Program-made: the position numbers and the translations under genes
DNA from: Pseudomonas putida
GTDB lineage: Bacteria > Pseudomonadota > Gammaproteobacteria > Pseudomonadales > Pseudomonadaceae
Assembly (NCBI RefSeq): GCF_016406145.1
Contig: NZ_CP066306.1
Coordinates: 1,922,001 to 1,986,000 of the forward strand
DNA length: 64,000 nucleotides
Reading direction: 5' to 3'
Notes under the pieces: generated by a model
Told to the model about the DNA's origin: nothing
What the model saw: only the letters and a program-made list of their open reading frames with translations
Databases searched by the model: none
Shown here: in pieces, positions 1 through 64,000 of the stretch
Numbering within the stretch: the first letter of the stretch is position 1
Layout: every line of letters starts with the position of its first letter

Positions 1-410
1 ACTTCGGGGTTGATCTGCTCGGCCACCGGCTCGATCACGCGGTTCTGGTACTGCTCCTGCAGGTACAGGGCCAGGCGTTTTTCCGCAGGCTCGCGGCCCT
101 CACCGCTGTTGAGCTTGTACCAGGCGACCTTGAGGGTCAGCCATTGCTGGGTCCAGTAACCGGTGAACCAGGGAATGAAGTCGCTTTCGGTACGTTGCTG
201 TACCTGTTCTTTCCATACCCGCATCGAGCGCCGCGCATAGTCGTTGGCTGAGCCTGCGGCGCCTACCGACGCATCGATCAGTTCCTGGTCGATGCGTTGC
301 CAGGCAGCGGGGGTCAGCACGGCGGGCGGCGGCGGGGCAGGCGGGCGCTTGCCGGCGCAGCCGCCGAGGGCCAGCAGAAGGCAGAGCAGCACGAGGATGC
401 GTGGGTTCAC
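1..410 (-). CDS. Putative lipoprotein, 3' end outside window
   Basis: Reading leftward from a GTG codon at 410 gives 136 residues with no stop before the window edge. The first 18 residues are a lipoprotein signal: a short Arg-containing start, a Leu-rich core and a lipobox Leu-Gly-Gly-Cys with the acylated Cys at about residue 18. A Pro-rich linker and a Trp-rich, probably helical soluble domain follow. A good GGGAGG ribosome-binding site lies 7 bases before the GTG, which decides the start. The product should be a lipid-anchored envelope protein. I do not recognise its family and no function is offered. The gene reads in the same direction as the regulators to its right, 75 bases from the nearest stop. 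Confidence 0.7.
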   Translation of the reverse strand, partial: MNPRILVLLCLLLALGGCAGKRPPAPPPPAVLTPAAWQRIDQELIDASVGAAGSANDYARRSMRVWKEQVQQRTESDFIPWFTGYWTQQWLTLKVAWYKLNSGEGREPAEKRLALYLQEQYQNRVIEPVAEQINPE

Positions 411-485
411 ACGACCGCCTCCCGGGTTTCGAGGCTGGGTGGTTAACCGAGTATAGGGCCGGTGATCGGCTGCGCATGCGCCCTG

Positions 486-1166
486 TCAGGCGAGGTCGAG
501 TTTTTCTTCCAGGCGGTCCAGGTGCTCGTCCATCAGAGCAAGCGCCGCTGCCGCGTCACCAGCCTCCACGGCATCGATGATCGCCGCGTGCTCTTGCCAG
601 GCACAGTGGTCGCAGCAGGGTGATTCATAGCGGGCGATGATCAGTGAGGTCATCGGCACCAGGCCATTGAGAAAACGTGCCAGCGGTGCATTGGCGGCCA
701 CCTGGGCAAGCTTGAGGTGGAACTCGCCGCCCAGGCGGATCGCCGCGCAACGTTCGCCACGCTCGTGGTGCTGTCGCTCGCGCTCCACCAGCGAACGCAA
801 TTGGCGGATCTGCGCCGGCCGCGCGCGTTGCGCTGCCAGGCTGATCAGGGTGGTTTCGGCCAGGCGCCGGGCGCTGAGTACCTGGCGCGCCTGTTGTGGA
901 TCAGGGGCGGCCAGGTGCGCGGTGTGGCTGGGGCGCTGGACCACCACTTGCTGGTCCGAGAGGCGCCCGAGTACCCGGCGGATCACCGTGCGGCTGACGC
1001 CGAAGGCGTTGCCCAGTGCCTGCTCGGGCAGCAGGCTGCCGGGCGGCAAGCGCTGCTCGAGAATGGCGTCGAACAGGCGAGGGTAGATCTGCTCGGCCGA
1101 CAAGCGGGTTTCGCCGGCGGCGAGCAGGGCAGGCAGGTGGGGGGCGGCGTGGGCGCAGGCGGTCAT
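486..1166 (-). CDS. GntR family regulator, FCD type (second of a pair)
   Basis: A 226-residue transcription factor with an N-terminal winged helix-turn-helix (about residues 15-85, containing FGVSRTVIRRVLGRL) and a helical C-terminal FCD-type ligand domain (about 90-220). A His in GEFHLKLA and others near the C-terminus could be metal ligands. The start is placed at 1166 because AGGAG sits 7 bases upstream. An upstream ATG at 1202 lies inside the preceding gene. It begins 16 bases after the stop of the other FCD regulator, so the two are almost certainly cotranscribed with the dctA-like gene. The effector is unknown. A role in controlling the neighbouring carboxylate uptake is inferred from position only. 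Confidence 0.85.
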   Translation of the reverse strand: MTACAHAAPHLPALLAAGETRLSAEQIYPRLFDAILEQRLPPGSLLPEQALGNAFGVSRTVIRRVLGRLSDQQVVVQRPSHTAHLAAPDPQQARQVLSARRLAETTLISLAAQRARPAQIRQLRSLVERERQHHERGERCAAIRLGGEFHLKLAQVAANAPLARFLNGLVPMTSLIIARYESPCCDHCAWQEHAAIIDAVEAGDAAAALALMDEHLDRLEEKLDLA

Positions 1167-1182
1167 GGTCGATCTCCTGGGG

Positions 1183-1887
1183 TCATTGGCGCGGATGGTC
1201 ATCCGGGATGTTCAGTTCGATGCCCATACGCTGCCCTTCGGCAAGGATGTGCTGGCGCATCTGGGCGCTGGCCTGGGCACTGTTGCGGTCGCGAATGGCG
1301 CGTACCACGGCTTCGTTTTCCTTGAGCCGAGCAGCAAGGTGTTCGGGTGAGTTGCGCAGCATGTTGGCGCTTTGCTTGAGGGCATTGCCGGTCTGCTGTA
1401 CCACGCTCTGGAAAATCGGGTTGGTGGTCAGTGCGAACAGCGCCTCGTGGAAGGCGATGTAGGCCTTGGCCCCGGCATCGCTGTCATCGGCATCCAGCGC
1501 TTCGCGCATGTCCATCAGGGTCAGGCGTAGCTGGCCGATGTCCTGGCTGTTGGCCGATTGCGCCACCAGGCCGACGATGAACGGTTCGAGGGTGTAGCGC
1601 AGCTCCAGGACATCGGCCAGGCTCGCTGCAGTGCTGCTGTCGACGCCTGGTTCCAGCACGGCCGGTTCGGCATCCAGCACCAGCACGCCCTTGCCCGGCA
1701 TGGAGCGCACCAGGCCGAGGGTCTCCAGCACGGTCACGGCTTCGCGCAGGCTGGGGCGGCTGATGCCCAACTGTTCGGCCAGCTCGCGCTGGCCAGGCAG
1801 CATGTCGCCGGAGCGCCACTGGCCGCGGGCCAGGGCCTGGCGCAGTTTTTCCACCACTGAGTTGACGACGGTCGATGAGCTGATCAC
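1183..1887 (-). CDS. FadR/GntR family regulator, FCD type (first of a pair)
   Basis: A 234-residue FadR-like regulator. Residues 1-75 form the winged helix-turn-helix (LGISRPSLREAVTVLETLGL) with the usual wing (PGKGVLVLD). Residues 90-230 are the FCD domain, with a His in AYIAFHEALFAL and another in MRQHILAEG suited to metal or carboxylate binding. Regulators of this subfamily (LldR, PdhR, DctR-like) sense organic acids and usually repress adjacent transport or catabolic genes. It starts 44 bases downstream of the dctA-like stop in the same direction, so transporter and regulator probably share a transcript. Two GGTC-(T)-ACC style boxes upstream of the transporter are candidate sites. Confidence 0.9.
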   Translation of the reverse strand: MISSSTVVNSVVEKLRQALARGQWRSGDMLPGQRELAEQLGISRPSLREAVTVLETLGLVRSMPGKGVLVLDAEPAVLEPGVDSSTAASLADVLELRYTLEPFIVGLVAQSANSQDIGQLRLTLMDMREALDADDSDAGAKAYIAFHEALFALTTNPIFQSVVQQTGNALKQSANMLRNSPEHLAARLKENEAVVRAIRDRNSAQASAQMRQHILAEGQRMGIELNIPDDHPRQ

Positions 1888-1931
1888 GGTTTTCTCCTGA
1901 AAGGGCCGGCGTCAGCGCCGGCCACGTGGGC

Positions 1932-3242
1932 TCAGAATTCCTGTTGATGGGCGTTGGGCTGCTTGCGAGGCGCATGGGCAAAGCCGGGTTTGCCATCGAG
2001 TACGTTCTGCGCACGCTCCAGATCGATGTCTTTTTCCCAGCGGGCGATGGCCACGGTGGCCACGCAGTTGCCGATCAGGTTGGTTAGCGCCCGGCCGATG
2101 CCCATGAACCAGTCCACTGCCAGTACCAGTACCAGGCCTACCACCGGGATCGCCGGCACGGCGGTGAGGGTGGCGGCGAGTATCACCAGCGCCGAGCCTG
2201 GGATGCCGTGAGCGCCTTTGGAAGTCACCAGTGACACCAGCAGGATGGTCAACAGGTCCGTCATCTCCAAGGGGGTGCCCGTGGCGTTTGCGATAAACAC
2301 GATGGCCAGGGTCAGGTAGATGGAGAAACCGTCGAGGTTGAACGAGTAGCCGGTCGGGATCACCAGGCCAACGGTGGAGCTGCCAATGCCTAGGTGCTCG
2401 AGCTTGCGCATGATCTGCGGCAGCACGGCATCGGAGGAGGCGGTGCCAAGCACGATGGTCAGCTCTTCACGCAGGTATTTGATGAACGGCAGCAATTTCA
2501 GCCCCGAAAGGCGCATCACAGTGCCCAGGATGATCAGCACGAAGCCCGCGCAGGTCAGGTAGAACAACGCCACCAGGCCACCCAGGTGCTGCAGCGACTC
2601 CAGGCCATATTTGCTGGTGGTGAAGGCGATGGCGCCGAAGACGCCGATCGGCGCCAGGCGCACGATCATGCCCATGATGCGGAAAATCACGTGGCTGAGT
2701 TCGTTGATCAACCGCGAAATACCGGCGGCCGAGTCACCCACCAGGTTCAGCGCGCTGCCGAACAGCACCGAGAACAGCAAGACTTGGAGGATGTTGTTGT
2801 CGGCGAAAGCGCCCACCACTGAAGTGGGGATCAGGTCCATGAAGAACGCAGTGGCGCCATGGATATGCTGGCCGCGCTCGGCCAGGCCGTTGGCGTCGGC
2901 AGCAGAGAGCTGATCCAGATGGATGTTGGCGCCGCTGCCGATGCCGCTGGTAAAGGCGAACACCAGGCCGATCACCAGGGCGATGGTGGTCAGCACTTCG
3001 AAGTAGATCACCGATTTCAGGCCGATGCGCCCGACTTTCTTCAGATCGCCAGCGCCGGAAATGCCGCTGACCACGACACAGAAGACGATGAGGCCGATAA
3101 GCATCTTGATCAGCTTGATGAAGCCGTCGCCGAGGGGTTTGAGCTGCAGGGAAAGGTCGGGAAAGCTGAGGCCGCAGGCGATGCCGAGGGCAAGGCCGAG
3201 CACGACTTGCAGGAAGATCGAACGCGAGCACCATTTGAGCAT
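1932..3242 (-). CDS. dctA: Dicarboxylate/amino-acid:cation symporter, DctA-like
   Basis: A 436-residue inner-membrane symporter of the DAACS family, which couples uptake of C4-dicarboxylates or related acids to proton or sodium entry. The length is typical of DctA. The substrate-binding signature of the family is visible (SSDAVLPQIMRKLE, then PTGYSFNLDGFSIYLT), with hydrophobic helices throughout and a charged cytoplasmic tail. The genome context (two FCD regulators just downstream) suggests an inducible carboxylate carrier rather than the main constitutive DctA, so the exact substrate is uncertain and the symbol denotes family only. The ribosome-binding site before the ATG at 3242 is weak. 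Confidence 0.9.
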   Translation of the reverse strand: MLKWCSRSIFLQVVLGLALGIACGLSFPDLSLQLKPLGDGFIKLIKMLIGLIVFCVVVSGISGAGDLKKVGRIGLKSVIYFEVLTTIALVIGLVFAFTSGIGSGANIHLDQLSAADANGLAERGQHIHGATAFFMDLIPTSVVGAFADNNILQVLLFSVLFGSALNLVGDSAAGISRLINELSHVIFRIMGMIVRLAPIGVFGAIAFTTSKYGLESLQHLGGLVALFYLTCAGFVLIILGTVMRLSGLKLLPFIKYLREELTIVLGTASSDAVLPQIMRKLEHLGIGSSTVGLVIPTGYSFNLDGFSIYLTLAIVFIANATGTPLEMTDLLTILLVSLVTSKGAHGIPGSALVILAATLTAVPAIPVVGLVLVLAVDWFMGIGRALTNLIGNCVATVAIARWEKDIDLERAQNVLDGKPGFAHAPRKQPNAHQQEF

Positions 3243-3317
3243 GGGAGTGATCTCTGATCGGTGTCCTTGCTTCGGTGCCGCACGGGGCGAAAGAGCGCAG
3301 GACTTATTTATTTTTGT

Positions 3318-3401
3318 GGTCTTACCGGTTTGTTCAGCGCGAAGTCATAAAAGCGCGAAAAATCCCAATATGCAAGGTTTTTTGGCCTTACCGGTCTGAC
3401 C
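3318..3401. promoter_or_regulatory. Repeated operator-like motif upstream of dctA-like gene
   Basis: Two copies of GGYCTTACCGGTYTG occur at 3318-3332 and 3384-3398 (two mismatches, 66 bases apart). The right copy runs into GGTCTGACC (3393-3401), an inverted repeat GGTC-T-GACC. The left copy contains GGTCTTACC (3318-3326). This resembles the TGGTCTGACCA type operators of the FCD regulators LldR and PdhR. The motif lies 75-160 bases upstream of the symporter start. Binding by the adjacent FCD regulators is inferred. The rest of the 3243-3529 gap is AT-rich near 3300-3380, with no gene seen. Confidence 0.5.
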
Positions 3402-3529
3402 AGTTGTGGGGCATTTCGGCTTGCCGGGCTCTAGTTCGGTGCGTGCTGCAGATTGAGGTGATGCGCCGTTGGCCGGTATTTGCCAATACCTGCAGGGTGT
3501 TAGCAATCTGCCTGCCAACTTCTACCCGA

Positions 3530-4015
3530 TCAGGGCTGCGGGGCGATGCTTTTGACCGAAGCCAGTTCAGGGTGGGCCACCAGCTTGTCGATGTGCAGGG
3601 CGCCGTCGTTCATCCAGCTTTCGCTCAGCACCCGATAGTGCTCCATGTCGCGACAGCGCACGCGCAAGCTGTAATCGAAGTGGCCGCTGATCAGTTGGCA
3701 TTCATGAACGTCAGGGCAGGCCAGCATGGTTGCCTCGAACGCCTTTTGTGCGGACCGCCCGCTCAGGTTGGACAGGGCCACGAGTACCAGCAGTGACAGC
3801 CCTGGTGCGACCTTCTGCGGGTCGATGATTGCGCCATAACCGCGGATCACGCCGCGCCGTTCCAGCTTGCGTACCCGTTCCAGGCAGGGGCGCGGAGTCA
3901 GATGGACCAGGGTCGAGAGCTTTTCGAAGGTGATGCGGCCATCGACGCGCAGTATGTCGATGATGGCTTGGTCGATGCGGTCCAGCGGGGGAGAGGTGGC
4001 GTCCTTGGTGTCCAT
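3530..4015 (-). CDS. Lrp/AsnC family transcriptional regulator
   Basis: A 161-residue Lrp/AsnC regulator: an N-terminal helix-turn-helix (about residues 10-60, LDRIDQAIIDILRVDGRITF then LVHLTPRPCLERVRKLE) and a C-terminal RAM domain (about 70-150) that forms ring-shaped oligomers and senses amino acids. It lies 104 bases downstream of ornithine cyclodeaminase on the same strand, with a hairpin between. Local Lrp-type activators commonly control amino-acid catabolic genes beside them, so sensing of ornithine or a related amino acid and control of ocd is a reasonable inference. No operator was resolved. Confidence 0.88.
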   Translation of the reverse strand: MDTKDATSPPLDRIDQAIIDILRVDGRITFEKLSTLVHLTPRPCLERVRKLERRGVIRGYGAIIDPQKVAPGLSLLVLVALSNLSGRSAQKAFEATMLACPDVHECQLISGHFDYSLRVRCRDMEHYRVLSESWMNDGALHIDKLVAHPELASVKSIAPQP

Positions 4016-4091
4016 GCGCGGTGCTTCTTTTTTGAAGGCGGGGCATGGACAGGTTAGGCGTTTATCGGGTGATCGTCGTCACGCGCGGGCG

Positions 4092-4114
4092 CTTGGGCTG
4101 CGCAGCAGCCCAAG
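4092..4114 (-). terminator. Hairpin after ocd
   Basis: A perfect 10-bp stem CTTGGGCTGC / GCAGCCCAAG with a 3-base loop directly after the ocd stop codon. There is no T-tract, so it may be a processing or 3'-stabilising hairpin rather than a strict intrinsic terminator. Confidence 0.45.
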
Positions 4115-4119
4115 GTCCG

Positions 4120-5184
4120 TCAGGCGCAGGCGCTGCCGGCCCGGTGCACTGAACGAACCGCCACCACCCGAGGTTGCAGCAGTGCATACAAGTCCTTGGG
4201 GTTTTCCAGAGCCGGCACCAGCCCGATATCCTGGCCGATCCCTAACGTGAGCGCTGTATCGAGCACATAGCGCAGCGCCGAATAATCTTCCAACGCAAAA
4301 CCTACCGAATCGAACAGGGTCACCTGATCGGCATTTTCACGGCCTTGAACAAGGCCTGCGACCACCTGCCAGAAAGCGAAGACCGGCGAATCGGCGGGCA
4401 TTTGCTGGATTTCGCCTTCGACCCGGCTTTGCGGCTCGTACTCAACGATCACCCGGGCCCGCTCGACGATGTCGCGGTGCAGCTCGGTCTTGCCCGGGCA
4501 GTCGCCGCCCACGGCGTTCAGGTGCACGCCCGGTTCGATCATGTCCGGCGTGAGGATGGTCGCGTACGTCTTGTCCGCCGTGACCGTGGTGACGATATCG
4601 GCACCGCGCACGGCTTCGGCGACGCTGTGGGCGACGATTACCTTGAGCCCTGGGCGGCCCGCCAGGTTGGCCACCAGCTTCGCCGTGGCTGCAGGGTCGA
4701 TGTCGAACAGGCGGATCTCGTCGATGCCCAGCAAGGTCTTGAAGGCGATGGCCTGGAATTCGCTTTGCGAACCGTTGCCGATCAGCGCCATGCTGCGGCT
4801 GTCTTCACGCGCCAGGTAGCGGGCGGCGAGGGCCGAGGTGGCGGCGGTACGCATCGCTGTGGTCAGGGTCATCTCGCTGAGCAACAGCGGCGCGCCGGAG
4901 CCGACGTCGCTCAAGGCGCCGAAGGCCATCACCGTGGGCAGGCCGAGGCGGGTGTTCTTCGGGTGGCCGTTGACATACTTGAAGGCATACCGGCTGGAGT
5001 CGGAAACCGGCATCAGTTCGATCACGCCGTCCGCCGAATGATTGGCCAGGCGCGGGCACTTCTCGAAATCGTCCCAGCGCAGGTAGTCCTGACGGATGTA
5101 CTCGGCCATCTCCACCAGGCAGGTGGCCAGGCCTTTGCGGTTGACCAGGCGGGCGAGGTCTTGCACATCGATGAAGCGGGTCAT
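4120..5184 (-). CDS. ocd: Ornithine cyclodeaminase
   Basis: A 354-residue NAD-dependent enzyme that converts L-ornithine to L-proline and ammonia. The sequence closely follows the crystallised P. putida enzyme as I recall it (MTxFIDV start, FKYVNGHP, GNGSQSEFQ Rossmann segment near residues 137-145, AVGGDCPGKTEL). The family's catalytic Asp falls at residue 228 and the conserved Lys at 69 is present, so this looks like a true ornithine cyclodeaminase rather than a mu-crystallin homologue. The start at 5184 is chosen for its GGGAGA ribosome-binding site; a TTG 15 bases upstream is rejected. The Lrp regulator gene follows. The role is catabolic: arginine or ornithine to proline. Confidence 0.92.
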   Translation of the reverse strand: MTRFIDVQDLARLVNRKGLATCLVEMAEYIRQDYLRWDDFEKCPRLANHSADGVIELMPVSDSSRYAFKYVNGHPKNTRLGLPTVMAFGALSDVGSGAPLLLSEMTLTTAMRTAATSALAARYLAREDSRSMALIGNGSQSEFQAIAFKTLLGIDEIRLFDIDPAATAKLVANLAGRPGLKVIVAHSVAEAVRGADIVTTVTADKTYATILTPDMIEPGVHLNAVGGDCPGKTELHRDIVERARVIVEYEPQSRVEGEIQQMPADSPVFAFWQVVAGLVQGRENADQVTLFDSVGFALEDYSALRYVLDTALTLGIGQDIGLVPALENPKDLYALLQPRVVAVRSVHRAGSACA

Positions 5185-5327
5185 GGCATCTCCCTGCAAC
5201 TTGCGGGTTGGGCTGTAGGGATATTGTCGGGCGATCAGGGCGGGAATGCCGGCTGAAAAAGGCGGTGCGGGCAGCGGGTCCGGCTGACTTCAGGGCCAGG
5301 GCAGCCGAATCGGCTGTCGGCCCCCGG

Positions 5328-7085
5328 TCATTGCTCGCGCAGGCGTTTGTAAAGTGTCGTCCGGCTAATCCCCAGGCCACGCGCCACGGCCGAGAGGTTG
5401 CCATTGGCCCGTTTCAGCAGGCTTTGCAGGTCCGCCTCATCGTCACTACAGTCGCTCACCACCGCGCATCCTTGTGCTTCGGCCAGAAAGCCGGCGGGCA
5501 GATGTTCGACGCCGACCGGTCCATCGCCTGCCAACGCCAGCGCCACCTGCATCACACTCACCAGCTCGCGCAGATTGCCCGGCCAGGGGTGGCGATCAAG
5601 CAGCTCAAGGATAGGCTGCCCCAAGCGCTGGGGTTGGTAAGGGTCGCGATACCGTGCGTGGATGTGCTCGATCAATTCTCGCCGGTCAGTGCGCTCGCGC
5701 AGCGCCGGCAACACGACCGCCATTGCGGCGATGCGGTAGTAGAGATCCTGGCGAAAGCGCCCTGCACGTACCTCTTCGGCCAGGTCCCGATTGCTTGCCG
5801 AGACTACGCGGATATTCACCGCTACCGGTTCGCCGCTGCCCAGTGGCTGAATGCTGCGCGATTGCAGCACGCGCAGCAGGCGGGCCTGGGTCGGCAGCGG
5901 CATGTCGCCGATTTCGTCGAGGAACAGGACGCCCTTGTCGGCCTTGCGGATCAGCCCGGGGTTGCCCTTGTGATGAGCACCGGTGAAGGCGCCTTTGTCA
6001 TAACCGAACAACTCCGATTCCACCAGTTCTGCCGGAATCGCCGCACAGTTGACCGCGATCAACGGCTGGCGGGCACGGCTGCTGGCGCGGTGCAGGGTCT
6101 GAACGAAGACTTCCTTGCCGACGCCGGTTTCACCCTGGACCAGCAGCGGGATGTCTTTTTCCAGCATCAAGCTGGCCTGGCCCAAGGCCTTTTCCATGCG
6201 TGGATCGCCACTGTGAAGCATTGAGCGCGGGGTGCTTTGCCAGGGGGCTTGCCACTGGCAGTGGAACCGGTTGCGCCCGGCCGCCTGCAAGGCGAATGGT
6301 TGCTGCTGGGGGTGGGCAAGCAACTGGTAGAGGGGGATCTGGAACAGTTGTTCGACGTTCTGCTGCAGCGGGTTGCCGCCCAGCAGGCTGTCGGCTCGAT
6401 GATTGGCGGCGAGTACCTGGCCACGCTCATCGAATACCAGCAGCCCGGCCCAAGGGCTGTCGAGGTTGTCGCAAGCGCTGTTGAACAGCAACTGCGCGTG
6501 CTGCTCGGCATGCTGCGCAAGGATCAGGCGATTCTCCAGGCTCTGGCCCATCATGCGCACCAGGCCGAGGGTCTGGGTGGCTGGCAGGTAGCCGTCGCTG
6601 GCCACGTCGAGCACGCCGACCAGTTGCCGCTGGGCATCGTACAGCGGGGCGGCGGCGCTGGCCATGTAGCGGTTCTGGCGCAGGAAGTGTTCGTCCTGGC
6701 CAACATGGACGGGCTCGGCGCAGACCAGCGCGGTGCCCAGCGCATTGGTGCCCACGCCCCGTTCGTGCCAGTGGGCGCCGGCACTGAAACCGTGCTGGTG
6801 CTGGGGGCAGACGAAGCGTCGCGATCCCCAGGTCTCGAGCAGGCAGCCGCTGGCGTCGGCGAGCATCACCAGGTAGCTGGCATTGCCCAGCAGGTGCGCG
6901 TACTGCGGCAGCACGGCATCGCGGGTGTGTTGCAACAGTGCCTGGCGCCGCTCCAGCAGGGCGCTGAGTTCGGCCCTGGTCAGGCAATCGAAGTCGGGGG
7001 CGCTTTGTGGCTGCAGGCCGTGATCTCGGCAGCGCGCCCAGGAGGCCTGGATCAATTGGGCATGGGTCGAAGTGGCGGTGGCCAT
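5328..7085 (-). CDS. Sigma-54-dependent activator, AcoR-like
   Basis: A 585-residue enhancer-binding protein. The N-terminal 300 residues carry a GAF-like sensor (GVGTNALGTAL is typical of AcoR-type proteins) and a PAS-like segment. The AAA+ domain (about 305-530) has Walker A GETGVGKE, the sigma-54 contact loop GAFTGA, Walker B FLDEIGD and the arginine-finger region. The last 35 residues form a Fis-type helix-turn-helix (ARGLGISRTTLYKRL). All motifs needed for activation of sigma-54 RNA polymerase are intact. It is divergent from the glycerol-type ABC operon, whose upstream region has a -24/-12 promoter, so it very probably activates that operon. The sensed compound is unknown; AcoR relatives sense acetoin, alcohols or polyols. 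Confidence 0.93.
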   Translation of the reverse strand: MATATSTHAQLIQASWARCRDHGLQPQSAPDFDCLTRAELSALLERRQALLQHTRDAVLPQYAHLLGNASYLVMLADASGCLLETWGSRRFVCPQHQHGFSAGAHWHERGVGTNALGTALVCAEPVHVGQDEHFLRQNRYMASAAAPLYDAQRQLVGVLDVASDGYLPATQTLGLVRMMGQSLENRLILAQHAEQHAQLLFNSACDNLDSPWAGLLVFDERGQVLAANHRADSLLGGNPLQQNVEQLFQIPLYQLLAHPQQQPFALQAAGRNRFHCQWQAPWQSTPRSMLHSGDPRMEKALGQASLMLEKDIPLLVQGETGVGKEVFVQTLHRASSRARQPLIAVNCAAIPAELVESELFGYDKGAFTGAHHKGNPGLIRKADKGVLFLDEIGDMPLPTQARLLRVLQSRSIQPLGSGEPVAVNIRVVSASNRDLAEEVRAGRFRQDLYYRIAAMAVVLPALRERTDRRELIEHIHARYRDPYQPQRLGQPILELLDRHPWPGNLRELVSVMQVALALAGDGPVGVEHLPAGFLAEAQGCAVVSDCSDDEADLQSLLKRANGNLSAVARGLGISRTTLYKRLREQ

Positions 7086-7143
7086 GGGCCTGTCCTGTGT
7101 GATTGTTGTTATCAGCCGACCGCTGTTGAGTGTCGTCCACCGT

Positions 7144-7192
7144 TGTTCATTGTCAAACCCGCCGCTGTTCAGATGTTCAGCGAAAGTGTTCA
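7144..7192. promoter_or_regulatory. Repeated TGTTCA boxes, candidate activator sites
   Basis: Four TGTTCA hexamers start at 7144, 7166, 7174 and 7187. The second and third lie within an inverted repeat CGCTG-N10-CAGCG (7163-7182). They sit about 65-115 bases upstream of the sigma-54 promoter, where enhancer-binding proteins usually bind. Binding by the divergent activator is inferred. Confidence 0.45.
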
Positions 7193-7256
7193 GTTGTGAA
7201 TCGCTGCTGGCCTGCCGGCACCGTCAATGCCGCAGGCCAGAGGGGCAGAGTGGAAC

Positions 7257-7272
7257 TGGCACGGAACTGGCT
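7257..7272 (+). promoter_or_regulatory. Sigma-54 (-24/-12) promoter of the glp-type ABC operon
   Basis: TGGCAC-N5-TGGCT matches the consensus TGGCAC-N5-TTGCW at all but one base. The invariant GG and GC doublets are correctly spaced. The expected transcription start is near 7283, about 26 bases before the first ATG. The divergent gene encodes a sigma-54 activator, which supports the call. Confidence 0.75.
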
Positions 7273-7308
7273 ATCGTCGTGGGACAACAACTACAACAAG
7301 GCCTTGCC

Positions 7309-8403
7309 ATGTCCCTGGTGCTGGAACAGGTCAGCCGCAGCGTCGATAACCAGCCCTGGATCATCGACGCGTCCCTGCAGTTCGAGCCCGGCTCGTTCAA
7401 CGTGCTGCTTGGCCGGACCCTGGCCGGCAAGACCAGCCTCATGCGCCTGATGGCCGGGCTCGACCGCCCCGACCGTGGCCGCGTGCTGATGGCGGGTGAA
7501 GATGTCACTGGCGTGCCGGTGCGTCGGCGCAATGTGTCGATGGTGTATCAGCAGTTCATCAACTACCCGACCCTGAGCGTTTACGAGAACATCGCCTCAC
7601 CCTTGCGTCAGGCGCGCATGCCCGAGCCCCAAATCCGTCGACGCGTGCAGGAAACTGCCGAGATGCTGCGCATCGAGCCCTACCTGCAACGCTTGCCGCT
7701 GGAGCTGTCTGGCGGCCAGCAGCAGCGCACGGCGATGGCCAGGGCGCTGGTCAAGGATGCCGGGTTGATTCTGTTCGATGAGCCGCTGGTCAACCTCGAC
7801 TACAAGCTGCGCGAAGGGCTGCGCCAGGAGCTGCGCGAGTTGTTCGCCGCGCGCAACTGCATTGCCGTGTATGCCACCACCGAGCCCAACGAAGCGCTGG
7901 CGCTGGGTGGTACCACCACCCTGGTGCACGAGGGGCGAATCGTCCAGAGCGGGCCTACAGCAGAGGTCTACCAGCGGCCCGGCAGCGTGCTGGCCGCCGA
8001 GCTGTTCAGCGAGCCGCCGATCAACCTGATACCGGGGCGTATCAGTGGCAATGAGGTGAGCCTGGCCCAGGCCGTGCACTTCGCCCGCAATGTCGACCTG
8101 CACCGCCTGGGCGACGGCGATTACCGCTTTGGCGTGCGCCCCAGCCACCTCACCCTGGTGCCGGCGCACGATGACGACCTGGAGCTGGCGGTGCGGGTGG
8201 AACTGGCCGAGATCAGCGGTTCCGAGACATTCCTGCACGTGCGTAACGAGCAGTGGCGGATGGTCCTGCACCTGCCGGGGGTGCACGAGTATCAGGTGGA
8301 TACGCCTATCCGCGTCTTCATACCCACCCACAAGCTGTTCGTCTTCGACAGCGCCGGGGCACTGGTACAGGCACCGGGCCTGCGCCAGGCAAGGAGCGCC
8401 TGA
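7309..8403 (+). CDS. glpS: Glycerol-type ABC importer ATPase GlpS
   Basis: A 364-residue ATPase of the MalK/UgpC class: nucleotide-binding domain (1-235) plus C-terminal OB-type regulatory domain. Walker A is GRTLAGKT, Q-loop VYQQF, signature LSGGQQQR and Walker B LILFDEP; the signature is canonical. The switch-loop His that normally precedes Asp (THD) is absent; the segment reads YATTEPNEA. It is the first gene of a six-gene operon arranged like the rhizobial glycerol transporter glpSTPQUV, which is the basis for the name. The start at 7309 has an AAGG upstream. The stop overlaps the next ATG by one base (TGATG), suggesting coupled translation. The substrate is probably glycerol or a related polyol, by homology. 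Confidence 0.85.
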   Translation: MSLVLEQVSRSVDNQPWIIDASLQFEPGSFNVLLGRTLAGKTSLMRLMAGLDRPDRGRVLMAGEDVTGVPVRRRNVSMVYQQFINYPTLSVYENIASPLRQARMPEPQIRRRVQETAEMLRIEPYLQRLPLELSGGQQQRTAMARALVKDAGLILFDEPLVNLDYKLREGLRQELRELFAARNCIAVYATTEPNEALALGGTTTLVHEGRIVQSGPTAEVYQRPGSVLAAELFSEPPINLIPGRISGNEVSLAQAVHFARNVDLHRLGDGDYRFGVRPSHLTLVPAHDDDLELAVRVELAEISGSETFLHVRNEQWRMVLHLPGVHEYQVDTPIRVFIPTHKLFVFDSAGALVQAPGLRQARSA

Positions 8404-9496
8404 TGGCCGAAATCCGCCTGCGCCAACTGGCGCACAGCTATAGCCGACAACCCGCCACCGAGGGCGACTACGCACTGCATCAACTGGAGCACGTGTGGGA
8501 GCAGGGCGGTGCCTATGCTTTGCTCGGGCCTTCCGGGTGTGGCAAGTCGACCTTGCTGAACATCATCTCTGGGCTGCTCACGCCGTCCCATGGCCAGGTG
8601 CTGTTCGACGGCAAGCCGGTCAATGACCTTTCGCCGCAGCAGCGCAACATTGCCCAGGTGTTTCAGTTCCCGGTGGTGTACGACACCATGACGGTGTTCG
8701 ACAACCTGGCGTTCCCTTTACGCAACCAGGGCCTGGACGAAGGCAGGGTGCGCACGCGGGTCGAGGAAATCGCCGAAGTGCTCGACCTGGGCGCAGTGCT
8801 GAAGAAAAAGGCGCGCAACCTCAGCGCTGACGAAAAGCAGAAGGTGTCCATGGGCCGTGGCCTGGTGCGCGATGACGTCTCGGCCATTCTTTTCGACGAG
8901 CCGTTGACGGTGATCGACCCGCACCTGAAATGGAAGTTGCGGCGCAAGCTCAAGCAGATCCATGAGCAGTTCAACATCACCATGATCTACGTGACCCACG
9001 ATCAACTGGAGGCTTCGACCTTCGCCGACAAGATCGCGGTGATGCATGGCGGGCGCATCGTCCAGTTCGGCACCCCGCGTGAGCTGTTCGAGCGGCCACG
9101 GCATACCTTTGTCGGCTACTTCATCGGCAGCCCGGGGATGAACCTGATCGACGTGCGCGCCGACGTGGCGGGGGTAGTGTTCGGCGATGTGCACCTGGCA
9201 CTTCCCGAAGGCCTGCACGAACGCCTGGCGGCGACGAGCGGCGGGCGCCTGCAAGTGGGCATTCGCCCGGAGTTCGTGCAGCTGTGGGACAGCCCGTTCG
9301 AGGGCGCCTTGGCTGCGCAAGTGCTGGACGTTGAGGACCTGGGTACCTACCGCATCGTCACCCTGCTGCTTGGCGGCGTGTCGCTCAAGGCGCGCCTGGC
9401 AGAAGATCGCCCGGTGCCGGTGGCACATGCCTGGGTCAGCCTGCCGACGCAGTGGCTGCTGCTGTACGTCGACGATGTGCTGCTGGAGGCCGTGCC

Positions 9497-9500
<4 letters not shown>
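8403..9500 (+). CDS. glpT: Glycerol-type ABC importer ATPase GlpT
   Basis: A 365-residue partner ATPase with MalK-like architecture. Walker A GPSGCGKS, Q-loop QVFQFP, Walker B ILFDEP and switch His (YVTHDQLEA) are all canonical, but the ABC signature is degenerate: LSADEKQK where LSGGQ is expected. With GlpS, which keeps LSGGQ but lacks the switch His, this predicts an asymmetric heterodimer with one fully canonical and one degenerate ATP site. The ATG at 8403 overlaps the glpS stop. The C-terminal 130 residues form the OB-fold regulatory domain. It lies in the cytoplasm bound to the GlpP/GlpQ permeases. Naming follows the rhizobial glycerol system. Confidence 0.85.
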
Positions 9501-10360
<860 letters not shown>

Positions 10361-10363
10361 GCC

Positions 10364-11164
10364 ATGAGCATACGCAAGACGCTGGCCCTGCTGCTTTACT
10401 TCTTCTTCCTGCTGGTGCCGATCTACTGGCTGCTGAACATGTCGTTCAAGAGCAACACCGAGATTCTCGGTGGCCTCACCCTTTGGCCGCAGGCGTTCAC
10501 CTTAGACAACTACCGGGTTATCTTCACTGATGCCAGTTGGTACAGCGGCTACATCAACTCGCTGTACTACGTGTGCCTCAACACACTGATTTCACTGCTG
10601 GTGGCGTTGCCGGCGGCCTACGCCTTCTCGCGCTACCGCTTCCTCGGTGACCGCCACCTGTTCTTCTGGTTACTGACCAACCGCATGGCGCCACCTGCGG
10701 TGTTTCTGCTGCCGTTCTTTCAGCTCTATTCGTCCATCGGTCTGTTCGATACCCACATTGCCGTTGCCCTGGCCCACTGCCTGTTCAACGTGCCGCTGGC
10801 AGTTTGGATTCTCGAAGGGTTCATGTCGGGCGTGCCGAAGGAAATCGATGAAACCGCCTACATCGATGGTTACAGCTTCCCGCGTTTCTTCGTGAAGATC
10901 TTTATCCCGTTGATCGGCTCCGGCATCGGCGTGACGGCGTTTTTCTGCTTCATGTTTTCCTGGGTCGAGCTGTTGCTGGCGCGCACCCTGACCTCGGTGA
11001 ATGCCAAGCCGATTGCCGCCGTGATGACCCGCACGGTGTCTGCTTCGGGCATCGACTGGGGCGTACTGGCGGCGGCGGGGGTGCTGACTATCCTGCCGGG
11101 CATGCTGGTGATCTGGTTCGTTCGCAACCATGTGGCCAAGGGCTTTGCCCTGGGCCGGGTGTGA
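10364..11164 (+). CDS. glpQ: Glycerol-type ABC importer permease GlpQ
   Basis: A 266-residue permease of the MalG/UgpE class. About six helices are visible, with the EAA loop EIDETAYIDGYSFPRFF near residues 165-180 contacting the ATPase. The CDS starts 3 bases after the glpP stop. The name follows the rhizobial glpSTPQUV operon. It must not be confused with the phosphodiesterase also called GlpQ in enterobacteria, to which it is unrelated. With GlpP it makes the transmembrane pathway. Confidence 0.87.
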   Translation: MSIRKTLALLLYFFFLLVPIYWLLNMSFKSNTEILGGLTLWPQAFTLDNYRVIFTDASWYSGYINSLYYVCLNTLISLLVALPAAYAFSRYRFLGDRHLFFWLLTNRMAPPAVFLLPFFQLYSSIGLFDTHIAVALAHCLFNVPLAVWILEGFMSGVPKEIDETAYIDGYSFPRFFVKIFIPLIGSGIGVTAFFCFMFSWVELLLARTLTSVNAKPIAAVMTRTVSASGIDWGVLAAAGVLTILPGMLVIWFVRNHVAKGFALGRV

Positions 11165-11176
11165 GGAGGGCAACGT

Positions 11177-11449
11177 ATGGAATGGATGGCCTGGACCTTG
11201 CCCACGGCGCTGTTCTTCGGCGCCGTCGGCGTACTGCTGCTGTGCATGACCCTGTTCGAACTGCGCTGCCCCTGTGTGGAGCGGCGCGGCTTTCTGCCGA
11301 TCGTCACCAGCCGTGGCGACCGGTTGTTCATCGGCCTGTTGGTCAGCGCCTACCTGCACTTGCTGGTAGTCGGGGTCAGCGACTGGCCTTTGTGGGTGGC
11401 CTCGCTGCTGTCGCTGGGCTGGCTCGTGGTGGTGCTGCGCTGGGGCTGA
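11177..11449 (+). CDS. glpU: Small membrane protein GlpU (DUF2160 type)
   Basis: A 90-residue protein with about three hydrophobic segments (residues 5-28, 48-66, 70-88). It sits between the permease and binding-protein genes, exactly where the rhizobial glycerol operon has its small DUF2160 gene glpU. A strong AGGAGG ribosome-binding site lies 7 bases before the ATG. Its role is not known; a structural or stabilising subunit of the transporter is a guess from its constant position. The size and four charged/Cys residues in the first loop (RCPCVERRG) are typical of the family as I recall it. Confidence 0.8.
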   Translation: MEWMAWTLPTALFFGAVGVLLLCMTLFELRCPCVERRGFLPIVTSRGDRLFIGLLVSAYLHLLVVGVSDWPLWVASLLSLGWLVVVLRWG

Positions 11450-11487
11450 GCGACGGCTCCGGGGAATAACTCAATCGGGAGATCACA

Positions 11488-13227
<1,740 letters not shown>

Positions 13228-13279
13228 TCGGCTAGAGCCCCAAGTGGGTACATCGTCGGCAAGCTGATGAATTCAAGGC

Positions 13280-13313
13280 AAAAAAAACGGCACCTGCAAG
13301 AGGTGCCGTTTTC
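13280..13313. terminator. Bidirectional terminator between glpV and folD
   Basis: The stem ACGGCACCT / AGGTGCCGT with a 5-base loop is flanked by an A-run on the left and TTTT on the right, so it can terminate both the glp operon and folD, which converge here. Confidence 0.85.
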
Positions 13314-13326
13314 ATATCACGCCAAC

Positions 13327-14181
13327 TTACTTATGCAGCTCTTCTGCCGCATACAGCGTGTTTTCCAGTAGGCAGGCCCGGGTCATCGGCCCGACGCCGC
13401 CCGGCACCGGTGTGATCCAGCCCGCGCGGGGCAGGGCGGTCTCGTAGACCACGTCACCGACCAGCTTGCCGTCTTCCTGGCGGTTGATGCCCACGTCGAT
13501 GACGATGGCGCCTTCCTTGACCCACTCACCCTTGACCAGCCCCGGCTTGCCGGCAGCCACTACCACCAGGTCGGCACGGCCGACATGGCCGGCCAGGTCC
13601 TTGGTGAAGCGGTGGCAGACGGTCACGGTGCAGCCGGCCAGCAGCAACTCCATGGCCATCGGGCGGCCAACGATATTGGAAGCGCCGACGATTACGGCGT
13701 TCATGCCGTACAGGTCCTGACCGGTGCTTTCGAGCAGGGTCATGATGCCTTTAGGGGTGCACGGGCGCAGCAGCGGAATACGCTGGGCCAGGCGGCCGAT
13801 GTTGTAAGGGTGGAAGCCATCGACGTCCTTGTCCGGGCGGATGCGCTCAAGCAGCAGCGATGCATCCAGGTGCGCCGGCAGCGGCAGTTGCAGCAGGATG
13901 CCGTCCACTGCCGGGTCGTCGTTGAGGCGGTCGATCAGCTCGGTCAGGGCTTGCTGCGTGGTTTCGCTGGGCAGATCGAAGGCCTGCGAAATGAAGCCGA
14001 CCTCTTCGCAGTCCTTGCGCTTGTGCGAGACATAGACTTGGGAGGCGGGGTCGGTGCCGACCAGGATCACCGCCAGGCCCGGCGTGCGCAGGCCTTGCTG
14101 GCGACGCTCCTCGACACGTTGAGCGATCTGCTTGCGCAGGTTGGCGGCGATCGCCTTGCCATCGATTAGGTGTGCAGTCAT
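13327..14181 (-). CDS. folD: Bifunctional methylene-THF dehydrogenase/cyclohydrolase
   Basis: A 284-residue cytoplasmic enzyme that oxidises 5,10-methylene-THF with NADP and hydrolyses methenyl-THF to 10-formyl-THF, feeding purine and formyl-Met synthesis. The family signatures are present: the Tyr-Val-x-x-Lys segment (YVSHKRKDC), PLPAHLD and [15 protein letters not shown], plus [11 protein letters not shown] near the C-terminus. The start MTAHLIDG at 14181 gives the usual length. An in-frame ATG 18 bases upstream is possible, and neither has a clear Shine-Dalgarno. It converges on glpV and is divergent from the tRNA cluster. Confidence 0.95.
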
Positions 14182-14315
14182 AGACGCGTGATTAACCATC
14201 GAGAAAGGAACAATAAAGAGGGCGCATTCTCGCACGACACGGCCCGAGGGCAAAGGCGGGTGGTCGGGCAAATCCCCTAACCCCTTAAATAATTTAAATT
14301 TTTTATAGAAAGGTG

Positions 14316-14344
14316 TTGACGCTTATACGGGTCGCCTATAAGAT
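14316..14344 (+). promoter_or_regulatory. Probable promoter of the tRNA cluster
   Basis: TTGACG (14316-14321) and TAAGAT (14339-14344) are separated by 17 bases; the overlapping TATAAG is an alternative -10 with a 15-base spacer. An A/T-rich stretch just upstream (14285-14310) resembles an UP element. The sequence after the -10 is GC-rich, as in stable-RNA promoters. The roughly 90-base leader has a small hairpin (AATGAG/CTCATT, 14395-14420). Confidence 0.6.
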
Positions 14345-14440
14345 TCGCCGCACTTGTCGGGCACAGCCTAGCACTGGTTGGCGAAGTCGGGCAGAATGAG
14401 TGGTTTTTGTATTGCTCATTCGGTTAGGCTTTACGCTTAT

Positions 14441-14517
14441 GCGCCCGTAGCTCAGCTGGATAGAGCATCCGCCTTCTAAGCGGATGGTCGCAGGTTCGAG
14501 TCCTGCCGGGTGCGCCA
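14441..14517 (+). tRNA. tRNA-Arg (anticodon TCT)
   Basis: A 77-base cloverleaf with encoded CCA. The acceptor GCGCCCG pairs with CGGGTGC, and the T-arm is GGTTCGAGTCC. The anticodon loop CTTCTAA gives TCT, decoding AGA. It is the first gene of a four-tRNA cluster. Confidence 0.95.
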
Positions 14518-14559
14518 TTAGGCAGCTTGGGCAAGCAAGTAAGGCAGTAAAGCGATATG

Positions 14560-14635
14560 GTGGGCGTAGCTCAGTTGGTAGAGCGCCGGATTGTGATTCC
14601 GGTTGTCGTGGGTTCGATTCCCATCGTCCACCCCA
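14560..14635 (+). tRNA. tRNA-His (anticodon GTG), copy 1
   Basis: Acceptor GTGGGCG / CGTCCAC, anticodon loop TTGTGAT with GTG, and encoded CCA. The extra G at 14559 can serve as the His-specific G-1, opposite C73. It is identical to the copy at 14811-14886. Confidence 0.95.
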
Positions 14636-14643
14636 TATTCTTC

Positions 14644-14680
14644 AGAGGCGCCTTGATTGTAGATCTGGCGCCTTTGTTTT
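14644..14680 (+). terminator. Hairpin with T-tract between tRNA-His and tRNA-Leu
   Basis: AGGCGCC and GGCGCCT pair across an approximately 15-base loop and are followed by TTTGTTTT. The same element recurs after the second tRNA-His. It may attenuate or help process the tRNA transcript. Confidence 0.6.
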
Positions 14681-14689
14681 AAGCGTTAT

Positions 14690-14774
14690 GCGGACGTGGT
14701 GAAATTGGTAGACACACTGGATTTAGGTTCCAGCGGCGCAAGCTGTAAGAGTTCGAGTCTCTTCGTCCGCACCA
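14690..14774 (+). tRNA. tRNA-Leu (anticodon TAG)
   Basis: An 85-base class II tRNA with a long variable arm. The acceptor GCGGACG pairs with CGTCCGC, and CCA is encoded. The anticodon loop ATTTAGG gives TAG, decoding CTA and other CUN codons. Confidence 0.95.
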
Positions 14775-14810
14775 TGTTTATGTAAGGTTGTACCGTAACA
14801 CCGCAATATG

Positions 14811-14886
14811 GTGGGCGTAGCTCAGTTGGTAGAGCGCCGGATTGTGATTCCGGTTGTCGTGGGTTCGATTCCCATCGTCCACCCCA
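14811..14886 (+). tRNA. tRNA-His (anticodon GTG), copy 2
   Basis: Identical in sequence to the first tRNA-His, including the flanking ATATG and the downstream GGCGCC hairpin. This suggests a local duplication of a tRNA-His plus hairpin unit around tRNA-Leu. Confidence 0.95.
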
Positions 14887-14894
14887 TATTTTCG

Positions 14895-14930
14895 AAGGCG
14901 CCTTGATTGTATGATCAGGCGCCTTTGTTG
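14895..14930 (+). terminator. Terminator after the tRNA cluster
   Basis: AAGGCGCCTTGAT and ATGATCAGGCGCCTT form a long stem with a short loop, followed by TTGTTGTTT. It is a stronger version of the hairpin at 14644-14680. Confidence 0.75.
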
Positions 14931-14966
14931 TTTCTGCGTTATGCGTACGAGCGCGTAACTATGCAG

Positions 14967-14995
14967 CCTCGCCGGCAAGCCGGCTCCTGCAGGGG
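14967..14995. repeat. Single REP element
   Basis: CTCGCCGGCAAGCCGGCTCC followed by TGCAGG is a solitary copy of the palindromic REP family found paired elsewhere in this window (46251, 51300, 56684). Confidence 0.7.
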
Positions 14996-15125
14996 CGCGC
15001 AGTTCTTGAGGCCTGTGCAATACCTCTGCCAGCCCTTGCAATCCTCTGGCGACGCCCCAATAAAAGCTGATAGATTTCAGGCGGTTGAAATACCGGCTGG
15101 ATTAGGCCGGCAAAGGATTTATCCA

Positions 15126-15425
15126 ATGATTGCAAAAGAAGCCCGTCAGGCGCTGGCGCTTCAGCGCTTCGCTGAGGCCAATCCGCAACTGCTCGAGGAG
15201 ATTCGTGAGCTGGATGCGCGCGAACAGGCCCGGCAGATCGAATGGGCGTTCGAGGATGCCGCCGACGAGCAGGGCATACAGCCTTGGGAGCTGGCGCTGC
15301 AGTTGATTGCCGAAAGCCCTGAGCAACTGCAGGCCATGCGCCTGGAGACTCATCGCGAAGTGGCCGAGGCGCTGGGTATGGCCTGGGAAGAGTACTGCCA
15401 GTTCAATGAAATCGACCCTGAATAA
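15126..15425 (+). CDS. Conserved hypothetical protein, 99 residues
   Basis: A small acidic, entirely helical-looking cytoplasmic protein (IAKEARQALALQRF, then EEIRELDAREQARQIEWAFEDAA). The ATG at 15126 has AAAGGA 9 bases upstream. No signal, Cys or membrane segment is seen. It occupies the position between the tRNA cluster and tig. It may belong to one of the small Pseudomonas DUF families (DUF6388-like), but I cannot confirm this and offer no function. GC and codon use match neighbouring genes, so it is unlikely to be a recent arrival. Confidence 0.75.
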   Translation: MIAKEARQALALQRFAEANPQLLEEIRELDAREQARQIEWAFEDAADEQGIQPWELALQLIAESPEQLQAMRLETHREVAEALGMAWEEYCQFNEIDPE

Positions 15426-15500
15426 AGGCGTTTTTGTGGGCTGTAGTTGTTTGACAAGGTATTACGGTTGCGTGCCGCCGATGGCGTTGCGCAGCCAGCA

Positions 15501-15536
15501 TATATATAGAGGCCCGGCGATACGCCGTGCGGGCCT
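15501..15536. other. Hairpin after a TATATATA run upstream of tig
   Basis: TATATATA (15501-15508) is followed by GGCCCGGCGATACGCC and CGGGCC, which can form a 6-bp outer stem. It lies about 140 bases before tig, in the 15426-15671 gap. I could not resolve a convincing promoter pair there; TTGACA at 15451 has no matching -10. Confidence 0.3.
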
Positions 15537-15671
15537 TGCAAGCTAATCGACCGGCGTGGTTTCCCGTCGTCCAGGGTGGGGTGACTTCTGGTGCGTGACT
15601 CACTAGAATGCTTGCCCTTGATTCTGGAGTCGGGCTAACGCCGGCTAACGTCTGTGCAACGAGGAATATCC

Positions 15672-16985
15672 ATGCAAGTTTCTGTTGAAAACACTTCCGC
15701 TCTCGAGCGCCGCATGACCATCGCCGTTCCGGCCGAGCGCGTCGAGAACGAAGTCAACAAGCGTCTGCAGCAGACTGCCAAGCGCGCCAAGGTCGCGGGC
15801 TTCCGCCCAGGCAAAGTGCCGATGAGCGTGATCCGCCAGCGTTTCGAAGCCGATGCTCGTCAAGAGGCCTTCGGTGACCTGGTCCAGGCTTCCTTCTACG
15901 AAGCCATCGTCGAGCAGAAACTGAACCCGGCTGGCGCGCCTGCTGTAGAGCCGAAGTCCTTCGAAAAGGGCAAGGATCTGGAATTCGTCGCCATTTTCGA
16001 GGTGTTCCCAGAGTTCGCCGTTGCCGGCCTGGAGTCGATCAGCGTCGAGCGCCTGAGTGCCGAAGTGACTGACGCCGACCTGGACAACATGCTGGAAGTG
16101 CTGCGCAAGCAGAACGTGCGCTTCGAGGCCGTTGAGCGTGCTGCCGAGAAAGATGACCAGGTCAACATCGACTTCGTCGGCAAGATCGACGGTGAAGCCT
16201 TCGCCGGTGGTTCGGCCAAGGGCACCCAGCTGGTACTGGGCTCCGGCCGCATGATCCCAGGCTTCGAAGACGGCCTGGTTGGTGCCAAGGCTGGCGAAGA
16301 GCGCGTTGTCAACGTGACCTTCCCTGAGGATTACCAGAACCTGGACCTGGCTGGCAAAGCTGCCGAGTTCACCATCACCGTCAACAGCGTTTCGGCACCT
16401 CAGCTGCCAGAACTGAACGAAGAGTTCTTCGCCCAGTTCGGCATCAAGGAATCGACCCTGGAAGGCTTCCGTGCCGAAGTTCGCAAGAACATGGAGCGTG
16501 AACTGCGTCAGGCGATCAAGACCAAGGTGAAGAACCAGGTCATGGACGGTCTGCTGGCCGCCAATCCGATCGAAGTGCCAAAAGCTCTGCTGGAAAATGA
16601 AGTCAACCGCCTGCGCGTCCAGGCTGTTCAGCAGTTCGGTGGCAACATCAAGCCTGAGCAGCTGCCAGCCGAGCTGTTCGAAGAGCAAGCCAAGCGTCGT
16701 GTGGTGCTGGGCCTGATCGTCGCCGAAGTGGTCAAGCAGTTCGAGCTGAAGCCGGACGAAGGCAAGGTTCGCGAAATGATCGAAGAAATGGCTTCGGCTT
16801 ACCAGGAGCCTGAGCAGGTCATCGCTTGGTACCTTAAAAACGACCAGCAGATGAACGAAGTGCGTTCGGTTGTGCTGGAAGAGCAAGTTGTAGATACTGT
16901 TCTGCAGAAAGCTACTGTGACCGACAAATCGGTCTCGTACGAAGAAGCCGTAAAACCAGCGCAGGCGCCTGCCGAAGCTGAGTAA
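15672..16985 (+). CDS. tig: Trigger factor
   Basis: A 437-residue ribosome-associated chaperone and prolyl isomerase. The N-terminal domain carries the ribosome-binding signature ([15 protein letters not shown], about residues 44-58). The FKBP-type isomerase domain covers about 150-245 ([14 protein letters not shown], then [16 protein letters not shown]), and the C-terminal arms are helical. GAGGAA lies 5 bases before the ATG at 15672; an upstream ATG at 15654 is rejected. It heads the conserved tig-clpP-clpX-lon block. It binds nascent chains at the ribosomal exit tunnel in the cytoplasm. Confidence 0.97.
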
Positions 16986-17009
16986 GGCGGCCCTCTCGTA
17001 GGAAACCCC

Positions 17010-17037
17010 CACAAGCCAGCCTTCGCGCTGGCTTGTG
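17010..17037 (+). terminator. Hairpin after tig
   Basis: CACAAGCCAGC / GCTGGCTTGTG, an 11-bp stem with a 6-base loop 24 bases after the tig stop. There is no T-run, so read-through into clpP is likely. Confidence 0.5.
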
Positions 17038-17076
17038 CGTATTCAAGCCATGACTATTTGGGAGTGAGCGCAGGAC

Positions 17077-17718
17077 ATGTCCCGCAATTCTTATATTCAG
17101 CAGAGCTCTGACATCCAGGCCGCAGGCGGCCTGGTCCCGATGGTTATCGAGCAGTCCGCCCGTGGCGAACGTGCCTATGACATCTATTCGCGCCTGTTGA
17201 AGGAGCGAGTGATCTTCCTGGTCGGCCCGGTAGAGGACTACATGGCCAACCTGGTAGTGGCACAGATGCTGTTCCTTGAGGCGGAAAACCCGGACAAGGA
17301 TATCCATCTTTACATCAACTCCCCAGGTGGCTCGGTAACGGCTGGCATGTCGATCTACGACACCATGCAATTCATCAAGCCGGACGTCTCGACCATCTGC
17401 ATCGGCCAGGCCTGCAGCATGGGGGCCTTCCTGTTGGCCGCCGGCGCCAAGGGCAAGCGTCACTGCCTGCCTAACTCGCGGGTGATGATTCACCAGCCGC
17501 TCGGCGGCTTCCAGGGCCAGGCGACCGATATCGAGATCCACGCCCAGGAAATCCTCAACATCAAGGCGCGTCTGAACGAGCTGCTGGCCTACCACACCGG
17601 CCAGGATCTGGAGACCATCAAGCGCGACACCGAGCGTGACAATTTCATGAGCGCCTCGCGCGCGGCCGAGTACGGCCTGATCGACTCGGTATACGACAAG
17701 CGGCAACTGGCCTCCTGA
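17077..17718 (+). CDS. clpP: ATP-dependent Clp protease proteolytic subunit
   Basis: A 213-residue serine protease that assembles as a double heptamer in the cytoplasm and degrades unfolded substrates fed by ClpX or ClpA. The triad is complete: Ser114 (QACSMGAF), His139 (VMIHQP) and Asp188 (TERDNF), with the spacing of the E. coli enzyme. The short N-terminal propeptide is typical. It is the middle gene of tig-clpP-clpX, followed by an intercistronic hairpin. Confidence 0.97.
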
Positions 17719-17732
17719 ACCCAGGTGCCAGA

Positions 17733-17761
17733 GCAGGTAGGTGCCCAAGGCGCCTACCTGC
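17733..17761 (+). terminator. Strong hairpin between clpP and clpX
   Basis: GCAGGTAGGTGCC and GGCGCCTACCTGC pair over about 13 bp around a 3-base loop. Only A-rich sequence follows, with no T-run, so it is more likely a transcript-stability or processing hairpin setting the clpP:clpX ratio than a full terminator. Confidence 0.55.
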
Positions 17762-17826
17762 GGACTTGAAAAAGCCCGCAATTGCCTTCATCTTGTGTTG
17801 CAAGCCTACCGGATTGGATCGATCGA

Positions 17827-19110
17827 ATGACTGACACCCGTAACGGCGAGGACAGCGGCAAATTGCTTTATTGCTCCTTCTGCGGCAAAAGCCAGCACGA
17901 AGTGCGCAAACTGATTGCCGGGCCCTCGGTATTTATCTGCGACGAGTGCGTCGACCTGTGCAACGACATCATCCGTGAGGAGGTGCAGGAAGCCCAGGCC
18001 GAAAGCAGCGCGCACAAATTGCCTTCGCCGAAAGAAATCAGCGGCATCCTGGACCAGTATGTGATTGGTCAGGAACGCGCCAAGAAGGTGCTTTCGGTAG
18101 CGGTGTACAACCACTACAAGCGCCTGAACCAGCGTGACAAGAAAGGTGACGAGGTTGAACTCGGCAAGAGCAACATCCTGCTTATCGGGCCTACAGGCTC
18201 GGGCAAGACCCTGCTCGCCGAAACCCTGGCTCGCCTGTTGAACGTGCCGTTCACCATTGCCGACGCCACCACCCTGACCGAAGCCGGTTACGTGGGTGAG
18301 GACGTCGAGAACATCATTCAGAAACTGCTGCAGAAGTGCGACTACGACGTGGAAAAGGCCCAAATGGGCATTGTCTATATCGACGAGATCGACAAGATCT
18401 CGCGCAAGTCGGACAACCCGTCGATCACCCGTGACGTTTCGGGTGAAGGCGTGCAGCAGGCACTGCTCAAGCTGATCGAGGGCACCGTTGCCTCCGTTCC
18501 GCCGCAAGGGGGGCGCAAGCACCCGCAACAGGAATTCCTGCAGGTAGATACCCGCAACATCCTGTTCATCTGCGGTGGCGCCTTCTCTGGTCTGGAAAAG
18601 GTCATCCAGAACCGCTCCACCAAGGGTGGTATCGGTTTTGGCGCTGAAGTGCGCAGCAAGGAAGAGGGCAAGAAGGTTGGTGAATCGCTGCGTGAAGTCG
18701 AGCCGGATGATCTGGTCAAGTTTGGCCTGATCCCCGAGTTCGTCGGCCGTCTGCCGGTTCTGGCAACCCTCGACGAGTTGGATGAGGCCGCGCTGATGCA
18801 GATCCTCACCGAGCCGAAGAACGCTCTGACCAAACAGTACGCCAGGCTGTTCGAGATGGAAAGCGTGGACCTGGAGTTCCGCAGTGATGCGCTCAAGGCC
18901 GTCGCACGCAAAGCTCTGGAACGCAAGACTGGCGCCCGTGGCCTGCGTTCGATCCTCGAAGGCGTGCTGCTCGACACCATGTATGAGATTCCTTCGCAGA
19001 AGGAAGTCAGCAAGGTGGTGATCGACGAAAGCGTCATCGAAGGCACTTCGCAGCCTTTGCTGATCTACGAGAACAGCGAGCCGCAAGCCAAGGCCGCACC
19101 CGACGCCTGA
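17827..19110 (+). CDS. clpX: Clp protease ATPase subunit ClpX
   Basis: A 427-residue AAA+ unfoldase. The N-terminal zinc domain has four Cys at 16, 19, 38 and 41 (CSFC, CDEC). Walker A is GPTGSGKT and Walker B VYIDEIDK, with the C-terminal small domain ending by residue 410. The pore and IGF-type loops that contact ClpP are in the usual place (IGFGAEVR). The start at 17827 gives the family length; ATG 45 bases upstream is rejected. It recognises tagged substrates and delivers them to ClpP. A perfect terminator follows. Confidence 0.97.
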
Positions 19111-19132
19111 GTCGGTTGGGTGGCAGCAAGCA

Positions 19133-19168
19133 AGAAAGGGGCCCATGCGGGCCCCTTTCTGCTTTTCC
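19133..19168 (+). terminator. Terminator after clpX
   Basis: AGAAAGGGGCCC / GGGCCCCTTTCT, a perfect 12-bp stem with a 4-base loop and a T-rich tail (GCTTTTCC). Confidence 0.85.
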
Positions 19169-19178
19169 TATGCAAGCG

Positions 19179-19208
19179 CTTGTAATTTCCCAAGCGTGCC
19201 CCCACATT
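19179..19208 (+). promoter_or_regulatory. Candidate sigma-32 (heat-shock) promoter of lon
   Basis: CTTGTAA (19179-19185), a 14-base spacer and CCCCACATT fit the sigma-32 pattern CTTGAAA-N13-15-CCCCATNT with small deviations. It lies about 60 bases before the lon ATG, just after the clpX terminator. Heat-shock control of lon is well known in proteobacteria. Confidence 0.55.
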
Positions 19209-19266
19209 AGGTCCAAGCATCATTTCCACCGGTTTCCGGCCATAAGGCCGCTGTAGAGGCGAAATC

Positions 19267-21663
19267 ATGAAGACCACCCTCGACTTGCCTCTTTTGCCAT
19301 TGCGCGATGTCGTTGTTTACCCGCACATGGTCATCCCACTGTTCGTGGGGCGTGAGAAGTCCATCGAGGCCCTTGAGGCTGCGATGACTGGCGAGAAGCA
19401 GATCCTTCTGCTGGCCCAGAAAAACCCCGCCGACGACGATCCGGGCGAAGACGCCCTGTACCGCGTCGGTACCGTCGCTACCGTTCTGCAACTGCTGAAG
19501 CTGCCGGATGGCACCGTCAAGGTGCTGGTCGAGGGCGAGCAGCGTGGTGCGGTTGAGCGCTTTACCGAAGTTGAAGGGCACATCCGTGCCGAAGTTTCCC
19601 TGATCGACGAAACCGATGCCGCTGAGCGCGAGTCGGAAGTCTTCGTGCGCACGCTGCTGTCTCAGTTCGAGCAGTACGTACAGTTGGGCAAGAAAGTCCC
19701 CGCCGAAGTGTTGTCGTCACTGAACAGCATCGAGGAGCCTGGGCGCCTGGTCGATACCATGGCCGCACACATGGCTCTGAAGATCGAGCAGAAGCAGGAA
19801 ATTCTCGAGATCGTCGATTTGTCCACCCGTGTCGAGCATGTGCTGGCGATGCTGGATGCGGAAATCGACCTGCTGCAGGTCGAGAAGCGTATCCGTGGCC
19901 GTGTCAAGAAACAGATGGAGCGCAGCCAGCGCGAGTACTACCTGAATGAGCAGATGAAGGCCATTCAGAAAGAGCTCGGTGATGGCGACGAAGGCCACAA
20001 CGAAGTCGAAGAGCTGAAAAAACGCATTGAAGCTGCCGGCCTGCCGAAAGACGCCCTGACCAAAGCTCAGGCCGAGCTGAACAAACTCAAGCAGATGTCG
20101 CCGATGTCGGCCGAAGCCACCGTTGTGCGAACCTACCTCGACTGGCTCGTGCAGGTGCCGTGGAAGGCCCAGAGCAAGGTTCGGCTGGATTTGTCCAAGG
20201 CTGAGGAAATTCTCGATGCCGACCACTATGGCCTTGAAGAGGTCAAGGAGCGCATCCTCGAATATCTCGCCGTGCAGAAGCGCGTGAAGAAAATTCGCGG
20301 CCCGGTGTTGTGTCTGGTCGGCCCACCAGGCGTGGGCAAAACCTCGCTGGCCGAGTCGATCGCCGCCGCTACCAATCGCAAGTTCGTACGCATGGCCCTG
20401 GGTGGAGTGCGTGACGAGGCCGAGATCCGCGGCCACCGTCGGACATACATCGGTTCGATGCCAGGCCGCTTGATCCAGAAGATGACCAAGGTGGGTGTGC
20501 GCAACCCGCTGTTCCTGCTCGACGAGATCGACAAGATGGGCAGCGACATGCGTGGTGACCCGGCCTCGGCACTGCTGGAAGTGCTCGATCCCGAGCAGAA
20601 CCACAATTTCAACGACCACTACCTGGAGGTCGATTACGACCTCTCGGACGTGATGTTCCTGTGCACTTCGAACTCGATGAACATCCCGCCGGCGCTGCTT
20701 GACCGCATGGAAGTCATTCGCCTGCCGGGTTACACCGAGGACGAGAAGATCAACATCGCGGTCAAGTACCTGACGCCCAAGCAGGTCAAGGCCAACGGTT
20801 TGAAGAAGGAAGAGCTCGAGATCGACACCTCGGCGATCCGCGACATCATCCGTTACTACACCCGCGAAGCCGGTGTGCGTGGCCTGGAGCGGCAGATTGC
20901 CAAGGTCTGCCGCAAGGTCGTCAAGGAACATACCGGCCAGAAGCAGGTCAAGGTCAAAGTGACGAGTGAGCAGCTCGAGCACCTGTTGGGAGTGCGTAAG
21001 TTCCGCTACGGCCTGGCCGAGCAGCAGGACCAGATAGGCCAGGTGACCGGCCTTGCCTGGACCCAGGTGGGGGGCGAGTTGCTGACCATCGAGTCGGTGG
21101 TTATCCCTGGTAAGGGCCAACTGATCAAGACCGGTTCGCTCGGCGACGTCATGGTCGAGTCGATTACCGCCGCGCAAACTGTAGTCCGTAGCCGCGCTCG
21201 CAGCCTGGGGATAGCCGCCGACTTCCATGAGAAGCACGACGTGCACATCCATATGCCCGAGGGTGCCACGCCCAAGGATGGCCCGAGCGCCGGTATCGGC
21301 ATGTGCACGGCGCTGGTGTCGGCCCTGACGCAGATTCCGGTGCGAGCAGATGTTGCCATGACCGGTGAAATCACCTTGCGTGGGCAGGTATTGGCCATTG
21401 GCGGGTTGAAGGAAAAACTGCTGGCGGCGCACCGTGGCGGGATCAAGACAGTGATCATTCCAGAGGAGAATGTTCGCGATCTGAAGGAGATTCCGGAAAA
21501 TATCAAACAGGATCTGCAGATCAAACCGGTCAAATGGATTGACGAAGTCCTGCAAATTGCGCTGCAATACGCCCCGGAGCCCTTGCCAGATGTGGCTCCT
21601 GAGATTGTCGCGAAAGATGAAAAGCGCGACGGCGATGCTAAGGAACGAATTAGCACGCATTAG
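19267..21663 (+). CDS. lon: ATP-dependent protease Lon (La)
   Basis: A 798-residue cytoplasmic protease. The domain order is complete: N-terminal substrate-recognition LAN domain (1-195), coiled coil (195-310, rich in Lys/Glu), AAA+ domain with Walker A GPPGVGKT and Walker B FLLDEIDK, then the protease domain with the Ser674-Lys717 dyad ([16 protein letters not shown]). The spacing of the dyad equals that of E. coli Lon. It removes damaged and regulatory proteins. It is expressed from its own, probably heat-shock, promoter and followed 152 bases later by hupB, the same order as in enterobacteria. Confidence 0.97.
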
Positions 21664-21687
21664 TAGTTTTTGGCTGGGGGGCTTTCC

Positions 21688-21717
21688 TTGACAGTATTTT
21701 CGGGGCCTTGCTATAAA
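21688..21717 (+). promoter_or_regulatory. Sigma-70 promoter of hupB
   Basis: A perfect -35 TTGACA (21688-21693), an 18-base spacer and a near-consensus -10 TATAAA (21712-21717), about 100 bases before hupB. Confidence 0.75.
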
Positions 21718-21815
21718 GCGGCACGCTATTGTCACCAGGCCACCCAGCGCTCGTTTCATAAGCTTTTCATTACATACTTAGAAACAAACTCAATAGAGAA
21801 ATAAGGGGACTTAGA

Positions 21816-22088
21816 GTGAACAAGTCGGAACTGATTGACGCTATCGCCGCATCTGCTGACATCCCGAAAGCTGTAGCCGGCCGCGCGCTGGACGCAGTAA
21901 TTGACTCCGTAACTGGTGCCCTGAAAGCAGGCGACGACGTCGTTCTGGTTGGCTTCGGTACCTTCTCGGTGAAAGAGCGCGCAGAGCGCGATGGCCGTAA
22001 CCCGCAAACTGGCAAGACCATCAAGATCGCTGCTGCCAAGGTTCCAGGTTTCAAGGCTGGCAAAGGCCTGAAAGACGCCGTCAACTAA
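21816..22088 (+). CDS. hupB: Nucleoid protein HU-beta
   Basis: A 90-residue histone-like DNA-binding protein with the IHF/HU fold. The family signature [21 protein letters not shown] covers residues 46-66, including the flexible Arg/Pro arm that intercalates in the DNA minor groove. Translation starts at GTG (21816), with AAGGGG about 9 bases upstream. The protein binds and bends DNA without strong sequence preference and compacts the nucleoid. It follows lon and precedes ppiD. A consensus-like promoter and terminator indicate an independent, highly expressed unit. Confidence 0.96.
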
Positions 22089-22174
22089 GTCGTCTCTTTC
22101 AGCCGGACCAGGCCTGGCCAGGTCCGAGCACGCTGAAGGCGGGTCGCAAACGTTCCCGCCTGACACGTTTGCTA

Positions 22175-22209
22175 AGAAAAGGCGCATCCTCGGATGCGCC
22201 TTTCTTTTA
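22175..22209 (+). terminator. Terminator after hupB
   Basis: AAAGGCGCATCC / GGATGCGCCTTT with a 2-base loop, followed by CTTTT; a classic intrinsic terminator. Confidence 0.88.
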
Positions 22210-22271
22210 TCAGGATTCTACCCACGCTCCGCGGTTGTCGACGCAGTGGTACAGCCGTTTCTGGGGGACGC

Positions 22272-24143
22272 ATGCTGCAAAATATCAGGGACAATTCACA
22301 AGGTTGGATTGCCAAGACCATCATCGGCCTCATCGTAGTGCTGATGGCGTTGACCGGCTTCGAGGCCATTTTCCAGGCCGCCAGCCATAGCCAGGACGCC
22401 GCCAAGGTGAACGGCCAGACCATCAGCCAGAATGAGCTGAGCCAGGCGGCCGACATGCAGCGCCGCCAGCTGATGCAACAGCTGGGCAAGGATTTCGACC
22501 CGGCACTGCTGGACGAGAAATTGCTGCGAGATGCTGCGCTCAAAGGGCTTATCGAACGCAAACTGCTATTGCAGGGTGCCAAAGATGCCAAGTTCGCCTT
22601 CAGTGAGGCCGCGCTGGATCAGGTAATCCTGCAGACGCCGGAATTCCAGGTGGATGGCAAGTTCAACGCCGACCGTTTCGACCAAGTCATCCGCCAGATG
22701 GGCTATGGCCGTTTGCAGTTCCGCGAGATGCTCGCCGAAGAAATGCTGATCGGCCAGGTACGCACCGGCATTGCCGGCAGCAGCTTCGTTACCGACCAGC
22801 AGGTCGACGCCTTCGCTCGCCTGGAAAACCAGACCCGCGACTTCGCTTCGTTGACCTTCAAGGCCAACCCGGCCGCAGTCAAGGTCAGCGATGACGAGGT
22901 CAAGGCCCATTATGAACAGCACGCCAAAGAGTTCATGACGCCGGATCAAGTGGTCATCGACTATGTCGAGCTGAAGAAGTCGGCCTTCTTCGATCAGGTG
23001 AAGGTTACCGACGACGAGCTCAAGGCCCAGTACGAGAAGGAAATCGCCAACCTGGCCGAACAGCGCCACGCTGCGCACATCCTTATCGAGGTCAATGACA
23101 AGGTCACCGATGCCCAGGCCAAGGCCCGCATCGAAGAGGTCGAGCAACGCTTGGCCAAAGGTGAAGACTTCGCCAAACTGGCCAAGGAGTTCTCCCAGGA
23201 CCCGGGTTCGGCCAACAGCGGTGGCGACCTTGGCTTTGCCGGTCCGGGTGTGTATGACCCGGTCTTCGAGGACGCTCTGTACAAGCTCGACGATGGTCAG
23301 GTTTCGGCACCGGTTCGTACCCAGTTCGGTTATCACCTGATCAAGCTGCTGGGCAAACAGGCGCCGGAAGTCCCGAGTTTTGCCAGCCTGAAGGACAAGC
23401 TCACCCGAGACCTGAAGACTCCGCTGGTCGAGCAGCGCTATGTCGATGCCAGCAAGCAGCTGCAGGATGCTGCCTACGAGGCTGCCGACCTGGCCCAGCC
23501 GGCCCAGGACCTGAACCTCAAGGTACATACGTCGGCGCCATTCGGCCGTGAAGGCGGTGAAGGCATCACGGCCAACCGTGCCGTGGTCCAGGCTGCGTTT
23601 TCCGAGGAAGTGCTGGAGGAGGCTGCCAACAGCACCGCCATCGAGCTGGACCCGGAAACCACCGTGGTATTGCGCGTCAAGGAGCACCGTAAACCGGAGC
23701 AGATGCCGCTCGAAGCCGTAGCCAAGTCCATCAGCGAACACCTGGCCAAGGAGAAGGCAACCGCCGAGCTCAAGGCCAAGACGGACAAACTGATCGCCGG
23801 CCTGCGTGACGGCTCCGTCGCTGCCGGTACTGCCCAGGAAGGCCAGAGCTGGAAGGCCTACGAAGCAGTCACCCGCAACCAGGACGGTATCGACCCGGCC
23901 GAGTTGCAGGCGCTGTTCCGCCTGGCCAAGCCGCAAGCCAAGGACAAGCCGGTATATGGCAGCGTGGTTCTGGCCGATGGCAGCCTGGTCGTGCTGCAGC
24001 TCAAGGGTGTCAACGAAGGCGCGGCCGCCAGCGATGAAGAGAAGCAGCAGATTCGCCGCTACCTCGCTTCGCGTGCGGGCCAGCAGGACTTTGCGGCATA
24101 CCGCAAGCAGCTGGAAGGCAGTGCGGACATCACTCGCTACTGA
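22272..24143 (+). CDS. ppiD: Periplasmic folding chaperone PpiD
   Basis: A 623-residue inner-membrane-anchored protein of the SurA/PpiD type. One transmembrane helix (about residues 15-35) is followed by a SurA_N-like chaperone region (40-190), a parvulin-type PPIase domain around residues 260-360 (AAHILIEV, then GGDLGFAGPG) and a second C-terminal chaperone segment. It faces the periplasm near the Sec translocon and helps nascent outer-membrane and periplasmic proteins. The start at 22272 gives the usual length and places the anchor correctly; the 26-codon upstream extension is rejected. The order lon-hupB-ppiD is conserved across gamma-proteobacteria. Confidence 0.95.
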   Translation: MLQNIRDNSQGWIAKTIIGLIVVLMALTGFEAIFQAASHSQDAAKVNGQTISQNELSQAADMQRRQLMQQLGKDFDPALLDEKLLRDAALKGLIERKLLLQGAKDAKFAFSEAALDQVILQTPEFQVDGKFNADRFDQVIRQMGYGRLQFREMLAEEMLIGQVRTGIAGSSFVTDQQVDAFARLENQTRDFASLTFKANPAAVKVSDDEVKAHYEQHAKEFMTPDQVVIDYVELKKSAFFDQVKVTDDELKAQYEKEIANLAEQRHAAHILIEVNDKVTDAQAKARIEEVEQRLAKGEDFAKLAKEFSQDPGSANSGGDLGFAGPGVYDPVFEDALYKLDDGQVSAPVRTQFGYHLIKLLGKQAPEVPSFASLKDKLTRDLKTPLVEQRYVDASKQLQDAAYEAADLAQPAQDLNLKVHTSAPFGREGGEGITANRAVVQAAFSEEVLEEAANSTAIELDPETTVVLRVKEHRKPEQMPLEAVAKSISEHLAKEKATAELKAKTDKLIAGLRDGSVAAGTAQEGQSWKAYEAVTRNQDGIDPAELQALFRLAKPQAKDKPVYGSVVLADGSLVVLQLKGVNEGAAASDEEKQQIRRYLASRAGQQDFAAYRKQLEGSADITRY

Positions 24144-24156
24144 GTGACTGTCTGGT

Positions 24157-24193
24157 AACGAAACAGGCCGCATGATGCGGCCTGTTTCGTTTC
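24157..24193. terminator. Terminator after ppiD
   Basis: AACGAAACAGGCCGCA / TGCGGCCTGTTTCGTT with a 3-base loop and T-tail. It can also serve the convergent patatin-like gene on the minus strand. Confidence 0.88.
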
Positions 24194-24223
24194 TGTGGCA
24201 TGGGCGTAAGCGCCGGGTTCGCC

Positions 24224-25264
24224 TCAGCGCTTCTCGCCCTCATAGTTATCCAGCGTATCGCGCGCAATCTCCCGGCCCAAGGCGATCAGCTCCGGCGCCT
24301 TGTAGAACTCGAAGAATCGGCAGACCCGCTTGGGCACGTTGATCAGCACGTCCGGTGGATACCCCGCGATCTTGTATTGCGCCAACGACGTCTGCATCAC
24401 CTCGAAACTCTGGTTGATCAGGTCCAGCAGCGAAGCTGGCCCCACGTTGTCGACGATGATCGACCCTGTGGCTGATTTTGGCGCGCCCTCGCTCTGCGGT
24501 GCCGCCGCCGGTTGCTGGGCTTCTGGGTCGGCCGCATCGGTCAGCCAGGGGTTGGGTGGAACCAGGCCCTCGCCGGTGATCTCCTGCTCTATGCGCATCA
24601 GTTCCTCGGCGGGCTTGCGCCGAAACGGCATGCGCGATCCCAGCGAATTGATCAGCGCGTCAAAGCGCATCCTGAATGCTGCCGGCCGCTCGATGACAGG
24701 CAACTGGTACTGCTTCTGGTTGGTGGAGTTGAGGTTCACCGCAATGATCATGTCGCAGTGGCTGGACACTACCGGCACGATCGGCAGCGGATTGAGGATG
24801 CCGCCGTCCACCAGCATGCGGTTGCCTTGCATTACCGGCGTGAACAGGCTTGGAATTGCCGCCGAAGCGCGCATTGCCTGGTGAAGGCAGCCTTCCTGGA
24901 ACCAGATCTCCTGCTGGTGGGTCAGGTCGGTGGCCACCGCCGTGTAGGGGATGCGCAATTGCTCGATATTGATTTCGCCAACGATCTTGCGGATCTGCCC
25001 AAACACCTTGTCGCCACGAATGGCACCAAGGCGGAAGCTGACATCGACCAGACGCAGTACGTCCAGGTAATCCAGGCTTTCGATCCAGTTGCGGTATTCA
25101 TCCAGTTTGCCCGCCGCGTATATTCCCCCGACCACCGCGCCCATCGAGCAGCCGGCAATGCAGGCGATCTCGTAGCCGCGCCGTTCGATTTCCTCGATCA
25201 CGCCTATATGGGCATAGCCCCGAGCGCCCCCCGATCCCAACACCAGTGCTACACGTTTGCTCAT
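24224..25264 (-). CDS. Patatin-like phospholipase, RssA type
   Basis: A 346-residue patatin-family serine hydrolase. The catalytic Ser-Asp dyad is visible: GCSMG (nucleophile elbow, about residue 40) and DGG (about residue 155), with the oxyanion motif GSGGARGYAHIG near the N-terminus. After the patatin domain comes a Pro/Ala-rich linker and a C-terminal segment found in Pseudomonas relatives. No signal peptide is seen, so it is probably cytoplasmic or membrane-associated. The start at 25264 has GGGGAAG upstream; ATG 21 bases further is rejected. The likely activity is lipid acyl hydrolysis; the substrate is unknown. Confidence 0.88.
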   Translation of the reverse strand: MSKRVALVLGSGGARGYAHIGVIEEIERRGYEIACIAGCSMGAVVGGIYAAGKLDEYRNWIESLDYLDVLRLVDVSFRLGAIRGDKVFGQIRKIVGEINIEQLRIPYTAVATDLTHQQEIWFQEGCLHQAMRASAAIPSLFTPVMQGNRMLVDGGILNPLPIVPVVSSHCDMIIAVNLNSTNQKQYQLPVIERPAAFRMRFDALINSLGSRMPFRRKPAEELMRIEQEITGEGLVPPNPWLTDAADPEAQQPAAAPQSEGAPKSATGSIIVDNVGPASLLDLINQSFEVMQTSLAQYKIAGYPPDVLINVPKRVCRFFEFYKAPELIALGREIARDTLDNYEGEKR

Positions 25265-25417
25265 GATCTTCCCCGGCTTTTGCATCCATGGTCCTACAAT
25301 GCACCGAGCGTTGCCTGTGCTTCAATGTAGACTCTAGGCAAAACGTGCGGGACGCGGCACTTTTCAGGTGCCCGCGCGTCGAACAGCCACTCTATTTGAA
25401 CCTCTGAGGTATTACCG

Positions 25418-25696
25418 ATGAAAGCCTGGATCTGCCTTCCTCTGATTGCCCTGGCCCTTGCCGGCTGTGCGGGCAAGACGGCTTACCGTGACAGCTGCGC
25501 GTCGCAGCTCGATGCCGCCTGGAAGGAGCTTGACCTGGCCAAGGCTGAAGGCTTTGCCGGTACTGTCAGCTATTCCAAGGCTTTGTCGCTTTTGACCGGG
25601 GCCAAGACCCAGCAGCAGTTCGAAGGTTTCGAAGGTTGCACCAATAAAGCCGAAAAGGCGCGTTTCTACATTCGTGAGTCGCGCGCCGGGCGCTGA
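25418..25696 (+). CDS. Small lipoprotein
   Basis: A 92-residue protein with a lipobox Leu-Ala-Gly-Cys, Cys at about residue 17 after a hydrophobic signal. The mature part is short, helical and charged, with two further Cys (YRDSCAS and EGCTN) that could form a disulfide in the periplasm. GAGG lies 8 bases before the ATG. It is followed 14 bases later by the CHAD gene, so the pair is likely an operon. I do not recognise a family beyond Pseudomonas hypothetical lipoprotein. Confidence 0.82.
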   Translation: MKAWICLPLIALALAGCAGKTAYRDSCASQLDAAWKELDLAKAEGFAGTVSYSKALSLLTGAKTQQQFEGFEGCTNKAEKARFYIRESRAGR

Positions 25697-25710
25697 CCGA
25701 GGAGCGCTGT

Positions 25711-26490
25711 ATGTCCAGCATGCTCGACCATGTGGTTGCCCAGGTAGTGGCCTTGCAGGTGCGCCTGCTGACTTGTCGCGAGCGCCTTGCTGCCGATACC
25801 GACAGCGAGGCCTTGCACGATCTGCGCATAGGCCTGAGGCGTTTGCGCAGCCTGTTGCGGCCGCTGAGGGGCTTGCCGGGGGTCGAGCAGTTGGAGGACG
25901 CTGCGAAAGCCCTTGGTAGCTTGACCACACCGCTACGTGACCGTGAGGTACTGGCGGCCGAGTTGATCAAGCGCGGCGTTGCCCAGGCGGGGCAGCGGCG
26001 TCTGCAAGGGCGGGCTGCCACCTTTGCCGGCGTGGCCACCAGCGCGCAGCTGAGCCGTGTACTTGCCATCCTCGATGCCTTCCCGCTGTTCCTGCGCGCA
26101 GCGGGCCGTGAAGGGTTGGCGAAGTCACTGCGCAAGCGCGTCGACAAACGCCTGGTCAAGCAATGGCGCAAGCTGCAGGAAGCTTTGCAGGACCCGGCCC
26201 ACGACCGCCACCGCCTGCGGCTGTTGATCAAGCGTGTGCGCTATGGCGACCAGGCCTATCCGCAACTCGATCATGCCGGCAAGCCGCTGCAGCGCATGCT
26301 AAAACAAGCCCAGAGCGATTTGGGTAACTGGCATGATCGCTTGCAATGGCTGTTGCAGGCTCGATCGCATGCGGACCTCGCGCCCTGCAAGGTCGATTGG
26401 GAACAGGAGCTCAATGATGCCGAGCGTCAGTCCGATGTGACACTGGCTGCCTTGCAGGCAGCGCTGGAGCGGCGCAAGCCCGGCAAATGA
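25711..26490 (+). CDS. CHAD domain protein
   Basis: A 259-residue all-helical CHAD protein (conserved histidine alpha-helical domain). Typical elements are LHDLRIGLRRLRSLLRPL near residues 32-49 and DRHRLRLLIKRVRYGDQ near 168-184: long basic helices with conserved His and Arg that bind inorganic polyphosphate in characterised members. There is no CYTH (triphosphatase) domain in the same chain and none next door. It is probably cytoplasmic and polyphosphate-associated, inferred from the family. It is cotranscribed with the small lipoprotein gene upstream. Confidence 0.85.
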   Translation: MSSMLDHVVAQVVALQVRLLTCRERLAADTDSEALHDLRIGLRRLRSLLRPLRGLPGVEQLEDAAKALGSLTTPLRDREVLAAELIKRGVAQAGQRRLQGRAATFAGVATSAQLSRVLAILDAFPLFLRAAGREGLAKSLRKRVDKRLVKQWRKLQEALQDPAHDRHRLRLLIKRVRYGDQAYPQLDHAGKPLQRMLKQAQSDLGNWHDRLQWLLQARSHADLAPCKVDWEQELNDAERQSDVTLAALQAALERRKPGK

Positions 26491-26566
26491 CCGATATGCG
26501 GGCTGTTCGACGCAAGGTTGCTCGATAGTATTGGCTGACACCTTTCGCTGCTGCAGGAGCCGGCCC

Positions 26567-27364
26567 ATGAATTTCAACCAACTGCTCGACGCCGTGCGAG
26601 CAAACCCCGACGGCGTCAGTGTCCCGCCCAACTGGGCCCAAGGGCGTGCCGTATTCGGTGGCCTGATGGCCGCCATGGTGTATGAGGCCATGCGCCTGAA
26701 GCTTGCCGATAGCCGCCCTGTGCGTTCCCTGGCCATCAGTTTCGTCGCCCCGGCAGCTCCCGACGTGCCAACCCGTTTTGAAGTCGAAGTGCTGCGCGAG
26801 GGCAAAGCCGTCAGCACCCTGCTTGGTCGAGCGGTGCAGGATGGCCAGGTGGTGACCTTGGTGCAGGGCAATTTCGGCGCCGGGCGGGTATCGGTGGTAG
26901 ATGTTCCGGCAGTGCCGGCCATGGAGATGAAAGCGCTTGAGGATGCTGCCCCTGTGCTTCCTTACATCAAAGGCGTCACACCAGAGTTCATGCGCCATGT
27001 TGCGTTGCGCTGGGCGGTTGGTGGGCTGCCTTTCAGCGGTAATCAATCACGGCACATGGGCGGCTGGGTGCGCTTGCAAGATGTTGCCGAGGAGCAGGTC
27101 AACGAGGCCCACCTGTTAGCGCTTGTCGATGCCTGGCCGCCCAGCCTTTTGCCTTACCTGAAGCAGCCGGCAGCAGGCAGCACGCTGACGTGGACCATTG
27201 AGTTCATCCAGCCGGTTGCCAGACTGTCGACGTTGGACTGGTGCCGCTACTGCGTCGAGACCGAATACGCGCGCGATGGTTACGGGCATGCTGCAGCCGC
27301 CCTGTGGACGGCTGAAGGTGAGCTGCTGGCATTGAGCCGGCAGACAGTTACGGTGTTTGCTTGA
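26567..27364 (+). CDS. Acyl-CoA thioesterase, TesB-like double hotdog
   Basis: A 265-residue protein with the TesB-type double-hotdog pattern: N-terminal hotdog with NWAQGRAVFGGLMAAM (residues 20-35) and LAISFVAPA, then the second hotdog (about 130-265). Members hydrolyse acyl-CoA to free acid and CoA. The substrate chain length cannot be read from the sequence. The start at 26567 is chosen for AGGAG 7 bases upstream; an in-frame ATG 36 bases before is rejected. It is convergent with a small membrane protein gene, the two stops separated by only 3 bases. Confidence 0.82.
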   Translation: MNFNQLLDAVRANPDGVSVPPNWAQGRAVFGGLMAAMVYEAMRLKLADSRPVRSLAISFVAPAAPDVPTRFEVEVLREGKAVSTLLGRAVQDGQVVTLVQGNFGAGRVSVVDVPAVPAMEMKALEDAAPVLPYIKGVTPEFMRHVALRWAVGGLPFSGNQSRHMGGWVRLQDVAEEQVNEAHLLALVDAWPPSLLPYLKQPAAGSTLTWTIEFIQPVARLSTLDWCRYCVETEYARDGYGHAAAALWTAEGELLALSRQTVTVFA

Positions 27365-27367
27365 GAT

Positions 27368-27736
27368 TCAATTCCGATGCTTGTGCCGCTCCCGCCAGGC
27401 TCGCCACCAGGCACCACTGAGCACAAAGCGCGGAAAGGTGATGAACTGTTCGGTCAGCAGGCGCTGCATGGCGTCCTTGCGGTTGGCGAATGGTTCTGGC
27501 TGCTCGGCCTCCAGGCGATGGCCCTGACGCTGCAGGCCCAGGCCGGCGATCAGGGAAATGATGCCGACAGCAATCTGGCCAAGGTCCAGGGCGAACAAGC
27601 CTGAAAGCACCAGCAAAGCGCCAAGGATGAACAGCGGCACTGCAATCAGGTGCAGCACCAGGTTGGTCGGGTGGCGGTGGTTGTGGTGATAGCCGCGCCA
27701 TTGCCAGGCGGGCAAGTTGGGCAGTCGTTTGCTCAT
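27368..27736 (-). CDS. Small Mpo1/DUF962-like membrane protein
   Basis: A 122-residue protein with two hydrophobic helices (about 26-50 and 53-70) and the motif HNHRHPTNLVLHLIAVPLF, which resembles the His-rich Mpo1/DUF962 family. Yeast Mpo1 is an iron-dependent dioxygenase in phytosphingosine breakdown. The C-terminal part RLLTEQFITFPRFVLSG is conserved in Pseudomonas relatives as I recall them. Whether it has dioxygenase activity is not known. It is probably an inner-membrane protein. It converges with the thioesterase gene and lies downstream of the chemoreceptor gene on the same strand. Confidence 0.7.
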   Translation of the reverse strand: MSKRLPNLPAWQWRGYHHNHRHPTNLVLHLIAVPLFILGALLVLSGLFALDLGQIAVGIISLIAGLGLQRQGHRLEAEQPEPFANRKDAMQRLLTEQFITFPRFVLSGAWWRAWRERHKHRN

Positions 27737-27811
27737 GGGCAGTTCCTCGCGGTCATGCCCAAAGCTTAGTGCGGCCCTGTGTTCACAGCCAATCGAGGCT
27801 AGCTATGGTGA

Positions 27812-29290
27812 CTATAGTTTGAGCTGGCCGATGGCCTTGTTCAGCTCGCCGGCCAGGGTAGCCAGTTCGCTGCTGGTGGTGGCCGAATCGACAGTCTGCT
27901 GCACGGTTTCCTCCGTAACGTCACGGATGCTGACTACTGCCCGGTTCATTTCTTCAGCCACTTGGCTTTGCTGCTCGGCGGCGACGGCTATCTGGGTGTT
28001 GCTCTCGCGCATCTGCGCCACGGCGCCGGTGATCTCGGCCAGCGCTGCGCCGGCTTCCTGGGCCTGGCGCACGCAGTCGTCAGCTTTGTAAGAGCTTTCC
28101 TGCATGAACTCCACCGCATCGCGGGTACCGGCTTGCAGGTCGGCAACCATGCCAGTGATCTCGTCGGTGGAGGTTTGCACACGTTTGGCCAGGCTACGCA
28201 CTTCATCTGCGACCACCGCAAAGCCACGGCCCATTTCGCCGGCGCGCGCTGCTTCGATGGCGGCATTTAGCGCCAGCAGGTTGGTCTGTTCGGCAATACT
28301 GTGGATGACGTTAACCACGCCATTGATCTTCTGGCTGTCCTCGGCCAGCTGGCGGATCATTTCGGCGGTCTGCTGCACACCGCTGGACAGCCCGGCAATC
28401 GAATCCTGCACCCGGTTGACCACATTCTTGCCGCTGCCAGCGAGGGTGTCGGCGGTCTGCGACAGGTCGCGGGTAGCACCGGCATGCTGGGCGATATGGT
28501 GCACGGTGGCGGACATCTCGTTGATCGCCGTGGCTGCCTGGTCGGTCTCACTCTGCTGGCCGAGCATGCCGTGGCGAACCTCGTTCATGCTTGTGGCCAG
28601 GCGCGCGGCGCCCGAATCGAGTTGCGCGGCCGTGCGTGCCACGGTGCTGACCACACGGTGGTAGGTCGACTGCATGGCGTTGAAGGCGCCTGCCATCTGG
28701 CCCACCTCGTCCCCACAAGCCAGGGGCACGCGGGCCGACAGGTCACCGGTTTTTTCCACGTGAAGCATGACATCCTTGAGGGTGTTGAGTTGGCTCAGCA
28801 GGAAGCGGATCAGCAGCTGCGAGGCGCAAAGCATTGCCAGCATAAGGATCAGTACGCAGACGGCGTAGTTGGCAAAACGCTCGAAGAACACCTGGCGCAC
28901 GCTCGGTGCCTGGGCCAGTACCGCCACCTGCTGGTCGCCATGGCGCAGTACCTGGGCGCCGCGTAGTGGGTTGTCGCCCAGGATCCAGTCGGCCGGGAGT
29001 GTTACCCAGCCCTGTGCATGGCGCAGGGCATCCAGACTTTGGCCGGCAAAGGTCGGAGTTTGGCCGGGTTGCCAGGTGATCACGTTGGCCTGGCGGGGCA
29101 GGGCAAGCCCTTGCGGCCAGGCGGCCAGCAGCTGTGCCTGGGATTGCGCCTGGATCTGCACAGCTTCAGCGCGGGCTCGCTGCTCCAGGTGCACGGCATA
29201 AAGCACCAGCATCAGGGTGGTGACAAAGGCCACTGCGTTGACGGCCCAGAACTTGTACTTCAGGGAAATATTGCTAAGCCAGGCACCCAT
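27812..29290 (-). CDS. Methyl-accepting chemotaxis protein
   Basis: A 492-residue transmembrane chemoreceptor. TM1 spans about residues 12-31, a short periplasmic sensor of about 100 residues follows, TM2 is at about 143-165, and a HAMP domain at about 165-220. The cytoplasmic signalling hairpin contains the highly conserved tip [16 protein letters not shown] and [13 protein letters not shown]. Methylation helices flank it. The ligand domain is small and I cannot assign a ligand. There is no C-terminal CheR-docking pentapeptide, which is common in Pseudomonas receptors. It stands alone, not beside che genes. Confidence 0.93.
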
Positions 29291-29405
29291 GGGCAGGTCT
29301 TCTCTGAGTTGAGCGGAAACATTATTGGCAAGGTGCCATCATTGTGCCCGCCCACGCCTGGGAGGTTTTGACGTGTATCAACAAATCGTTTATGCCCGAT
29401 CAAGC

Positions 29406-30203
29406 TCAGGTCAGCTGGAAGAATGCCCGAGCCGTTGCGGTAGTGTGCGCCGCGGTCTCTTCAACTCGTTCACCCCGGTGCAACGCTACCTCCCGCAGCA
29501 CCTCTGGCAAAAACGCCGGCTCGTTGCGCCCGCTCTTCGGTTTCGGTCGCAGACTGCGCGGCAGCAGGTACGGGGCATCACTTTCCAGCATCAAGCGCCC
29601 TTGTGGGATATTTCCCACCAGCGGATGCAGGTGCGTGCCGCGGCGTTCGTCACAGATCCAGCCGGTGATGCCAATGTGCAGATCCATGTCCAGGTAGGCG
29701 AACAGTGCGTCACGCTCGCCGGTGAAGCAATGCACCACGGCGGCCGGCAGGTGGTCACGGTAGTCCTTCACAATCGCCAGCAAGCGCTCGCTGGCATCAC
29801 GCTCATGCAGGAACACTGGCAGACGCAACTCGGCGGCCAGCGCCAACTGAGCTTCCAAGGCTTTTTCCTGGAGTGGGCGAGGGGAGAAGTCGCGGTTGAA
29901 GTCCAGCCCGCATTCGCCTACGGCGCGCACACGCGCTTCACTCAGCAACTGGCGCAGTCGTTGGTCGCTGTTGGCGTCCCACGCTTTGGCGTCGTGCGGG
30001 TGTACGCCGGCTGTGGCGAACAGGTGCTCGCTGGCGGGATCCAGCTGCTGGCACAGTTCAAGCGCCTGCTCGCTGACCGCGAGGCTGGTGCCGGTAAGGA
30101 TCATCTGGACTACGCCGGCTTCGATGGCGCGCTCGACAATGGCGGCCTGCTGGTCGTGGAAACTGCTATTGGTCAGGTTGACGCCGATATCGATCAGTTG
30201 CAT
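29406..30203 (-). CDS. tatD: TatD family metal-dependent nuclease
   Basis: A 265-residue TIM-barrel hydrolase. The N-terminus [51 protein letters not shown] and SDAPYLLPR align with E. coli TatD, including its variant first strand without the HxH seen in the YcfH branch. The Glu, His and Asp residues form the two-metal site. Members are 3'-5' DNA exonucleases or deoxyribonucleases in the cytoplasm. It is divergent from the lytic transglycosylase gene. I place it in the TatD branch proper rather than YcfH/YjjV by these motifs. Confidence 0.93.
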
Positions 30204-30361
30204 GGTGCTACCTCGTGCCGCGGGACGGCCAGCATAACAAAAAGCGCGATTTTCGGGAAAAAGCCAAGAACTTCAGGCTGTTGTCATGGTCTTTTGCGGT
30301 CATTTATCACGAGTTGCTCGTACACATGGATGCTGCCCACCGACCTCGGATACGTTTTCGC

Positions 30362-31768
30362 ATGCTGCGATACCTGCTCGCCCTGCTGCTGGCGTTTGGC
30401 CTGATGAGCGTCGGTCCCGCCTACGCACGCCTGCCGGGGCCGCAGCAGAACGTGCCGGTGAGCAAGGCCCGTGACCTTGAACAGATCCGCAGCAGCAAGG
30501 TGCTGCGGGTACTGGTCAATCAAAGTCGCAATAGCTCCGGTGAGGTCAAGGGCGAGCCCGTCGGTATCGAGTACTACCGCTTGCGTGCGCTTGAGCATTA
30601 CCTCAACGCTCGGGCCGGCGACGGGCAACAGGTGCAGCTCAAACTCATCCCCAGAGCCAAAGAGCAACTACTCGGGGCCCTGCAGCGCGGTGAGGGCGAC
30701 CTTGCCGCCCCGGGCGAATTGCTCGACCCGAGCCTGGTCGGTGGCGTGAACAGCAGTGCTCCGGTCCTGGACCAAGTGCCGCTGTGGCTGGTCGGGCGCA
30801 AGGGCGAGCGCAGTTTCACCCGTGTCGAGCAGTTGTCCGGGCGCACCGTGGCGCTGACCAGTGCCAGTGCCGCCGGCGCGCTGATCCAGCAGATCAACCA
30901 GCACCTGGCGCTGCGCAAGCGCCCGCCCGTCAAGATCGAGTGGGTCGATTCGACCCTGGCGGTGGAGGACGTGCTGGAGATGGTCCAGGCCGGCATCTAT
31001 CACCTGACCGTGGTGGAGCGGCCGATCGCGCTGCGCTGGGCTCGGGTAATGCCACGCCTGCGCCTGGATAGCCGCCTGCAACTGGGCCCGCCGCAAGCCA
31101 TGCGCTGGTATGTGCGGCGTGATGCGACGCTGCTGCAGGCCACGGTCGATCGTTTTTTGCAGGGCTACCGTGCGCCGGAGAACCAGGACGCTGCCTTCGA
31201 GCGCATCTACCGGCGCCAGTACCGCGTGCACAACCCGCTTGCGCGCAAGGACCGTCAGCGCCTGGCTTCTGTGCGCGCGGTGCTGCAGAAACATGGCCAG
31301 GCGCAACAGATCGACTGGTTGAACCTTGCCGCTTTGGCCTTCAAGGAGTCGACCCTCAACCCGGCGGCGCGCGGCAGTGGCGGGGCGCATGGCCTGATGC
31401 AGATCACTCCTGCAGCTGCCCAACGGGTCGGGGTCAGCAATACCGCAACGGTGGATGGCAATGTCCAGGCCAGCGCCCGTTACCTGGCGTTGATACGCCG
31501 CAAGTTCTTTGCCAGCCCGCAGATCAACGAGCGTGAGCGCATGGCCTTTGTGCTGGCCGCCTACAACCTTGGGCCCGAGCGGGTCCAGGCCATGCGTGTC
31601 GAGGCTCGCAAGCGTGGCCTCAATGGCAATCAATGGTTCTTTCAGACCGAACGGGTCGCGATGGAGCAGGTGGGCATGGGGCCGGTGAACTTCGTCAACA
31701 GCGTGAACAAGTACTTCCTGGCGTTCAACCGTGAGCGTGCGGTGCTGGAGCGGAGGGCCAAGCGCTAA
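30362..31768 (+). CDS. MltF-like lytic transglycosylase with solute-binding domain
   Basis: A 468-residue envelope enzyme. A signal peptide (residues 1-22, cleaved after AYA) is followed by a family-3 solute-binding domain (about 40-275) and a C-terminal SLT domain. The catalytic Glu is at about residue 329 (FKESTLNP), followed by GLMQITP and AYNLGPERV. This is the MltF architecture: cleavage of peptidoglycan glycan strands to anhydro-muropeptides, regulated by the binding domain. No lipobox is present. The start is uncertain: ATG at 30326 would add 12 residues, and neither has a strong ribosome-binding site. Confidence 0.88.
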   Translation: MLRYLLALLLAFGLMSVGPAYARLPGPQQNVPVSKARDLEQIRSSKVLRVLVNQSRNSSGEVKGEPVGIEYYRLRALEHYLNARAGDGQQVQLKLIPRAKEQLLGALQRGEGDLAAPGELLDPSLVGGVNSSAPVLDQVPLWLVGRKGERSFTRVEQLSGRTVALTSASAAGALIQQINQHLALRKRPPVKIEWVDSTLAVEDVLEMVQAGIYHLTVVERPIALRWARVMPRLRLDSRLQLGPPQAMRWYVRRDATLLQATVDRFLQGYRAPENQDAAFERIYRRQYRVHNPLARKDRQRLASVRAVLQKHGQAQQIDWLNLAALAFKESTLNPAARGSGGAHGLMQITPAAAQRVGVSNTATVDGNVQASARYLALIRRKFFASPQINERERMAFVLAAYNLGPERVQAMRVEARKRGLNGNQWFFQTERVAMEQVGMGPVNFVNSVNKYFLAFNRERAVLERRAKR

Positions 31769-31882
31769 TAAATCGATTTATTTGATTGGTTTGCTGGGTT
31801 TTTTGCGATTCAAATATCTGTCAAGTCGATTACTATGGCGCCCATCCCAACACAACAGCCCAGCTTTCAAGGAAGTCACCCA

Positions 31883-32317
31883 ATGAACAACGCAATCATC
31901 AAACTGCTCTCCACCCGCGCCGGCCTGGGCCTGAGCGTAATTCGCATCCTGGTCGGCATCATCTTCATGGCGCACGGTGCGCAGAAACTCTTCGGCCTGT
32001 TCGGTGGCTACGGGTTGGAGGGCACCGGCCAGTGGATGGAGAGCATCGGCCTGGCCCCCGGTTACCTGATGGCCCTGTTGTCCGGCAGCGCCGAGTTCTT
32101 CGGCGGCCTGGCCCTGGTGATCGGCCTGCTGGCTCGCCCGGCGGCTCTGGCGTTGACAGTGACGCTGGTGGTGGCAATCTTCTCGGTGCACATCGGTAAC
32201 GGCCTGTTCATGTCCAACAATGGCTATGAGTTCGCCCTGGCGTTGCTGGCGGGTACCGTCGCGGTACTGATCGAAGGCGCTGGTCGCTTCTCCGTAGACC
32301 GATTGATCGCCCGCTGA
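31883..32317 (+). CDS. DoxX family membrane protein
   Basis: A 144-residue DoxX/SURF4-like protein with four hydrophobic helices. The first contains RILVGIIFMAHGAQKLF, the family signature, and the second GSAEFFGGLALVIGLL. AAGGAAG lies 7 bases before the ATG at 31883. DoxX proteins are inner-membrane proteins linked to quinone or thiol redox in some organisms, with no agreed activity. It forms a single-gene unit. A copy of the GCTTGCAGCTTG intergenic repeat follows. Confidence 0.88.
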   Translation: MNNAIIKLLSTRAGLGLSVIRILVGIIFMAHGAQKLFGLFGGYGLEGTGQWMESIGLAPGYLMALLSGSAEFFGGLALVIGLLARPAALALTVTLVVAIFSVHIGNGLFMSNNGYEFALALLAGTVAVLIEGAGRFSVDRLIAR

Positions 32318-32337
32318 CAGCTCATGCTGCAGGCCTC

Positions 32338-32378
32338 AAGTTGATGACTTTCAGCTTGGGGCTTGCAGCTTGCCGCGT
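32338..32378. repeat. GCTTGCAGCTTG-type intergenic repeat
   Basis: CAAGTTGATGACTTTCAGCTTGG and GCTTGCAGCTTG lie just after doxX. They are related to the repeats at 33333-33380 and 43862-43957. The remainder of the 32318-32531 gap shows nothing clear. Confidence 0.45.
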
Positions 32379-32531
32379 GTAGCTCTAGCATACCGCCTGC
32401 GCCGATTTAAACAGCTACTTGCGGGGCGCAGGAAAGCCCAGCCCCGGGTCATCCGAAATACCGCTAAAGCGCTGGTTCGGTGACGCCTCCCACCGCTGCC
32501 CAGCGGGATTTGCGAGGCGGAGAAACACTCC

Positions 32532-32840
32532 ATGAGTTGCCCACGTACCAGTGTCTGCTTGAGCCCACTGCCTGCCAGCCAGGCCACCCGTACACCGCGC
32601 ATCCTGCTCGGTGGCCAGCATCAGCCCACTCTTTTGCGTCATCTCGAAGGCTTGTCCCGTCGCAAAGGCCAGGCCCGCGCCTTCCTCATCCAGTTTGCCG
32701 ATACCGCGTGCCGGCTGGAGCAGTTTGGCAACGACCGCTTCGATCTGGCGGTGATCCAGGCCCCTGCCCCGCAGGATGCTGCCGAAGTGATCGGCCACCT
32801 CACCCGCATCGCACGCCAGGGCCTGATTACCCGACGCTGA
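32532..32840 (+). CDS. Hypothetical protein, 102 residues
   Basis: A small protein that begins with PRILLGG and continues to GNDRFDLAVIQ and DAAEVIGHLTRIARQGL, an alternating strand-helix pattern like a truncated Rossmann or response-regulator-like fold. GGAG lies 9 bases before the ATG. It ends 11 bases before greB and is probably cotranscribed with it. An overlapping minus-strand frame (32415-32798) is less protein-like. It may belong to the small Pseudomonas DUF6231-type family, which I cannot confirm. Confidence 0.65.
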   Translation: MSCPRTSVCLSPLPASQATRTPRILLGGQHQPTLLRHLEGLSRRKGQARAFLIQFADTACRLEQFGNDRFDLAVIQAPAPQDAAEVIGHLTRIARQGLITRR

Positions 32841-32851
32841 GGATCCCGCTG

Positions 32852-33325
32852 TTGAGTACCAATATCATCACGACAGAAGGCCATGAAGCTCTGAAGAAAG
32901 AGTTGGACCATCTGTGGCGGGTGTATCGCCCGGAAATTACCCAGAAGGTGGCTTGGGCTGCCTCGCTGGGGGATCGCAGCGAGAATGCCGACTACCAGTA
33001 CAACAAGAAGTTGCTGCGTGAGATCGACCGTCGGGTCCGATACCTGCGCAAGCGCCTCGAAGACGTCAAAGTGGTTGCCTATTCGCCGCAGCAGGAGGGC
33101 AAGGTCTTCTTCGGTGCCTGGGTGGAGATCGAAAATGATGACGGCGAAACCCTGAAGTTTCGCATCGTCGGGTACGACGAGATCTATGGACGCAATGACT
33201 ATATCTCGATCGATTCGCCGATGGCGCGGGCCCTGCTCAAGAAAGAGAAGGGTGATGAGGTGGTGGTGCACACACCTACCGGCGAAGCGACCTGGTATGT
33301 AAGCAGCATAAGTTACGAACAGTAA
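32852..33325 (+). CDS. greB: Transcription elongation factor GreB
   Basis: A 157-residue Gre factor that stimulates cleavage of backtracked RNA by RNA polymerase. The N-terminal coiled coil (EGHEALKKELDHLW to about residue 75, with the acidic tip GDRSENADYQYNKKLL) is followed by the FKBP-like C-terminal domain (YDEIYGRNDYISIDSPMARALL). The length and R/K pattern fit GreB rather than GreA. Translation appears to start at TTG (32852), with GAGGA 8 bases upstream; no ATG is available in a sensible position, and longer in-frame readings enter the upstream gene. Confidence 0.93.
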   Translation: MSTNIITTEGHEALKKELDHLWRVYRPEITQKVAWAASLGDRSENADYQYNKKLLREIDRRVRYLRKRLEDVKVVAYSPQQEGKVFFGAWVEIENDDGETLKFRIVGYDEIYGRNDYISIDSPMARALLKKEKGDEVVVHTPTGEATWYVSSISYEQ

Positions 33326-33332
33326 GCGTTCA

Positions 33333-33380
33333 GCTGCAAGCCGAGGCGTATTGGCCATGCTTGCAGCTTGCAGCTTGCAA
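33333..33380. repeat. GCTGCAAGC / GCTTGCAGC inverted intergenic repeat
   Basis: GCTGCAAGC and GCTTGCAGC pair across an approximately 18-base loop, with tandem TGCAGCTTGCAGCTTGCAAG. It sits between greB and the convergent ABC permease gene and may act as a bidirectional terminator hairpin. The same family recurs at 32338 and 43862. Confidence 0.55.
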
Positions 33381-33382
33381 GG

Positions 33383-35889
33383 CTACCCCTCTCGAAGCAC
33401 CGCCAACGGGCTGGCATTAAGCGCCCGCCGAGTCCCGAGCACACCAGCCCCGCCTACCAGTAGTGCGCCCGCCAGCGGCAGTATCAGCAGCCACGGATGC
33501 GGGCCCCACTGCAGGTCGAACGCATAGCGGTAAAGCACCAGGGTAATCAACTCACAGCCTAGCGCTGCCAGGGCGCCACTGGCCGCACCCAGCAGCCCGA
33601 ACTCGATACGCCGCGCTTTCACCAGCAACGGTCGAGCAGCGCCAAGCGCGCGCAGCAATGCGCCTTGGCGAATGCGTTCATCCAGCGTTGCCTGCAAGCC
33701 TGCGAACAGCACGGCCAGCCCCGCCGCCAGGACGAACAGCAATACATATTCCACCGCCAGGGTAACCTGGGCGAGGATGCTGCGCAGCTGCTCCAGCAAG
33801 GCATCGACTTGCAGGATGGTCACTGCCGGGAACGCCCGCGACAGGGCCACCACATCCAAGTCATGACCCGCCGCGAGGTAGAAGCTGGTCAAGTAGGTGG
33901 TCGGCAGCCCCTGCAGGGTGCCGGGCTGGAAGATCATGTAGAAGTTCGGCTGGAAGCTGTCCCAGTGCACGCTGCGCAGGCTGCTGACTCGTGCCTGGCG
34001 TTGTTCGCCGCCAATGTCGAAGGTCAGTAGGTCGCCCAGTTGCACCTTCAGGCTGGCGGCAAGGTCCGCTTCGACCGAAACGCCGGGGATTTCATCGCCA
34101 GCCGGTAGCGCCCGCCACCAGTTGCCGGCAGTCAAGGCATTGCCTGCGGGCAGGTCGGCGGCCCAGGTCAAGCTGAGGTCGCGCTGAACGGCGCGCTCGC
34201 CGGCGGAATCCTTGCTGACGATCTGTTGCACGGGTTGCTCGTTGATCTGGATCAGCCGGCCAGGCGTCACCGGGTACAGCGGTGCGGAGGCTGCGTTCAC
34301 CTCGTGCAGGCGCTGGGCAAAAGGCTCACGGTCGTCGGGCAGGATGTTCAGGGCGAAATGGTTGGGTGCGTCCTTGGGCAGTTGTGCCTGCCAGGTGTCG
34401 AGCAGCTCGGCGCGCAGCAAGGCGACCAGGGCCATGGCCAGCAGGATCAGGCCAAACGCCAGTGCCTGGCCCGCGGCAGCCATGGGGTGGCGCAGCAACT
34501 GGCCCAAGCCCAGGCGCCAGGGCAGCGGGGCGCCCGCCAGCAGTTGCCGCAGGCTGCGCAGCCCAAGCAGCAGCAGGCCGCCCAGTGCCAGCGCGGCAAG
34601 CAACCCGCCGCCAAGCAGAGCGAAGGTCAGCAGCAGGTCGAGGCTCAGGCGCCACATGATCAGGCCCAGCGCGAACAGGGCGGCGCCGTAGACCAGCCAG
34701 CTGCTGGGTGGCACGGGCAGCAGGTCGCGGCGCAGTACACGCAGTGGCGGCACCTTGCCCAGGGCGGCGAGCGGGGGCAGGGCGAAACCGGCCAGTGCGA
34801 CCAGCCCGGTGGCGATGCCGGCCAATGCCGGGAGGATGCCGCCAGGCGGCACCACGCTCGGCAGCAGACCGTGCAACAGGCGGAACAGGCCCAGTTGCGC
34901 CAGCCAGCCGAGTAGGGCGCCCACCAGCGCTGCCAGCAGGCCGAGCATGGCCAGTTGCAGGCAGTACAGGCCCAGCGCCTGGTGGCGGGACAACCCCAGG
35001 CAGCGCAACAGTGCACTGGCGTCCAGGCGCCGCGCTGCATAGCGGCTGGCCGACAGTGCCACGGCGACGCCTGCCAGCAGCACCGCTACCAGGCTGGCCA
35101 TGTTCAGGTAGCGTTCGGCCTTGCCCAGGGCGCCCCCGATCTGCCGGTTGCCATCGCGGGTGTCGAGCAGGCGCTGGTTCGCCGCCAGGTTCTTCTCCAG
35201 CCCCTGACGGTACTGCGCCAGGGCCTGCGCATCGCCGCGCCACAGCTCACGGTAGCTGACCCGGCTGCCGGGCTGAATGACCCCTGTGGCCTCCAGGTCG
35301 GCGAGGTTCATCATCACCCGCGGGGTGAGGCTATAAAAGTTGTTGGCACGGTCCGGTTCGTAGGTCAGAACGCGGCTCATGCGCAGGGTCTTCATGCCGA
35401 CATCGATGCTGTCGCCGATGCTCAGGCCAAGGGCAGCCAGCAGGCGCGGTTCGACCCAGACCTCGCCCGGCGGCGGGCCGCCACCGGGGGTTTCCATGGC
35501 ATACGGCGCCGGTGCACTGCGTACCTGGCCACGCAGGGGGTAGGCGCCATCGGCGGCCTTGATGCTCGACAGCTGAATGCCGGCATCACCACCGACCACG
35601 CTGGTGAACTCCACGACCCGTGCGTGGCGCAGCCCCAGGGCGGTGCCGGCATCGACCTGCTCTTGACGCGCCGGCGCACTGCCTTGCAATACCAGGTCGG
35701 CGCCGAGGAACTCGCTGGCGCGCAACTGCATGGCGCCATTGAGGCGGGCACCGAAATAACCGATGGCGGTGCTGGCGGCAACGGCCACCAGCAGGGCGAA
35801 GAACAGCACGCGCACTTCGCTGGCGCGGATGTCGCGCAACAACTGGCGCAGCGCCAGGCCGCACAGGCGGGAAAGCGGCATATGTTTCA

Positions 35890-35890
<1 letters not shown>
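33383..35890 (-). CDS. ABC transporter permease, FtsX/MacB type (YbbP-like)
   Basis: An 835-residue inner-membrane protein with a duplicated FtsX-type architecture: TM near residues 28-50, a large periplasmic domain (about 50-255), a central block of helices (about 258-500), a second periplasmic domain (about 515-700) and three final helices (about 715-830). It pairs with the ATPase gene just upstream (TGATG one-base overlap). With the adjacent tesA this is the E. coli tesA/ybbA/ybbP arrangement. Such type VII ABC systems usually act on lipoproteins or lipids by mechanotransmission rather than classical transport. The substrate is unknown. Confidence 0.9.
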
Positions 35891-36573
<683 letters not shown>

Positions 36574-36583
36574 GGAGAATCCA

Positions 36584-37189
36584 ATGCGAGTGTGGTGGTT
36601 GAGTGCCGGTCTGGCCCTGTATTGCCTGGCCCAGAGCGCAGCGGCGGGAACCTTGCTGGTTGTTGGCGATAGTATCAGCGCCGGTTTTGGCCTGGATACC
36701 CGCCAGGGGTGGGTCTCTTTGTTGCAGACCCGGCTCAGGGACGAAGGTTTCGATGATCAGGTGGTCAACGCTTCGATCAGCGGCGACACCAGTGCAGGGG
36801 GCCAGGCGCGGCTGCCTGCGCTGCTTGCAGCGCACAAGCCCAGCCTAGTGGTGCTGGAATTGGGCGGCAACGACGGGCTGCGCGGGCAGCCTCCAGAGCA
36901 ATTGCAACAAAATCTTGCCTCGATGATCGAGCGGTCACGCGAGTCCGGGGCCAAGGTCGTGCTGCTGGGCATGCGTCTGCCGCCCAATTATGGGGTGCGC
37001 TACACCACGGCGTTCGCCAAGGTTTATGAGCAGCTGGCAGCGGAGAAACAGGTGGCACTGGTGCCGTTTTTCCTCGAGGGCGTAGGGGGAGTGCCGGAGA
37101 TGATGCAGGCCGATGGCATCCATCCGGCGCAGGGTGCCCAGCAGCGGTTGCTGGAAAATGCCTGGCCAGCGATAAAACCCTTGCTCTGA
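36584..37189 (+). CDS. tesA: Multifunctional acyl-CoA thioesterase I / lysophospholipase
   Basis: A 201-residue SGNH hydrolase. A signal peptide (residues 1-21, cleaved after AAA) exports it to the periplasm. SGNH blocks are complete: GDSIS with nucleophile Ser30, Gly in SISGDTSAGG, GGND, and DGIHP with the catalytic Asp and His. It hydrolyses acyl-CoAs, lysophospholipids and esters. GGAG lies 6 bases before the ATG at 36584, itself overlapping the start region of the divergent ABC ATPase gene. An in-frame upstream extension within that gene is rejected. Confidence 0.93.
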   Translation: MRVWWLSAGLALYCLAQSAAAGTLLVVGDSISAGFGLDTRQGWVSLLQTRLRDEGFDDQVVNASISGDTSAGGQARLPALLAAHKPSLVVLELGGNDGLRGQPPEQLQQNLASMIERSRESGAKVVLLGMRLPPNYGVRYTTAFAKVYEQLAAEKQVALVPFFLEGVGGVPEMMQADGIHPAQGAQQRLLENAWPAIKPLL

Positions 37190-37247
37190 CGCTTTAAACG
37201 GGGCCGGCTTTCGGCTAATGTTGCGCCCCCCGTTTCGAGAGCCCCCG

Positions 37248-37529
37248 ATGCCGCGCCCTGCCTGGTCCTTGTATGCCTACCAACTGATCGAGCCCGATGA
37301 GCAACTCGATCTGTTCGCCTGCCAGGAAATCCGCGTCCACCTTGTTGCCCGACAGCTCGAGCTGGGTGTACCGGTCGACCGTACCCTTTGTGGCGGGTTG
37401 CTGCCTGCACAACCACGCTGGTCCGGCGTGCCGCGCTCCATCTATCGTGACGGTCGCCTGTGCGACCTCTGTCGGGCGATTCTCGAAGCCCAGCGGCGCG
37501 GCATGCGTCCGGTATGGCCGCAGCTTTGA
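37248..37529 (+). CDS. Hypothetical protein with C-x-x-C, 93 residues
   Basis: A small soluble protein (PRPAWSLYAYQLIEP start, then a helical middle) with a C-terminal CDLC pair in GRLCDLCRAI and another Cys in RTLCGG, so metal binding is possible. GAGAG lies 6 bases before the ATG. It follows tesA in the same direction by 58 bases. I know similar short Pseudomonas proteins but no function. Codon use agrees with real coding sequence. Confidence 0.6.
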   Translation: MPRPAWSLYAYQLIEPDEQLDLFACQEIRVHLVARQLELGVPVDRTLCGGLLPAQPRWSGVPRSIYRDGRLCDLCRAILEAQRRGMRPVWPQL

Positions 37530-37660
37530 TGCGGCCCTTGGCCTGAAACTCAGAGCGCCTTTCATCATCTGAAACGCATGGAAACCACCAGTGTCTCCCG
37601 CTTGGCTCGGTGCGGGTGTACAATCGATTCTCTTGACCCACCTTTCGAAGGATTTACCGG

Positions 37661-38638
37661 ATGTTGCCGCGCTTTCCCGCCGTCACCCGCTGCCTGACCC
37701 TGGCCGGCCTGCTGGTAGCAGGCCCCGCCGTTGCACTGGAGTTGCCGCTGCCGCCTCCGGGTGAAGACGTCGTTGGCCAGGTGCAGGTGATCAAGGCCAA
37801 GTACGAGGACACCTTTGCCGACATCGGTACAGCCAACGACCTCGGCTACCTGGAGATGATCGCCGCCAACCCGGGTGTGGACCCGTGGCTGCCGGGCGCC
37901 GGTACCGAGATCATCCTGCCGACCCGTTACGTGCTTCCGCCGGGGCCCCGCGAGGGCGTTGTCATCAACCTTGCGGAATACCGGATGTACTACTTCCCGA
38001 AAGGGCAGAGTGTGGTGTACACCTTCCCGCTGGGAATCGGTCGTGAAGGCTGGGGTTCCCCCATCGCCAACACCAAGATCATTGCCAAGACCCCAAACCC
38101 GACCTGGACGCCACCGGCCTCGATCCGTGCCGAACATGCCGCCGACGGTGACATCCTGCCAACCGTGGTTCCGGCCGGGCCAGACAACCCGCTAGGGCCG
38201 TACAAATTCACCCTGGGTGTGCCGGGGTACCTGATCCACGGTTCTAACAAGAAGTTCGGCATTGGTATGCGTACCAGCCATGGTTGCTTCCGCATGTTCA
38301 ACAACAATGTGCTGGAGCTGTCGAAGATGGTCCCGGTCGGTACGCCGGTGCGTATCATCAACGAGCCTTACAAGTTCGGAATCAGTGGTGGCAAGGTATA
38401 CCTCGAGGCGCACACGCCGCTTGATGACAACGGCGACCCGTCGGTAGTCGACAAGCACACTGCGGTCATCAACGCGCTGCTCAAGCGCGAAGACCTGGCC
38501 AGCAATGTGCGTATGAACTGGGACATGGTCCGCGACGTGGTCGCTGCAGAGGATGGCATGCCGGTAGAGATTGCCGTGCCAGTCGACAACCAGGGTACAG
38601 CTCCCATGGTGTCGAGCATTCCACCAGAACTGCAGTAA
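37661..38638 (+). CDS. L,D-transpeptidase, ErfK/YbiS type
   Basis: A 325-residue periplasmic enzyme. The signal peptide is at residues 1-26. A LysM-like segment (about 35-90) precedes the YkuD catalytic domain (about 95-235), with HGSNK and the active-site motif SHGCFRM, in which the Cys is the nucleophile and the His its partner. Such enzymes make 3-3 peptidoglycan crosslinks or attach lipoproteins such as Lpp/OprI to peptidoglycan. The neighbouring oprI gene (convergent) makes the lipoprotein-anchoring role attractive, but this is inference. AAGGA lies 8 bases before the ATG. Confidence 0.92.
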   Translation: MLPRFPAVTRCLTLAGLLVAGPAVALELPLPPPGEDVVGQVQVIKAKYEDTFADIGTANDLGYLEMIAANPGVDPWLPGAGTEIILPTRYVLPPGPREGVVINLAEYRMYYFPKGQSVVYTFPLGIGREGWGSPIANTKIIAKTPNPTWTPPASIRAEHAADGDILPTVVPAGPDNPLGPYKFTLGVPGYLIHGSNKKFGIGMRTSHGCFRMFNNNVLELSKMVPVGTPVRIINEPYKFGISGGKVYLEAHTPLDDNGDPSVVDKHTAVINALLKREDLASNVRMNWDMVRDVVAAEDGMPVEIAVPVDNQGTAPMVSSIPPELQ

Positions 38639-38658
38639 GCCCTCGAGCGATACGACTG

Positions 38659-38696
38659 AAGCCTGCCCGGGTTAAACGCCTGGCGCAGGCTTTTTC
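38659..38696 (+). terminator. Terminator after the L,D-transpeptidase gene
   Basis: AAGCCTGC / GCAGGCTT stem with an 18-base interior that can pair further, followed by TTTTTC. Confidence 0.75.
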
Positions 38697-38723
38697 ATTT
38701 GTGTCGGCTACTTTTGTTGCGGC

Positions 38724-38757
38724 AATAAAAAAGCCGACCCCGCAAGTGGGTCGGCTT
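38724..38757 (-). terminator. Terminator after oprI
   Basis: On the minus strand AAGCCGACCC / GGGTCGGCTT is followed by TTTTTATT; a strong terminator for the oprI message. Confidence 0.85.
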
Positions 38758-38778
38758 CTTAACAATCCGTGAGGACTA

Positions 38779-39030
38779 TTACTTGCGGCTGGCTTTGTCC
38801 AGCATACGCAGAGCGCGCTCGTTGGCTTCGTCAGCGGTCTGCTGAGCCTTCTGAGCGGCTGCCATTGCATCGTCAGCCTTACGGTAGGCTTCGTCAGCAC
38901 GGGCCTGAGCGCGAGCTGCTGCGTCTTCAGTCGCAGTCAGACGAGCTTCGGTTTCTTTGGATACGCTGCTGCAACCGGTAGCCAGAACTGCGGCCAGAGC
39001 CAGAGCAGAGAATTTCAGAACGTTGTTCAT
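38779..39030 (-). CDS. oprI: Major outer-membrane lipoprotein I
   Basis: An 83-residue Lpp-like lipoprotein. The signal ends in the lipobox Ala-Thr-Gly-Cys (Cys at about 20). The mature part is one continuous Ala-rich heptad helix forming a trimeric coiled coil. The C-terminus ends [12 protein letters not shown], with a Lys positioned for linkage to peptidoglycan. It is among the most abundant Pseudomonas proteins. AAGGGGA lies 5 bases before the ATG at 39030, consistent with strong translation. It is convergent with an L,D-transpeptidase gene that could attach it. Confidence 0.96.
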
Positions 39031-39408
39031 CGTGTTCCCCTTCAAGGACTTTCTATTAAATAGCCATCTCTCAGGAAAGAGAAACTGGCCGGCGTACATA
39101 GTACCCATTACTTGTAGTAAGTAAACTGACTCAGCGCAAGAACGGTAAAAAAAATGTTGCCCAAGGGTGCTTGACAAGATTCTCAGGATTTTTGTGAGCA
39201 CGCTGTGCAGGCGGCGCAAGCGATTGTTGTGTGGGAACTTTTTGTTGAACTAACGGTGACTTTAAGGGTCCGTGTACGTCTAAAGCCCAATAGTGTCCGG
39301 CTGATGTTGCAGGCCAGTTCGTACAGGGATTCGAGCTCATCGGCGTGACTTTTAACCGATGCTACCTTGAGCAATCCGGGGTGTCGCGCCTACTATTTGA
39401 TGGCCCGG
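39031..39408. other. Long intergenic region upstream of oprI
   Basis: No convincing gene. On the minus strand, TACTAT preceded 16 bases earlier by TTTACT (within 39085-39130) is a weak candidate oprI promoter. A minus-strand reading frame from a TTG at 39374 to 39183 encodes 63 residues with a protein-like first half but rare codons later; it is left unannotated. Confidence 0.35.
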
Positions 39409-39491
39409 TCCGGCAGAACCATTGCGATCGGCCTGCGGTCCAAGGGGCAAGAGGTGGCATAGGCGCTGCACGCATTGGTTCCTCTGCCGGA
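39409..39491 (+). other. Long imperfect inverted repeat, candidate structured RNA upstream of GNAT gene
   Basis: The left arm 39409-39426 (TCCGGCAG-AACCATTGCG) pairs with the right arm 39471-39491 (CGCATTGGTT-CCT-CTGCCGGA). This gives 17 of 18 base pairs with one T.T mismatch and a 3-base bulge. The 44-base interior includes a further GCCT/AGGC pairing (39431-39434 with 39461-39464). The element ends 55 bases before the GNAT start. It matches none of the RNA families I can recall. It may be a leader element or a small RNA. Confidence 0.55.
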
Positions 39492-39546
39492 TACATCACC
39501 ATCGATTAAGGTAAAGGTCTGCCCAAAAGGCCTGCGAGGAGTAGTG

Positions 39547-39828
39547 ATGAGTGAAGCGCTGACCATCCACCATGACCAGGCCGGTCATCAGTTCGAGACC
39601 AACGTGGACGGTCATCGTGCCTACCTGACGTACATGGATCTGGGCAAGCAGACGCTGGATATCTATCGCACCTTCGTTCCGAATGCCCTGCGCGGCCGCG
39701 GGATCGCTGCAGCGCTGACCGAAAAGGCCCTGGAATACGCTGAACAGATGGGCTACACGGTGATTCCTTCCTGCTCGTACGTGGAGCGTTACATGGAGCG
39801 CAAGCAGCGTCATTCGAGCAAGGCCTGA
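39547..39828 (+). CDS. Small GNAT-type N-acetyltransferase (YjdJ-like)
   Basis: A 93-residue single-domain GNAT protein. The acetyl-CoA loop is visible as NALRGRGIAAALTEKAL (R-x-x-G-x-G/A type) after the strand IYRTFVP, and the C-terminal strand-Tyr segment is SCSYVERYMER. The length is that of the YjdJ/GTLF3B-like group (90-100 residues), which lacks the usual N-terminal strands. The substrate is unknown. GAGGAG lies 5 bases before the ATG at 39547; the upstream in-frame start is rejected. The upstream region holds the structured inverted repeat at 39409-39491. Confidence 0.87.
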   Translation: MSEALTIHHDQAGHQFETNVDGHRAYLTYMDLGKQTLDIYRTFVPNALRGRGIAAALTEKALEYAEQMGYTVIPSCSYVERYMERKQRHSSKA

Positions 39829-39846
39829 TCGGGCTGGGCTGTACAT

Positions 39847-39882
39847 GCAAAAACGCCGGGCAATGCCCGGCGTTTCGTTTTC
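39847..39882. terminator. Bidirectional terminator between GNAT gene and aroF
   Basis: AAACGCCGGGC / GCCCGGCGTTT with a 3-base loop. There is an A-run on the left and CGTTTTC on the right, so it serves both convergent genes. Confidence 0.88.
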
Positions 39883-39891
39883 TGGCCCGGC

Positions 39892-40968
39892 TCAGCCGCG
39901 CTTGCGCTGCGGCAATACATCCTTGAGCTTGGCGTGCATGCTGCGCAGGGTTTTCTCGGTGGCAGACCAGTCAATGCAGGCGTCGGTGACCGATACGCCA
40001 TACTGCAGATCTTCCAGATTCTTCGGGATCGACTGGGCGCCCCAGTTCAGGTGGCTTTCGACCATCAAGCCAATGATCGACTGGTTGCCTTCGAGAATCT
40101 GGTTGGCGACGTTCTCCATGACCAGCGGCTGCAATGCCGGGTCCTTGTTGGAATTGGCGTGGCTGCAGTCGACCATGATGTTGGCCTTGATTTTCGCCTT
40201 GGCCAGGTCCTGTTCGCAAAGGGCAACACTTACCGAGTCGTAGTTCGGCTTGCCATTGCCGCCACGCAGTACTACGTGGCCGTAGGGGTTGCCCTTGGTA
40301 GTGACGATGGATACGCCACCTTCCTGATTGATGCCCAGGAAACGGTGCGGCTTGGATACCGACTGAAGAGCGTTGATGGCCACTGTCAGGCCGCCATCGG
40401 TGCCGTTCTTGAAGCCAACCGCCGAGGAAAGGCCTGAAGCCATTTCACGGTGGGTCTGGGATTCGGTGGTGCGCGCGCCAATCGCCGACCAGCTGATCAG
40501 GTCTTGCAGGTACTGCGGCGAGATCGGGTCGAGCGCTTCAGTGGCGGTTGGCAGGCCCATTTCGGCCAGATCCAGTAGCAGTTGGCGGCCGATGTGCAGG
40601 CCGTCCTGGATCTTGAAAGAGTCATCCAGATAAGGGTCGTTGATCAGGCCTTTCCAGCCGACCGTGGTGCGCGGCTTCTCGAAGTAAACACGCATTACCA
40701 GATACAGCGTGTCGGAAACCTCCTCAGCCAGCACTTTGAGGCGCTCAGCGTATTCGTGAGCGGCCTTGATGTCGTGGATCGAGCACGGGCCGACCACTAC
40801 GAACAGGCGATGGTCTTTCCCGTCGAGGATATTGCGCACCACTTCGCGGCCGGCAGTAACGGTCTGCAAGGCTTTGGCGCTGAGAGGGATTTCCTTCTTG
40901 AGCTGATCGGGAGTGATCAAGGTCTCGTTGGAGGCAACGTTAAGGTCGTCGATCGGTAAATCAGCCAT
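39892..40968 (-). CDS. aroF: 3-deoxy-7-phosphoheptulonate (DAHP) synthase, class I
   Basis: A 358-residue class I DAHP synthase that condenses phosphoenolpyruvate and erythrose 4-phosphate, the first step of the shikimate pathway. Visible motifs are VVGPCSIHD, YFEKPRTTVGWKG, IGARTTESQTHREMASG and DCSHANSNKDP, containing the substrate and metal ligands (Cys in GPCS, His, Glu, Asp). The sequence matches what I recall of P. putida AroF-I, thought to be tyrosine-sensitive; feedback type is not proven here. The start at 40968 gives the usual N-terminus. A promoter candidate lies about 85-110 bases upstream. Confidence 0.93.
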   Translation of the reverse strand: MADLPIDDLNVASNETLITPDQLKKEIPLSAKALQTVTAGREVVRNILDGKDHRLFVVVGPCSIHDIKAAHEYAERLKVLAEEVSDTLYLVMRVYFEKPRTTVGWKGLINDPYLDDSFKIQDGLHIGRQLLLDLAEMGLPTATEALDPISPQYLQDLISWSAIGARTTESQTHREMASGLSSAVGFKNGTDGGLTVAINALQSVSKPHRFLGINQEGGVSIVTTKGNPYGHVVLRGGNGKPNYDSVSVALCEQDLAKAKIKANIMVDCSHANSNKDPALQPLVMENVANQILEGNQSIIGLMVESHLNWGAQSIPKNLEDLQYGVSVTDACIDWSATEKTLRSMHAKLKDVLPQRKRG

Positions 40969-41051
40969 CGTGTTACTCGTCAGGTCACGGTGCCGGCCGC
41001 CAGCAATCCCCGTGCGGCCCAGCAGCAAGAATGTTCGCAGCGGGGAGCCGA

Positions 41052-41080
41052 ACCTTAGCGCGTTACAGGGGGCGCGACAA
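41052..41080 (-). promoter_or_regulatory. Candidate promoter of aroF
   Basis: On the minus strand TTGTCG (41075-41080) and TAAGGT (41052-41057) are separated by 17 bases. Upstream of it a hairpin GCAGGG-T5-CCCTGC (41100-41116) is seen. The remainder of the 40969-41201 gap shows nothing else. Confidence 0.45.
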
Positions 41081-41201
41081 TGGGCTGCAACGCGCCTGTG
41101 CAGGGTTTTTCCCTGCTGCAACAGGCTTGTACTGCTATTTGGGTGCGCAAAATGCCTCAATCGGTGTAGAAAAGCACACCGACATTCATCAGGAGATCAG
41201 C

Positions 41202-42149
41202 ATGGACCCTCGCAAACCACGCATTGGCATTATTGGCAGTGGTGCCATTGGCGGTTTTTATGGCCTGATGCTGGCGCGGGCCGGGTTTGACGTGCATTTC
41301 CTGTTGCGCAGCGAATTTGCGGAGGTTCGCGAGCATGGCCTGCGGCTGGAAAGCGCTGTGCACGGCGACTTGCGCATGCAGGTGCAGGCTTATTCCTGCG
41401 CTGCTGACATGCCGCCGTGCGATTGGTTGCTGGTAGGTGCAAAGGCCACCAGCAATGGCGAAATGGCGCCGCTGATCACCCAGGCGTCGGCACCTGATGC
41501 CAAGGTGGTTCTGCTGCAGAACGGGCTGGGTGTCGAGGAACAGCTGCGGCCAGCGTTGCCCGGCAATCTGCACTTGCTCGGTGGCTTATGCTTTATCTGT
41601 GTCAACCGCGTGTGCCCTGGTGTGGTACGCCATCAGGCGCTGGGTGCGGTCAACCTGGGCTATCACAGCGGGCCCGCCAGCGACGGGGGGGCGAGCATCG
41701 TAGAGGAGGGCGCCGGGCTGTTCCGCGCCGCGGGTATCGACTCCCAGGCCATGGGCGACCTCGGCCAGGCTCGCTGGCAGAAGCTGGTGTGGAATGTCCC
41801 CTACAACGGCCTTTCGGTGTTGCTTGGTGCCAGTACCTCGCCGCTGATGGCCGATGCCGACAGTCGTGAGCTTGTTCGGGCGTTGATGGCTGAGGTGGTT
41901 CAGGCGGCGGCCGCCTGTGGTCACGAGCTGCCTGCCGGTTATGCCGAGCACTTGTTCCGGGTCACCGAGCAGATGCCCGACTACTGGCCGAGCATGTACC
42001 ACGATCACGTCCAGCAGCGACCGCTGGAACTTCAGGCTATCTATGCCGAGCCTCTGGCCCGGGCGCGCGCTGCGGGGTGCAGCCTGCCGCGCATGCAGAT
42101 GCTCTACCAGGCACTGGCCTTCGTCGATCGCGCCAATCGCGCCGGCTGA
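41202..42149 (+). CDS. 2-dehydropantoate 2-reductase-like protein (PanE/ApbA family)
   Basis: A 315-residue NADP-dependent reductase. The N-terminal Rossmann motif is IGIIGSGAIGGFYG. The catalytic Lys is expected in WQKLVWNVPYNGLS (about residues 192-205), and the C-terminal helical domain has the Glu/Ser region. The family reduces ketopantoate to pantoate for coenzyme A synthesis, but pseudomonads carry several paralogues, so identity as the main PanE is not certain and no symbol is given. AGGAG lies 6 bases before the ATG at 41202; a 57-codon upstream extension is rejected. It is followed by a universal stress protein gene. Confidence 0.85.
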   Translation: MDPRKPRIGIIGSGAIGGFYGLMLARAGFDVHFLLRSEFAEVREHGLRLESAVHGDLRMQVQAYSCAADMPPCDWLLVGAKATSNGEMAPLITQASAPDAKVVLLQNGLGVEEQLRPALPGNLHLLGGLCFICVNRVCPGVVRHQALGAVNLGYHSGPASDGGASIVEEGAGLFRAAGIDSQAMGDLGQARWQKLVWNVPYNGLSVLLGASTSPLMADADSRELVRALMAEVVQAAAACGHELPAGYAEHLFRVTEQMPDYWPSMYHDHVQQRPLELQAIYAEPLARARAAGCSLPRMQMLYQALAFVDRANRAG

Positions 42150-42253
42150 AACCTCTACAGCCCGCATTGGCAGTGCGCCGGGCGGCCGAGCGAGTGTCCG
42201 GCGCGCTGCTAAGCTGAAGCTTGCTCTGCCGCCACGGCAGTCGAGGAGGTCGA

Positions 42254-42751
42254 ATGATCCGCTCCATGCTGTACGCCACCGACCTCGGTGTCTACGCCCC
42301 TTTTGTCATGCAGCATGCCTTGGCCCTGGCCCGCACGTTCGGCGCGGAACTGTATGTGATTCATGCCGTAGAACCCATGGGGCAGTTCGCCGAATCCCTC
42401 CTGCAAAGCTACCTCGATGAGCAGACGCTCGATGCGTTGCATAGCGAGGGCGTCAATACGGTGATGGCCAACATCGAGCAGCGTGTGCTGGAGAACTTTC
42501 GCGAGGAGCTGGGCGAGGACGCGGACCTGGCGGTGATCAAGGCGGTCCGGGTGCGCCAGGGTGATCCGGCGCAGGTCATCCTGGAGCAGGCGCAACGTTT
42601 GAGCGTGGACTTGCTGATTTTCGGCAGCCACAGCGCCGGTGCCGGGGTAGATGTGCCGATTGGTCGAACGGCTGTGCGCTTGCTGCAGTTGTCTGCGGTG
42701 CCGGTGTACATGGTGCCACTTTCGCAGCATCTCGGCCGTAGGAAAACGTGA
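42254..42751 (+). CDS. Universal stress protein (UspA family)
   Basis: A 165-residue single-domain Usp. The first strand RSMLYATDLG, the helix MQHALALARTFGAELYVIH and the C-terminal nucleotide-binding stretch LLIFGSHSAGAGVDVPIGRTAVRLL are seen. The last resembles the G-2x-G-9x-G-S/T loop of ATP-binding members, though the first Gly pair is altered (GSHSAGAG). It is a cytoplasmic dimer induced by stress in known cases; its partners are unknown. GAGGAG lies 5 bases before the ATG. It sits between panE-like and cysB, 129 bases from the latter. Confidence 0.88.
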   Translation: MIRSMLYATDLGVYAPFVMQHALALARTFGAELYVIHAVEPMGQFAESLLQSYLDEQTLDALHSEGVNTVMANIEQRVLENFREELGEDADLAVIKAVRVRQGDPAQVILEQAQRLSVDLLIFGSHSAGAGVDVPIGRTAVRLLQLSAVPVYMVPLSQHLGRRKT

Positions 42752-42792
42752 AGCTGATGGTGGGCAGTTTCGGAGCGGCATGTAACAAAATA

Positions 42793-42814
42793 GTTCTAGT
42801 TTTATTTCGAGAAC
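42793..42814 (+). promoter_or_regulatory. Inverted repeat upstream of cysB
   Basis: GTTCT-N12-AGAAC lies about 70 bases before cysB in an AT-rich stretch that also has TATAGTTATA (42821-42830). LysR regulators usually bind such spaced inverted repeats and autoregulate, so this is a possible CysB site. Confidence 0.35.
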
Positions 42815-42820
42815 CACTAA

Positions 42821-43855
<1,035 letters not shown>

Positions 43856-43861
43856 AAAGGC

Positions 43862-43957
43862 AGCTTCAAGCTGCAAGCTTCAAGAAAGAGCAGTCCGTGT
43901 GGGCTGCTCTTTCTTCTTGGGGTTTGCAGCTTATAGCTTGAGGCTTGCAGCTGCCTT
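43862..43957. repeat. Nested GCTTGCAGC-type repeat with terminator core between cysB and cysH
   Basis: AGCTTCAAGCTGCAAGCTTCAAG on the left and TTGCAGCTTATAGCTTGAGG then TGCAGCTGCC on the right are roughly complementary. They surround an inner perfect stem AGAAAGAGCAG / CTGCTCTTTCT (43883-43914) that ends in TCTT. The whole can act as a bidirectional terminator for the convergent genes. Confidence 0.7.
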
Positions 43958-44691
43958 CAGGCCTTGCTGATGAGGTTGCCGGCGTGCAGCCCGCATTCCT
44001 TTTGGGTCGACTCTTCCCACCACCAGCGGCCTTCACGTTCGTGCTGGTTTGGTAGTACCGGGCGGGTGCAAGGCTCGCAACCAATGCTGATGAAGCCGCG
44101 CTCGTGCAGGCTGTTGTACGGTAGCTCGAGCATCCGGATGTAGCCCCAGACTTCCGCACTGGTCATCTGCGCCAGCGGGTTGAATTTGTACAGGGTGCGT
44201 TCCGCTGTGGAGAACGCGCTGTCGATTTCCAGCGCTGCCACCTGGCTGCGGGTGCCTGGGCTCTGGTCGCGGCGCTGGCCGGTGGCCCAGGCGCTGACGG
44301 TGGCGAGCTTGCGCCGCAGTGGCTCGATCTTGCGGATGCCACAGCACTCGCCATGGCCGTCCTTGTAGAAACTGAACAGCCCCTTTTCCTGCACGAACGG
44401 GTCGAGTTTGGCGCGGTCCGGGCTGAGGATCTCGATCGGGAGGCTGTATTGCTCGCGGACCTGGTCGATGAACCGGTAGGTCTCAGGGTGCAGGCGGCCC
44501 GTGTCGAGGCTGAACACCTTGACCTGCTTGTTCAGTTTCCAGGCCATGTCGACCAGCACCACGTCCTCGGCACCGCTGAAAGAGATCCACAGGTCGTCGC
44601 CGAAGTGATCGAAGGCGAGCTTGAGGATTTCCTGCGGGGATTTGCTGGCGTAGGTCGCGGCCAGGGCGGCGACGTCGAAGGGTTGGCTCAT
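43957..44691 (-). CDS. cysH: Adenylylsulfate (APS) reductase
   Basis: A 244-residue thioredoxin-dependent reductase. Besides the PP-loop SGAED and the catalytic C-terminal Cys233 (ECGLH), it has the Cys pairs 116-117 (ECCGIRK) and 205/208 (GCEPC) that ligate a [4Fe-4S] cluster, diagnostic of APS reductase rather than PAPS reductase. It makes sulfite from adenylylsulfate in the cytoplasm, bypassing CysC. It converges on cysB, its likely activator. The start at 44691 fits the family N-terminus. Downstream is the nested repeat terminator. Confidence 0.94.
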
Positions 44692-44770
44692 CAGGCGGTT
44701 TCCATCTTGGCTATGGCGCTGTGCGCTCGTAATGAGGTGATGGTAACAAAAAATGGCAGGCTAGACGCTG

Positions 44771-44801
44771 TGCCTGCACCGGCCTTGGGCCGGGGCAGGC
44801 A
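44771..44801 (-). terminator. Hairpin after pabB
   Basis: TGCCTGC-x-CCGGCC-TTG-GGCCGG-x-GCAGGCA forms a 13-bp stem with one mismatch, 10 bases past the pabB stop on the minus strand. A T-run lies about 20 bases further on. Confidence 0.6.
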
Positions 44802-44810
44802 TGCGCTGAG

Positions 44811-46154
44811 TTACAGGCTTTGCAGCGTCTCCATCAATACCCGCACCTTGGCGATCGATTCTTCGTATTCCGATTGCCAGTCGGAGTCCGCCACCACCGC
44901 CCCGCCGCCCCAGCAGCTGACCTGCCCATCCTTGACCAGCAGGCTGCGAATGGCGATGGAGCTGTCCATTTCACCGCGCACATCCACGTACAGCAAGGAC
45001 CCGCAATACAGCGCGCGGCGGCTGGGCTCCAGTTCGTCGATGATCTGCATGGCGCGAATCTTGGGGGCACCGGTGATCGAGCCGCCTGGGAAGCTGTCGC
45101 CGATCAGGTCCAGCGCGTCCTTGTCGGTGGCCAGTTGCCCGGTGATGCTGCTGACCAGGTGGTGCACGTTGGGGTAGCTTTCCAGGCTGAACAGCTCGGG
45201 CACCTTCACCGAACCGATCTGGCACGTTCGGCCCAGGTCGTTACGCAGCAGGTCGACGATCATCAGGTTTTCCGAGCGGTCCTTGGGGCTGTGACGCAGC
45301 TCCTCGGCATTGCGGGCGTCTTCTGCCGGGTCGGCCGAGCGCGGGCGGGTGCCCTTGATCGGCCGGGTCTCCACTTGCCCCTGGCTGACGCGGACGAAGC
45401 GTTCAGGCGAGAAGCTCAGCAGTGCGCTGCCGTCGGCCAGTTGCTGGTAACCCGAGAACGGTGTCGGGCAGGCCTTGCGCAGTGCCTGGTAGGCGTGCCA
45501 GGGGTCGCCCTGGCAAGGAGCGCGGAAGCGTTGTGTCAGGTTGATCTGGTAGCAATCGCCGGCCTGGATGTAGCGCTGTACCTGATCGAATGCTGCCTCG
45601 TATTGCCCTGGTTGCAAATCTCCCGTCATGGCGGCAAGCAGGCGGAAATCGCCGCTTGCAGCGTTATCGGGATCTGCAAACAAGGCGATGAGGCGCTCAC
45701 GCTCGTCATCAGCCAGTTGGGGATGGAATACCAGTTGGCTGCTGCCATGCTGGTGGTCGGTCACCAGCGCCCAGCCATACAACCCAAGCTGGGCGTCGGG
45801 GAGGTCGAGGTCATCCGTGGCGAGGCAGGGCAGGTGCTCCAGGCGTCGGCCGAAGTCGTAGCTGAGGTAGCCGATCAGGCCGCCGGCAAATGGTAGCTCG
45901 ACACCATCGGGCAACTGCGCAGGGCCCAATTGTTTCAGGCTGGTGCGCAGCCGTTGCAGGAAGGCCCGGCCATCTTCGTCGGGTAGTACCTGCAAGTGTT
46001 GCAGCGGCCAGGCGCTGAGCAGGTCGAAGCGGCCGCGCTCGGCGCCTGGGCGGGCGCTGTCGAGCAGGATCGCCCCGGGCGCCTGGCGCAGGCGGCCGAA
46101 GTACGCGGCGGGGTCGGGCTGGTAGGGCAGGGGGTGGAGCGTACAGGTCGGCAT
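44811..46154 (-). CDS. pabB: Aminodeoxychorismate synthase component I
   Basis: A 447-residue chorismate-utilising enzyme that with PabA makes 4-amino-4-deoxychorismate for folate. The C-terminal catalytic domain shows the family blocks PIKGTRPR, SENLMIVDLLRNDLGR, GGSITGAPKIRAM and CGGAVVADSD-like ending (WGGGAVVADSD), with the Lys in PIKGT, which forms a covalent intermediate in PabB and distinguishes it from TrpE. The N-terminal domain is the usual regulatory-like half. It stands alone on the minus strand between cysH and the RimK-like operon, with a REPIN upstream. Confidence 0.92.
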   Translation of the reverse strand: MPTCTLHPLPYQPDPAAYFGRLRQAPGAILLDSARPGAERGRFDLLSAWPLQHLQVLPDEDGRAFLQRLRTSLKQLGPAQLPDGVELPFAGGLIGYLSYDFGRRLEHLPCLATDDLDLPDAQLGLYGWALVTDHQHGSSQLVFHPQLADDERERLIALFADPDNAASGDFRLLAAMTGDLQPGQYEAAFDQVQRYIQAGDCYQINLTQRFRAPCQGDPWHAYQALRKACPTPFSGYQQLADGSALLSFSPERFVRVSQGQVETRPIKGTRPRSADPAEDARNAEELRHSPKDRSENLMIVDLLRNDLGRTCQIGSVKVPELFSLESYPNVHHLVSSITGQLATDKDALDLIGDSFPGGSITGAPKIRAMQIIDELEPSRRALYCGSLLYVDVRGEMDSSIAIRSLLVKDGQVSCWGGGAVVADSDWQSEYEESIAKVRVLMETLQSL

Positions 46155-46250
46155 CAGTGTGGACGGCGATGTAAAAGCGAGGAGGGCGATTGTAGACCTG
46201 TGCAGGAAATGCGCCTAGCGCCAGTGTGATTTTCGAGCAGTGTGTTGAAG

Positions 46251-46317
46251 CCATCGCCGGCAAGCCGGCCCACAGGGGCTGCGCAGTCCATCCTGTGGGC
46301 CGGCTTGCCGGCGATGG
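46251..46317. repeat. REPIN (paired REP palindromes)
   Basis: Perfectly complementary 26-base arms run from CCATCGCCGGC...CACAGG to CCTGTG...GCCGGCGATGG, around a 15-base loop. It lies between pabB and the convergently ended RimK-like operon. Confidence 0.85.
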
Positions 46318-46325
46318 GGGCAGAG

Positions 46326-47309
46326 CTATCCGTGCGGATGCACGTGCCCGAACAGGCTTTGCGCCACCCGGACACGCTGTTCGGCATCTTCGGTCACACC
46401 GTCCTTGGCCAGCGCCTCGATGTGCGCCTCGATGGCATGAGTGCGTTGGGTCAGCCCGGTGTCGTTGGCGATCTGGATGTTCAGGCCAGGGCGGGCATTG
46501 AGTTCGAGAATCAATGGCCCCTTGTCCTGGTCCAGCACCATGTCCACACCGATGTAGCCCAGGCCGCACAGCTCATAGCAGCCGGCTGCCAGCTTCATGA
46601 AGCCGTCCCAGTTCGGCAGCTGTACGCCATCCACCGCATTGGTGGTGTCCGGATGCTTGCTGATGATGTTGTTCAGCCAGGTACCGCGCAGGGTCACTCC
46701 GGTGGCCAGGTCAACGCCTACACCGATGGCGCCCTGGTGCAGGTTGGCCTTGCCGCCGGACTGGCGGGTTGGCAGTCGCAACATGGCCATCACCGGGTAG
46801 CCCATCAGCACGATGATGCGGATGTCAGGCACGCCTTCGTAGCTGATGCTCTTGAAGATCTGGTCGGGAGTTACCCGGTACTCGATCAGCGCGCGGTCGC
46901 GATGCCCACCGAGCGAGTACAGGCCGGTAAGGATGCTGGAGACCTGATGCTCGATCTCTTCATGGCTGATTATCTTGCCGGAAACCGTGCGGTAGCGGTC
47001 CTCGAAGCGGTCGGCAATCACCAGAATGCCGTCACCGCCGGCCCCCTGGGCCGGCTTGATGACGAAGTCGTTGCGCCCGCCGATGATCTCGTGAAGCTTG
47101 TCGATCTGTTTCTCGGTCTCGATGATGCCGTACATTTCAGGCACGTGAATGCCCGCTGCCAGCGCACGCTCCTTGGTGATGATCTTGTCGTCGACGATCG
47201 GGTACAGGCTGCGCTTGTTGTACTTGAGCACATAGTCCGCATTGCGGCGGTTGATACCCATGATGCCCCGGGCCTCCAGGGCTTTCCACGTCTTGATAAG
47301 GCCAAACAT
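46326..47309 (-). CDS. RimK-like ATP-grasp ligase
   Basis: A 327-residue ATP-grasp protein related to RimK-type alpha-L-glutamate ligases. It has the ATP-binding Lys region VIKPAQGAGGDGI (about residues 85-97) and metal-binding ILELNARPGL (about 275-284), so it is probably active. No signal peptide; the site is cytoplasmic. It is the last gene of a three-gene operon with an exported retropepsin-like protease and a seven-helix membrane protein; its ATG overlaps the preceding stop by one base. Such ligases join amino acids to carboxylates or proteins. The substrate here is unknown. Confidence 0.87.
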   Translation of the reverse strand: MFGLIKTWKALEARGIMGINRRNADYVLKYNKRSLYPIVDDKIITKERALAAGIHVPEMYGIIETEKQIDKLHEIIGGRNDFVIKPAQGAGGDGILVIADRFEDRYRTVSGKIISHEEIEHQVSSILTGLYSLGGHRDRALIEYRVTPDQIFKSISYEGVPDIRIIVLMGYPVMAMLRLPTRQSGGKANLHQGAIGVGVDLATGVTLRGTWLNNIISKHPDTTNAVDGVQLPNWDGFMKLAAGCYELCGLGYIGVDMVLDQDKGPLILELNARPGLNIQIANDTGLTQRTHAIEAHIEALAKDGVTEDAEQRVRVAQSLFGHVHPHG

Positions 47310-48844
47310 CAGGCGTCAGCCTTCTTCAGAAATGCCTTGAAACGCACCAGCTCGGTCAGGCGGTAACCGCGGTAGCGACCCATTGCCAGCATGAAGCCCA
47401 CCAGGATCAGCAGTACCGCCGGGAAGGTGAAGACGAAGTACACCAGCTCCGGCACCATCATCAGCAGGTGGGCAAGCGACGCTGCGAACAGGGTGCCGAT
47501 CGCCACTTTCATGGCATGGCCACCGCCACGCTCTTCCCAGGTGATCGACAGGCGCTCGATGGTCATGGTCAGGATCACCATCGGGAACAGCGCCACCGAC
47601 AGGCCGCGCTCCAGCCCCAGCTTGTGGCTGAACAAGCTGATGGCGGCAATCAATACCACGACGAAGGTCAGTACCACCGAGAGGCGCGGCAGCATCTGCA
47701 GCTTGAGGTGCTCAAGGTAGGAGCGCAGCGACAAGCCCAATGCCGTGATGACGGTGAACAGCACGATGCCGAAGCCCAGCTGGGTCTCGCGGAACGCCAG
47801 GGCGATCAGTACCGGTGTGAACGTGCCCAGGGTCTGGATGCCGATCAGGTTGCGCAGGACCAGGATCACCAGCACGCCGATCGGGATCATCACCATGATC
47901 ATGAAGGTCTGCTGGGTCTGCAGCGGCAGGCCGTACAGCGAGTACTCGAGGAAGTCGGCGTCGGTGTTCTCGTCGGTCAGCTTGGCCAGGCGAATGGCGT
48001 TCATCTCGCTGTTGTTCATGCTGAAAGTGACGTTGGCCTTCTTGCCACCATCGACGGTGACCAGGTTGTCGTCACCGGTCCACCACAGCAGGCGGTCGCT
48101 GGGCAGGCCCTGCTCACCGGTGTCCGGGTTGAAGTACAGCCAGTCGCTGCCGTTGAAGCTGCGCAGCCAGAGCTCGGGGGACTGCGGCGTATCGGCCACC
48201 AGGCGGATGGTGTGGACCTTCTCCATCGGCACATGCGCTATCGACAGCAGCAGGTCGATGACCTGGGCCTTCTTCATGGGCGAGGTATCGCCGGCCAGCA
48301 GCAGCTTGACGTTGTCGTCGTTGAGGTTGTTGACCCGCTTGATGGTTTCGCTGACGAAGGTCTCGACGTCGGCAGAGTGCTGGCGGATCGGCGCCATCAG
48401 GGCTTCAGCGGCGATCTTCTCGGGGCCTTCTACCGCCAGGCTGTCACGGAAGGTCGGGCCTTTGATGGCGGCCTTTTCGCTGCTGTAGCGCTTGGTCAGC
48501 ACCAGGCGGTAGTAGAGGGTCTGGTTGCCGCTGGCGCGGCGGGCCGACCAGGTTACCTTGCGGTTGCCATCGGCGCGGTTGACGCTGACCCCGTAGTTGT
48601 TGGAGATGAAGCTCTCGTTGAGGCTGACATAGTCGCGGTTCAGCGGCGGTACAAACATTTGTACCTTGACCGGGTCCTTACTGCTGGCGACGAACTCGAC
48701 CTTTGCGTCGATGTTCCAAAGGTCGTCGGTTTCGTCTTCGGTCACCGGTATGCCGAGGAAGAAGATCTGATAAGCCGTGACCGCCACGCCCAGCAGCACC
48801 AGTACGGTGATCAGGACTTTCAGATGTAGGGTAAGAGAGCGCAT
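47309..48844 (-). CDS. Seven-helix membrane protein with inactive transglutaminase domain
   Basis: A 511-residue inner-membrane protein. One N-terminal helix (about residues 9-28) leads to a large periplasmic region. This ends in a transglutaminase-like domain (about 170-275) in which the catalytic Cys and His are missing; WLRSFNGSDWLYFNPDTGEQ matches the HAWVEV...W..FDPT block without the His. The C-terminal part has about seven helices (about 330-500). This is the inactive-transglutaminase/7TM family. It is genetically tied to a RimK-like ligase and a retropepsin-like protease, suggesting it senses or transmits a periplasmic signal. Function is not established. Confidence 0.87.
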   Translation of the reverse strand: MRSLTLHLKVLITVLVLLGVAVTAYQIFFLGIPVTEDETDDLWNIDAKVEFVASSKDPVKVQMFVPPLNRDYVSLNESFISNNYGVSVNRADGNRKVTWSARRASGNQTLYYRLVLTKRYSSEKAAIKGPTFRDSLAVEGPEKIAAEALMAPIRQHSADVETFVSETIKRVNNLNDDNVKLLLAGDTSPMKKAQVIDLLLSIAHVPMEKVHTIRLVADTPQSPELWLRSFNGSDWLYFNPDTGEQGLPSDRLLWWTGDDNLVTVDGGKKANVTFSMNNSEMNAIRLAKLTDENTDADFLEYSLYGLPLQTQQTFMIMVMIPIGVLVILVLRNLIGIQTLGTFTPVLIALAFRETQLGFGIVLFTVITALGLSLRSYLEHLKLQMLPRLSVVLTFVVVLIAAISLFSHKLGLERGLSVALFPMVILTMTIERLSITWEERGGGHAMKVAIGTLFAASLAHLLMMVPELVYFVFTFPAVLLILVGFMLAMGRYRGYRLTELVRFKAFLKKADA

Positions 48845-48849
48845 CGGGA

Positions 48850-49386
48850 TTACTCTGCTTTGGGAGCGTCGGTGGCACAGGCAGGTTTGCCGGCCGCGTA
48901 TTTAAGGCTTGGGTCGACCAGCGCGTCGAAGTGCTTGAGCGCCTCGGAACCGATCAGCAGCGGAAACTGGAATGCGCTGCGGTCGGTGAGGTTGACTTCG
49001 ATGGTGCGCAGAGCCTGGCCCATGCAGATTTCGAGTTCGATGACCGGGCGGGCGGTATAGGCCTTGCCTGATTCGGCATCATAGTCGCCTGCGCGGCGCT
49101 TGATCTTGCTGACCCGCGCCAACGGGCGTTCGATGGGGTGCGAATGGGCTGCGTCAATGGCCAGGTAGAAACGCACCCAGCTCTCGCCATTGCGCTTGAA
49201 GCGCTTGATGTCGCGGGCGCTCAGGGATGCGGTTTTGGCGCCGGTGTCGAGCTTGGCGGCCACTTCCAGGTCGAGGTCGCCAAGGCGAGCGTATTCGTTA
49301 AGACCGTACACGGTCTTGCCCGCCGCCTGGCCAAGGGCCGGCAGCAGGGTGAGGCATGACAGCAATAAAACGGGTGTAAGTCTCAT
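48850..49386 (-). CDS. Retropepsin-like periplasmic aspartic protease (RimB/DUF785 type)
   Basis: A 178-residue protein with a signal peptide (about 1-22, ending QA-A). The aspartyl protease active-site triplet is present as KLDTGAKTASL (Asp about residue 47), and the flap-side and closing motif FPLLIGSEALKHF fits the retropepsin fold. It is annotated elsewhere as ATP-dependent zinc protease, which looks wrong: no ATP or zinc site is visible. It is the first gene of the three-gene operon, 5 bases before the 7TM gene. A peptide or protein substrate in the periplasm is likely. Likely a homodimer. Confidence 0.85.
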   Translation of the reverse strand: MRLTPVLLLSCLTLLPALGQAAGKTVYGLNEYARLGDLDLEVAAKLDTGAKTASLSARDIKRFKRNGESWVRFYLAIDAAHSHPIERPLARVSKIKRRAGDYDAESGKAYTARPVIELEICMGQALRTIEVNLTDRSAFQFPLLIGSEALKHFDALVDPSLKYAAGKPACATDAPKAE

Positions 49387-49595
49387 AGTCCTGGCGCGGT
49401 GCTGTGCAAGGTTCGGGGCAAGGCGACTGGCAGGTACTGCGCAAGCTTCCTCGGTTCATCTGTCAACAACATGAATGGATGACAGAAACGCTATCCATAC
49501 TCCGTTGGAGGCGCGGCATTCTATCACGCCGATGCCTTGGCGCCAGCGCGTCGCGATCTGACAACGCCATCACTCACTAAGTTCGCGCTTAGACG

Positions 49596-49607
49596 ATTGT
49601 CGACAAT
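49596..49607. promoter_or_regulatory. Perfect palindrome, operator candidate for the prp regulator
   Basis: ATTGTCGACAAT is a perfect 12-base palindrome 73 bases before the gntR start, matching the TTGT-N2-ACAA layout bound by FCD-type GntR proteins. A second imperfect copy (TTGTTGACA on the minus strand, 49671-49679) abuts the start codon. Confidence 0.6.
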
Positions 49608-49667
49608 GTTCATTTTATCTTTGACTGGATGAGCTTGTTTCGCTAGTTTCTTCTCAAGAGCTTATCA

Positions 49668-49680
49668 AGGTGTCAACAAT
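49668..49680. promoter_or_regulatory. Second operator half overlapping the gntR translation start
   Basis: GGTGTCAACAAT ends directly at the ATG (49681) and repeats one half and most of the other half of the palindrome at 49596. A regulator bound here would block initiation of its own gene and of prpB. Confidence 0.45.
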
Positions 49681-50385
49681 ATGCTGGACCTCATTACCCC
49701 CAGCCCCTCAGCGTCGGATGAAACGGAAACCTTGTCCGAGAATGTCTTCCGGCGCATTCAGGCCGCGATCGTCAAGGGGGAAATAGCCCCAGGCAGCAAA
49801 ATCTCCGAGCCGGAGCTTGCGCGCACCTACGGCATCAGCCGGGGTCCGCTGCGTGAGGCCATCCATCGCCTGGAGGGTCAGCGCCTGCTGGTGCGGGTGC
49901 CCCATGTAGGCGCGCGCGTGGTGTCGCTCAGCCATGCTGAACTGATCGAGCTGTATGAAATCCGTGAGTCGCTGGAAGGCATGGCGTGCCGACTGGCCGC
50001 CGAGCGGATGAGCCAGGTTGATATCGACGAGCTGCGTCGGGTGCTGGACACCCACGAGCGCGACGCAGCGTTCCAGGCGGGGGTGGGCTACTACCAACAG
50101 GAAGGCGATTACGACTTCCATTACCGGATCATCCAGGGCAGCGGCAACCAGACCCTGGTCAAGATGCTCTGCGGCGAGCTGTACCAGCTGGTGCGCATGT
50201 ACCGCATCCAGTTTTCCGCCACGCCCAACCGTCCGCGCCAGGCCTTTGCCGAACACCACCGCATTCTCGATGCCATCGCCGATCGTGACGGCGAGCTTGC
50301 CGAACTCCTGATGCGCCGCCACATCGGCGCGTCCAAACGCAACATCGAGCGTCACTACCTGGACGCCAACAACAATAGCCTTTGA
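49681..50385 (+). CDS. GntR family (FCD) regulator of the methylcitrate operon
   Basis: A 234-residue FCD regulator: winged helix-turn-helix at about residues 18-85 (TYGISRGPLREAIHRLEGQRLL), then the FCD domain with Asp/His metal ligands (DYDFHYRIIQ, AEHHRILDAI, MRRHIGASKRNIERH). It is the first gene of the prp operon, 8 bases before prpB, with a perfect palindromic operator in its upstream region. In place of the sigma-54 PrpR of enterobacteria, pseudomonads use such a GntR regulator; the effector is probably 2-methylcitrate, by analogy. Autoregulation is inferred. Confidence 0.9.
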   Translation: MLDLITPSPSASDETETLSENVFRRIQAAIVKGEIAPGSKISEPELARTYGISRGPLREAIHRLEGQRLLVRVPHVGARVVSLSHAELIELYEIRESLEGMACRLAAERMSQVDIDELRRVLDTHERDAAFQAGVGYYQQEGDYDFHYRIIQGSGNQTLVKMLCGELYQLVRMYRIQFSATPNRPRQAFAEHHRILDAIADRDGELAELLMRRHIGASKRNIERHYLDANNNSL

Positions 50386-50393
50386 GGTGAGAA

Positions 50394-51284
50394 ATGACTG
50401 TGAAGAGCACCCCTGGTCAGCGTTTTCGCGATGCCGTTGCCGCCGAACATCCCCTGCAGGTGGTCGGCGCCATCAACGCCAACCATGCGCTGCTGGCCAA
50501 GCGCGCCGGCTTCAAGGCCATCTACCTGTCCGGTGGTGGTGTCGCCGCCGGTTCGCTGGGCTTGCCGGACCTGGGCATCACCGGTCTTGATGACGTGCTG
50601 ACCGATGTGCGGCGCATCACTGACGTCTGCGATCTGCCCTTACTGGTAGATGTCGACACCGGCTTCGGGGCCTCGGCATTCAACGTTGCGCGCACTGTGC
50701 GTTCGATGAGCAAGTTCGGTGCTGCCGCCATCCATATCGAAGACCAGGTAGGCGCCAAGCGCTGCGGCCACCGTCCGAACAAGGAGATCGTCTCCCAGCA
50801 GGAGATGGTCGACCGCATCAAGGCTGCGGTCGATGCGCGTACCGATGACAGCTTCGTGATCATGGCGCGTACCGATGCCCTGGCCGTGGAAGGCCTGAAC
50901 GCAGCGCTGGATCGCGCCGCCGCCTGCATCGAGGCCGGCGCTGACATGATTTTCCCTGAAGCCATCACCGAGCTGCAGATGTACAAGACCTTCGCCGACC
51001 GGGTGAAGGCGCCGATCCTGGCCAACATTACCGAATTCGGTGCGACGCCGCTGTTCACCACCCAAGAGCTGGCTGGTGTGGACGTGTCGTTGGTGCTGTA
51101 CCCGCTGTCGGCGTTCCGTGCCATGAACAAGGCGGCCGAGAATGTCTACACCGCGCTGCGTCGCGACGGCACGCAGAAGAATGTGATCGACACCATGCAG
51201 ACCCGCATGGAGCTCTACGATGCCATCGGCTACCACGCCTTCGAGCAGAGCCTCGATGCGCTGTTTGCGCAGAAAAAAGGTTGA
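50394..51284 (+). CDS. prpB: 2-Methylisocitrate lyase
   Basis: A 296-residue member of the isocitrate lyase superfamily that cleaves 2-methylisocitrate to pyruvate and succinate, the last step of the methylcitrate cycle. The catalytic motif KRCGH (about residues 122-126) with its active-site Cys, the metal-binding Asp in VDVDTGFG and the loop [10 protein letters not shown] are all present. Length fits PrpB. GAGGTGA lies 3 bases before the ATG. The neighbouring gntR and prpC genes complete the pathway. The enzyme is cytoplasmic, Mg-dependent. Confidence 0.95.
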
Positions 51285-51299
51285 GCCAATGCTGGCCTC

Positions 51300-51369
51300 A
51301 TCGCCGGCAAGCCGGCTACCACAGGTACAGCGCCAAGGTTGAGCCTGTGGGAGCCGGCTTGCCGGCGAT
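51300..51369. repeat. REPIN between prpB and prpC
   Basis: ATCGCCGGCAAGCCGGCT and AGCCGGCTTGCCGGCGAT are perfectly complementary and extend through one mismatch to CCACAGG/CCTGTGG. The loop between is about 18 bases. It starts 15 bases after the prpB stop. Confidence 0.85.
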
Positions 51370-51438
51370 AGGGCCGGTACAGGCACCCTGAATTAGCCAG
51401 AACGATATCCATAACAAATTCAAAAAAGGAGAAACACC

Positions 51439-52566
51439 ATGGCCGAAGCAAAAGTACTCAGTGGCGCGGGCCTGCGTGGCCAGGTGGCCGGCCAGACTGC
51501 ACTGTCGACCGTCGGCCAGGCCGGTGCCGGCCTGACTTACCGGGGCTATGATGTGCGCGACCTGGCGGCAGGCGCCGAATTTGAAGAAGTGGCGTACCTG
51601 CTGCTGTACGGCGAGTTGCCCAGCAAGGCAGAACTTGCCGATTACAAACACAGGCTCAAGGGCCTGCGCGACCTGCCGCAGGCGCTGAAGGAAGTGCTCG
51701 AGCGCATTCCGCGCGATGCGCACCCGATGGACGTCATGCGCACCGGCTGCTCGGTGCTGGGTACGCTGGAACCAGAGTTGACCTTCGACGCGCAGCACGA
51801 CAAGACCGATCGCCTGCTGGCGCTGTTCCCGGCGGTGATGTGCTATTGGTACCGCTTCACCCACCATGGCGTACGTATCGACTGCACCAGCGACGAAGAC
51901 ACCCTGGGCGGCCATTTCCTGCACCTGCTGCACGGCAAGAAGCCGAGCGAGTTACATGTCAAGGTAATGAACGTTTCGCTGATCCTGTATGCAGAGCACG
52001 AGTTCAACGCATCGACCTTCACCGCCCGAGTCTGCGCCTCGACGCTGTCGGACCTGTACTCCTGCATCACCGCGGCCATCGGCTCGCTGCGCGGCCCACT
52101 GCACGGCGGCGCCAACGAGGCGGCGATGGAGCTGATCGAGCGCTTCCAGAGCCCGCAGGAAGCCACCGCAGAATTGCTGCGCATGCTCGAGCGCAAGGAC
52201 AAGATCATGGGCTTCGGTCATGCCATCTATAAAGAGTCCGACCCGCGCAACGAGGTGATCAAGGGTTGGTCGAAGCAGCTGGCCGACGCAGTCGGTGACA
52301 AGGTGCTGTTCCCGGTTTCCGAAGCCATAGACAAGACCATGTGGGAGCAGAAGCGTCTGTTCCCCAACGCCGATTTCTACCATGCCTCGGCGTATCACTT
52401 CATGGGTATCCCGACCAAGCTGTTCACCCCGATCTTTGTCTGCTCGCGCCTGACCGGCTGGGCAGCGCACGTGTTCGAACAACGCGCCAACAACCGCATC
52501 ATCCGCCCCAGCGCCGAGTATATCGGCGTCGAGCAGCGCCAGTTCGTGCCAATCGAGCAGCGCTGA
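51439..52566 (+). CDS. prpC: 2-Methylcitrate synthase
   Basis: A 375-residue citrate-synthase-family enzyme that condenses propionyl-CoA with oxaloacetate to 2-methylcitrate. Length and sequence (LSTVGQAGAGLTYRGYD, RGPLHGGANEAAM, FGHAIYKESDPR, RLTGWAAHVFEQ) match PrpC rather than GltA. The catalytic His in LHGGAN and in FGHAIY and the Asp near the C-terminus are in place. AAGGAG lies 7 bases before the ATG. It is the third gene of the prp operon. Confidence 0.95.
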   Translation: MAEAKVLSGAGLRGQVAGQTALSTVGQAGAGLTYRGYDVRDLAAGAEFEEVAYLLLYGELPSKAELADYKHRLKGLRDLPQALKEVLERIPRDAHPMDVMRTGCSVLGTLEPELTFDAQHDKTDRLLALFPAVMCYWYRFTHHGVRIDCTSDEDTLGGHFLHLLHGKKPSELHVKVMNVSLILYAEHEFNASTFTARVCASTLSDLYSCITAAIGSLRGPLHGGANEAAMELIERFQSPQEATAELLRMLERKDKIMGFGHAIYKESDPRNEVIKGWSKQLADAVGDKVLFPVSEAIDKTMWEQKRLFPNADFYHASAYHFMGIPTKLFTPIFVCSRLTGWAAHVFEQRANNRIIRPSAEYIGVEQRQFVPIEQR

Positions 52567-52586
52567 AACAGCAGGCGCTGTAGCGA

Positions 52587-52662
52587 ACCTGTGGGAGGCG
52601 GCTTGCCGGCGATGAAGGCGCCGCCTGATCCGGCCATATCGCTGGCAAGCCGGCTCCCGTAG
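52587..52662. repeat. REP pair between prpC and acnD
   Basis: CCTGTGGGAGGCGGCTTGCCGGCGAT (about 52588-52613) and ATCGCTGGCAAGCCGGCTCCC (about 52638-52658) are imperfectly complementary, separated by about 24 bases. It is a diverged member of the same REPIN family. Confidence 0.7.
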
Positions 52663-52720
52663 TGATTGAAGCGTCTGTGCGTTTATCCACGACCGTACCG
52701 TGACCGAGCCCGATAATTCT

Positions 52721-55309
52721 ATGAACACTGCATACCGCAAAGCCCTGCCAGGCACTGACCTGGACTATTTCGACGCCCGTGCTGCGGTCGAGGCCATCAA
52801 GCCCGGTGCCTACGACAGCCTGCCTTACACCTCGCGCGTGCTCGCCGAAAACCTGGTGCGCCGCTGCGACCCTGCAACCCTGAGCGCCTCGCTCGGCCAG
52901 CTGATCGAACGCAAGCGTGATCTTGACTTCCCGTGGTTCCCGGCCCGCGTGGTGTGCCACGACATCCTCGGCCAGACCGCGCTGGTCGACCTCGCCGGCC
53001 TGCGTGACGCCATCGCCGAAAAAGGCGGCGACCCGGCGGCGGTCAACCCTGTCGTGCCGGTGCAACTGATCGTCGATCACTCGCTGGCCGTCGAGTGCGG
53101 TGGCTTCGACCCGCAGGCCTTTGACAAGAACCGCGCCATCGAAGACCGTCGCAACGAAGACCGCTTCCATTTCATCAACTGGACCAAGAAGGCGTTCAAG
53201 AACGTCGATGTGATCCAGCCCGGTAACGGCATCATGCACCAGATCAATCTGGAGAAAATGTCGCCGGTAATTCACAACGATCGCGGTGTTGCCTACCCGG
53301 ACACCTGCGTGGGCACCGACAGCCATACTCCACATGTCGACGCCCTGGGCGTGATCGCCATCGGCGTCGGCGGCCTCGAAGCTGAAAATGTCATGCTGGG
53401 CCGCGCCTCCTGGATGCGCCTGCCGGAAATTGTCGGCGTGGAGCTCAGCGGCAAGCTGGCGCCCAACATCACCGCCACCGACCTGGTGCTGGCCTTGACC
53501 GAGTTCCTGCGCAAGCAGAAGGTGGTTGGCGCCTACCTTGAGTTCTACGGCGAAGGTGCACGCGCCCTGACCCTCGGCGACCGTGCGACCATCTCCAACA
53601 TGGCACCGGAATATGGTGCAACCGCTGCAATGTTCGCCATCGACCAGCAAACCATCGACTACCTGAAACTGACCGGCCGTGAAGATCAGCAGGTTAAACT
53701 GGTGGAGACCTACGCCAAGGCCACGGGTTTGTGGGCTGACGCGTTGGTGAAGGCCGAATACGAACGCGTGCTGAGCTTCGACCTGTCGAGCGTGGTGCGC
53801 AACATGGCCGGGCCGTCCAACCCGCATGCCCGTGTTGCCACCAGTGAGCTGGCAGCCAAGGGCATCGCTGGTGCCTGGGACGAGATACCGGGGCAGATGC
53901 CTGACGGCGCAGTGATCATCGCTGCGATTACCAGTTGCACCAACACCAGCAACCCGCGCAACGTGATCGCAGCTGGCCTGCTGGCACGCAATGCCAACAA
54001 GCTCGGCCTGGCACGCAAGCCGTGGGTCAAGTCTTCGCTCGCGCCCGGCTCCAAGGCAGTGCAGCTGTACCTGGAGGAAGCGGGGCTGGAGAAGGAGCTG
54101 GAGCAACTGGGCTTCGGTATCGTCGCTTTCGCCTGCACCACCTGCAACGGCATGTCCGGTGCTTTGGACCCGGTGATTCAGCAGGAAATCATCGACCGTG
54201 ACCTCTACGCGACGGCGGTGCTCTCGGGCAACCGCAACTTCGATGGGCGCATCCACCCGTACGCCAAGCAGGCATTCCTCGCTTCGCCGCCGCTGGTGGT
54301 GGCCTATGCCATTGCCGGCACTATCCGCTTCGACATCGAGAAGGATGTACTGGGCGTAGTCGATGGTCAGGAGATCCGCCTCAAGGACATCTGGCCAAGC
54401 GACGAAGAGATCGACGCGGTGGTGCGCGCGGCGGTCAAACCGGAGCAGTTCCGCAAGGTCTACATCCCGATGTTCGCTATCGAGGAAGACCGTGGGCCGA
54501 AAGTGGCGCCGCTTTACGAGTGGCGTCCGATGAGTACCTATATCCGCCGCCCGCCCTACTGGGAAGGCGCCCTGGCCGGTGAGCGCACGTTGCGCGGCAT
54601 GCGTCCGTTGGCGGTGCTGCCGGACAACATCACCACCGACCACCTGTCACCTTCCAATGCCATTCTGCTCGACAGCGCGGCGGGTGAATACCTGGCCAAG
54701 ATGGGCTTGCCGGAGGAGGACTTCAACTCCTACGCCACGCACCGCGGCGACCACCTGACGGCACAGCGTGCCACATTCGCCAACCCCAAGCTGTTCAACG
54801 AGATGGTGCGCAAACCCGATGGCAGCGTGCAGCAGGGTTCGCTGGCGCGCCTGGAGCCGGAGGGCAAGGTGACCCGGATGTGGGAAGCCATCGAAACCTA
54901 CATGCAGCGCAAGCAGCCGCTGATCATCGTTGCCGGTGCCGACTATGGGCAAGGCTCGTCCCGCGACTGGGCGGCCAAGGGCGTGCGGCTGGCGGGCGTC
55001 GAGGCGATCGTGGCCGAAGGCTTCGAGCGCATTCACCGCACCAACCTGGTGGGCATGGGCGTCCTGCCGCTGGAATTCCTGCCGGGGACCGACCGCAAGA
55101 CCCTGGGCCTGGATGGCAGCGAGACCTATGACGTGGCAGGTGAGCGCAAGCCGCGTGCAACCCTGACGCTGGTGGTTACGCGCCGCAATGGCGAACGGGT
55201 CGAGGTGCCGGTGACCTGCCGGCTCGATACCGCCGAAGAGGTGTCGATCTACGAGGCGGGCGGGGTACTGCAGCGCTTCGCCCAGGATTTCCTCGAAGCC
55301 ACCGCCTGA
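52721..55309 (+). CDS. acnD: 2-Methylcitrate dehydratase AcnD (Fe-S aconitase family)
   Basis: An 862-residue aconitase-superfamily enzyme that dehydrates 2-methylcitrate with a [4Fe-4S] cluster. The cluster ligands are seen in ITSCTNTSNP (Cys about residue 413) and ACTTCNGMSG (CxxC about 479-482). The swivel domain shows GADYGQGSSRDWAA. It works with PrpF, encoded next. The chosen ATG (52721) gives the expected MNTAYRK start; an upstream GTG at 52700 is also in frame. Its ribosome-binding site is weak. PrpD later in the operon is a second, unrelated dehydratase. Confidence 0.93.
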   Translation: MNTAYRKALPGTDLDYFDARAAVEAIKPGAYDSLPYTSRVLAENLVRRCDPATLSASLGQLIERKRDLDFPWFPARVVCHDILGQTALVDLAGLRDAIAEKGGDPAAVNPVVPVQLIVDHSLAVECGGFDPQAFDKNRAIEDRRNEDRFHFINWTKKAFKNVDVIQPGNGIMHQINLEKMSPVIHNDRGVAYPDTCVGTDSHTPHVDALGVIAIGVGGLEAENVMLGRASWMRLPEIVGVELSGKLAPNITATDLVLALTEFLRKQKVVGAYLEFYGEGARALTLGDRATISNMAPEYGATAAMFAIDQQTIDYLKLTGREDQQVKLVETYAKATGLWADALVKAEYERVLSFDLSSVVRNMAGPSNPHARVATSELAAKGIAGAWDEIPGQMPDGAVIIAAITSCTNTSNPRNVIAAGLLARNANKLGLARKPWVKSSLAPGSKAVQLYLEEAGLEKELEQLGFGIVAFACTTCNGMSGALDPVIQQEIIDRDLYATAVLSGNRNFDGRIHPYAKQAFLASPPLVVAYAIAGTIRFDIEKDVLGVVDGQEIRLKDIWPSDEEIDAVVRAAVKPEQFRKVYIPMFAIEEDRGPKVAPLYEWRPMSTYIRRPPYWEGALAGERTLRGMRPLAVLPDNITTDHLSPSNAILLDSAAGEYLAKMGLPEEDFNSYATHRGDHLTAQRATFANPKLFNEMVRKPDGSVQQGSLARLEPEGKVTRMWEAIETYMQRKQPLIIVAGADYGQGSSRDWAAKGVRLAGVEAIVAEGFERIHRTNLVGMGVLPLEFLPGTDRKTLGLDGSETYDVAGERKPRATLTLVVTRRNGERVEVPVTCRLDTAEEVSIYEAGGVLQRFAQDFLEATA

Positions 55310-55335
55310 GCTTGAAAAGCGGGGCCGCGTTGCGG

Positions 55336-55398
55336 CCCTTTCGCGACGCAAGGCCGCTCCTACCGGAGCTGTAGGAGCGGCCTTGCGTCGCGAAAGGG
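55336..55398. repeat. REPIN between acnD and prpF, second REP type
   Basis: Perfect 28-base arms (CCCTTTCGCGACGCAAGGCC...CTAC / GTAGGAGCGG...GCGAAAGGG) surround a 7-base loop. The hairpin GGGCCGC/GCGGCCC adjoins on the left (55322-55338). This is a different REP sequence family from the other copies. Confidence 0.88.
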
Positions 55399-55448
55399 CT
55401 GCAGAGCAGCCACAGGGTATTTCGCCGGACTATCAGGACAGCACAACC

Positions 55449-56639
55449 ATGGCACACGCACCACAAATCAAGATCCCCGCCACCTACATCCGCGGCGGCA
55501 CCAGCAAAGGCGTGTTCTTCCGCCTGCAAGACCTCCCTGAACCAGCTCAAGCCCCAGGGCCGGCCCGTGACGCACTGCTACTGCGGGTCATCGGCAGCCC
55601 TGACCCCTATGCCAAGCAGATCGACGGCATGGGTGGCGCCACTTCAAGCACCAGCAAAACCGTGATCCTGTCGCAAAGCACCAGGCCCGACCACGACGTC
55701 GACTACCTGTTCGGCCAGGTAGCCATCGACAAGGCCTTCGTCGACTGGAGCGGCAACTGCGGCAACCTGTCTGCTGCTGTCGGCTCGTTCGCCATCAGCA
55801 GTGGCTTGGTCGAGCCGTCGCGCATCCCGCGCAATGGCGTTGCCACCGTGCGTATCTGGCAGGCCAATATAGGCAAGACCATCATCGCTCATGTGCCGAT
55901 CACCGAGGGCCAAGTGCAGGAAACCGGCGACTTCGAGCTCGACGGTGTGACGTTCCCGGCGGCAGAGGTGCAACTGGAATTCCTTGATCCGGCGGCCGAT
56001 GAGGGTGAAGGCGGCGGTGCGATGTTCCCTACCGGTAACCTGGTGGATGACCTGGAAGTGCCCGGTGTCGGTACCTTCAAAGCCACCTTGATCAACGCCG
56101 GTATCCCGACCATTTTCGTCAATGCCTCCGATATCGGTTATGCCGGCACCGAGCTGCAGGATGCGATCAACGGCGATGCGCAAGCGCTGACGCGTTTCGA
56201 GGCGATCCGTGCCCATGGCGCCGTGCGCATGGGGCTGATCGAACATGTCGACCAGGCGGCCGGGCGTCAGCACACGCCGAAGGTGGCTTTCGTTGCGCCG
56301 CCAAGCACCTACACTGCGTCCAGTGGCAAGGCTGTCGAGGCGGCTGACATCGACCTGCTGGTGCGTGCACTTTCCATGGGCAAGTTGCACCACGCGATGA
56401 TGGGTACTGCTGCGGTGGCCATCGGTACCGCTGCTGCCATTCCAGGTACGCTGGTCAACCTCGCTGCTGGCGGGGGCGAGCGCAGTGCCGTGCGCTTCGG
56501 CCATCCCTCCGGCACCTTGCGGGTCGGGGCTCAGGCCAGCCAGGTGGATGGCGAGTGGACGGTCACCAAGGCAATCATGAGTCGTAGTGCCCGGGTGTTG
56601 ATGGAAGGCTGGGTAAGGGTGCCTGGCGACAGCTTCTGA
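55449..56639 (+). CDS. prpF: 2-Methylaconitate cis-trans isomerase PrpF
   Basis: A 396-residue PrpF/AcnD accessory protein of the diaminopimelate-epimerase-like fold. It isomerises the AcnD product so that aconitase can hydrate it. The N-terminal IRGGTSKGVFF with the Ser-Lys-Gly segment and GNCGNLSAAVG with its Cys near residue 105 fit the family, as does the size. AGGA lies 10 bases before the ATG at 55449; upstream in-frame codons within the REPIN-bearing spacer are rejected. It sits between acnD and prpD. Confidence 0.93.
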   Translation: MAHAPQIKIPATYIRGGTSKGVFFRLQDLPEPAQAPGPARDALLLRVIGSPDPYAKQIDGMGGATSSTSKTVILSQSTRPDHDVDYLFGQVAIDKAFVDWSGNCGNLSAAVGSFAISSGLVEPSRIPRNGVATVRIWQANIGKTIIAHVPITEGQVQETGDFELDGVTFPAAEVQLEFLDPAADEGEGGGAMFPTGNLVDDLEVPGVGTFKATLINAGIPTIFVNASDIGYAGTELQDAINGDAQALTRFEAIRAHGAVRMGLIEHVDQAAGRQHTPKVAFVAPPSTYTASSGKAVEAADIDLLVRALSMGKLHHAMMGTAAVAIGTAAAIPGTLVNLAAGGGERSAVRFGHPSGTLRVGAQASQVDGEWTVTKAIMSRSARVLMEGWVRVPGDSF

Positions 56640-56683
56640 CGCACCATTGGCGCTTGGCTTTGAATCAGCAAGGCCGCTGCGCG

Positions 56684-56746
56684 GCCCATCGCCGGCAAGC
56701 CGGTGCCTGCAGTGGTCTTGTGGGCGCCGGCTTGCCGGCGATGGGC
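56684..56746. repeat. REPIN between prpF and prpD
   Basis: GCCCATCGCCGGCAAGCCGG and CCGGCTTGCCGGCGATGGGC are perfectly complementary, with about a 23-base loop. It belongs to the same REP family as 46251 and 51300. Confidence 0.85.
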
Positions 56747-56777
56747 TGCGTAGCAGCCCCAATCAAAGGAGCTGCAA

Positions 56778-58262
56778 ATGAGCGCCAACGTAGACCTGAA
56801 CGAGCGCCCTGACTATGACGTGGTGCTGCAAACCCTTGCCGATTACGTTCTCACCTACCGCGTCGAGTCCCCCGAGGCGTTGGACACCGCGCGCAGTTGC
56901 CTGATGGACACCTTGGGCTGCGGCCTGCTGGCCCTGCGCTTTCCAGAGTGCACCAAGCACCTCGGCCCGCTGGTGGAGGGCACAGTGGTACCCAACGGCG
57001 CCCGGGTGCCCGGCACCAGTTACCGGCTCGATCCGGTCAAGGCCGCCTGGGATATCGGCTGCACCGTACGTTGGCTTGATTACAACGACACCTGGCTTGC
57101 CGCAGAGTGGGCCCACCCTTCCGATAACCTAGGGGGGATCCTTGCGGTAGCTGATCACTTGTCGCAAAAACGGGTGGCCAAGGGTGAAGGCCCGCTGTTC
57201 ATGCGCGAAGTGCTCGAGGCCATGGTCATGGCCCATGAGATACAGGGTGTGCTGGCGCTGGAAAACGCCTTCAATCGCGTCGGCCTGGACCACGTGCTGC
57301 TGGTCAAGGTGGCCTCCACAGCCGTGTGCGCCAAGTTGATGGGTGCCAATCGTGAACAACTGCTCTCGGCCTTGTCCCACGCCTTTGTCGATGGCCAGGC
57401 GCTGCGCACCTACCGTCATGCACCCAACGCCGGCTCACGCAAGTCGTGGGCTGCCGGTGATGCTTCCAGCCGGGGCGTACGCCTGGCCGATATCGCGCTG
57501 CGTGGCGAGATGGGTGTGCCCGGGGTGCTGACCGCGCCGCAGTGGGGTTTTTATGATGTGTCGTTCAGCCATACCAACAAGGACCTGGCGCTCAAGCCTT
57601 CTGCCCAGCAGGCGCTGCGCATACCGCAGGCGTTGGCCAGCTACGTGATGGAGAACGTGTTGTTCAAGGTCAGTTTCCCGGCCGAGTTCCACGCCCAGAC
57701 CGCCTGCGAAGCCGCTGTGAGCCTGCACCCGCAAGTGCGCAACCGTCTGCACGAAGTCGACCGTATCGTCATCACGACCCAGGAATCAGCCATTCGCATC
57801 ATTTCCAAGGTCGGCCCGCTGGCCAATGCTGCTGACCGCGACCACTGCCTGCAGTACATGGTGGCGGTGCCGCTTATATTCGGCCATCTGGTGGCCGAGC
57901 ATTACGAAGATGCCTTCCACGCCGCCCACCCGAGCATCGACCGTCTGCGCGAAAAGATGGAGGTGGTCGAGGACCCTCGTTTCAGCCGCGAATACCTGGA
58001 GCCGGACAAGCGCTCGATCGCCAATGGCTTGCAGGTGTTCTTCAAGGATGGCAGCAGTACCGAACAGGTGGTGGTGGAATACCCGGTCGGGCACCGGCGC
58101 CGGCGCGGGGAGGGCATCCCCTTGCTGGAGGCCAAGTTCAGGGACAACCTGGCGACGCGGTTTGCGCCCCAGCGTTGCCTGGAGATTTTCGAGCTGTGCG
58201 AGGATCAACAGCGGCTGGAGGGTACGGCGGTACACCGGTTTGTGGATTTGTTCGTGACCTGA
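56778..58262 (+). CDS. prpD: 2-Methylcitrate dehydratase PrpD
   Basis: A 494-residue MmgE/PrpD family dehydratase, the second and iron-sulfur-free route from 2-methylcitrate to 2-methylaconitate. The family blocks [30 protein letters not shown] and [13 protein letters not shown] are present. AAAGGAG lies 6 bases before the ATG. It is the last gene of the operon, so this strain keeps both AcnD-PrpF and PrpD, which can be redundant. A strong terminator follows and acnB converges on it. Confidence 0.93.
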
Positions 58263-58277
58263 GGCGAGCAAGAGCAA

Positions 58278-58310
58278 TAAAAAACCCCGGCATTCATGCC
58301 GGGGTTTTTC
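58278..58310. terminator. Bidirectional terminator between prpD and acnB
   Basis: AAAAACCCCGGCAT / ATGCCGGGGTTTTT with a 2-base loop; A-run on the left and T-run on the right. Confidence 0.9.
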
Positions 58311-58327
58311 TTGAAGCGTACTGCTGA

Positions 58328-60937
58328 TTACGCTTGGACAACCGGGATCTTGGCGTTGGCCGCAGCTTCGCGGAACTCAGCGATCTGGTCGAAGCTCAGG
58401 TAGCGGTAAACGTCGGCAGCCATGCTGTCGATGTCTTTCGCGTACTGCATGTACTCCTCGACGGTCGGCAGCTTGCCGATGATCGATGCGACAGCCGCCA
58501 GCTCGGCCGATGCCAGGTAGACGTTGGTGGCGTCGCCCAGGCGGTTCGGGAAGTTACGGGTCGAGGTGGAGACCACGGTCGAACCGGTCTGCACGCGTGC
58601 CTGGTTACCCATGCACAGCGAGCAGCCTGGCATTTCCATGCGCGCACCGGCCTTGCCGTAGATGCCGTAGTAGCCTTCTTCGGTCAGCTGGTGGGCGTCC
58701 ATCTTGGTTGGCGGAGCCAGCCACAGACGGGTCGGAATACCGCCCTTGACCTTCTCCAGCAGCTTGCCGGCAGCGCGGAAGTGGCCGATGTTGGTCATGC
58801 ACGAACCGATGAATACTTCGTCGATCTTCTCGCCCTGTACCGACGACAGCAGGCGGGCGTCGTCCGGGTCGTTCGGCGCGCAGAGCACAGGCTCCTTGAC
58901 GTCGGCCAGGTCGATTTCGATGATTTCGGCGTATTCGGCATCGGCGTCAGCCGACAGCAGCTCAGGCTTGGCCAGCCAGGCTTCCATGGCCTGGGCGCGA
59001 CGCTCCAGGGTGCGGGCATCGCCGTAGCCTTCGCCGATCATCCAGCGCAGCAGGGTGATGTTCGACTTCAGGTACTCGGCGATTGCCTTTTCCGGCAGCT
59101 TGATGGTGCAGCCGGCAGCGGAACGCTCGGCCGAGGCGTCGGACAGTTCGAACGCTTGCTCGACGGTCAGTTCGTCCAGGCCTTCGATTTCCAGGATGCG
59201 GCCGGAGAAGGCGTTTTTCTTGCCTTTCTTCTCGACGGTCAGCAGGCCCTGCTGGATGGCGTAGTAAGGGATGGCATGTACCAGGTCACGCAGGGTGATG
59301 CCTGGCTGCAGTTTGCCCTTGAAGCGCACCAGGATCGACTCTGGCATGTCCAGCGGCATGACGCCGGTAGCGGCGGCGAAGGCCACCAGGCCGGAACCGG
59401 CCGGGAACGAGATGCCGATCGGGAAACGGGTGTGCGAGTCACCACCGGTACCGACGGTGTCAGGCATCAGCATGCGGTTCAGCCAGCTGTGGATGATGCC
59501 GTCGCCTGGGCGCAGCGACACGCCGCCACGGGTGCGGATGAAGTCTGGCAGGGTGTGGTGGGTAGTGACATCGATCGGCTTTGGATAGGCTGCGGTGTGG
59601 CAGAACGACTGCATCACCAGGTCAGCGGAGAAGCCCAGGCACGCCAGGTCTTTCAGCTCGTCGCGGGTCATCGGGCCAGTGGTGTCCTGGGAGCCGACGG
59701 TGGTCATCTTCGGCTCGCAGTAAGCACCTGGGCGCACGCCCTGGCCTTCCGGCAGGCCGCAGGCACGGCCGACCATTTTCTGTGCCAGGGTGAAGCCCTT
59801 GCCGGAATCGGCAGGCTGCTCTGGCTTCTTGAACAGGTCGGATGCACCCAGGCCCAGCTCGGCTCGGGCTTTTTCGGTCAGGCCACGGCCGACGATCAGC
59901 GGGATGCGGCCGCCAGCGCGGACTTCATCCAGCAGTACTTCGGTTTTCAGCTCGAAGCTGGTGACCAGCTCGTCGCTGTCGTGCCGGCGTACTTCACCTT
60001 TGTATGGGTAAACGTCGATGACGTCGCCCATGCCCAGGTTGGTGCAGTCGAATTCGATCGGCAGGGCGCCGGCGTCTTCCATGGTGTTGTAGAAGATCGG
60101 GGCGATCTTGGTGCCGAAGCAGAAGCCACCGGCGCGCTTGTTCGGCACGTACGGGATGTCGTCGCCGAAGAACCACAGCACCGAGTTGGTGGCGGATTTG
60201 CGCGAAGACCCGGTACCGACCACGTCACCGACGTAGGCGACCGGGAAGCCTTTGGCCTTGACCGCTTCGATCTGCGCCAGCGGACCGACAGAGCCCGGCT
60301 GCTGTGGCTCGATGCCGTCGCGGGCCATTTTCAGCATGGCCAGGGCGTGCAGCGGGATGTCAGGGCGCGACCAGGCGTCCGGGGCAGGGGACAGGTCGTC
60401 GGTGTTGGTTTCGCCGGGCACCTTGAACACGGTCAGGGTGTACTTGTCGGCGATGGCCGGACGCGAGGTGAACCACTCGCCGGCAGCCCAGGATTCCAGC
60501 ACGGCCTTGGCGTGAGCATTGCCTGCCTTGGCTTTTTCGGCCACGTCGTGGAAGGCATCGAACATCAGCAGGGTGTGCTTGAGCTTTTCGGCCGCGACGG
60601 CGCCCAGTTCGGCGTCATCCAGCAGCGCGACCAGCGTTTCGATGTTGTAGCCGCCCTGCATGGTGCCCAGCAGCTCGGTGGCGTGCTTGCGGTCGATCAG
60701 TGGCGAGTTGGCTTCACCCTTGGCCACGGCAGACAGGAAAGCAGCCTTGACGTAGGCAGCTTCGTCGACTCCTGGTGGAACGCGGTGGGTGATCAGGTCT
60801 ACGAGGAAGGCTTCTTCGCCGGCCGGCGGGTTTTTCAGCAGCTCGACCAGGCCTGCAGTTTGTTCGGCGTTCAGCGGCTGGGGCACGATACCCAGGGCGG
60901 CACGCTCTTCGATGTGTTTGCGGTAGGCTTCAAGCAC
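58328..60937 (-). CDS. acnB: Aconitate hydratase B / 2-methylisocitrate dehydratase
   Basis: An 869-residue aconitase B, the main TCA-cycle aconitase, also able to hydrate 2-methylaconitate and so complete the methylcitrate cycle. The N-terminal HEAT-like domain ([24 protein letters not shown]) is followed by the swivel domain and catalytic domains, with cluster Cys in GSCMTNIGH and CSLCMGNQA (CxxC). The start is GTG at 60937 (GAGGG 8 bases upstream), which yields the conserved MLEAYRK N-terminus; ATG five codons upstream is rejected. It converges on prpD. Confidence 0.95.
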
Positions 60938-61342
60938 AGTTATTACCCTCATCAGTGGTCCCTAAAGGGAGTCCGGGACGCTCATCCAGCATTCTCTGCA
61001 CCCATGCGCCATCACGGCTTCTTGGGCCGCCCAGCCAGGGTCGCAGAGAATCCTTACAGAAGCTGCTTTCAAAGTTTTACGCCTGCAGAACGGGGGCTGA
61101 TGAGGGCTGGCACGGGCATGCGAGGGGTGCATGGCCCGGGCCAACGCCGTTCTACCGGATCAACTGTGCTCGTGACGCTTTGAAAACAGCTTCCAACGGA
61201 CATTGTTGCCTTGAAAAGGCGGGATGATTCTACGGCAAATTGTCGCAGAAGGTAAGGCGGCGAACATGACTTTAACGAGTGACCCTGGTTAGACAAAGGG
61301 CTAACATGGGCCTGTGTTCCACCGCCAAGCCGTTGTTTTTCC
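60938..61342. other. Intergenic region between divergent acnB and DUF1289 gene
   Basis: 405 bases without a convincing gene. TCCCT-AA-AGGGA (60959-60970) lies 22 bases before the acnB GTG and would form a small hairpin in its leader. Sequences resembling TTGAAA are present on both strands, but I could not place a consensus promoter. The remainder shows nothing clear. Confidence 0.4.
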
Positions 61343-61810
61343 ATGCCCAACCAGTCCATCAAGACCCCTTGCGTCGGCCTTTGCTCCACGGTTTATGGAG
61401 ACACGGTGTGCCGTGGCTGCAAGCGCTTCCATCATGAAGTCATCCACTGGAACGGCTACGACGACGATCAGAAACGTGCCGTTTTGCTGCGCCTGGAACA
61501 GTTGCTGGTGCAGGTGATGATGGCCAAGCTGGAAGTGTTTGATGCAAACCTGCTGCGTCAGCAACTGCAGCAGCGCTCCATACGCTTTGTCGAGCAGCAG
61601 TCTGAGTATTGTTGGGCGTATCAGCTGATTGCACGCGGTGCCCGCCTGATTCGCGACCTGGAAGCCTACGGGATGGCGTTGCTGCCCGAGTTTCGTGACT
61701 GGGAGCTGCCGCAGTTGCGCGATGCCATCGACCGGGAATTCTTTTTGTTGTCCGAGGCGCATTACCAGCGCTATATCGCGCCCGGGTTCCTGCGTGCCGA
61801 ACTGAGGTAA
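61343..61810 (+). CDS. DUF1289 domain protein
   Basis: A 155-residue protein whose first 45 residues are the DUF1289 domain: TPCVGLCS, then CRGCKRFHHEVIHWNGYDDD, with four Cys that may bind a metal. The rest is a helical extension not present in the shortest family members (about 60 residues). No signal peptide. DUF1289 genes commonly occur near Fe-S or TCA-cycle genes; here acnB is divergent 405 bases away. Function is unknown. Start ATG at 61343 is the first in frame. Confidence 0.87.
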   Translation: MPNQSIKTPCVGLCSTVYGDTVCRGCKRFHHEVIHWNGYDDDQKRAVLLRLEQLLVQVMMAKLEVFDANLLRQQLQQRSIRFVEQQSEYCWAYQLIARGARLIRDLEAYGMALLPEFRDWELPQLRDAIDREFFLLSEAHYQRYIAPGFLRAELR

Positions 61811-61877
61811 GCCTTCTTTCTGCTCCATGCCTTGAAAGGGCGCCATTGTGCGTTTTTATCGAGCGTATGGAGTACGG

Positions 61878-62639
61878 ATGATGGTGGAGCTGTGTTTTGA
61901 ACCGCTGCTGAGTTTTACCGCGACATGCCGCTGGCAATTGCTGGATACACCGTTGCCGGCCGCCCGGTTTGACGATGATGAAATCACCCGGCCGTTCTGG
62001 GTCGAATTCGATGACTGGAACGGTGACGATGGTTGGCTGATGACCAGCCTGGACTATGGCGAAGAAATGTTGCAATCGTTCCTGATTGACTCGCTGTGGG
62101 GACGCGAGGATCGTCAGCGTGCGTTTTGTGACAGTTTCTGGTTTGGCGTCTATCGACTTGCAACTGGCTTCGTTTACGAGATCCGCCCGGCATATGAGGG
62201 CAATAACCTCGACCGATGGCCTTCACTGGAATACTGGCTCGACGTCAGTCGAAACGGTTATCTGGGCTTTTACCCGGCGCGTTCGGATGCGGGTGTGTGC
62301 AAGGACGACCCAGCCAGTCTGGTGTTGCGAGACCCCTTCGGGACATCTGTGGTGCTACCCGCCGACCCGCCTACCGATCTGGAGACGGCACTGTACAAGC
62401 TGACCGCCGGGCGCCGGACGCCGTTGTGGTACATCCCTGGCCTGGATCCGCAGCGGTTGCAAGAAGGGCAATTGCTCTTGAACATGAAGCTTTACAGTGC
62501 GGACGGGCGGCAAGTGAGGCGACGGGTGGAGCGGGTTGCATACCTTAACAACCGTCGAGGCGAGCGCGGCCAGTTCAGCCTGCAGGTGTCGAACCCTTGT
62601 GTGCCTCCTCACCCTCGCCCGCTCGTTGCCACGCCTTGA
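61878..62639 (+). CDS. Unrecognised protein, about 253 residues
   Basis: A soluble, Trp- and Asp-rich protein (FWVEFDDWNGDDGWLMTSLD, WPSLEYWLDVSRNGY, WYIPGLDP) with no signal peptide, membrane segment or motif I know. The start is uncertain: GGAG lies 5 bases before the ATG at 61878, but a GTG at 61848 with GAAAGGG also works. It follows the DUF1289 gene by 67 bases in the same direction. The C-terminus (NNRRGERGQF then Pro-rich) is basic. GC is a little lower than its neighbours, but codon use is that of a real gene. I offer no function. Confidence 0.75.
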   Translation: MMVELCFEPLLSFTATCRWQLLDTPLPAARFDDDEITRPFWVEFDDWNGDDGWLMTSLDYGEEMLQSFLIDSLWGREDRQRAFCDSFWFGVYRLATGFVYEIRPAYEGNNLDRWPSLEYWLDVSRNGYLGFYPARSDAGVCKDDPASLVLRDPFGTSVVLPADPPTDLETALYKLTAGRRTPLWYIPGLDPQRLQEGQLLLNMKLYSADGRQVRRRVERVAYLNNRRGERGQFSLQVSNPCVPPHPRPLVATP

Positions 62640-62665
62640 CCTGTGCTCGTGTAGCGCAGCGCCAA

Positions 62666-63022
62666 TCAATCGCCGCTGTATTCGCAGCCGCTGGTGCAGG
62701 TTTCATGAATACGCACCTTGGACAGCTCCGGCAGCAGCGGCTTGACCTGCTCCCAGATCCACTTGGCGATGACTTCGCTGGTGGGGTTTTCCAGGCCTGG
62801 AATATCGTTGAGGTAGTTGTGGTCCAACTGCTCGTAGATCGGCTTGAAGATCGCCTTGATCTCGGAAAAGTCGCGGATCCAGCCGGTGTGCGGGTCAAGC
62901 GGGCCGGTCAGGTGCAGGCCGACCTTGAACGAGTGGCCATGCAGGCGGCCGCATTTGTGCCCGGCAGGGACGTTAGGCAGGCGGTGGGCCGATTCGAAGG
63001 TAAATTCCTTAAAGATTTCCAC
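62666..63022 (-). CDS. queD: 6-Carboxytetrahydropterin synthase QueD
   Basis: A 118-residue enzyme of the PTPS family that converts 7,8-dihydroneopterin triphosphate to 6-carboxytetrahydropterin in queuosine biosynthesis. Zinc ligands are the His of FESAHRLP and the HGHSF pair. The catalytic Cys lies in HKCGRLHGH, and the Asp/His pair in DHNYLND. Cys placement and the short length fit QueD rather than a mammalian-type PTPS. It lies between an unknown gene (convergent) and a patatin-like gene on the same strand. Confidence 0.93.
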
Positions 63023-63073
63023 GGTCAGAACTCTGTGTGTATCGAAGATGCGCGCAGTCTACCAGCATGGTCG

Positions 63074-64000
63074 CTACAAGGCTTGCAGGCGTTCGTGCAG
63101 CCGCCCGGTGGCGATCAGCTCCAGCAGTTCGTCACCCAGCCGCTGGCTTTCGGCAATGGCCTGGTACCAGTAGCGTTTGCGGCTGGGTGCATCGCCCATG
63201 AAGCGCTTGAAGTCGTTGCGGTCGGGCAGCTTGCCGAAGGGCAGTGCGGCCAGGTATTGCGGTGACGGCGTCACCAACAGCACATTGCGCAGGCGTGTGG
63301 CATCGCCCTTGCGCCATGGCAGCGCTTTGTCGAACCAGCCTGGCACGACCTTGTCGGTGAAGTGCGGGTAAAGCACCAGGTCGTCGCCGCGGTATGGCAG
63401 GTCAAGGTGATAGTCGAGCAAACCGCCGTCGCGATAGGTGCCCGCACCGGCACCGGGGATGTCGCGCACACCTTCCATGACCATCGGAATCGAGCCGGAA
63501 GCGAGCAGGGCATGGCGCAGGTTGCCCAGGCCCAGTGGCAGATAGCGTGAGGGAAAGTCTATGAGCTGATCCAGCGGCGGGGTGGCACGCTCATCGTGCA
63601 GGATGATCCGTTCAAAATGCCGTGCCAGGCGTGAGCGCCCCAGCAGGTTGCTGGCGATCACCGAGCCAAGACCCATCCCCAACCGGCCGCGGTGGTCGTG
63701 GGCAAGATGGCCGTGGCTCTTCACCACCAGGATGTTCAGGCGGTAGTGCGGGTTAGCCAGGATCTGCCCATCGCGCCCTTGCAGCAGGTCGTCGAGCATC
63801 TGCTGGCAGCTGCGGCTGATCTGGGCTGCGGTCACACCTTTGGCGAAGTCCTGTTCGGTATACAGCTCGCCGAGGCGGCGGATGCCTGCGACCGGGTCGT
63901 CAAGGCAGGCGCTGGCGAAACGCCAGGAGCCGATCGATGCGCCAATCAATGCCCGCTGGCGAGGGGCCGATGGCAGCCACTCGCCAAACAGCGCCAGGTC
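63074..64000 (-). CDS. Patatin-like phospholipase, 5' end outside window
   Basis: The reading frame is open to the window edge (the codon at 64000-63998 is GAC), so the N-terminus is missing; 308 residues are visible. It carries the nucleophile elbow GASIGSW and the catalytic Asp in YRDGGLLDYH, with a helical C-terminus. Compared with the patatin gene at 24224-25264 it is a different subfamily. It is predicted to be a lipid acyl hydrolase; cell location cannot be judged without the N-terminus. It lies 51 bases upstream of queD on the same strand. Confidence 0.82.
   Translation of the reverse strand, partial: DLALFGEWLPSAPRQRALIGASIGSWRFASACLDDPVAGIRRLGELYTEQDFAKGVTAAQISRSCQQMLDDLLQGRDGQILANPHYRLNILVVKSHGHLAHDHRGRLGMGLGSVIASNLLGRSRLARHFERIILHDERATPPLDQLIDFPSRYLPLGLGNLRHALLASGSIPMVMEGVRDIPGAGAGTYRDGGLLDYHLDLPYRGDDLVLYPHFTDKVVPGWFDKALPWRKGDATRLRNVLLVTPSPQYLAALPFGKLPDRNDFKRFMGDAPSRKRYWYQAIAESQRLGDELLELIATGRLHERLQAL

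Follow-up and report, generated by a model that had tools for sequence, protein, structure and literature searches.

The protein families that are the subject of this work were reportedly introduced by Iyer et al. in 2009, who also described such combinations of their domains. In the PgsBCA/CapBCA systems, a cytoplasmic amide ligase is combined with a membrane export partner and an enzyme which cuts the polymer outside the cell. The likeness of these systems, with their hydrolase, to the rlo operon lies only in the logic proposed below and is a works-like analogy. The RimB-RimK pair and rlo have in common a retropepsin-like protease, a RimK-type ligase and polyglutamate chemistry. The synthesis of poly-alpha-glutamate by RimK, a characterized relative, is stimulated by RimB, the protease that goes with it (PMC11957791, cited from part of its text). 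RimB resides in the cytoplasm, and no RloB-type gene belongs to the rim operon according to the cited part of PMC12239564.

The rlo operon itself has been characterized in Pseudomonas aeruginosa (Lormand et al., mBio 2025, PMC12239564, cited throughout from parts of its text), where it controls growth at low osmolarity, tolerance to wall antibiotics and biofilm. In detail, three redundant secreted proteases are jointly needed for growth without salt, and deletion of rloB or rloC fully restores the salt-free growth of the protease-less strain and partly its other defects. RloA, a retropepsin dimer whose channel is basic and whose pocket suits polyglutamate, cuts this polymer in vitro; a D48A variant does not rescue, so the catalytic Asp is needed (PMC12239564). 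The rlo system is therefore already known. The initial annotation of the present locus, which knew of no settled function, is out of date in this respect since it missed the 2025 work, though the physiological substrate and the mechanism are left open in the cited parts of that article too. The deletions and the catalytic-Asp mutant that it had proposed are already published for P. aeruginosa, and the epistasis of the deletions indicates one pathway (PMC12239564).

The window, that is, the whole stretch of 64,000 nucleotides of Pseudomonas putida DNA that was analyzed, carries three genes (table 1) packed as the initial annotation had described. All of them lie on the reverse strand; according to the ORF coordinates, rloA and rloB are separated by a spacer of 5 bases (48845-48849), and rloB and rloC share one base (47309). 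The domain calls of that annotation (a protease with Asp47, a 7TM protein with a dead transglutaminase domain and an ATP-grasp ligase) were recovered with Pfam and by alignment. The Pfam families of the three proteins are PF05618, PF14400 with PF14402, and PF14397, each over its curated cut-off, and curated NCBIfam cut-offs are likewise exceeded by all three. Because these curated family models are passed, the genes are, on sequence grounds, the rlo operon, rloA-rloB-rloC, as it occurs in this Pseudomonas. RloB proteins with 97% identity to that of the window likewise carry the name Pseudomonas. Gene order and the three families are as in P. aeruginosa, and in both species RloA2 adjoins creB. 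The presence of three curated families in one compact operon is not chance; the order protease, 7TM protein, ligase on one strand recurs across loci.

Table 1. Coordinates of the rlo genes in the window and of related genes at other loci
Feature	Locus and position	Strand	Length	Description
rloA	Window, 48850-49386	-	178 aa ORF	Retropepsin-like aspartic protease
rloB	Window, 47309-48844	-	511 aa ORF	Transglutaminase-like domain and 7TM
rloC	Window, 46326-47309	-	327 aa ORF	RimK-related ATP-grasp ligase
RloA2 and CreB response regulator	L045 (G000), 9679-10296 and 8798-9520			Adjacent, as reported for P. aeruginosa
RimB	L046 (G000), 9327-9866			RimB model 287.9 bits; away from the rlo operon
RloB-RloC fusions	L031, 6475-8991; L128, L129, L133-L147, L149-L155		~800-890 aa	Transglutaminase Cys-His intact

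In the upstream region, the pattern GAACTT-N17-TCAGA, which we take to be a look-alike of the AlgU-type consensus, is located at 49557-49584 of the reverse strand, ~170-200 bases before rloA. It is the single match in the window, where 0.34 are expected, and at least one match arose in 30 of 100 shuffles. A similar pattern upstream of rloA was found in none of 49 loci, some of which are duplicates and some of which have <220 upstream bases. These 49 include 14 relatives from the same bacterial family for which 450 bases are available upstream (0/14) and also the window's own locus (L029), whose extracted sequence ends before the site. Control of rloA by an envelope-stress sigma factor was set aside because the AlgU-like site is not conserved. 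A search for a sigma-70-type promoter found none.

RloA scores 155.5 bits against PF05618 and 342.3 bits against NF052262 (cut-off 280), which places it in the RloA1 family. Its nearest solved structure by sequence is PDB 9g58 (E 2.3e-87), probably the crystal structure of P. fluorescens RloA that PMC12239564 reports. The protein has a DTGA motif with Asp47 at the catalytic position and a hydrophobic N-terminus which, judged by eye, fits a signal peptide. An assignment to RimB was rejected (81.5 bits against a model cut-off of 200). The genome encodes three PF05618 proteins, namely RloA1, RloA2 and RimB; none of them is RloA3, whereas P. aeruginosa has three secreted proteases. Among the 90 RloA neighbors found at RloB loci, the motif is DTGA in 68 and DSGA, in the same context, in 18. 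Of the remaining sequences, L171 has DTGI and L063 an unusual motif, while L009 and L177 show no motif, the latter being cut by a contig end.

RloB consists of a single N-terminal hydrophobic helix, a transglutaminase-like domain (~40-282) and the PF14402 7TM domain (residues 260-505). It scores 163.4 bits against PF14400, 327.7 bits against PF14402 and 1073.4 bits against NF052267 (cut-off 900). In the alignment, the columns of the Cys/His/Asp triad are occupied by P/E/N, and unlike the periplasmic transglutaminase TgpA (6g49), RloB of the window has none of the three catalytic residues; a role as an active transglutaminase was thus rejected. The Transglut_core model of Pfam gave no match to it at E 0.001. 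As to the 7TM fold, the matches from Foldseek with E no higher than 0.001 were three chains of 3isr and one of 3kd4, both titled putative protease, and the 7TM part gave weak NqrD and ALMT rows (VIA). The transglutaminase-like domain was predicted by Lormand et al. to face the periplasm (PMC12239564). In Shewanella, loss of an inactive transglutaminase leads to over-production of membrane vesicles (PMC12096838, cited in part).

RloC scores 330.5 bits against PF14397 and 567.7 bits against TIGR02291 (cut-off 314.2). Its conserved ATP-grasp positions are intact, and D256, E269 and N271, which align with the metal-motif positions of RimK and presumably are the metal-motif residues, are retained. 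The relation to RimK is seen in a weak phmmer match to the structures 5zct and 4iwx and in a score of 40.3 bits against the broader RimK domain of Pfam (cut-off 21). RloC falls below the narrower models of the RimK family (TIGR00768, 52.5 bits, cut-off 143.4) and of the S6 ligase (PRK10446, 22.3 bits, cut-off 331), and both assignments were rejected. The poly-gamma-glutamate synthase of Pgs/Cap is Mur-ligase-like and of another fold; RloC was rejected as such a synthase, as its five Pfam matches are all ATP-grasp families.

The name of the RloC Pfam family, "Sugar-transfer associated ATP-grasp", brings in the view that the enzyme couples a sugar or lipid precursor with a peptide or single amino acid; RloB would flip the conjugate, and RloA would act on its amino-acid part. 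Transposon insertions in PA1766, PA1767 and PA1768, recovered in the suppressor screen of an exopolysaccharide study (PMC7314104, cited in part), agree with it. The channel and the cleavage of RloA, on the contrary, point to polyglutamate (PMC12239564), and in the sister branch treated below neighbor clusters other than RloC, a TPR protein and a putative outer-membrane protein are each limited to 8 or fewer of 90 loci. That RloC acts on such precursors seems very improbable.

A census of RloB in 229 class-level genomes and a phylum sample of 398 genomes gave 109 loci, which were picked by the 7TM domain alone (G077, with 20 bits, was below the cut-off and excluded). Neighbors of the three families were called with home-made profiles containing members of both branches. 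Among the class-level genomes, RloB reaches at least 300 bits in 38 and RloC passes its cut-off in 37, all of which are within the 38; in the one left over, G033, RloC is matched in part, where a contig ends. PF05618 proteins are more widespread (104/229) and occur in all 38 genomes with RloB. RloC adjoins or is fused to RloB in 104 of the 109 loci and, where present, is always downstream. The operon type, with dead triad and RloC family, accounts for 93 loci. In 90 of these, a protease gene on the same strand precedes rloB by no more than 134 bases, the exceptions being L015, L172 and L173, and 92 have RloC downstream, L175 stopping at a contig end. Another four dead-triad loci, L036-L039, are without RloC. 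Two loci, L161 and L162, have the 7TM domain followed by RloC but no transglutaminase domain (in L162 also according to Pfam). In L162, RloB is preceded by a protein without Pfam match, of ~315 aa and with a signal-like start.

Independent occurrence of the three genes in most genomes, which would have spoken against a joint function, is thus not what is seen: RloC is beside or fused to RloB in nearly every locus, and rloA precedes nearly every operon-type rloB. The initial annotation had proposed a route across the inner membrane in which the protease acts first, the 7TM protein transmits or moves a product and the ligase modifies it. A single route is supported by the near-total co-occurrence and the published epistasis (PMC12239564); the linear signal from protease to ligase fits worse than the removal by RloA of a product of RloB and RloC. 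Cleavage of the 7TM protein itself, which the annotation also considered, stays a conjecture for which we came upon no evidence.

The census also revealed a sister branch. Ten of the 109 loci keep Cys, His and Asp of the triad; RloC is downstream or fused in all ten, and in none of them is a protease present within 1.5 kb. A contig scan, with patterns derived from the live-triad alignment, gave 91 confirmed candidates, the best 80 of which were analyzed (L076-L155). Nine of the ten live-triad loci recur among these 80, leaving 81 unique loci. Records of the branch are named Pseudomonadota, Nitrospirota, Myxococcota, Bacteroidota, Spirochaetota and Campylobacterota. In the best 80 of 91, Cys-His is kept in every case and the third column has Asp in 68, Gly in 8 and Cys in 4, counts in which His and Asp, unlike Cys, are partly selected because the scan patterns contain His or Asp. 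Gly or Cys replaces the triad Asp, with Cys-His kept, in L114, L117, L118, L127-L129, L131, L133, L134, L143, L149 and L150. Four RloB proteins of the live branch pass the Pfam cut-off of Transglut_core, the fusions L031, L133 and L136 (Kangiella spongicola) and the separate protein L119.

The sister branch has the same 7TM and ligase families as the rlo operon, in the same order or fused, but differs from it in keeping Cys-His, in having no adjacent protease and in being followed by TPR and putative outer-membrane genes. No RloA-type protease was found within 1.5 kb in the best 80 of 91 candidates, 69 of which have at least 1 kb upstream. RloC is beside RloB in 54 of these 80, fused to it in 24 and missing in two, which have <1 kb downstream. 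Over the 81 unique loci, which include these 80, fusions number 25 and separate RloC genes 54. Of the 63 unique loci where enough DNA follows (including members of the best 80 of 91), 62 have a TPR protein downstream and 37 have a putative outer-membrane protein there. The TPR proteins form one similarity cluster, which the repeats may have merged. The outer-membrane assignment is provisional because it is based on signal-like starts judged by eye and on one beta-barrel match below the cut-off (23.7 bits, cut-off 28.7); another member has no Pfam match.

The tree of the 7TM domain was built from 77 chosen rows of 195 aligned, the short row L039 being dropped. It separates four groups, with a support of 82 for the operon type, 92 for the live-enzyme branch and 100 each for the RloC-less and the transglutaminase-less proteins. 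The state of the transglutaminase, live or dead, changes once on this tree. A protease is upstream in none of the 10 live-triad loci and in 90 of the 97 dead-triad loci, but as statistics this link is weak because it goes back to a single evolutionary split. The idea that the aspartic protease functionally replaced a live transglutaminase was accordingly kept as an idea only, since one split allows no statistical test.

According to the suppression genetics, a product of RloB and RloC has to be cleared by RloA-type proteases, and our comparative analysis suggests that the two may be one machine which makes and moves a peptide. The reading that we prefer, and to which we give about an even chance, is synthesis of a glutamate-rich peptide by RloC, its passage over the inner membrane through RloB and its degradation by RloA. 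In detail, RloC, presumably on the cytoplasmic side because ATP is there, would build or extend a glutamate-rich, probably poly-alpha-glutamate-like peptide. The 7TM part of RloB, in a complex with RloC that the natural fusions in relatives support, would move the product to the periplasm, the dead transglutaminase-like domain probably being a periplasmic binding or docking platform, and periplasmic RloA would cut up the exported peptide. In the absence of RloA-type proteases the exported polyanion would pile up and upset the osmotic and wall balance of the periplasm in dilute medium, which would account for the published cure of the growth defect by loss of RloB or RloC.

The glutamates could instead be tails which RloC, with RloB, adds to a specific envelope protein or a lipid-linked carrier and which RloA trims, an over-modified factor, perhaps a wall enzyme, being the cause of harm. 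RimK and RimB act in this manner on RpsF (PMC12239564, PMC11957791), RpsF with eight glutamates is cut by RloA in vitro, and the cell shape and beta-lactam phenotypes tied to rlo point to the wall (PMC12239564). As RloC is predicted to be cytoplasmic and RloA periplasmic (PMC12239564), a protein with such tails would need to receive them ahead of its export or in the course of it, and the sister branch offers no recurrent candidate, each neighbor cluster beyond RloC, the TPR and the putative outer-membrane protein being confined to at most 8 of 90 loci. We regard such tails as unlikely.

The dead enzyme domain, predicted to be periplasmic (PMC12239564), is also what would be expected of a receptor-like regulator, where RloA cuts RloB or a ligand of the dead domain and RloB switches RloC from outside, and the RloB-RloC fusions suit a sensor-effector pair as well. 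Against this, the protease mutant regains full salt-free growth when either RloB or RloC is lost, the pocket of RloA suits polyglutamate (PMC12239564), and L161 and L162 combine 7TM and RloC in the absence of any transglutaminase domain. A regulatory role of this kind is, in our judgment, rather improbable.

Beyond the proposed export and degradation of a glutamate-rich peptide in the rlo operon, a more general and tentative proposal, which we hold to be somewhat doubtful as a whole, is that the 7TM part of RloB and RloC could be the core of widespread ATP-grasp-driven machines for the synthesis and export of peptide polymers with an exchangeable periplasmic module. The module would be a dead transglutaminase with a retropepsin, a live one with TPR and putative outer-membrane proteins, or none (L161, L162), rlo being the branch that destroys the polymer in the periplasm, whereas in others it would be processed or sent outside. 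Through the fusions and the sister branch next to envelope genes, what was a set of three proteins becomes a claim open to testing, that of a ligase which is coupled to a membrane conduit and makes a peptide polymer. If this claim is right, it would be a new bacterial route for placing poly-amino acids in the envelope and would explain why the proteases can be dispensed with in the absence of RloB or RloC. The fusions and the sister branch, with the recurrent core of 7TM and ligase, are the comparative part worth following.

An operon-type and a live-enzyme RloB locus (L035 and L195) occur together in the assembly G033, which may be a mixed bin as it is listed with 6% contamination; in L195, the contig stops within RloC and leaves a fragment of it. 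L036-L039 encode RloB-like proteins with altered triads and no RloC alongside, and in two of them, L037 and L039, a PF05618 protease gene adjoins on the opposite strand.
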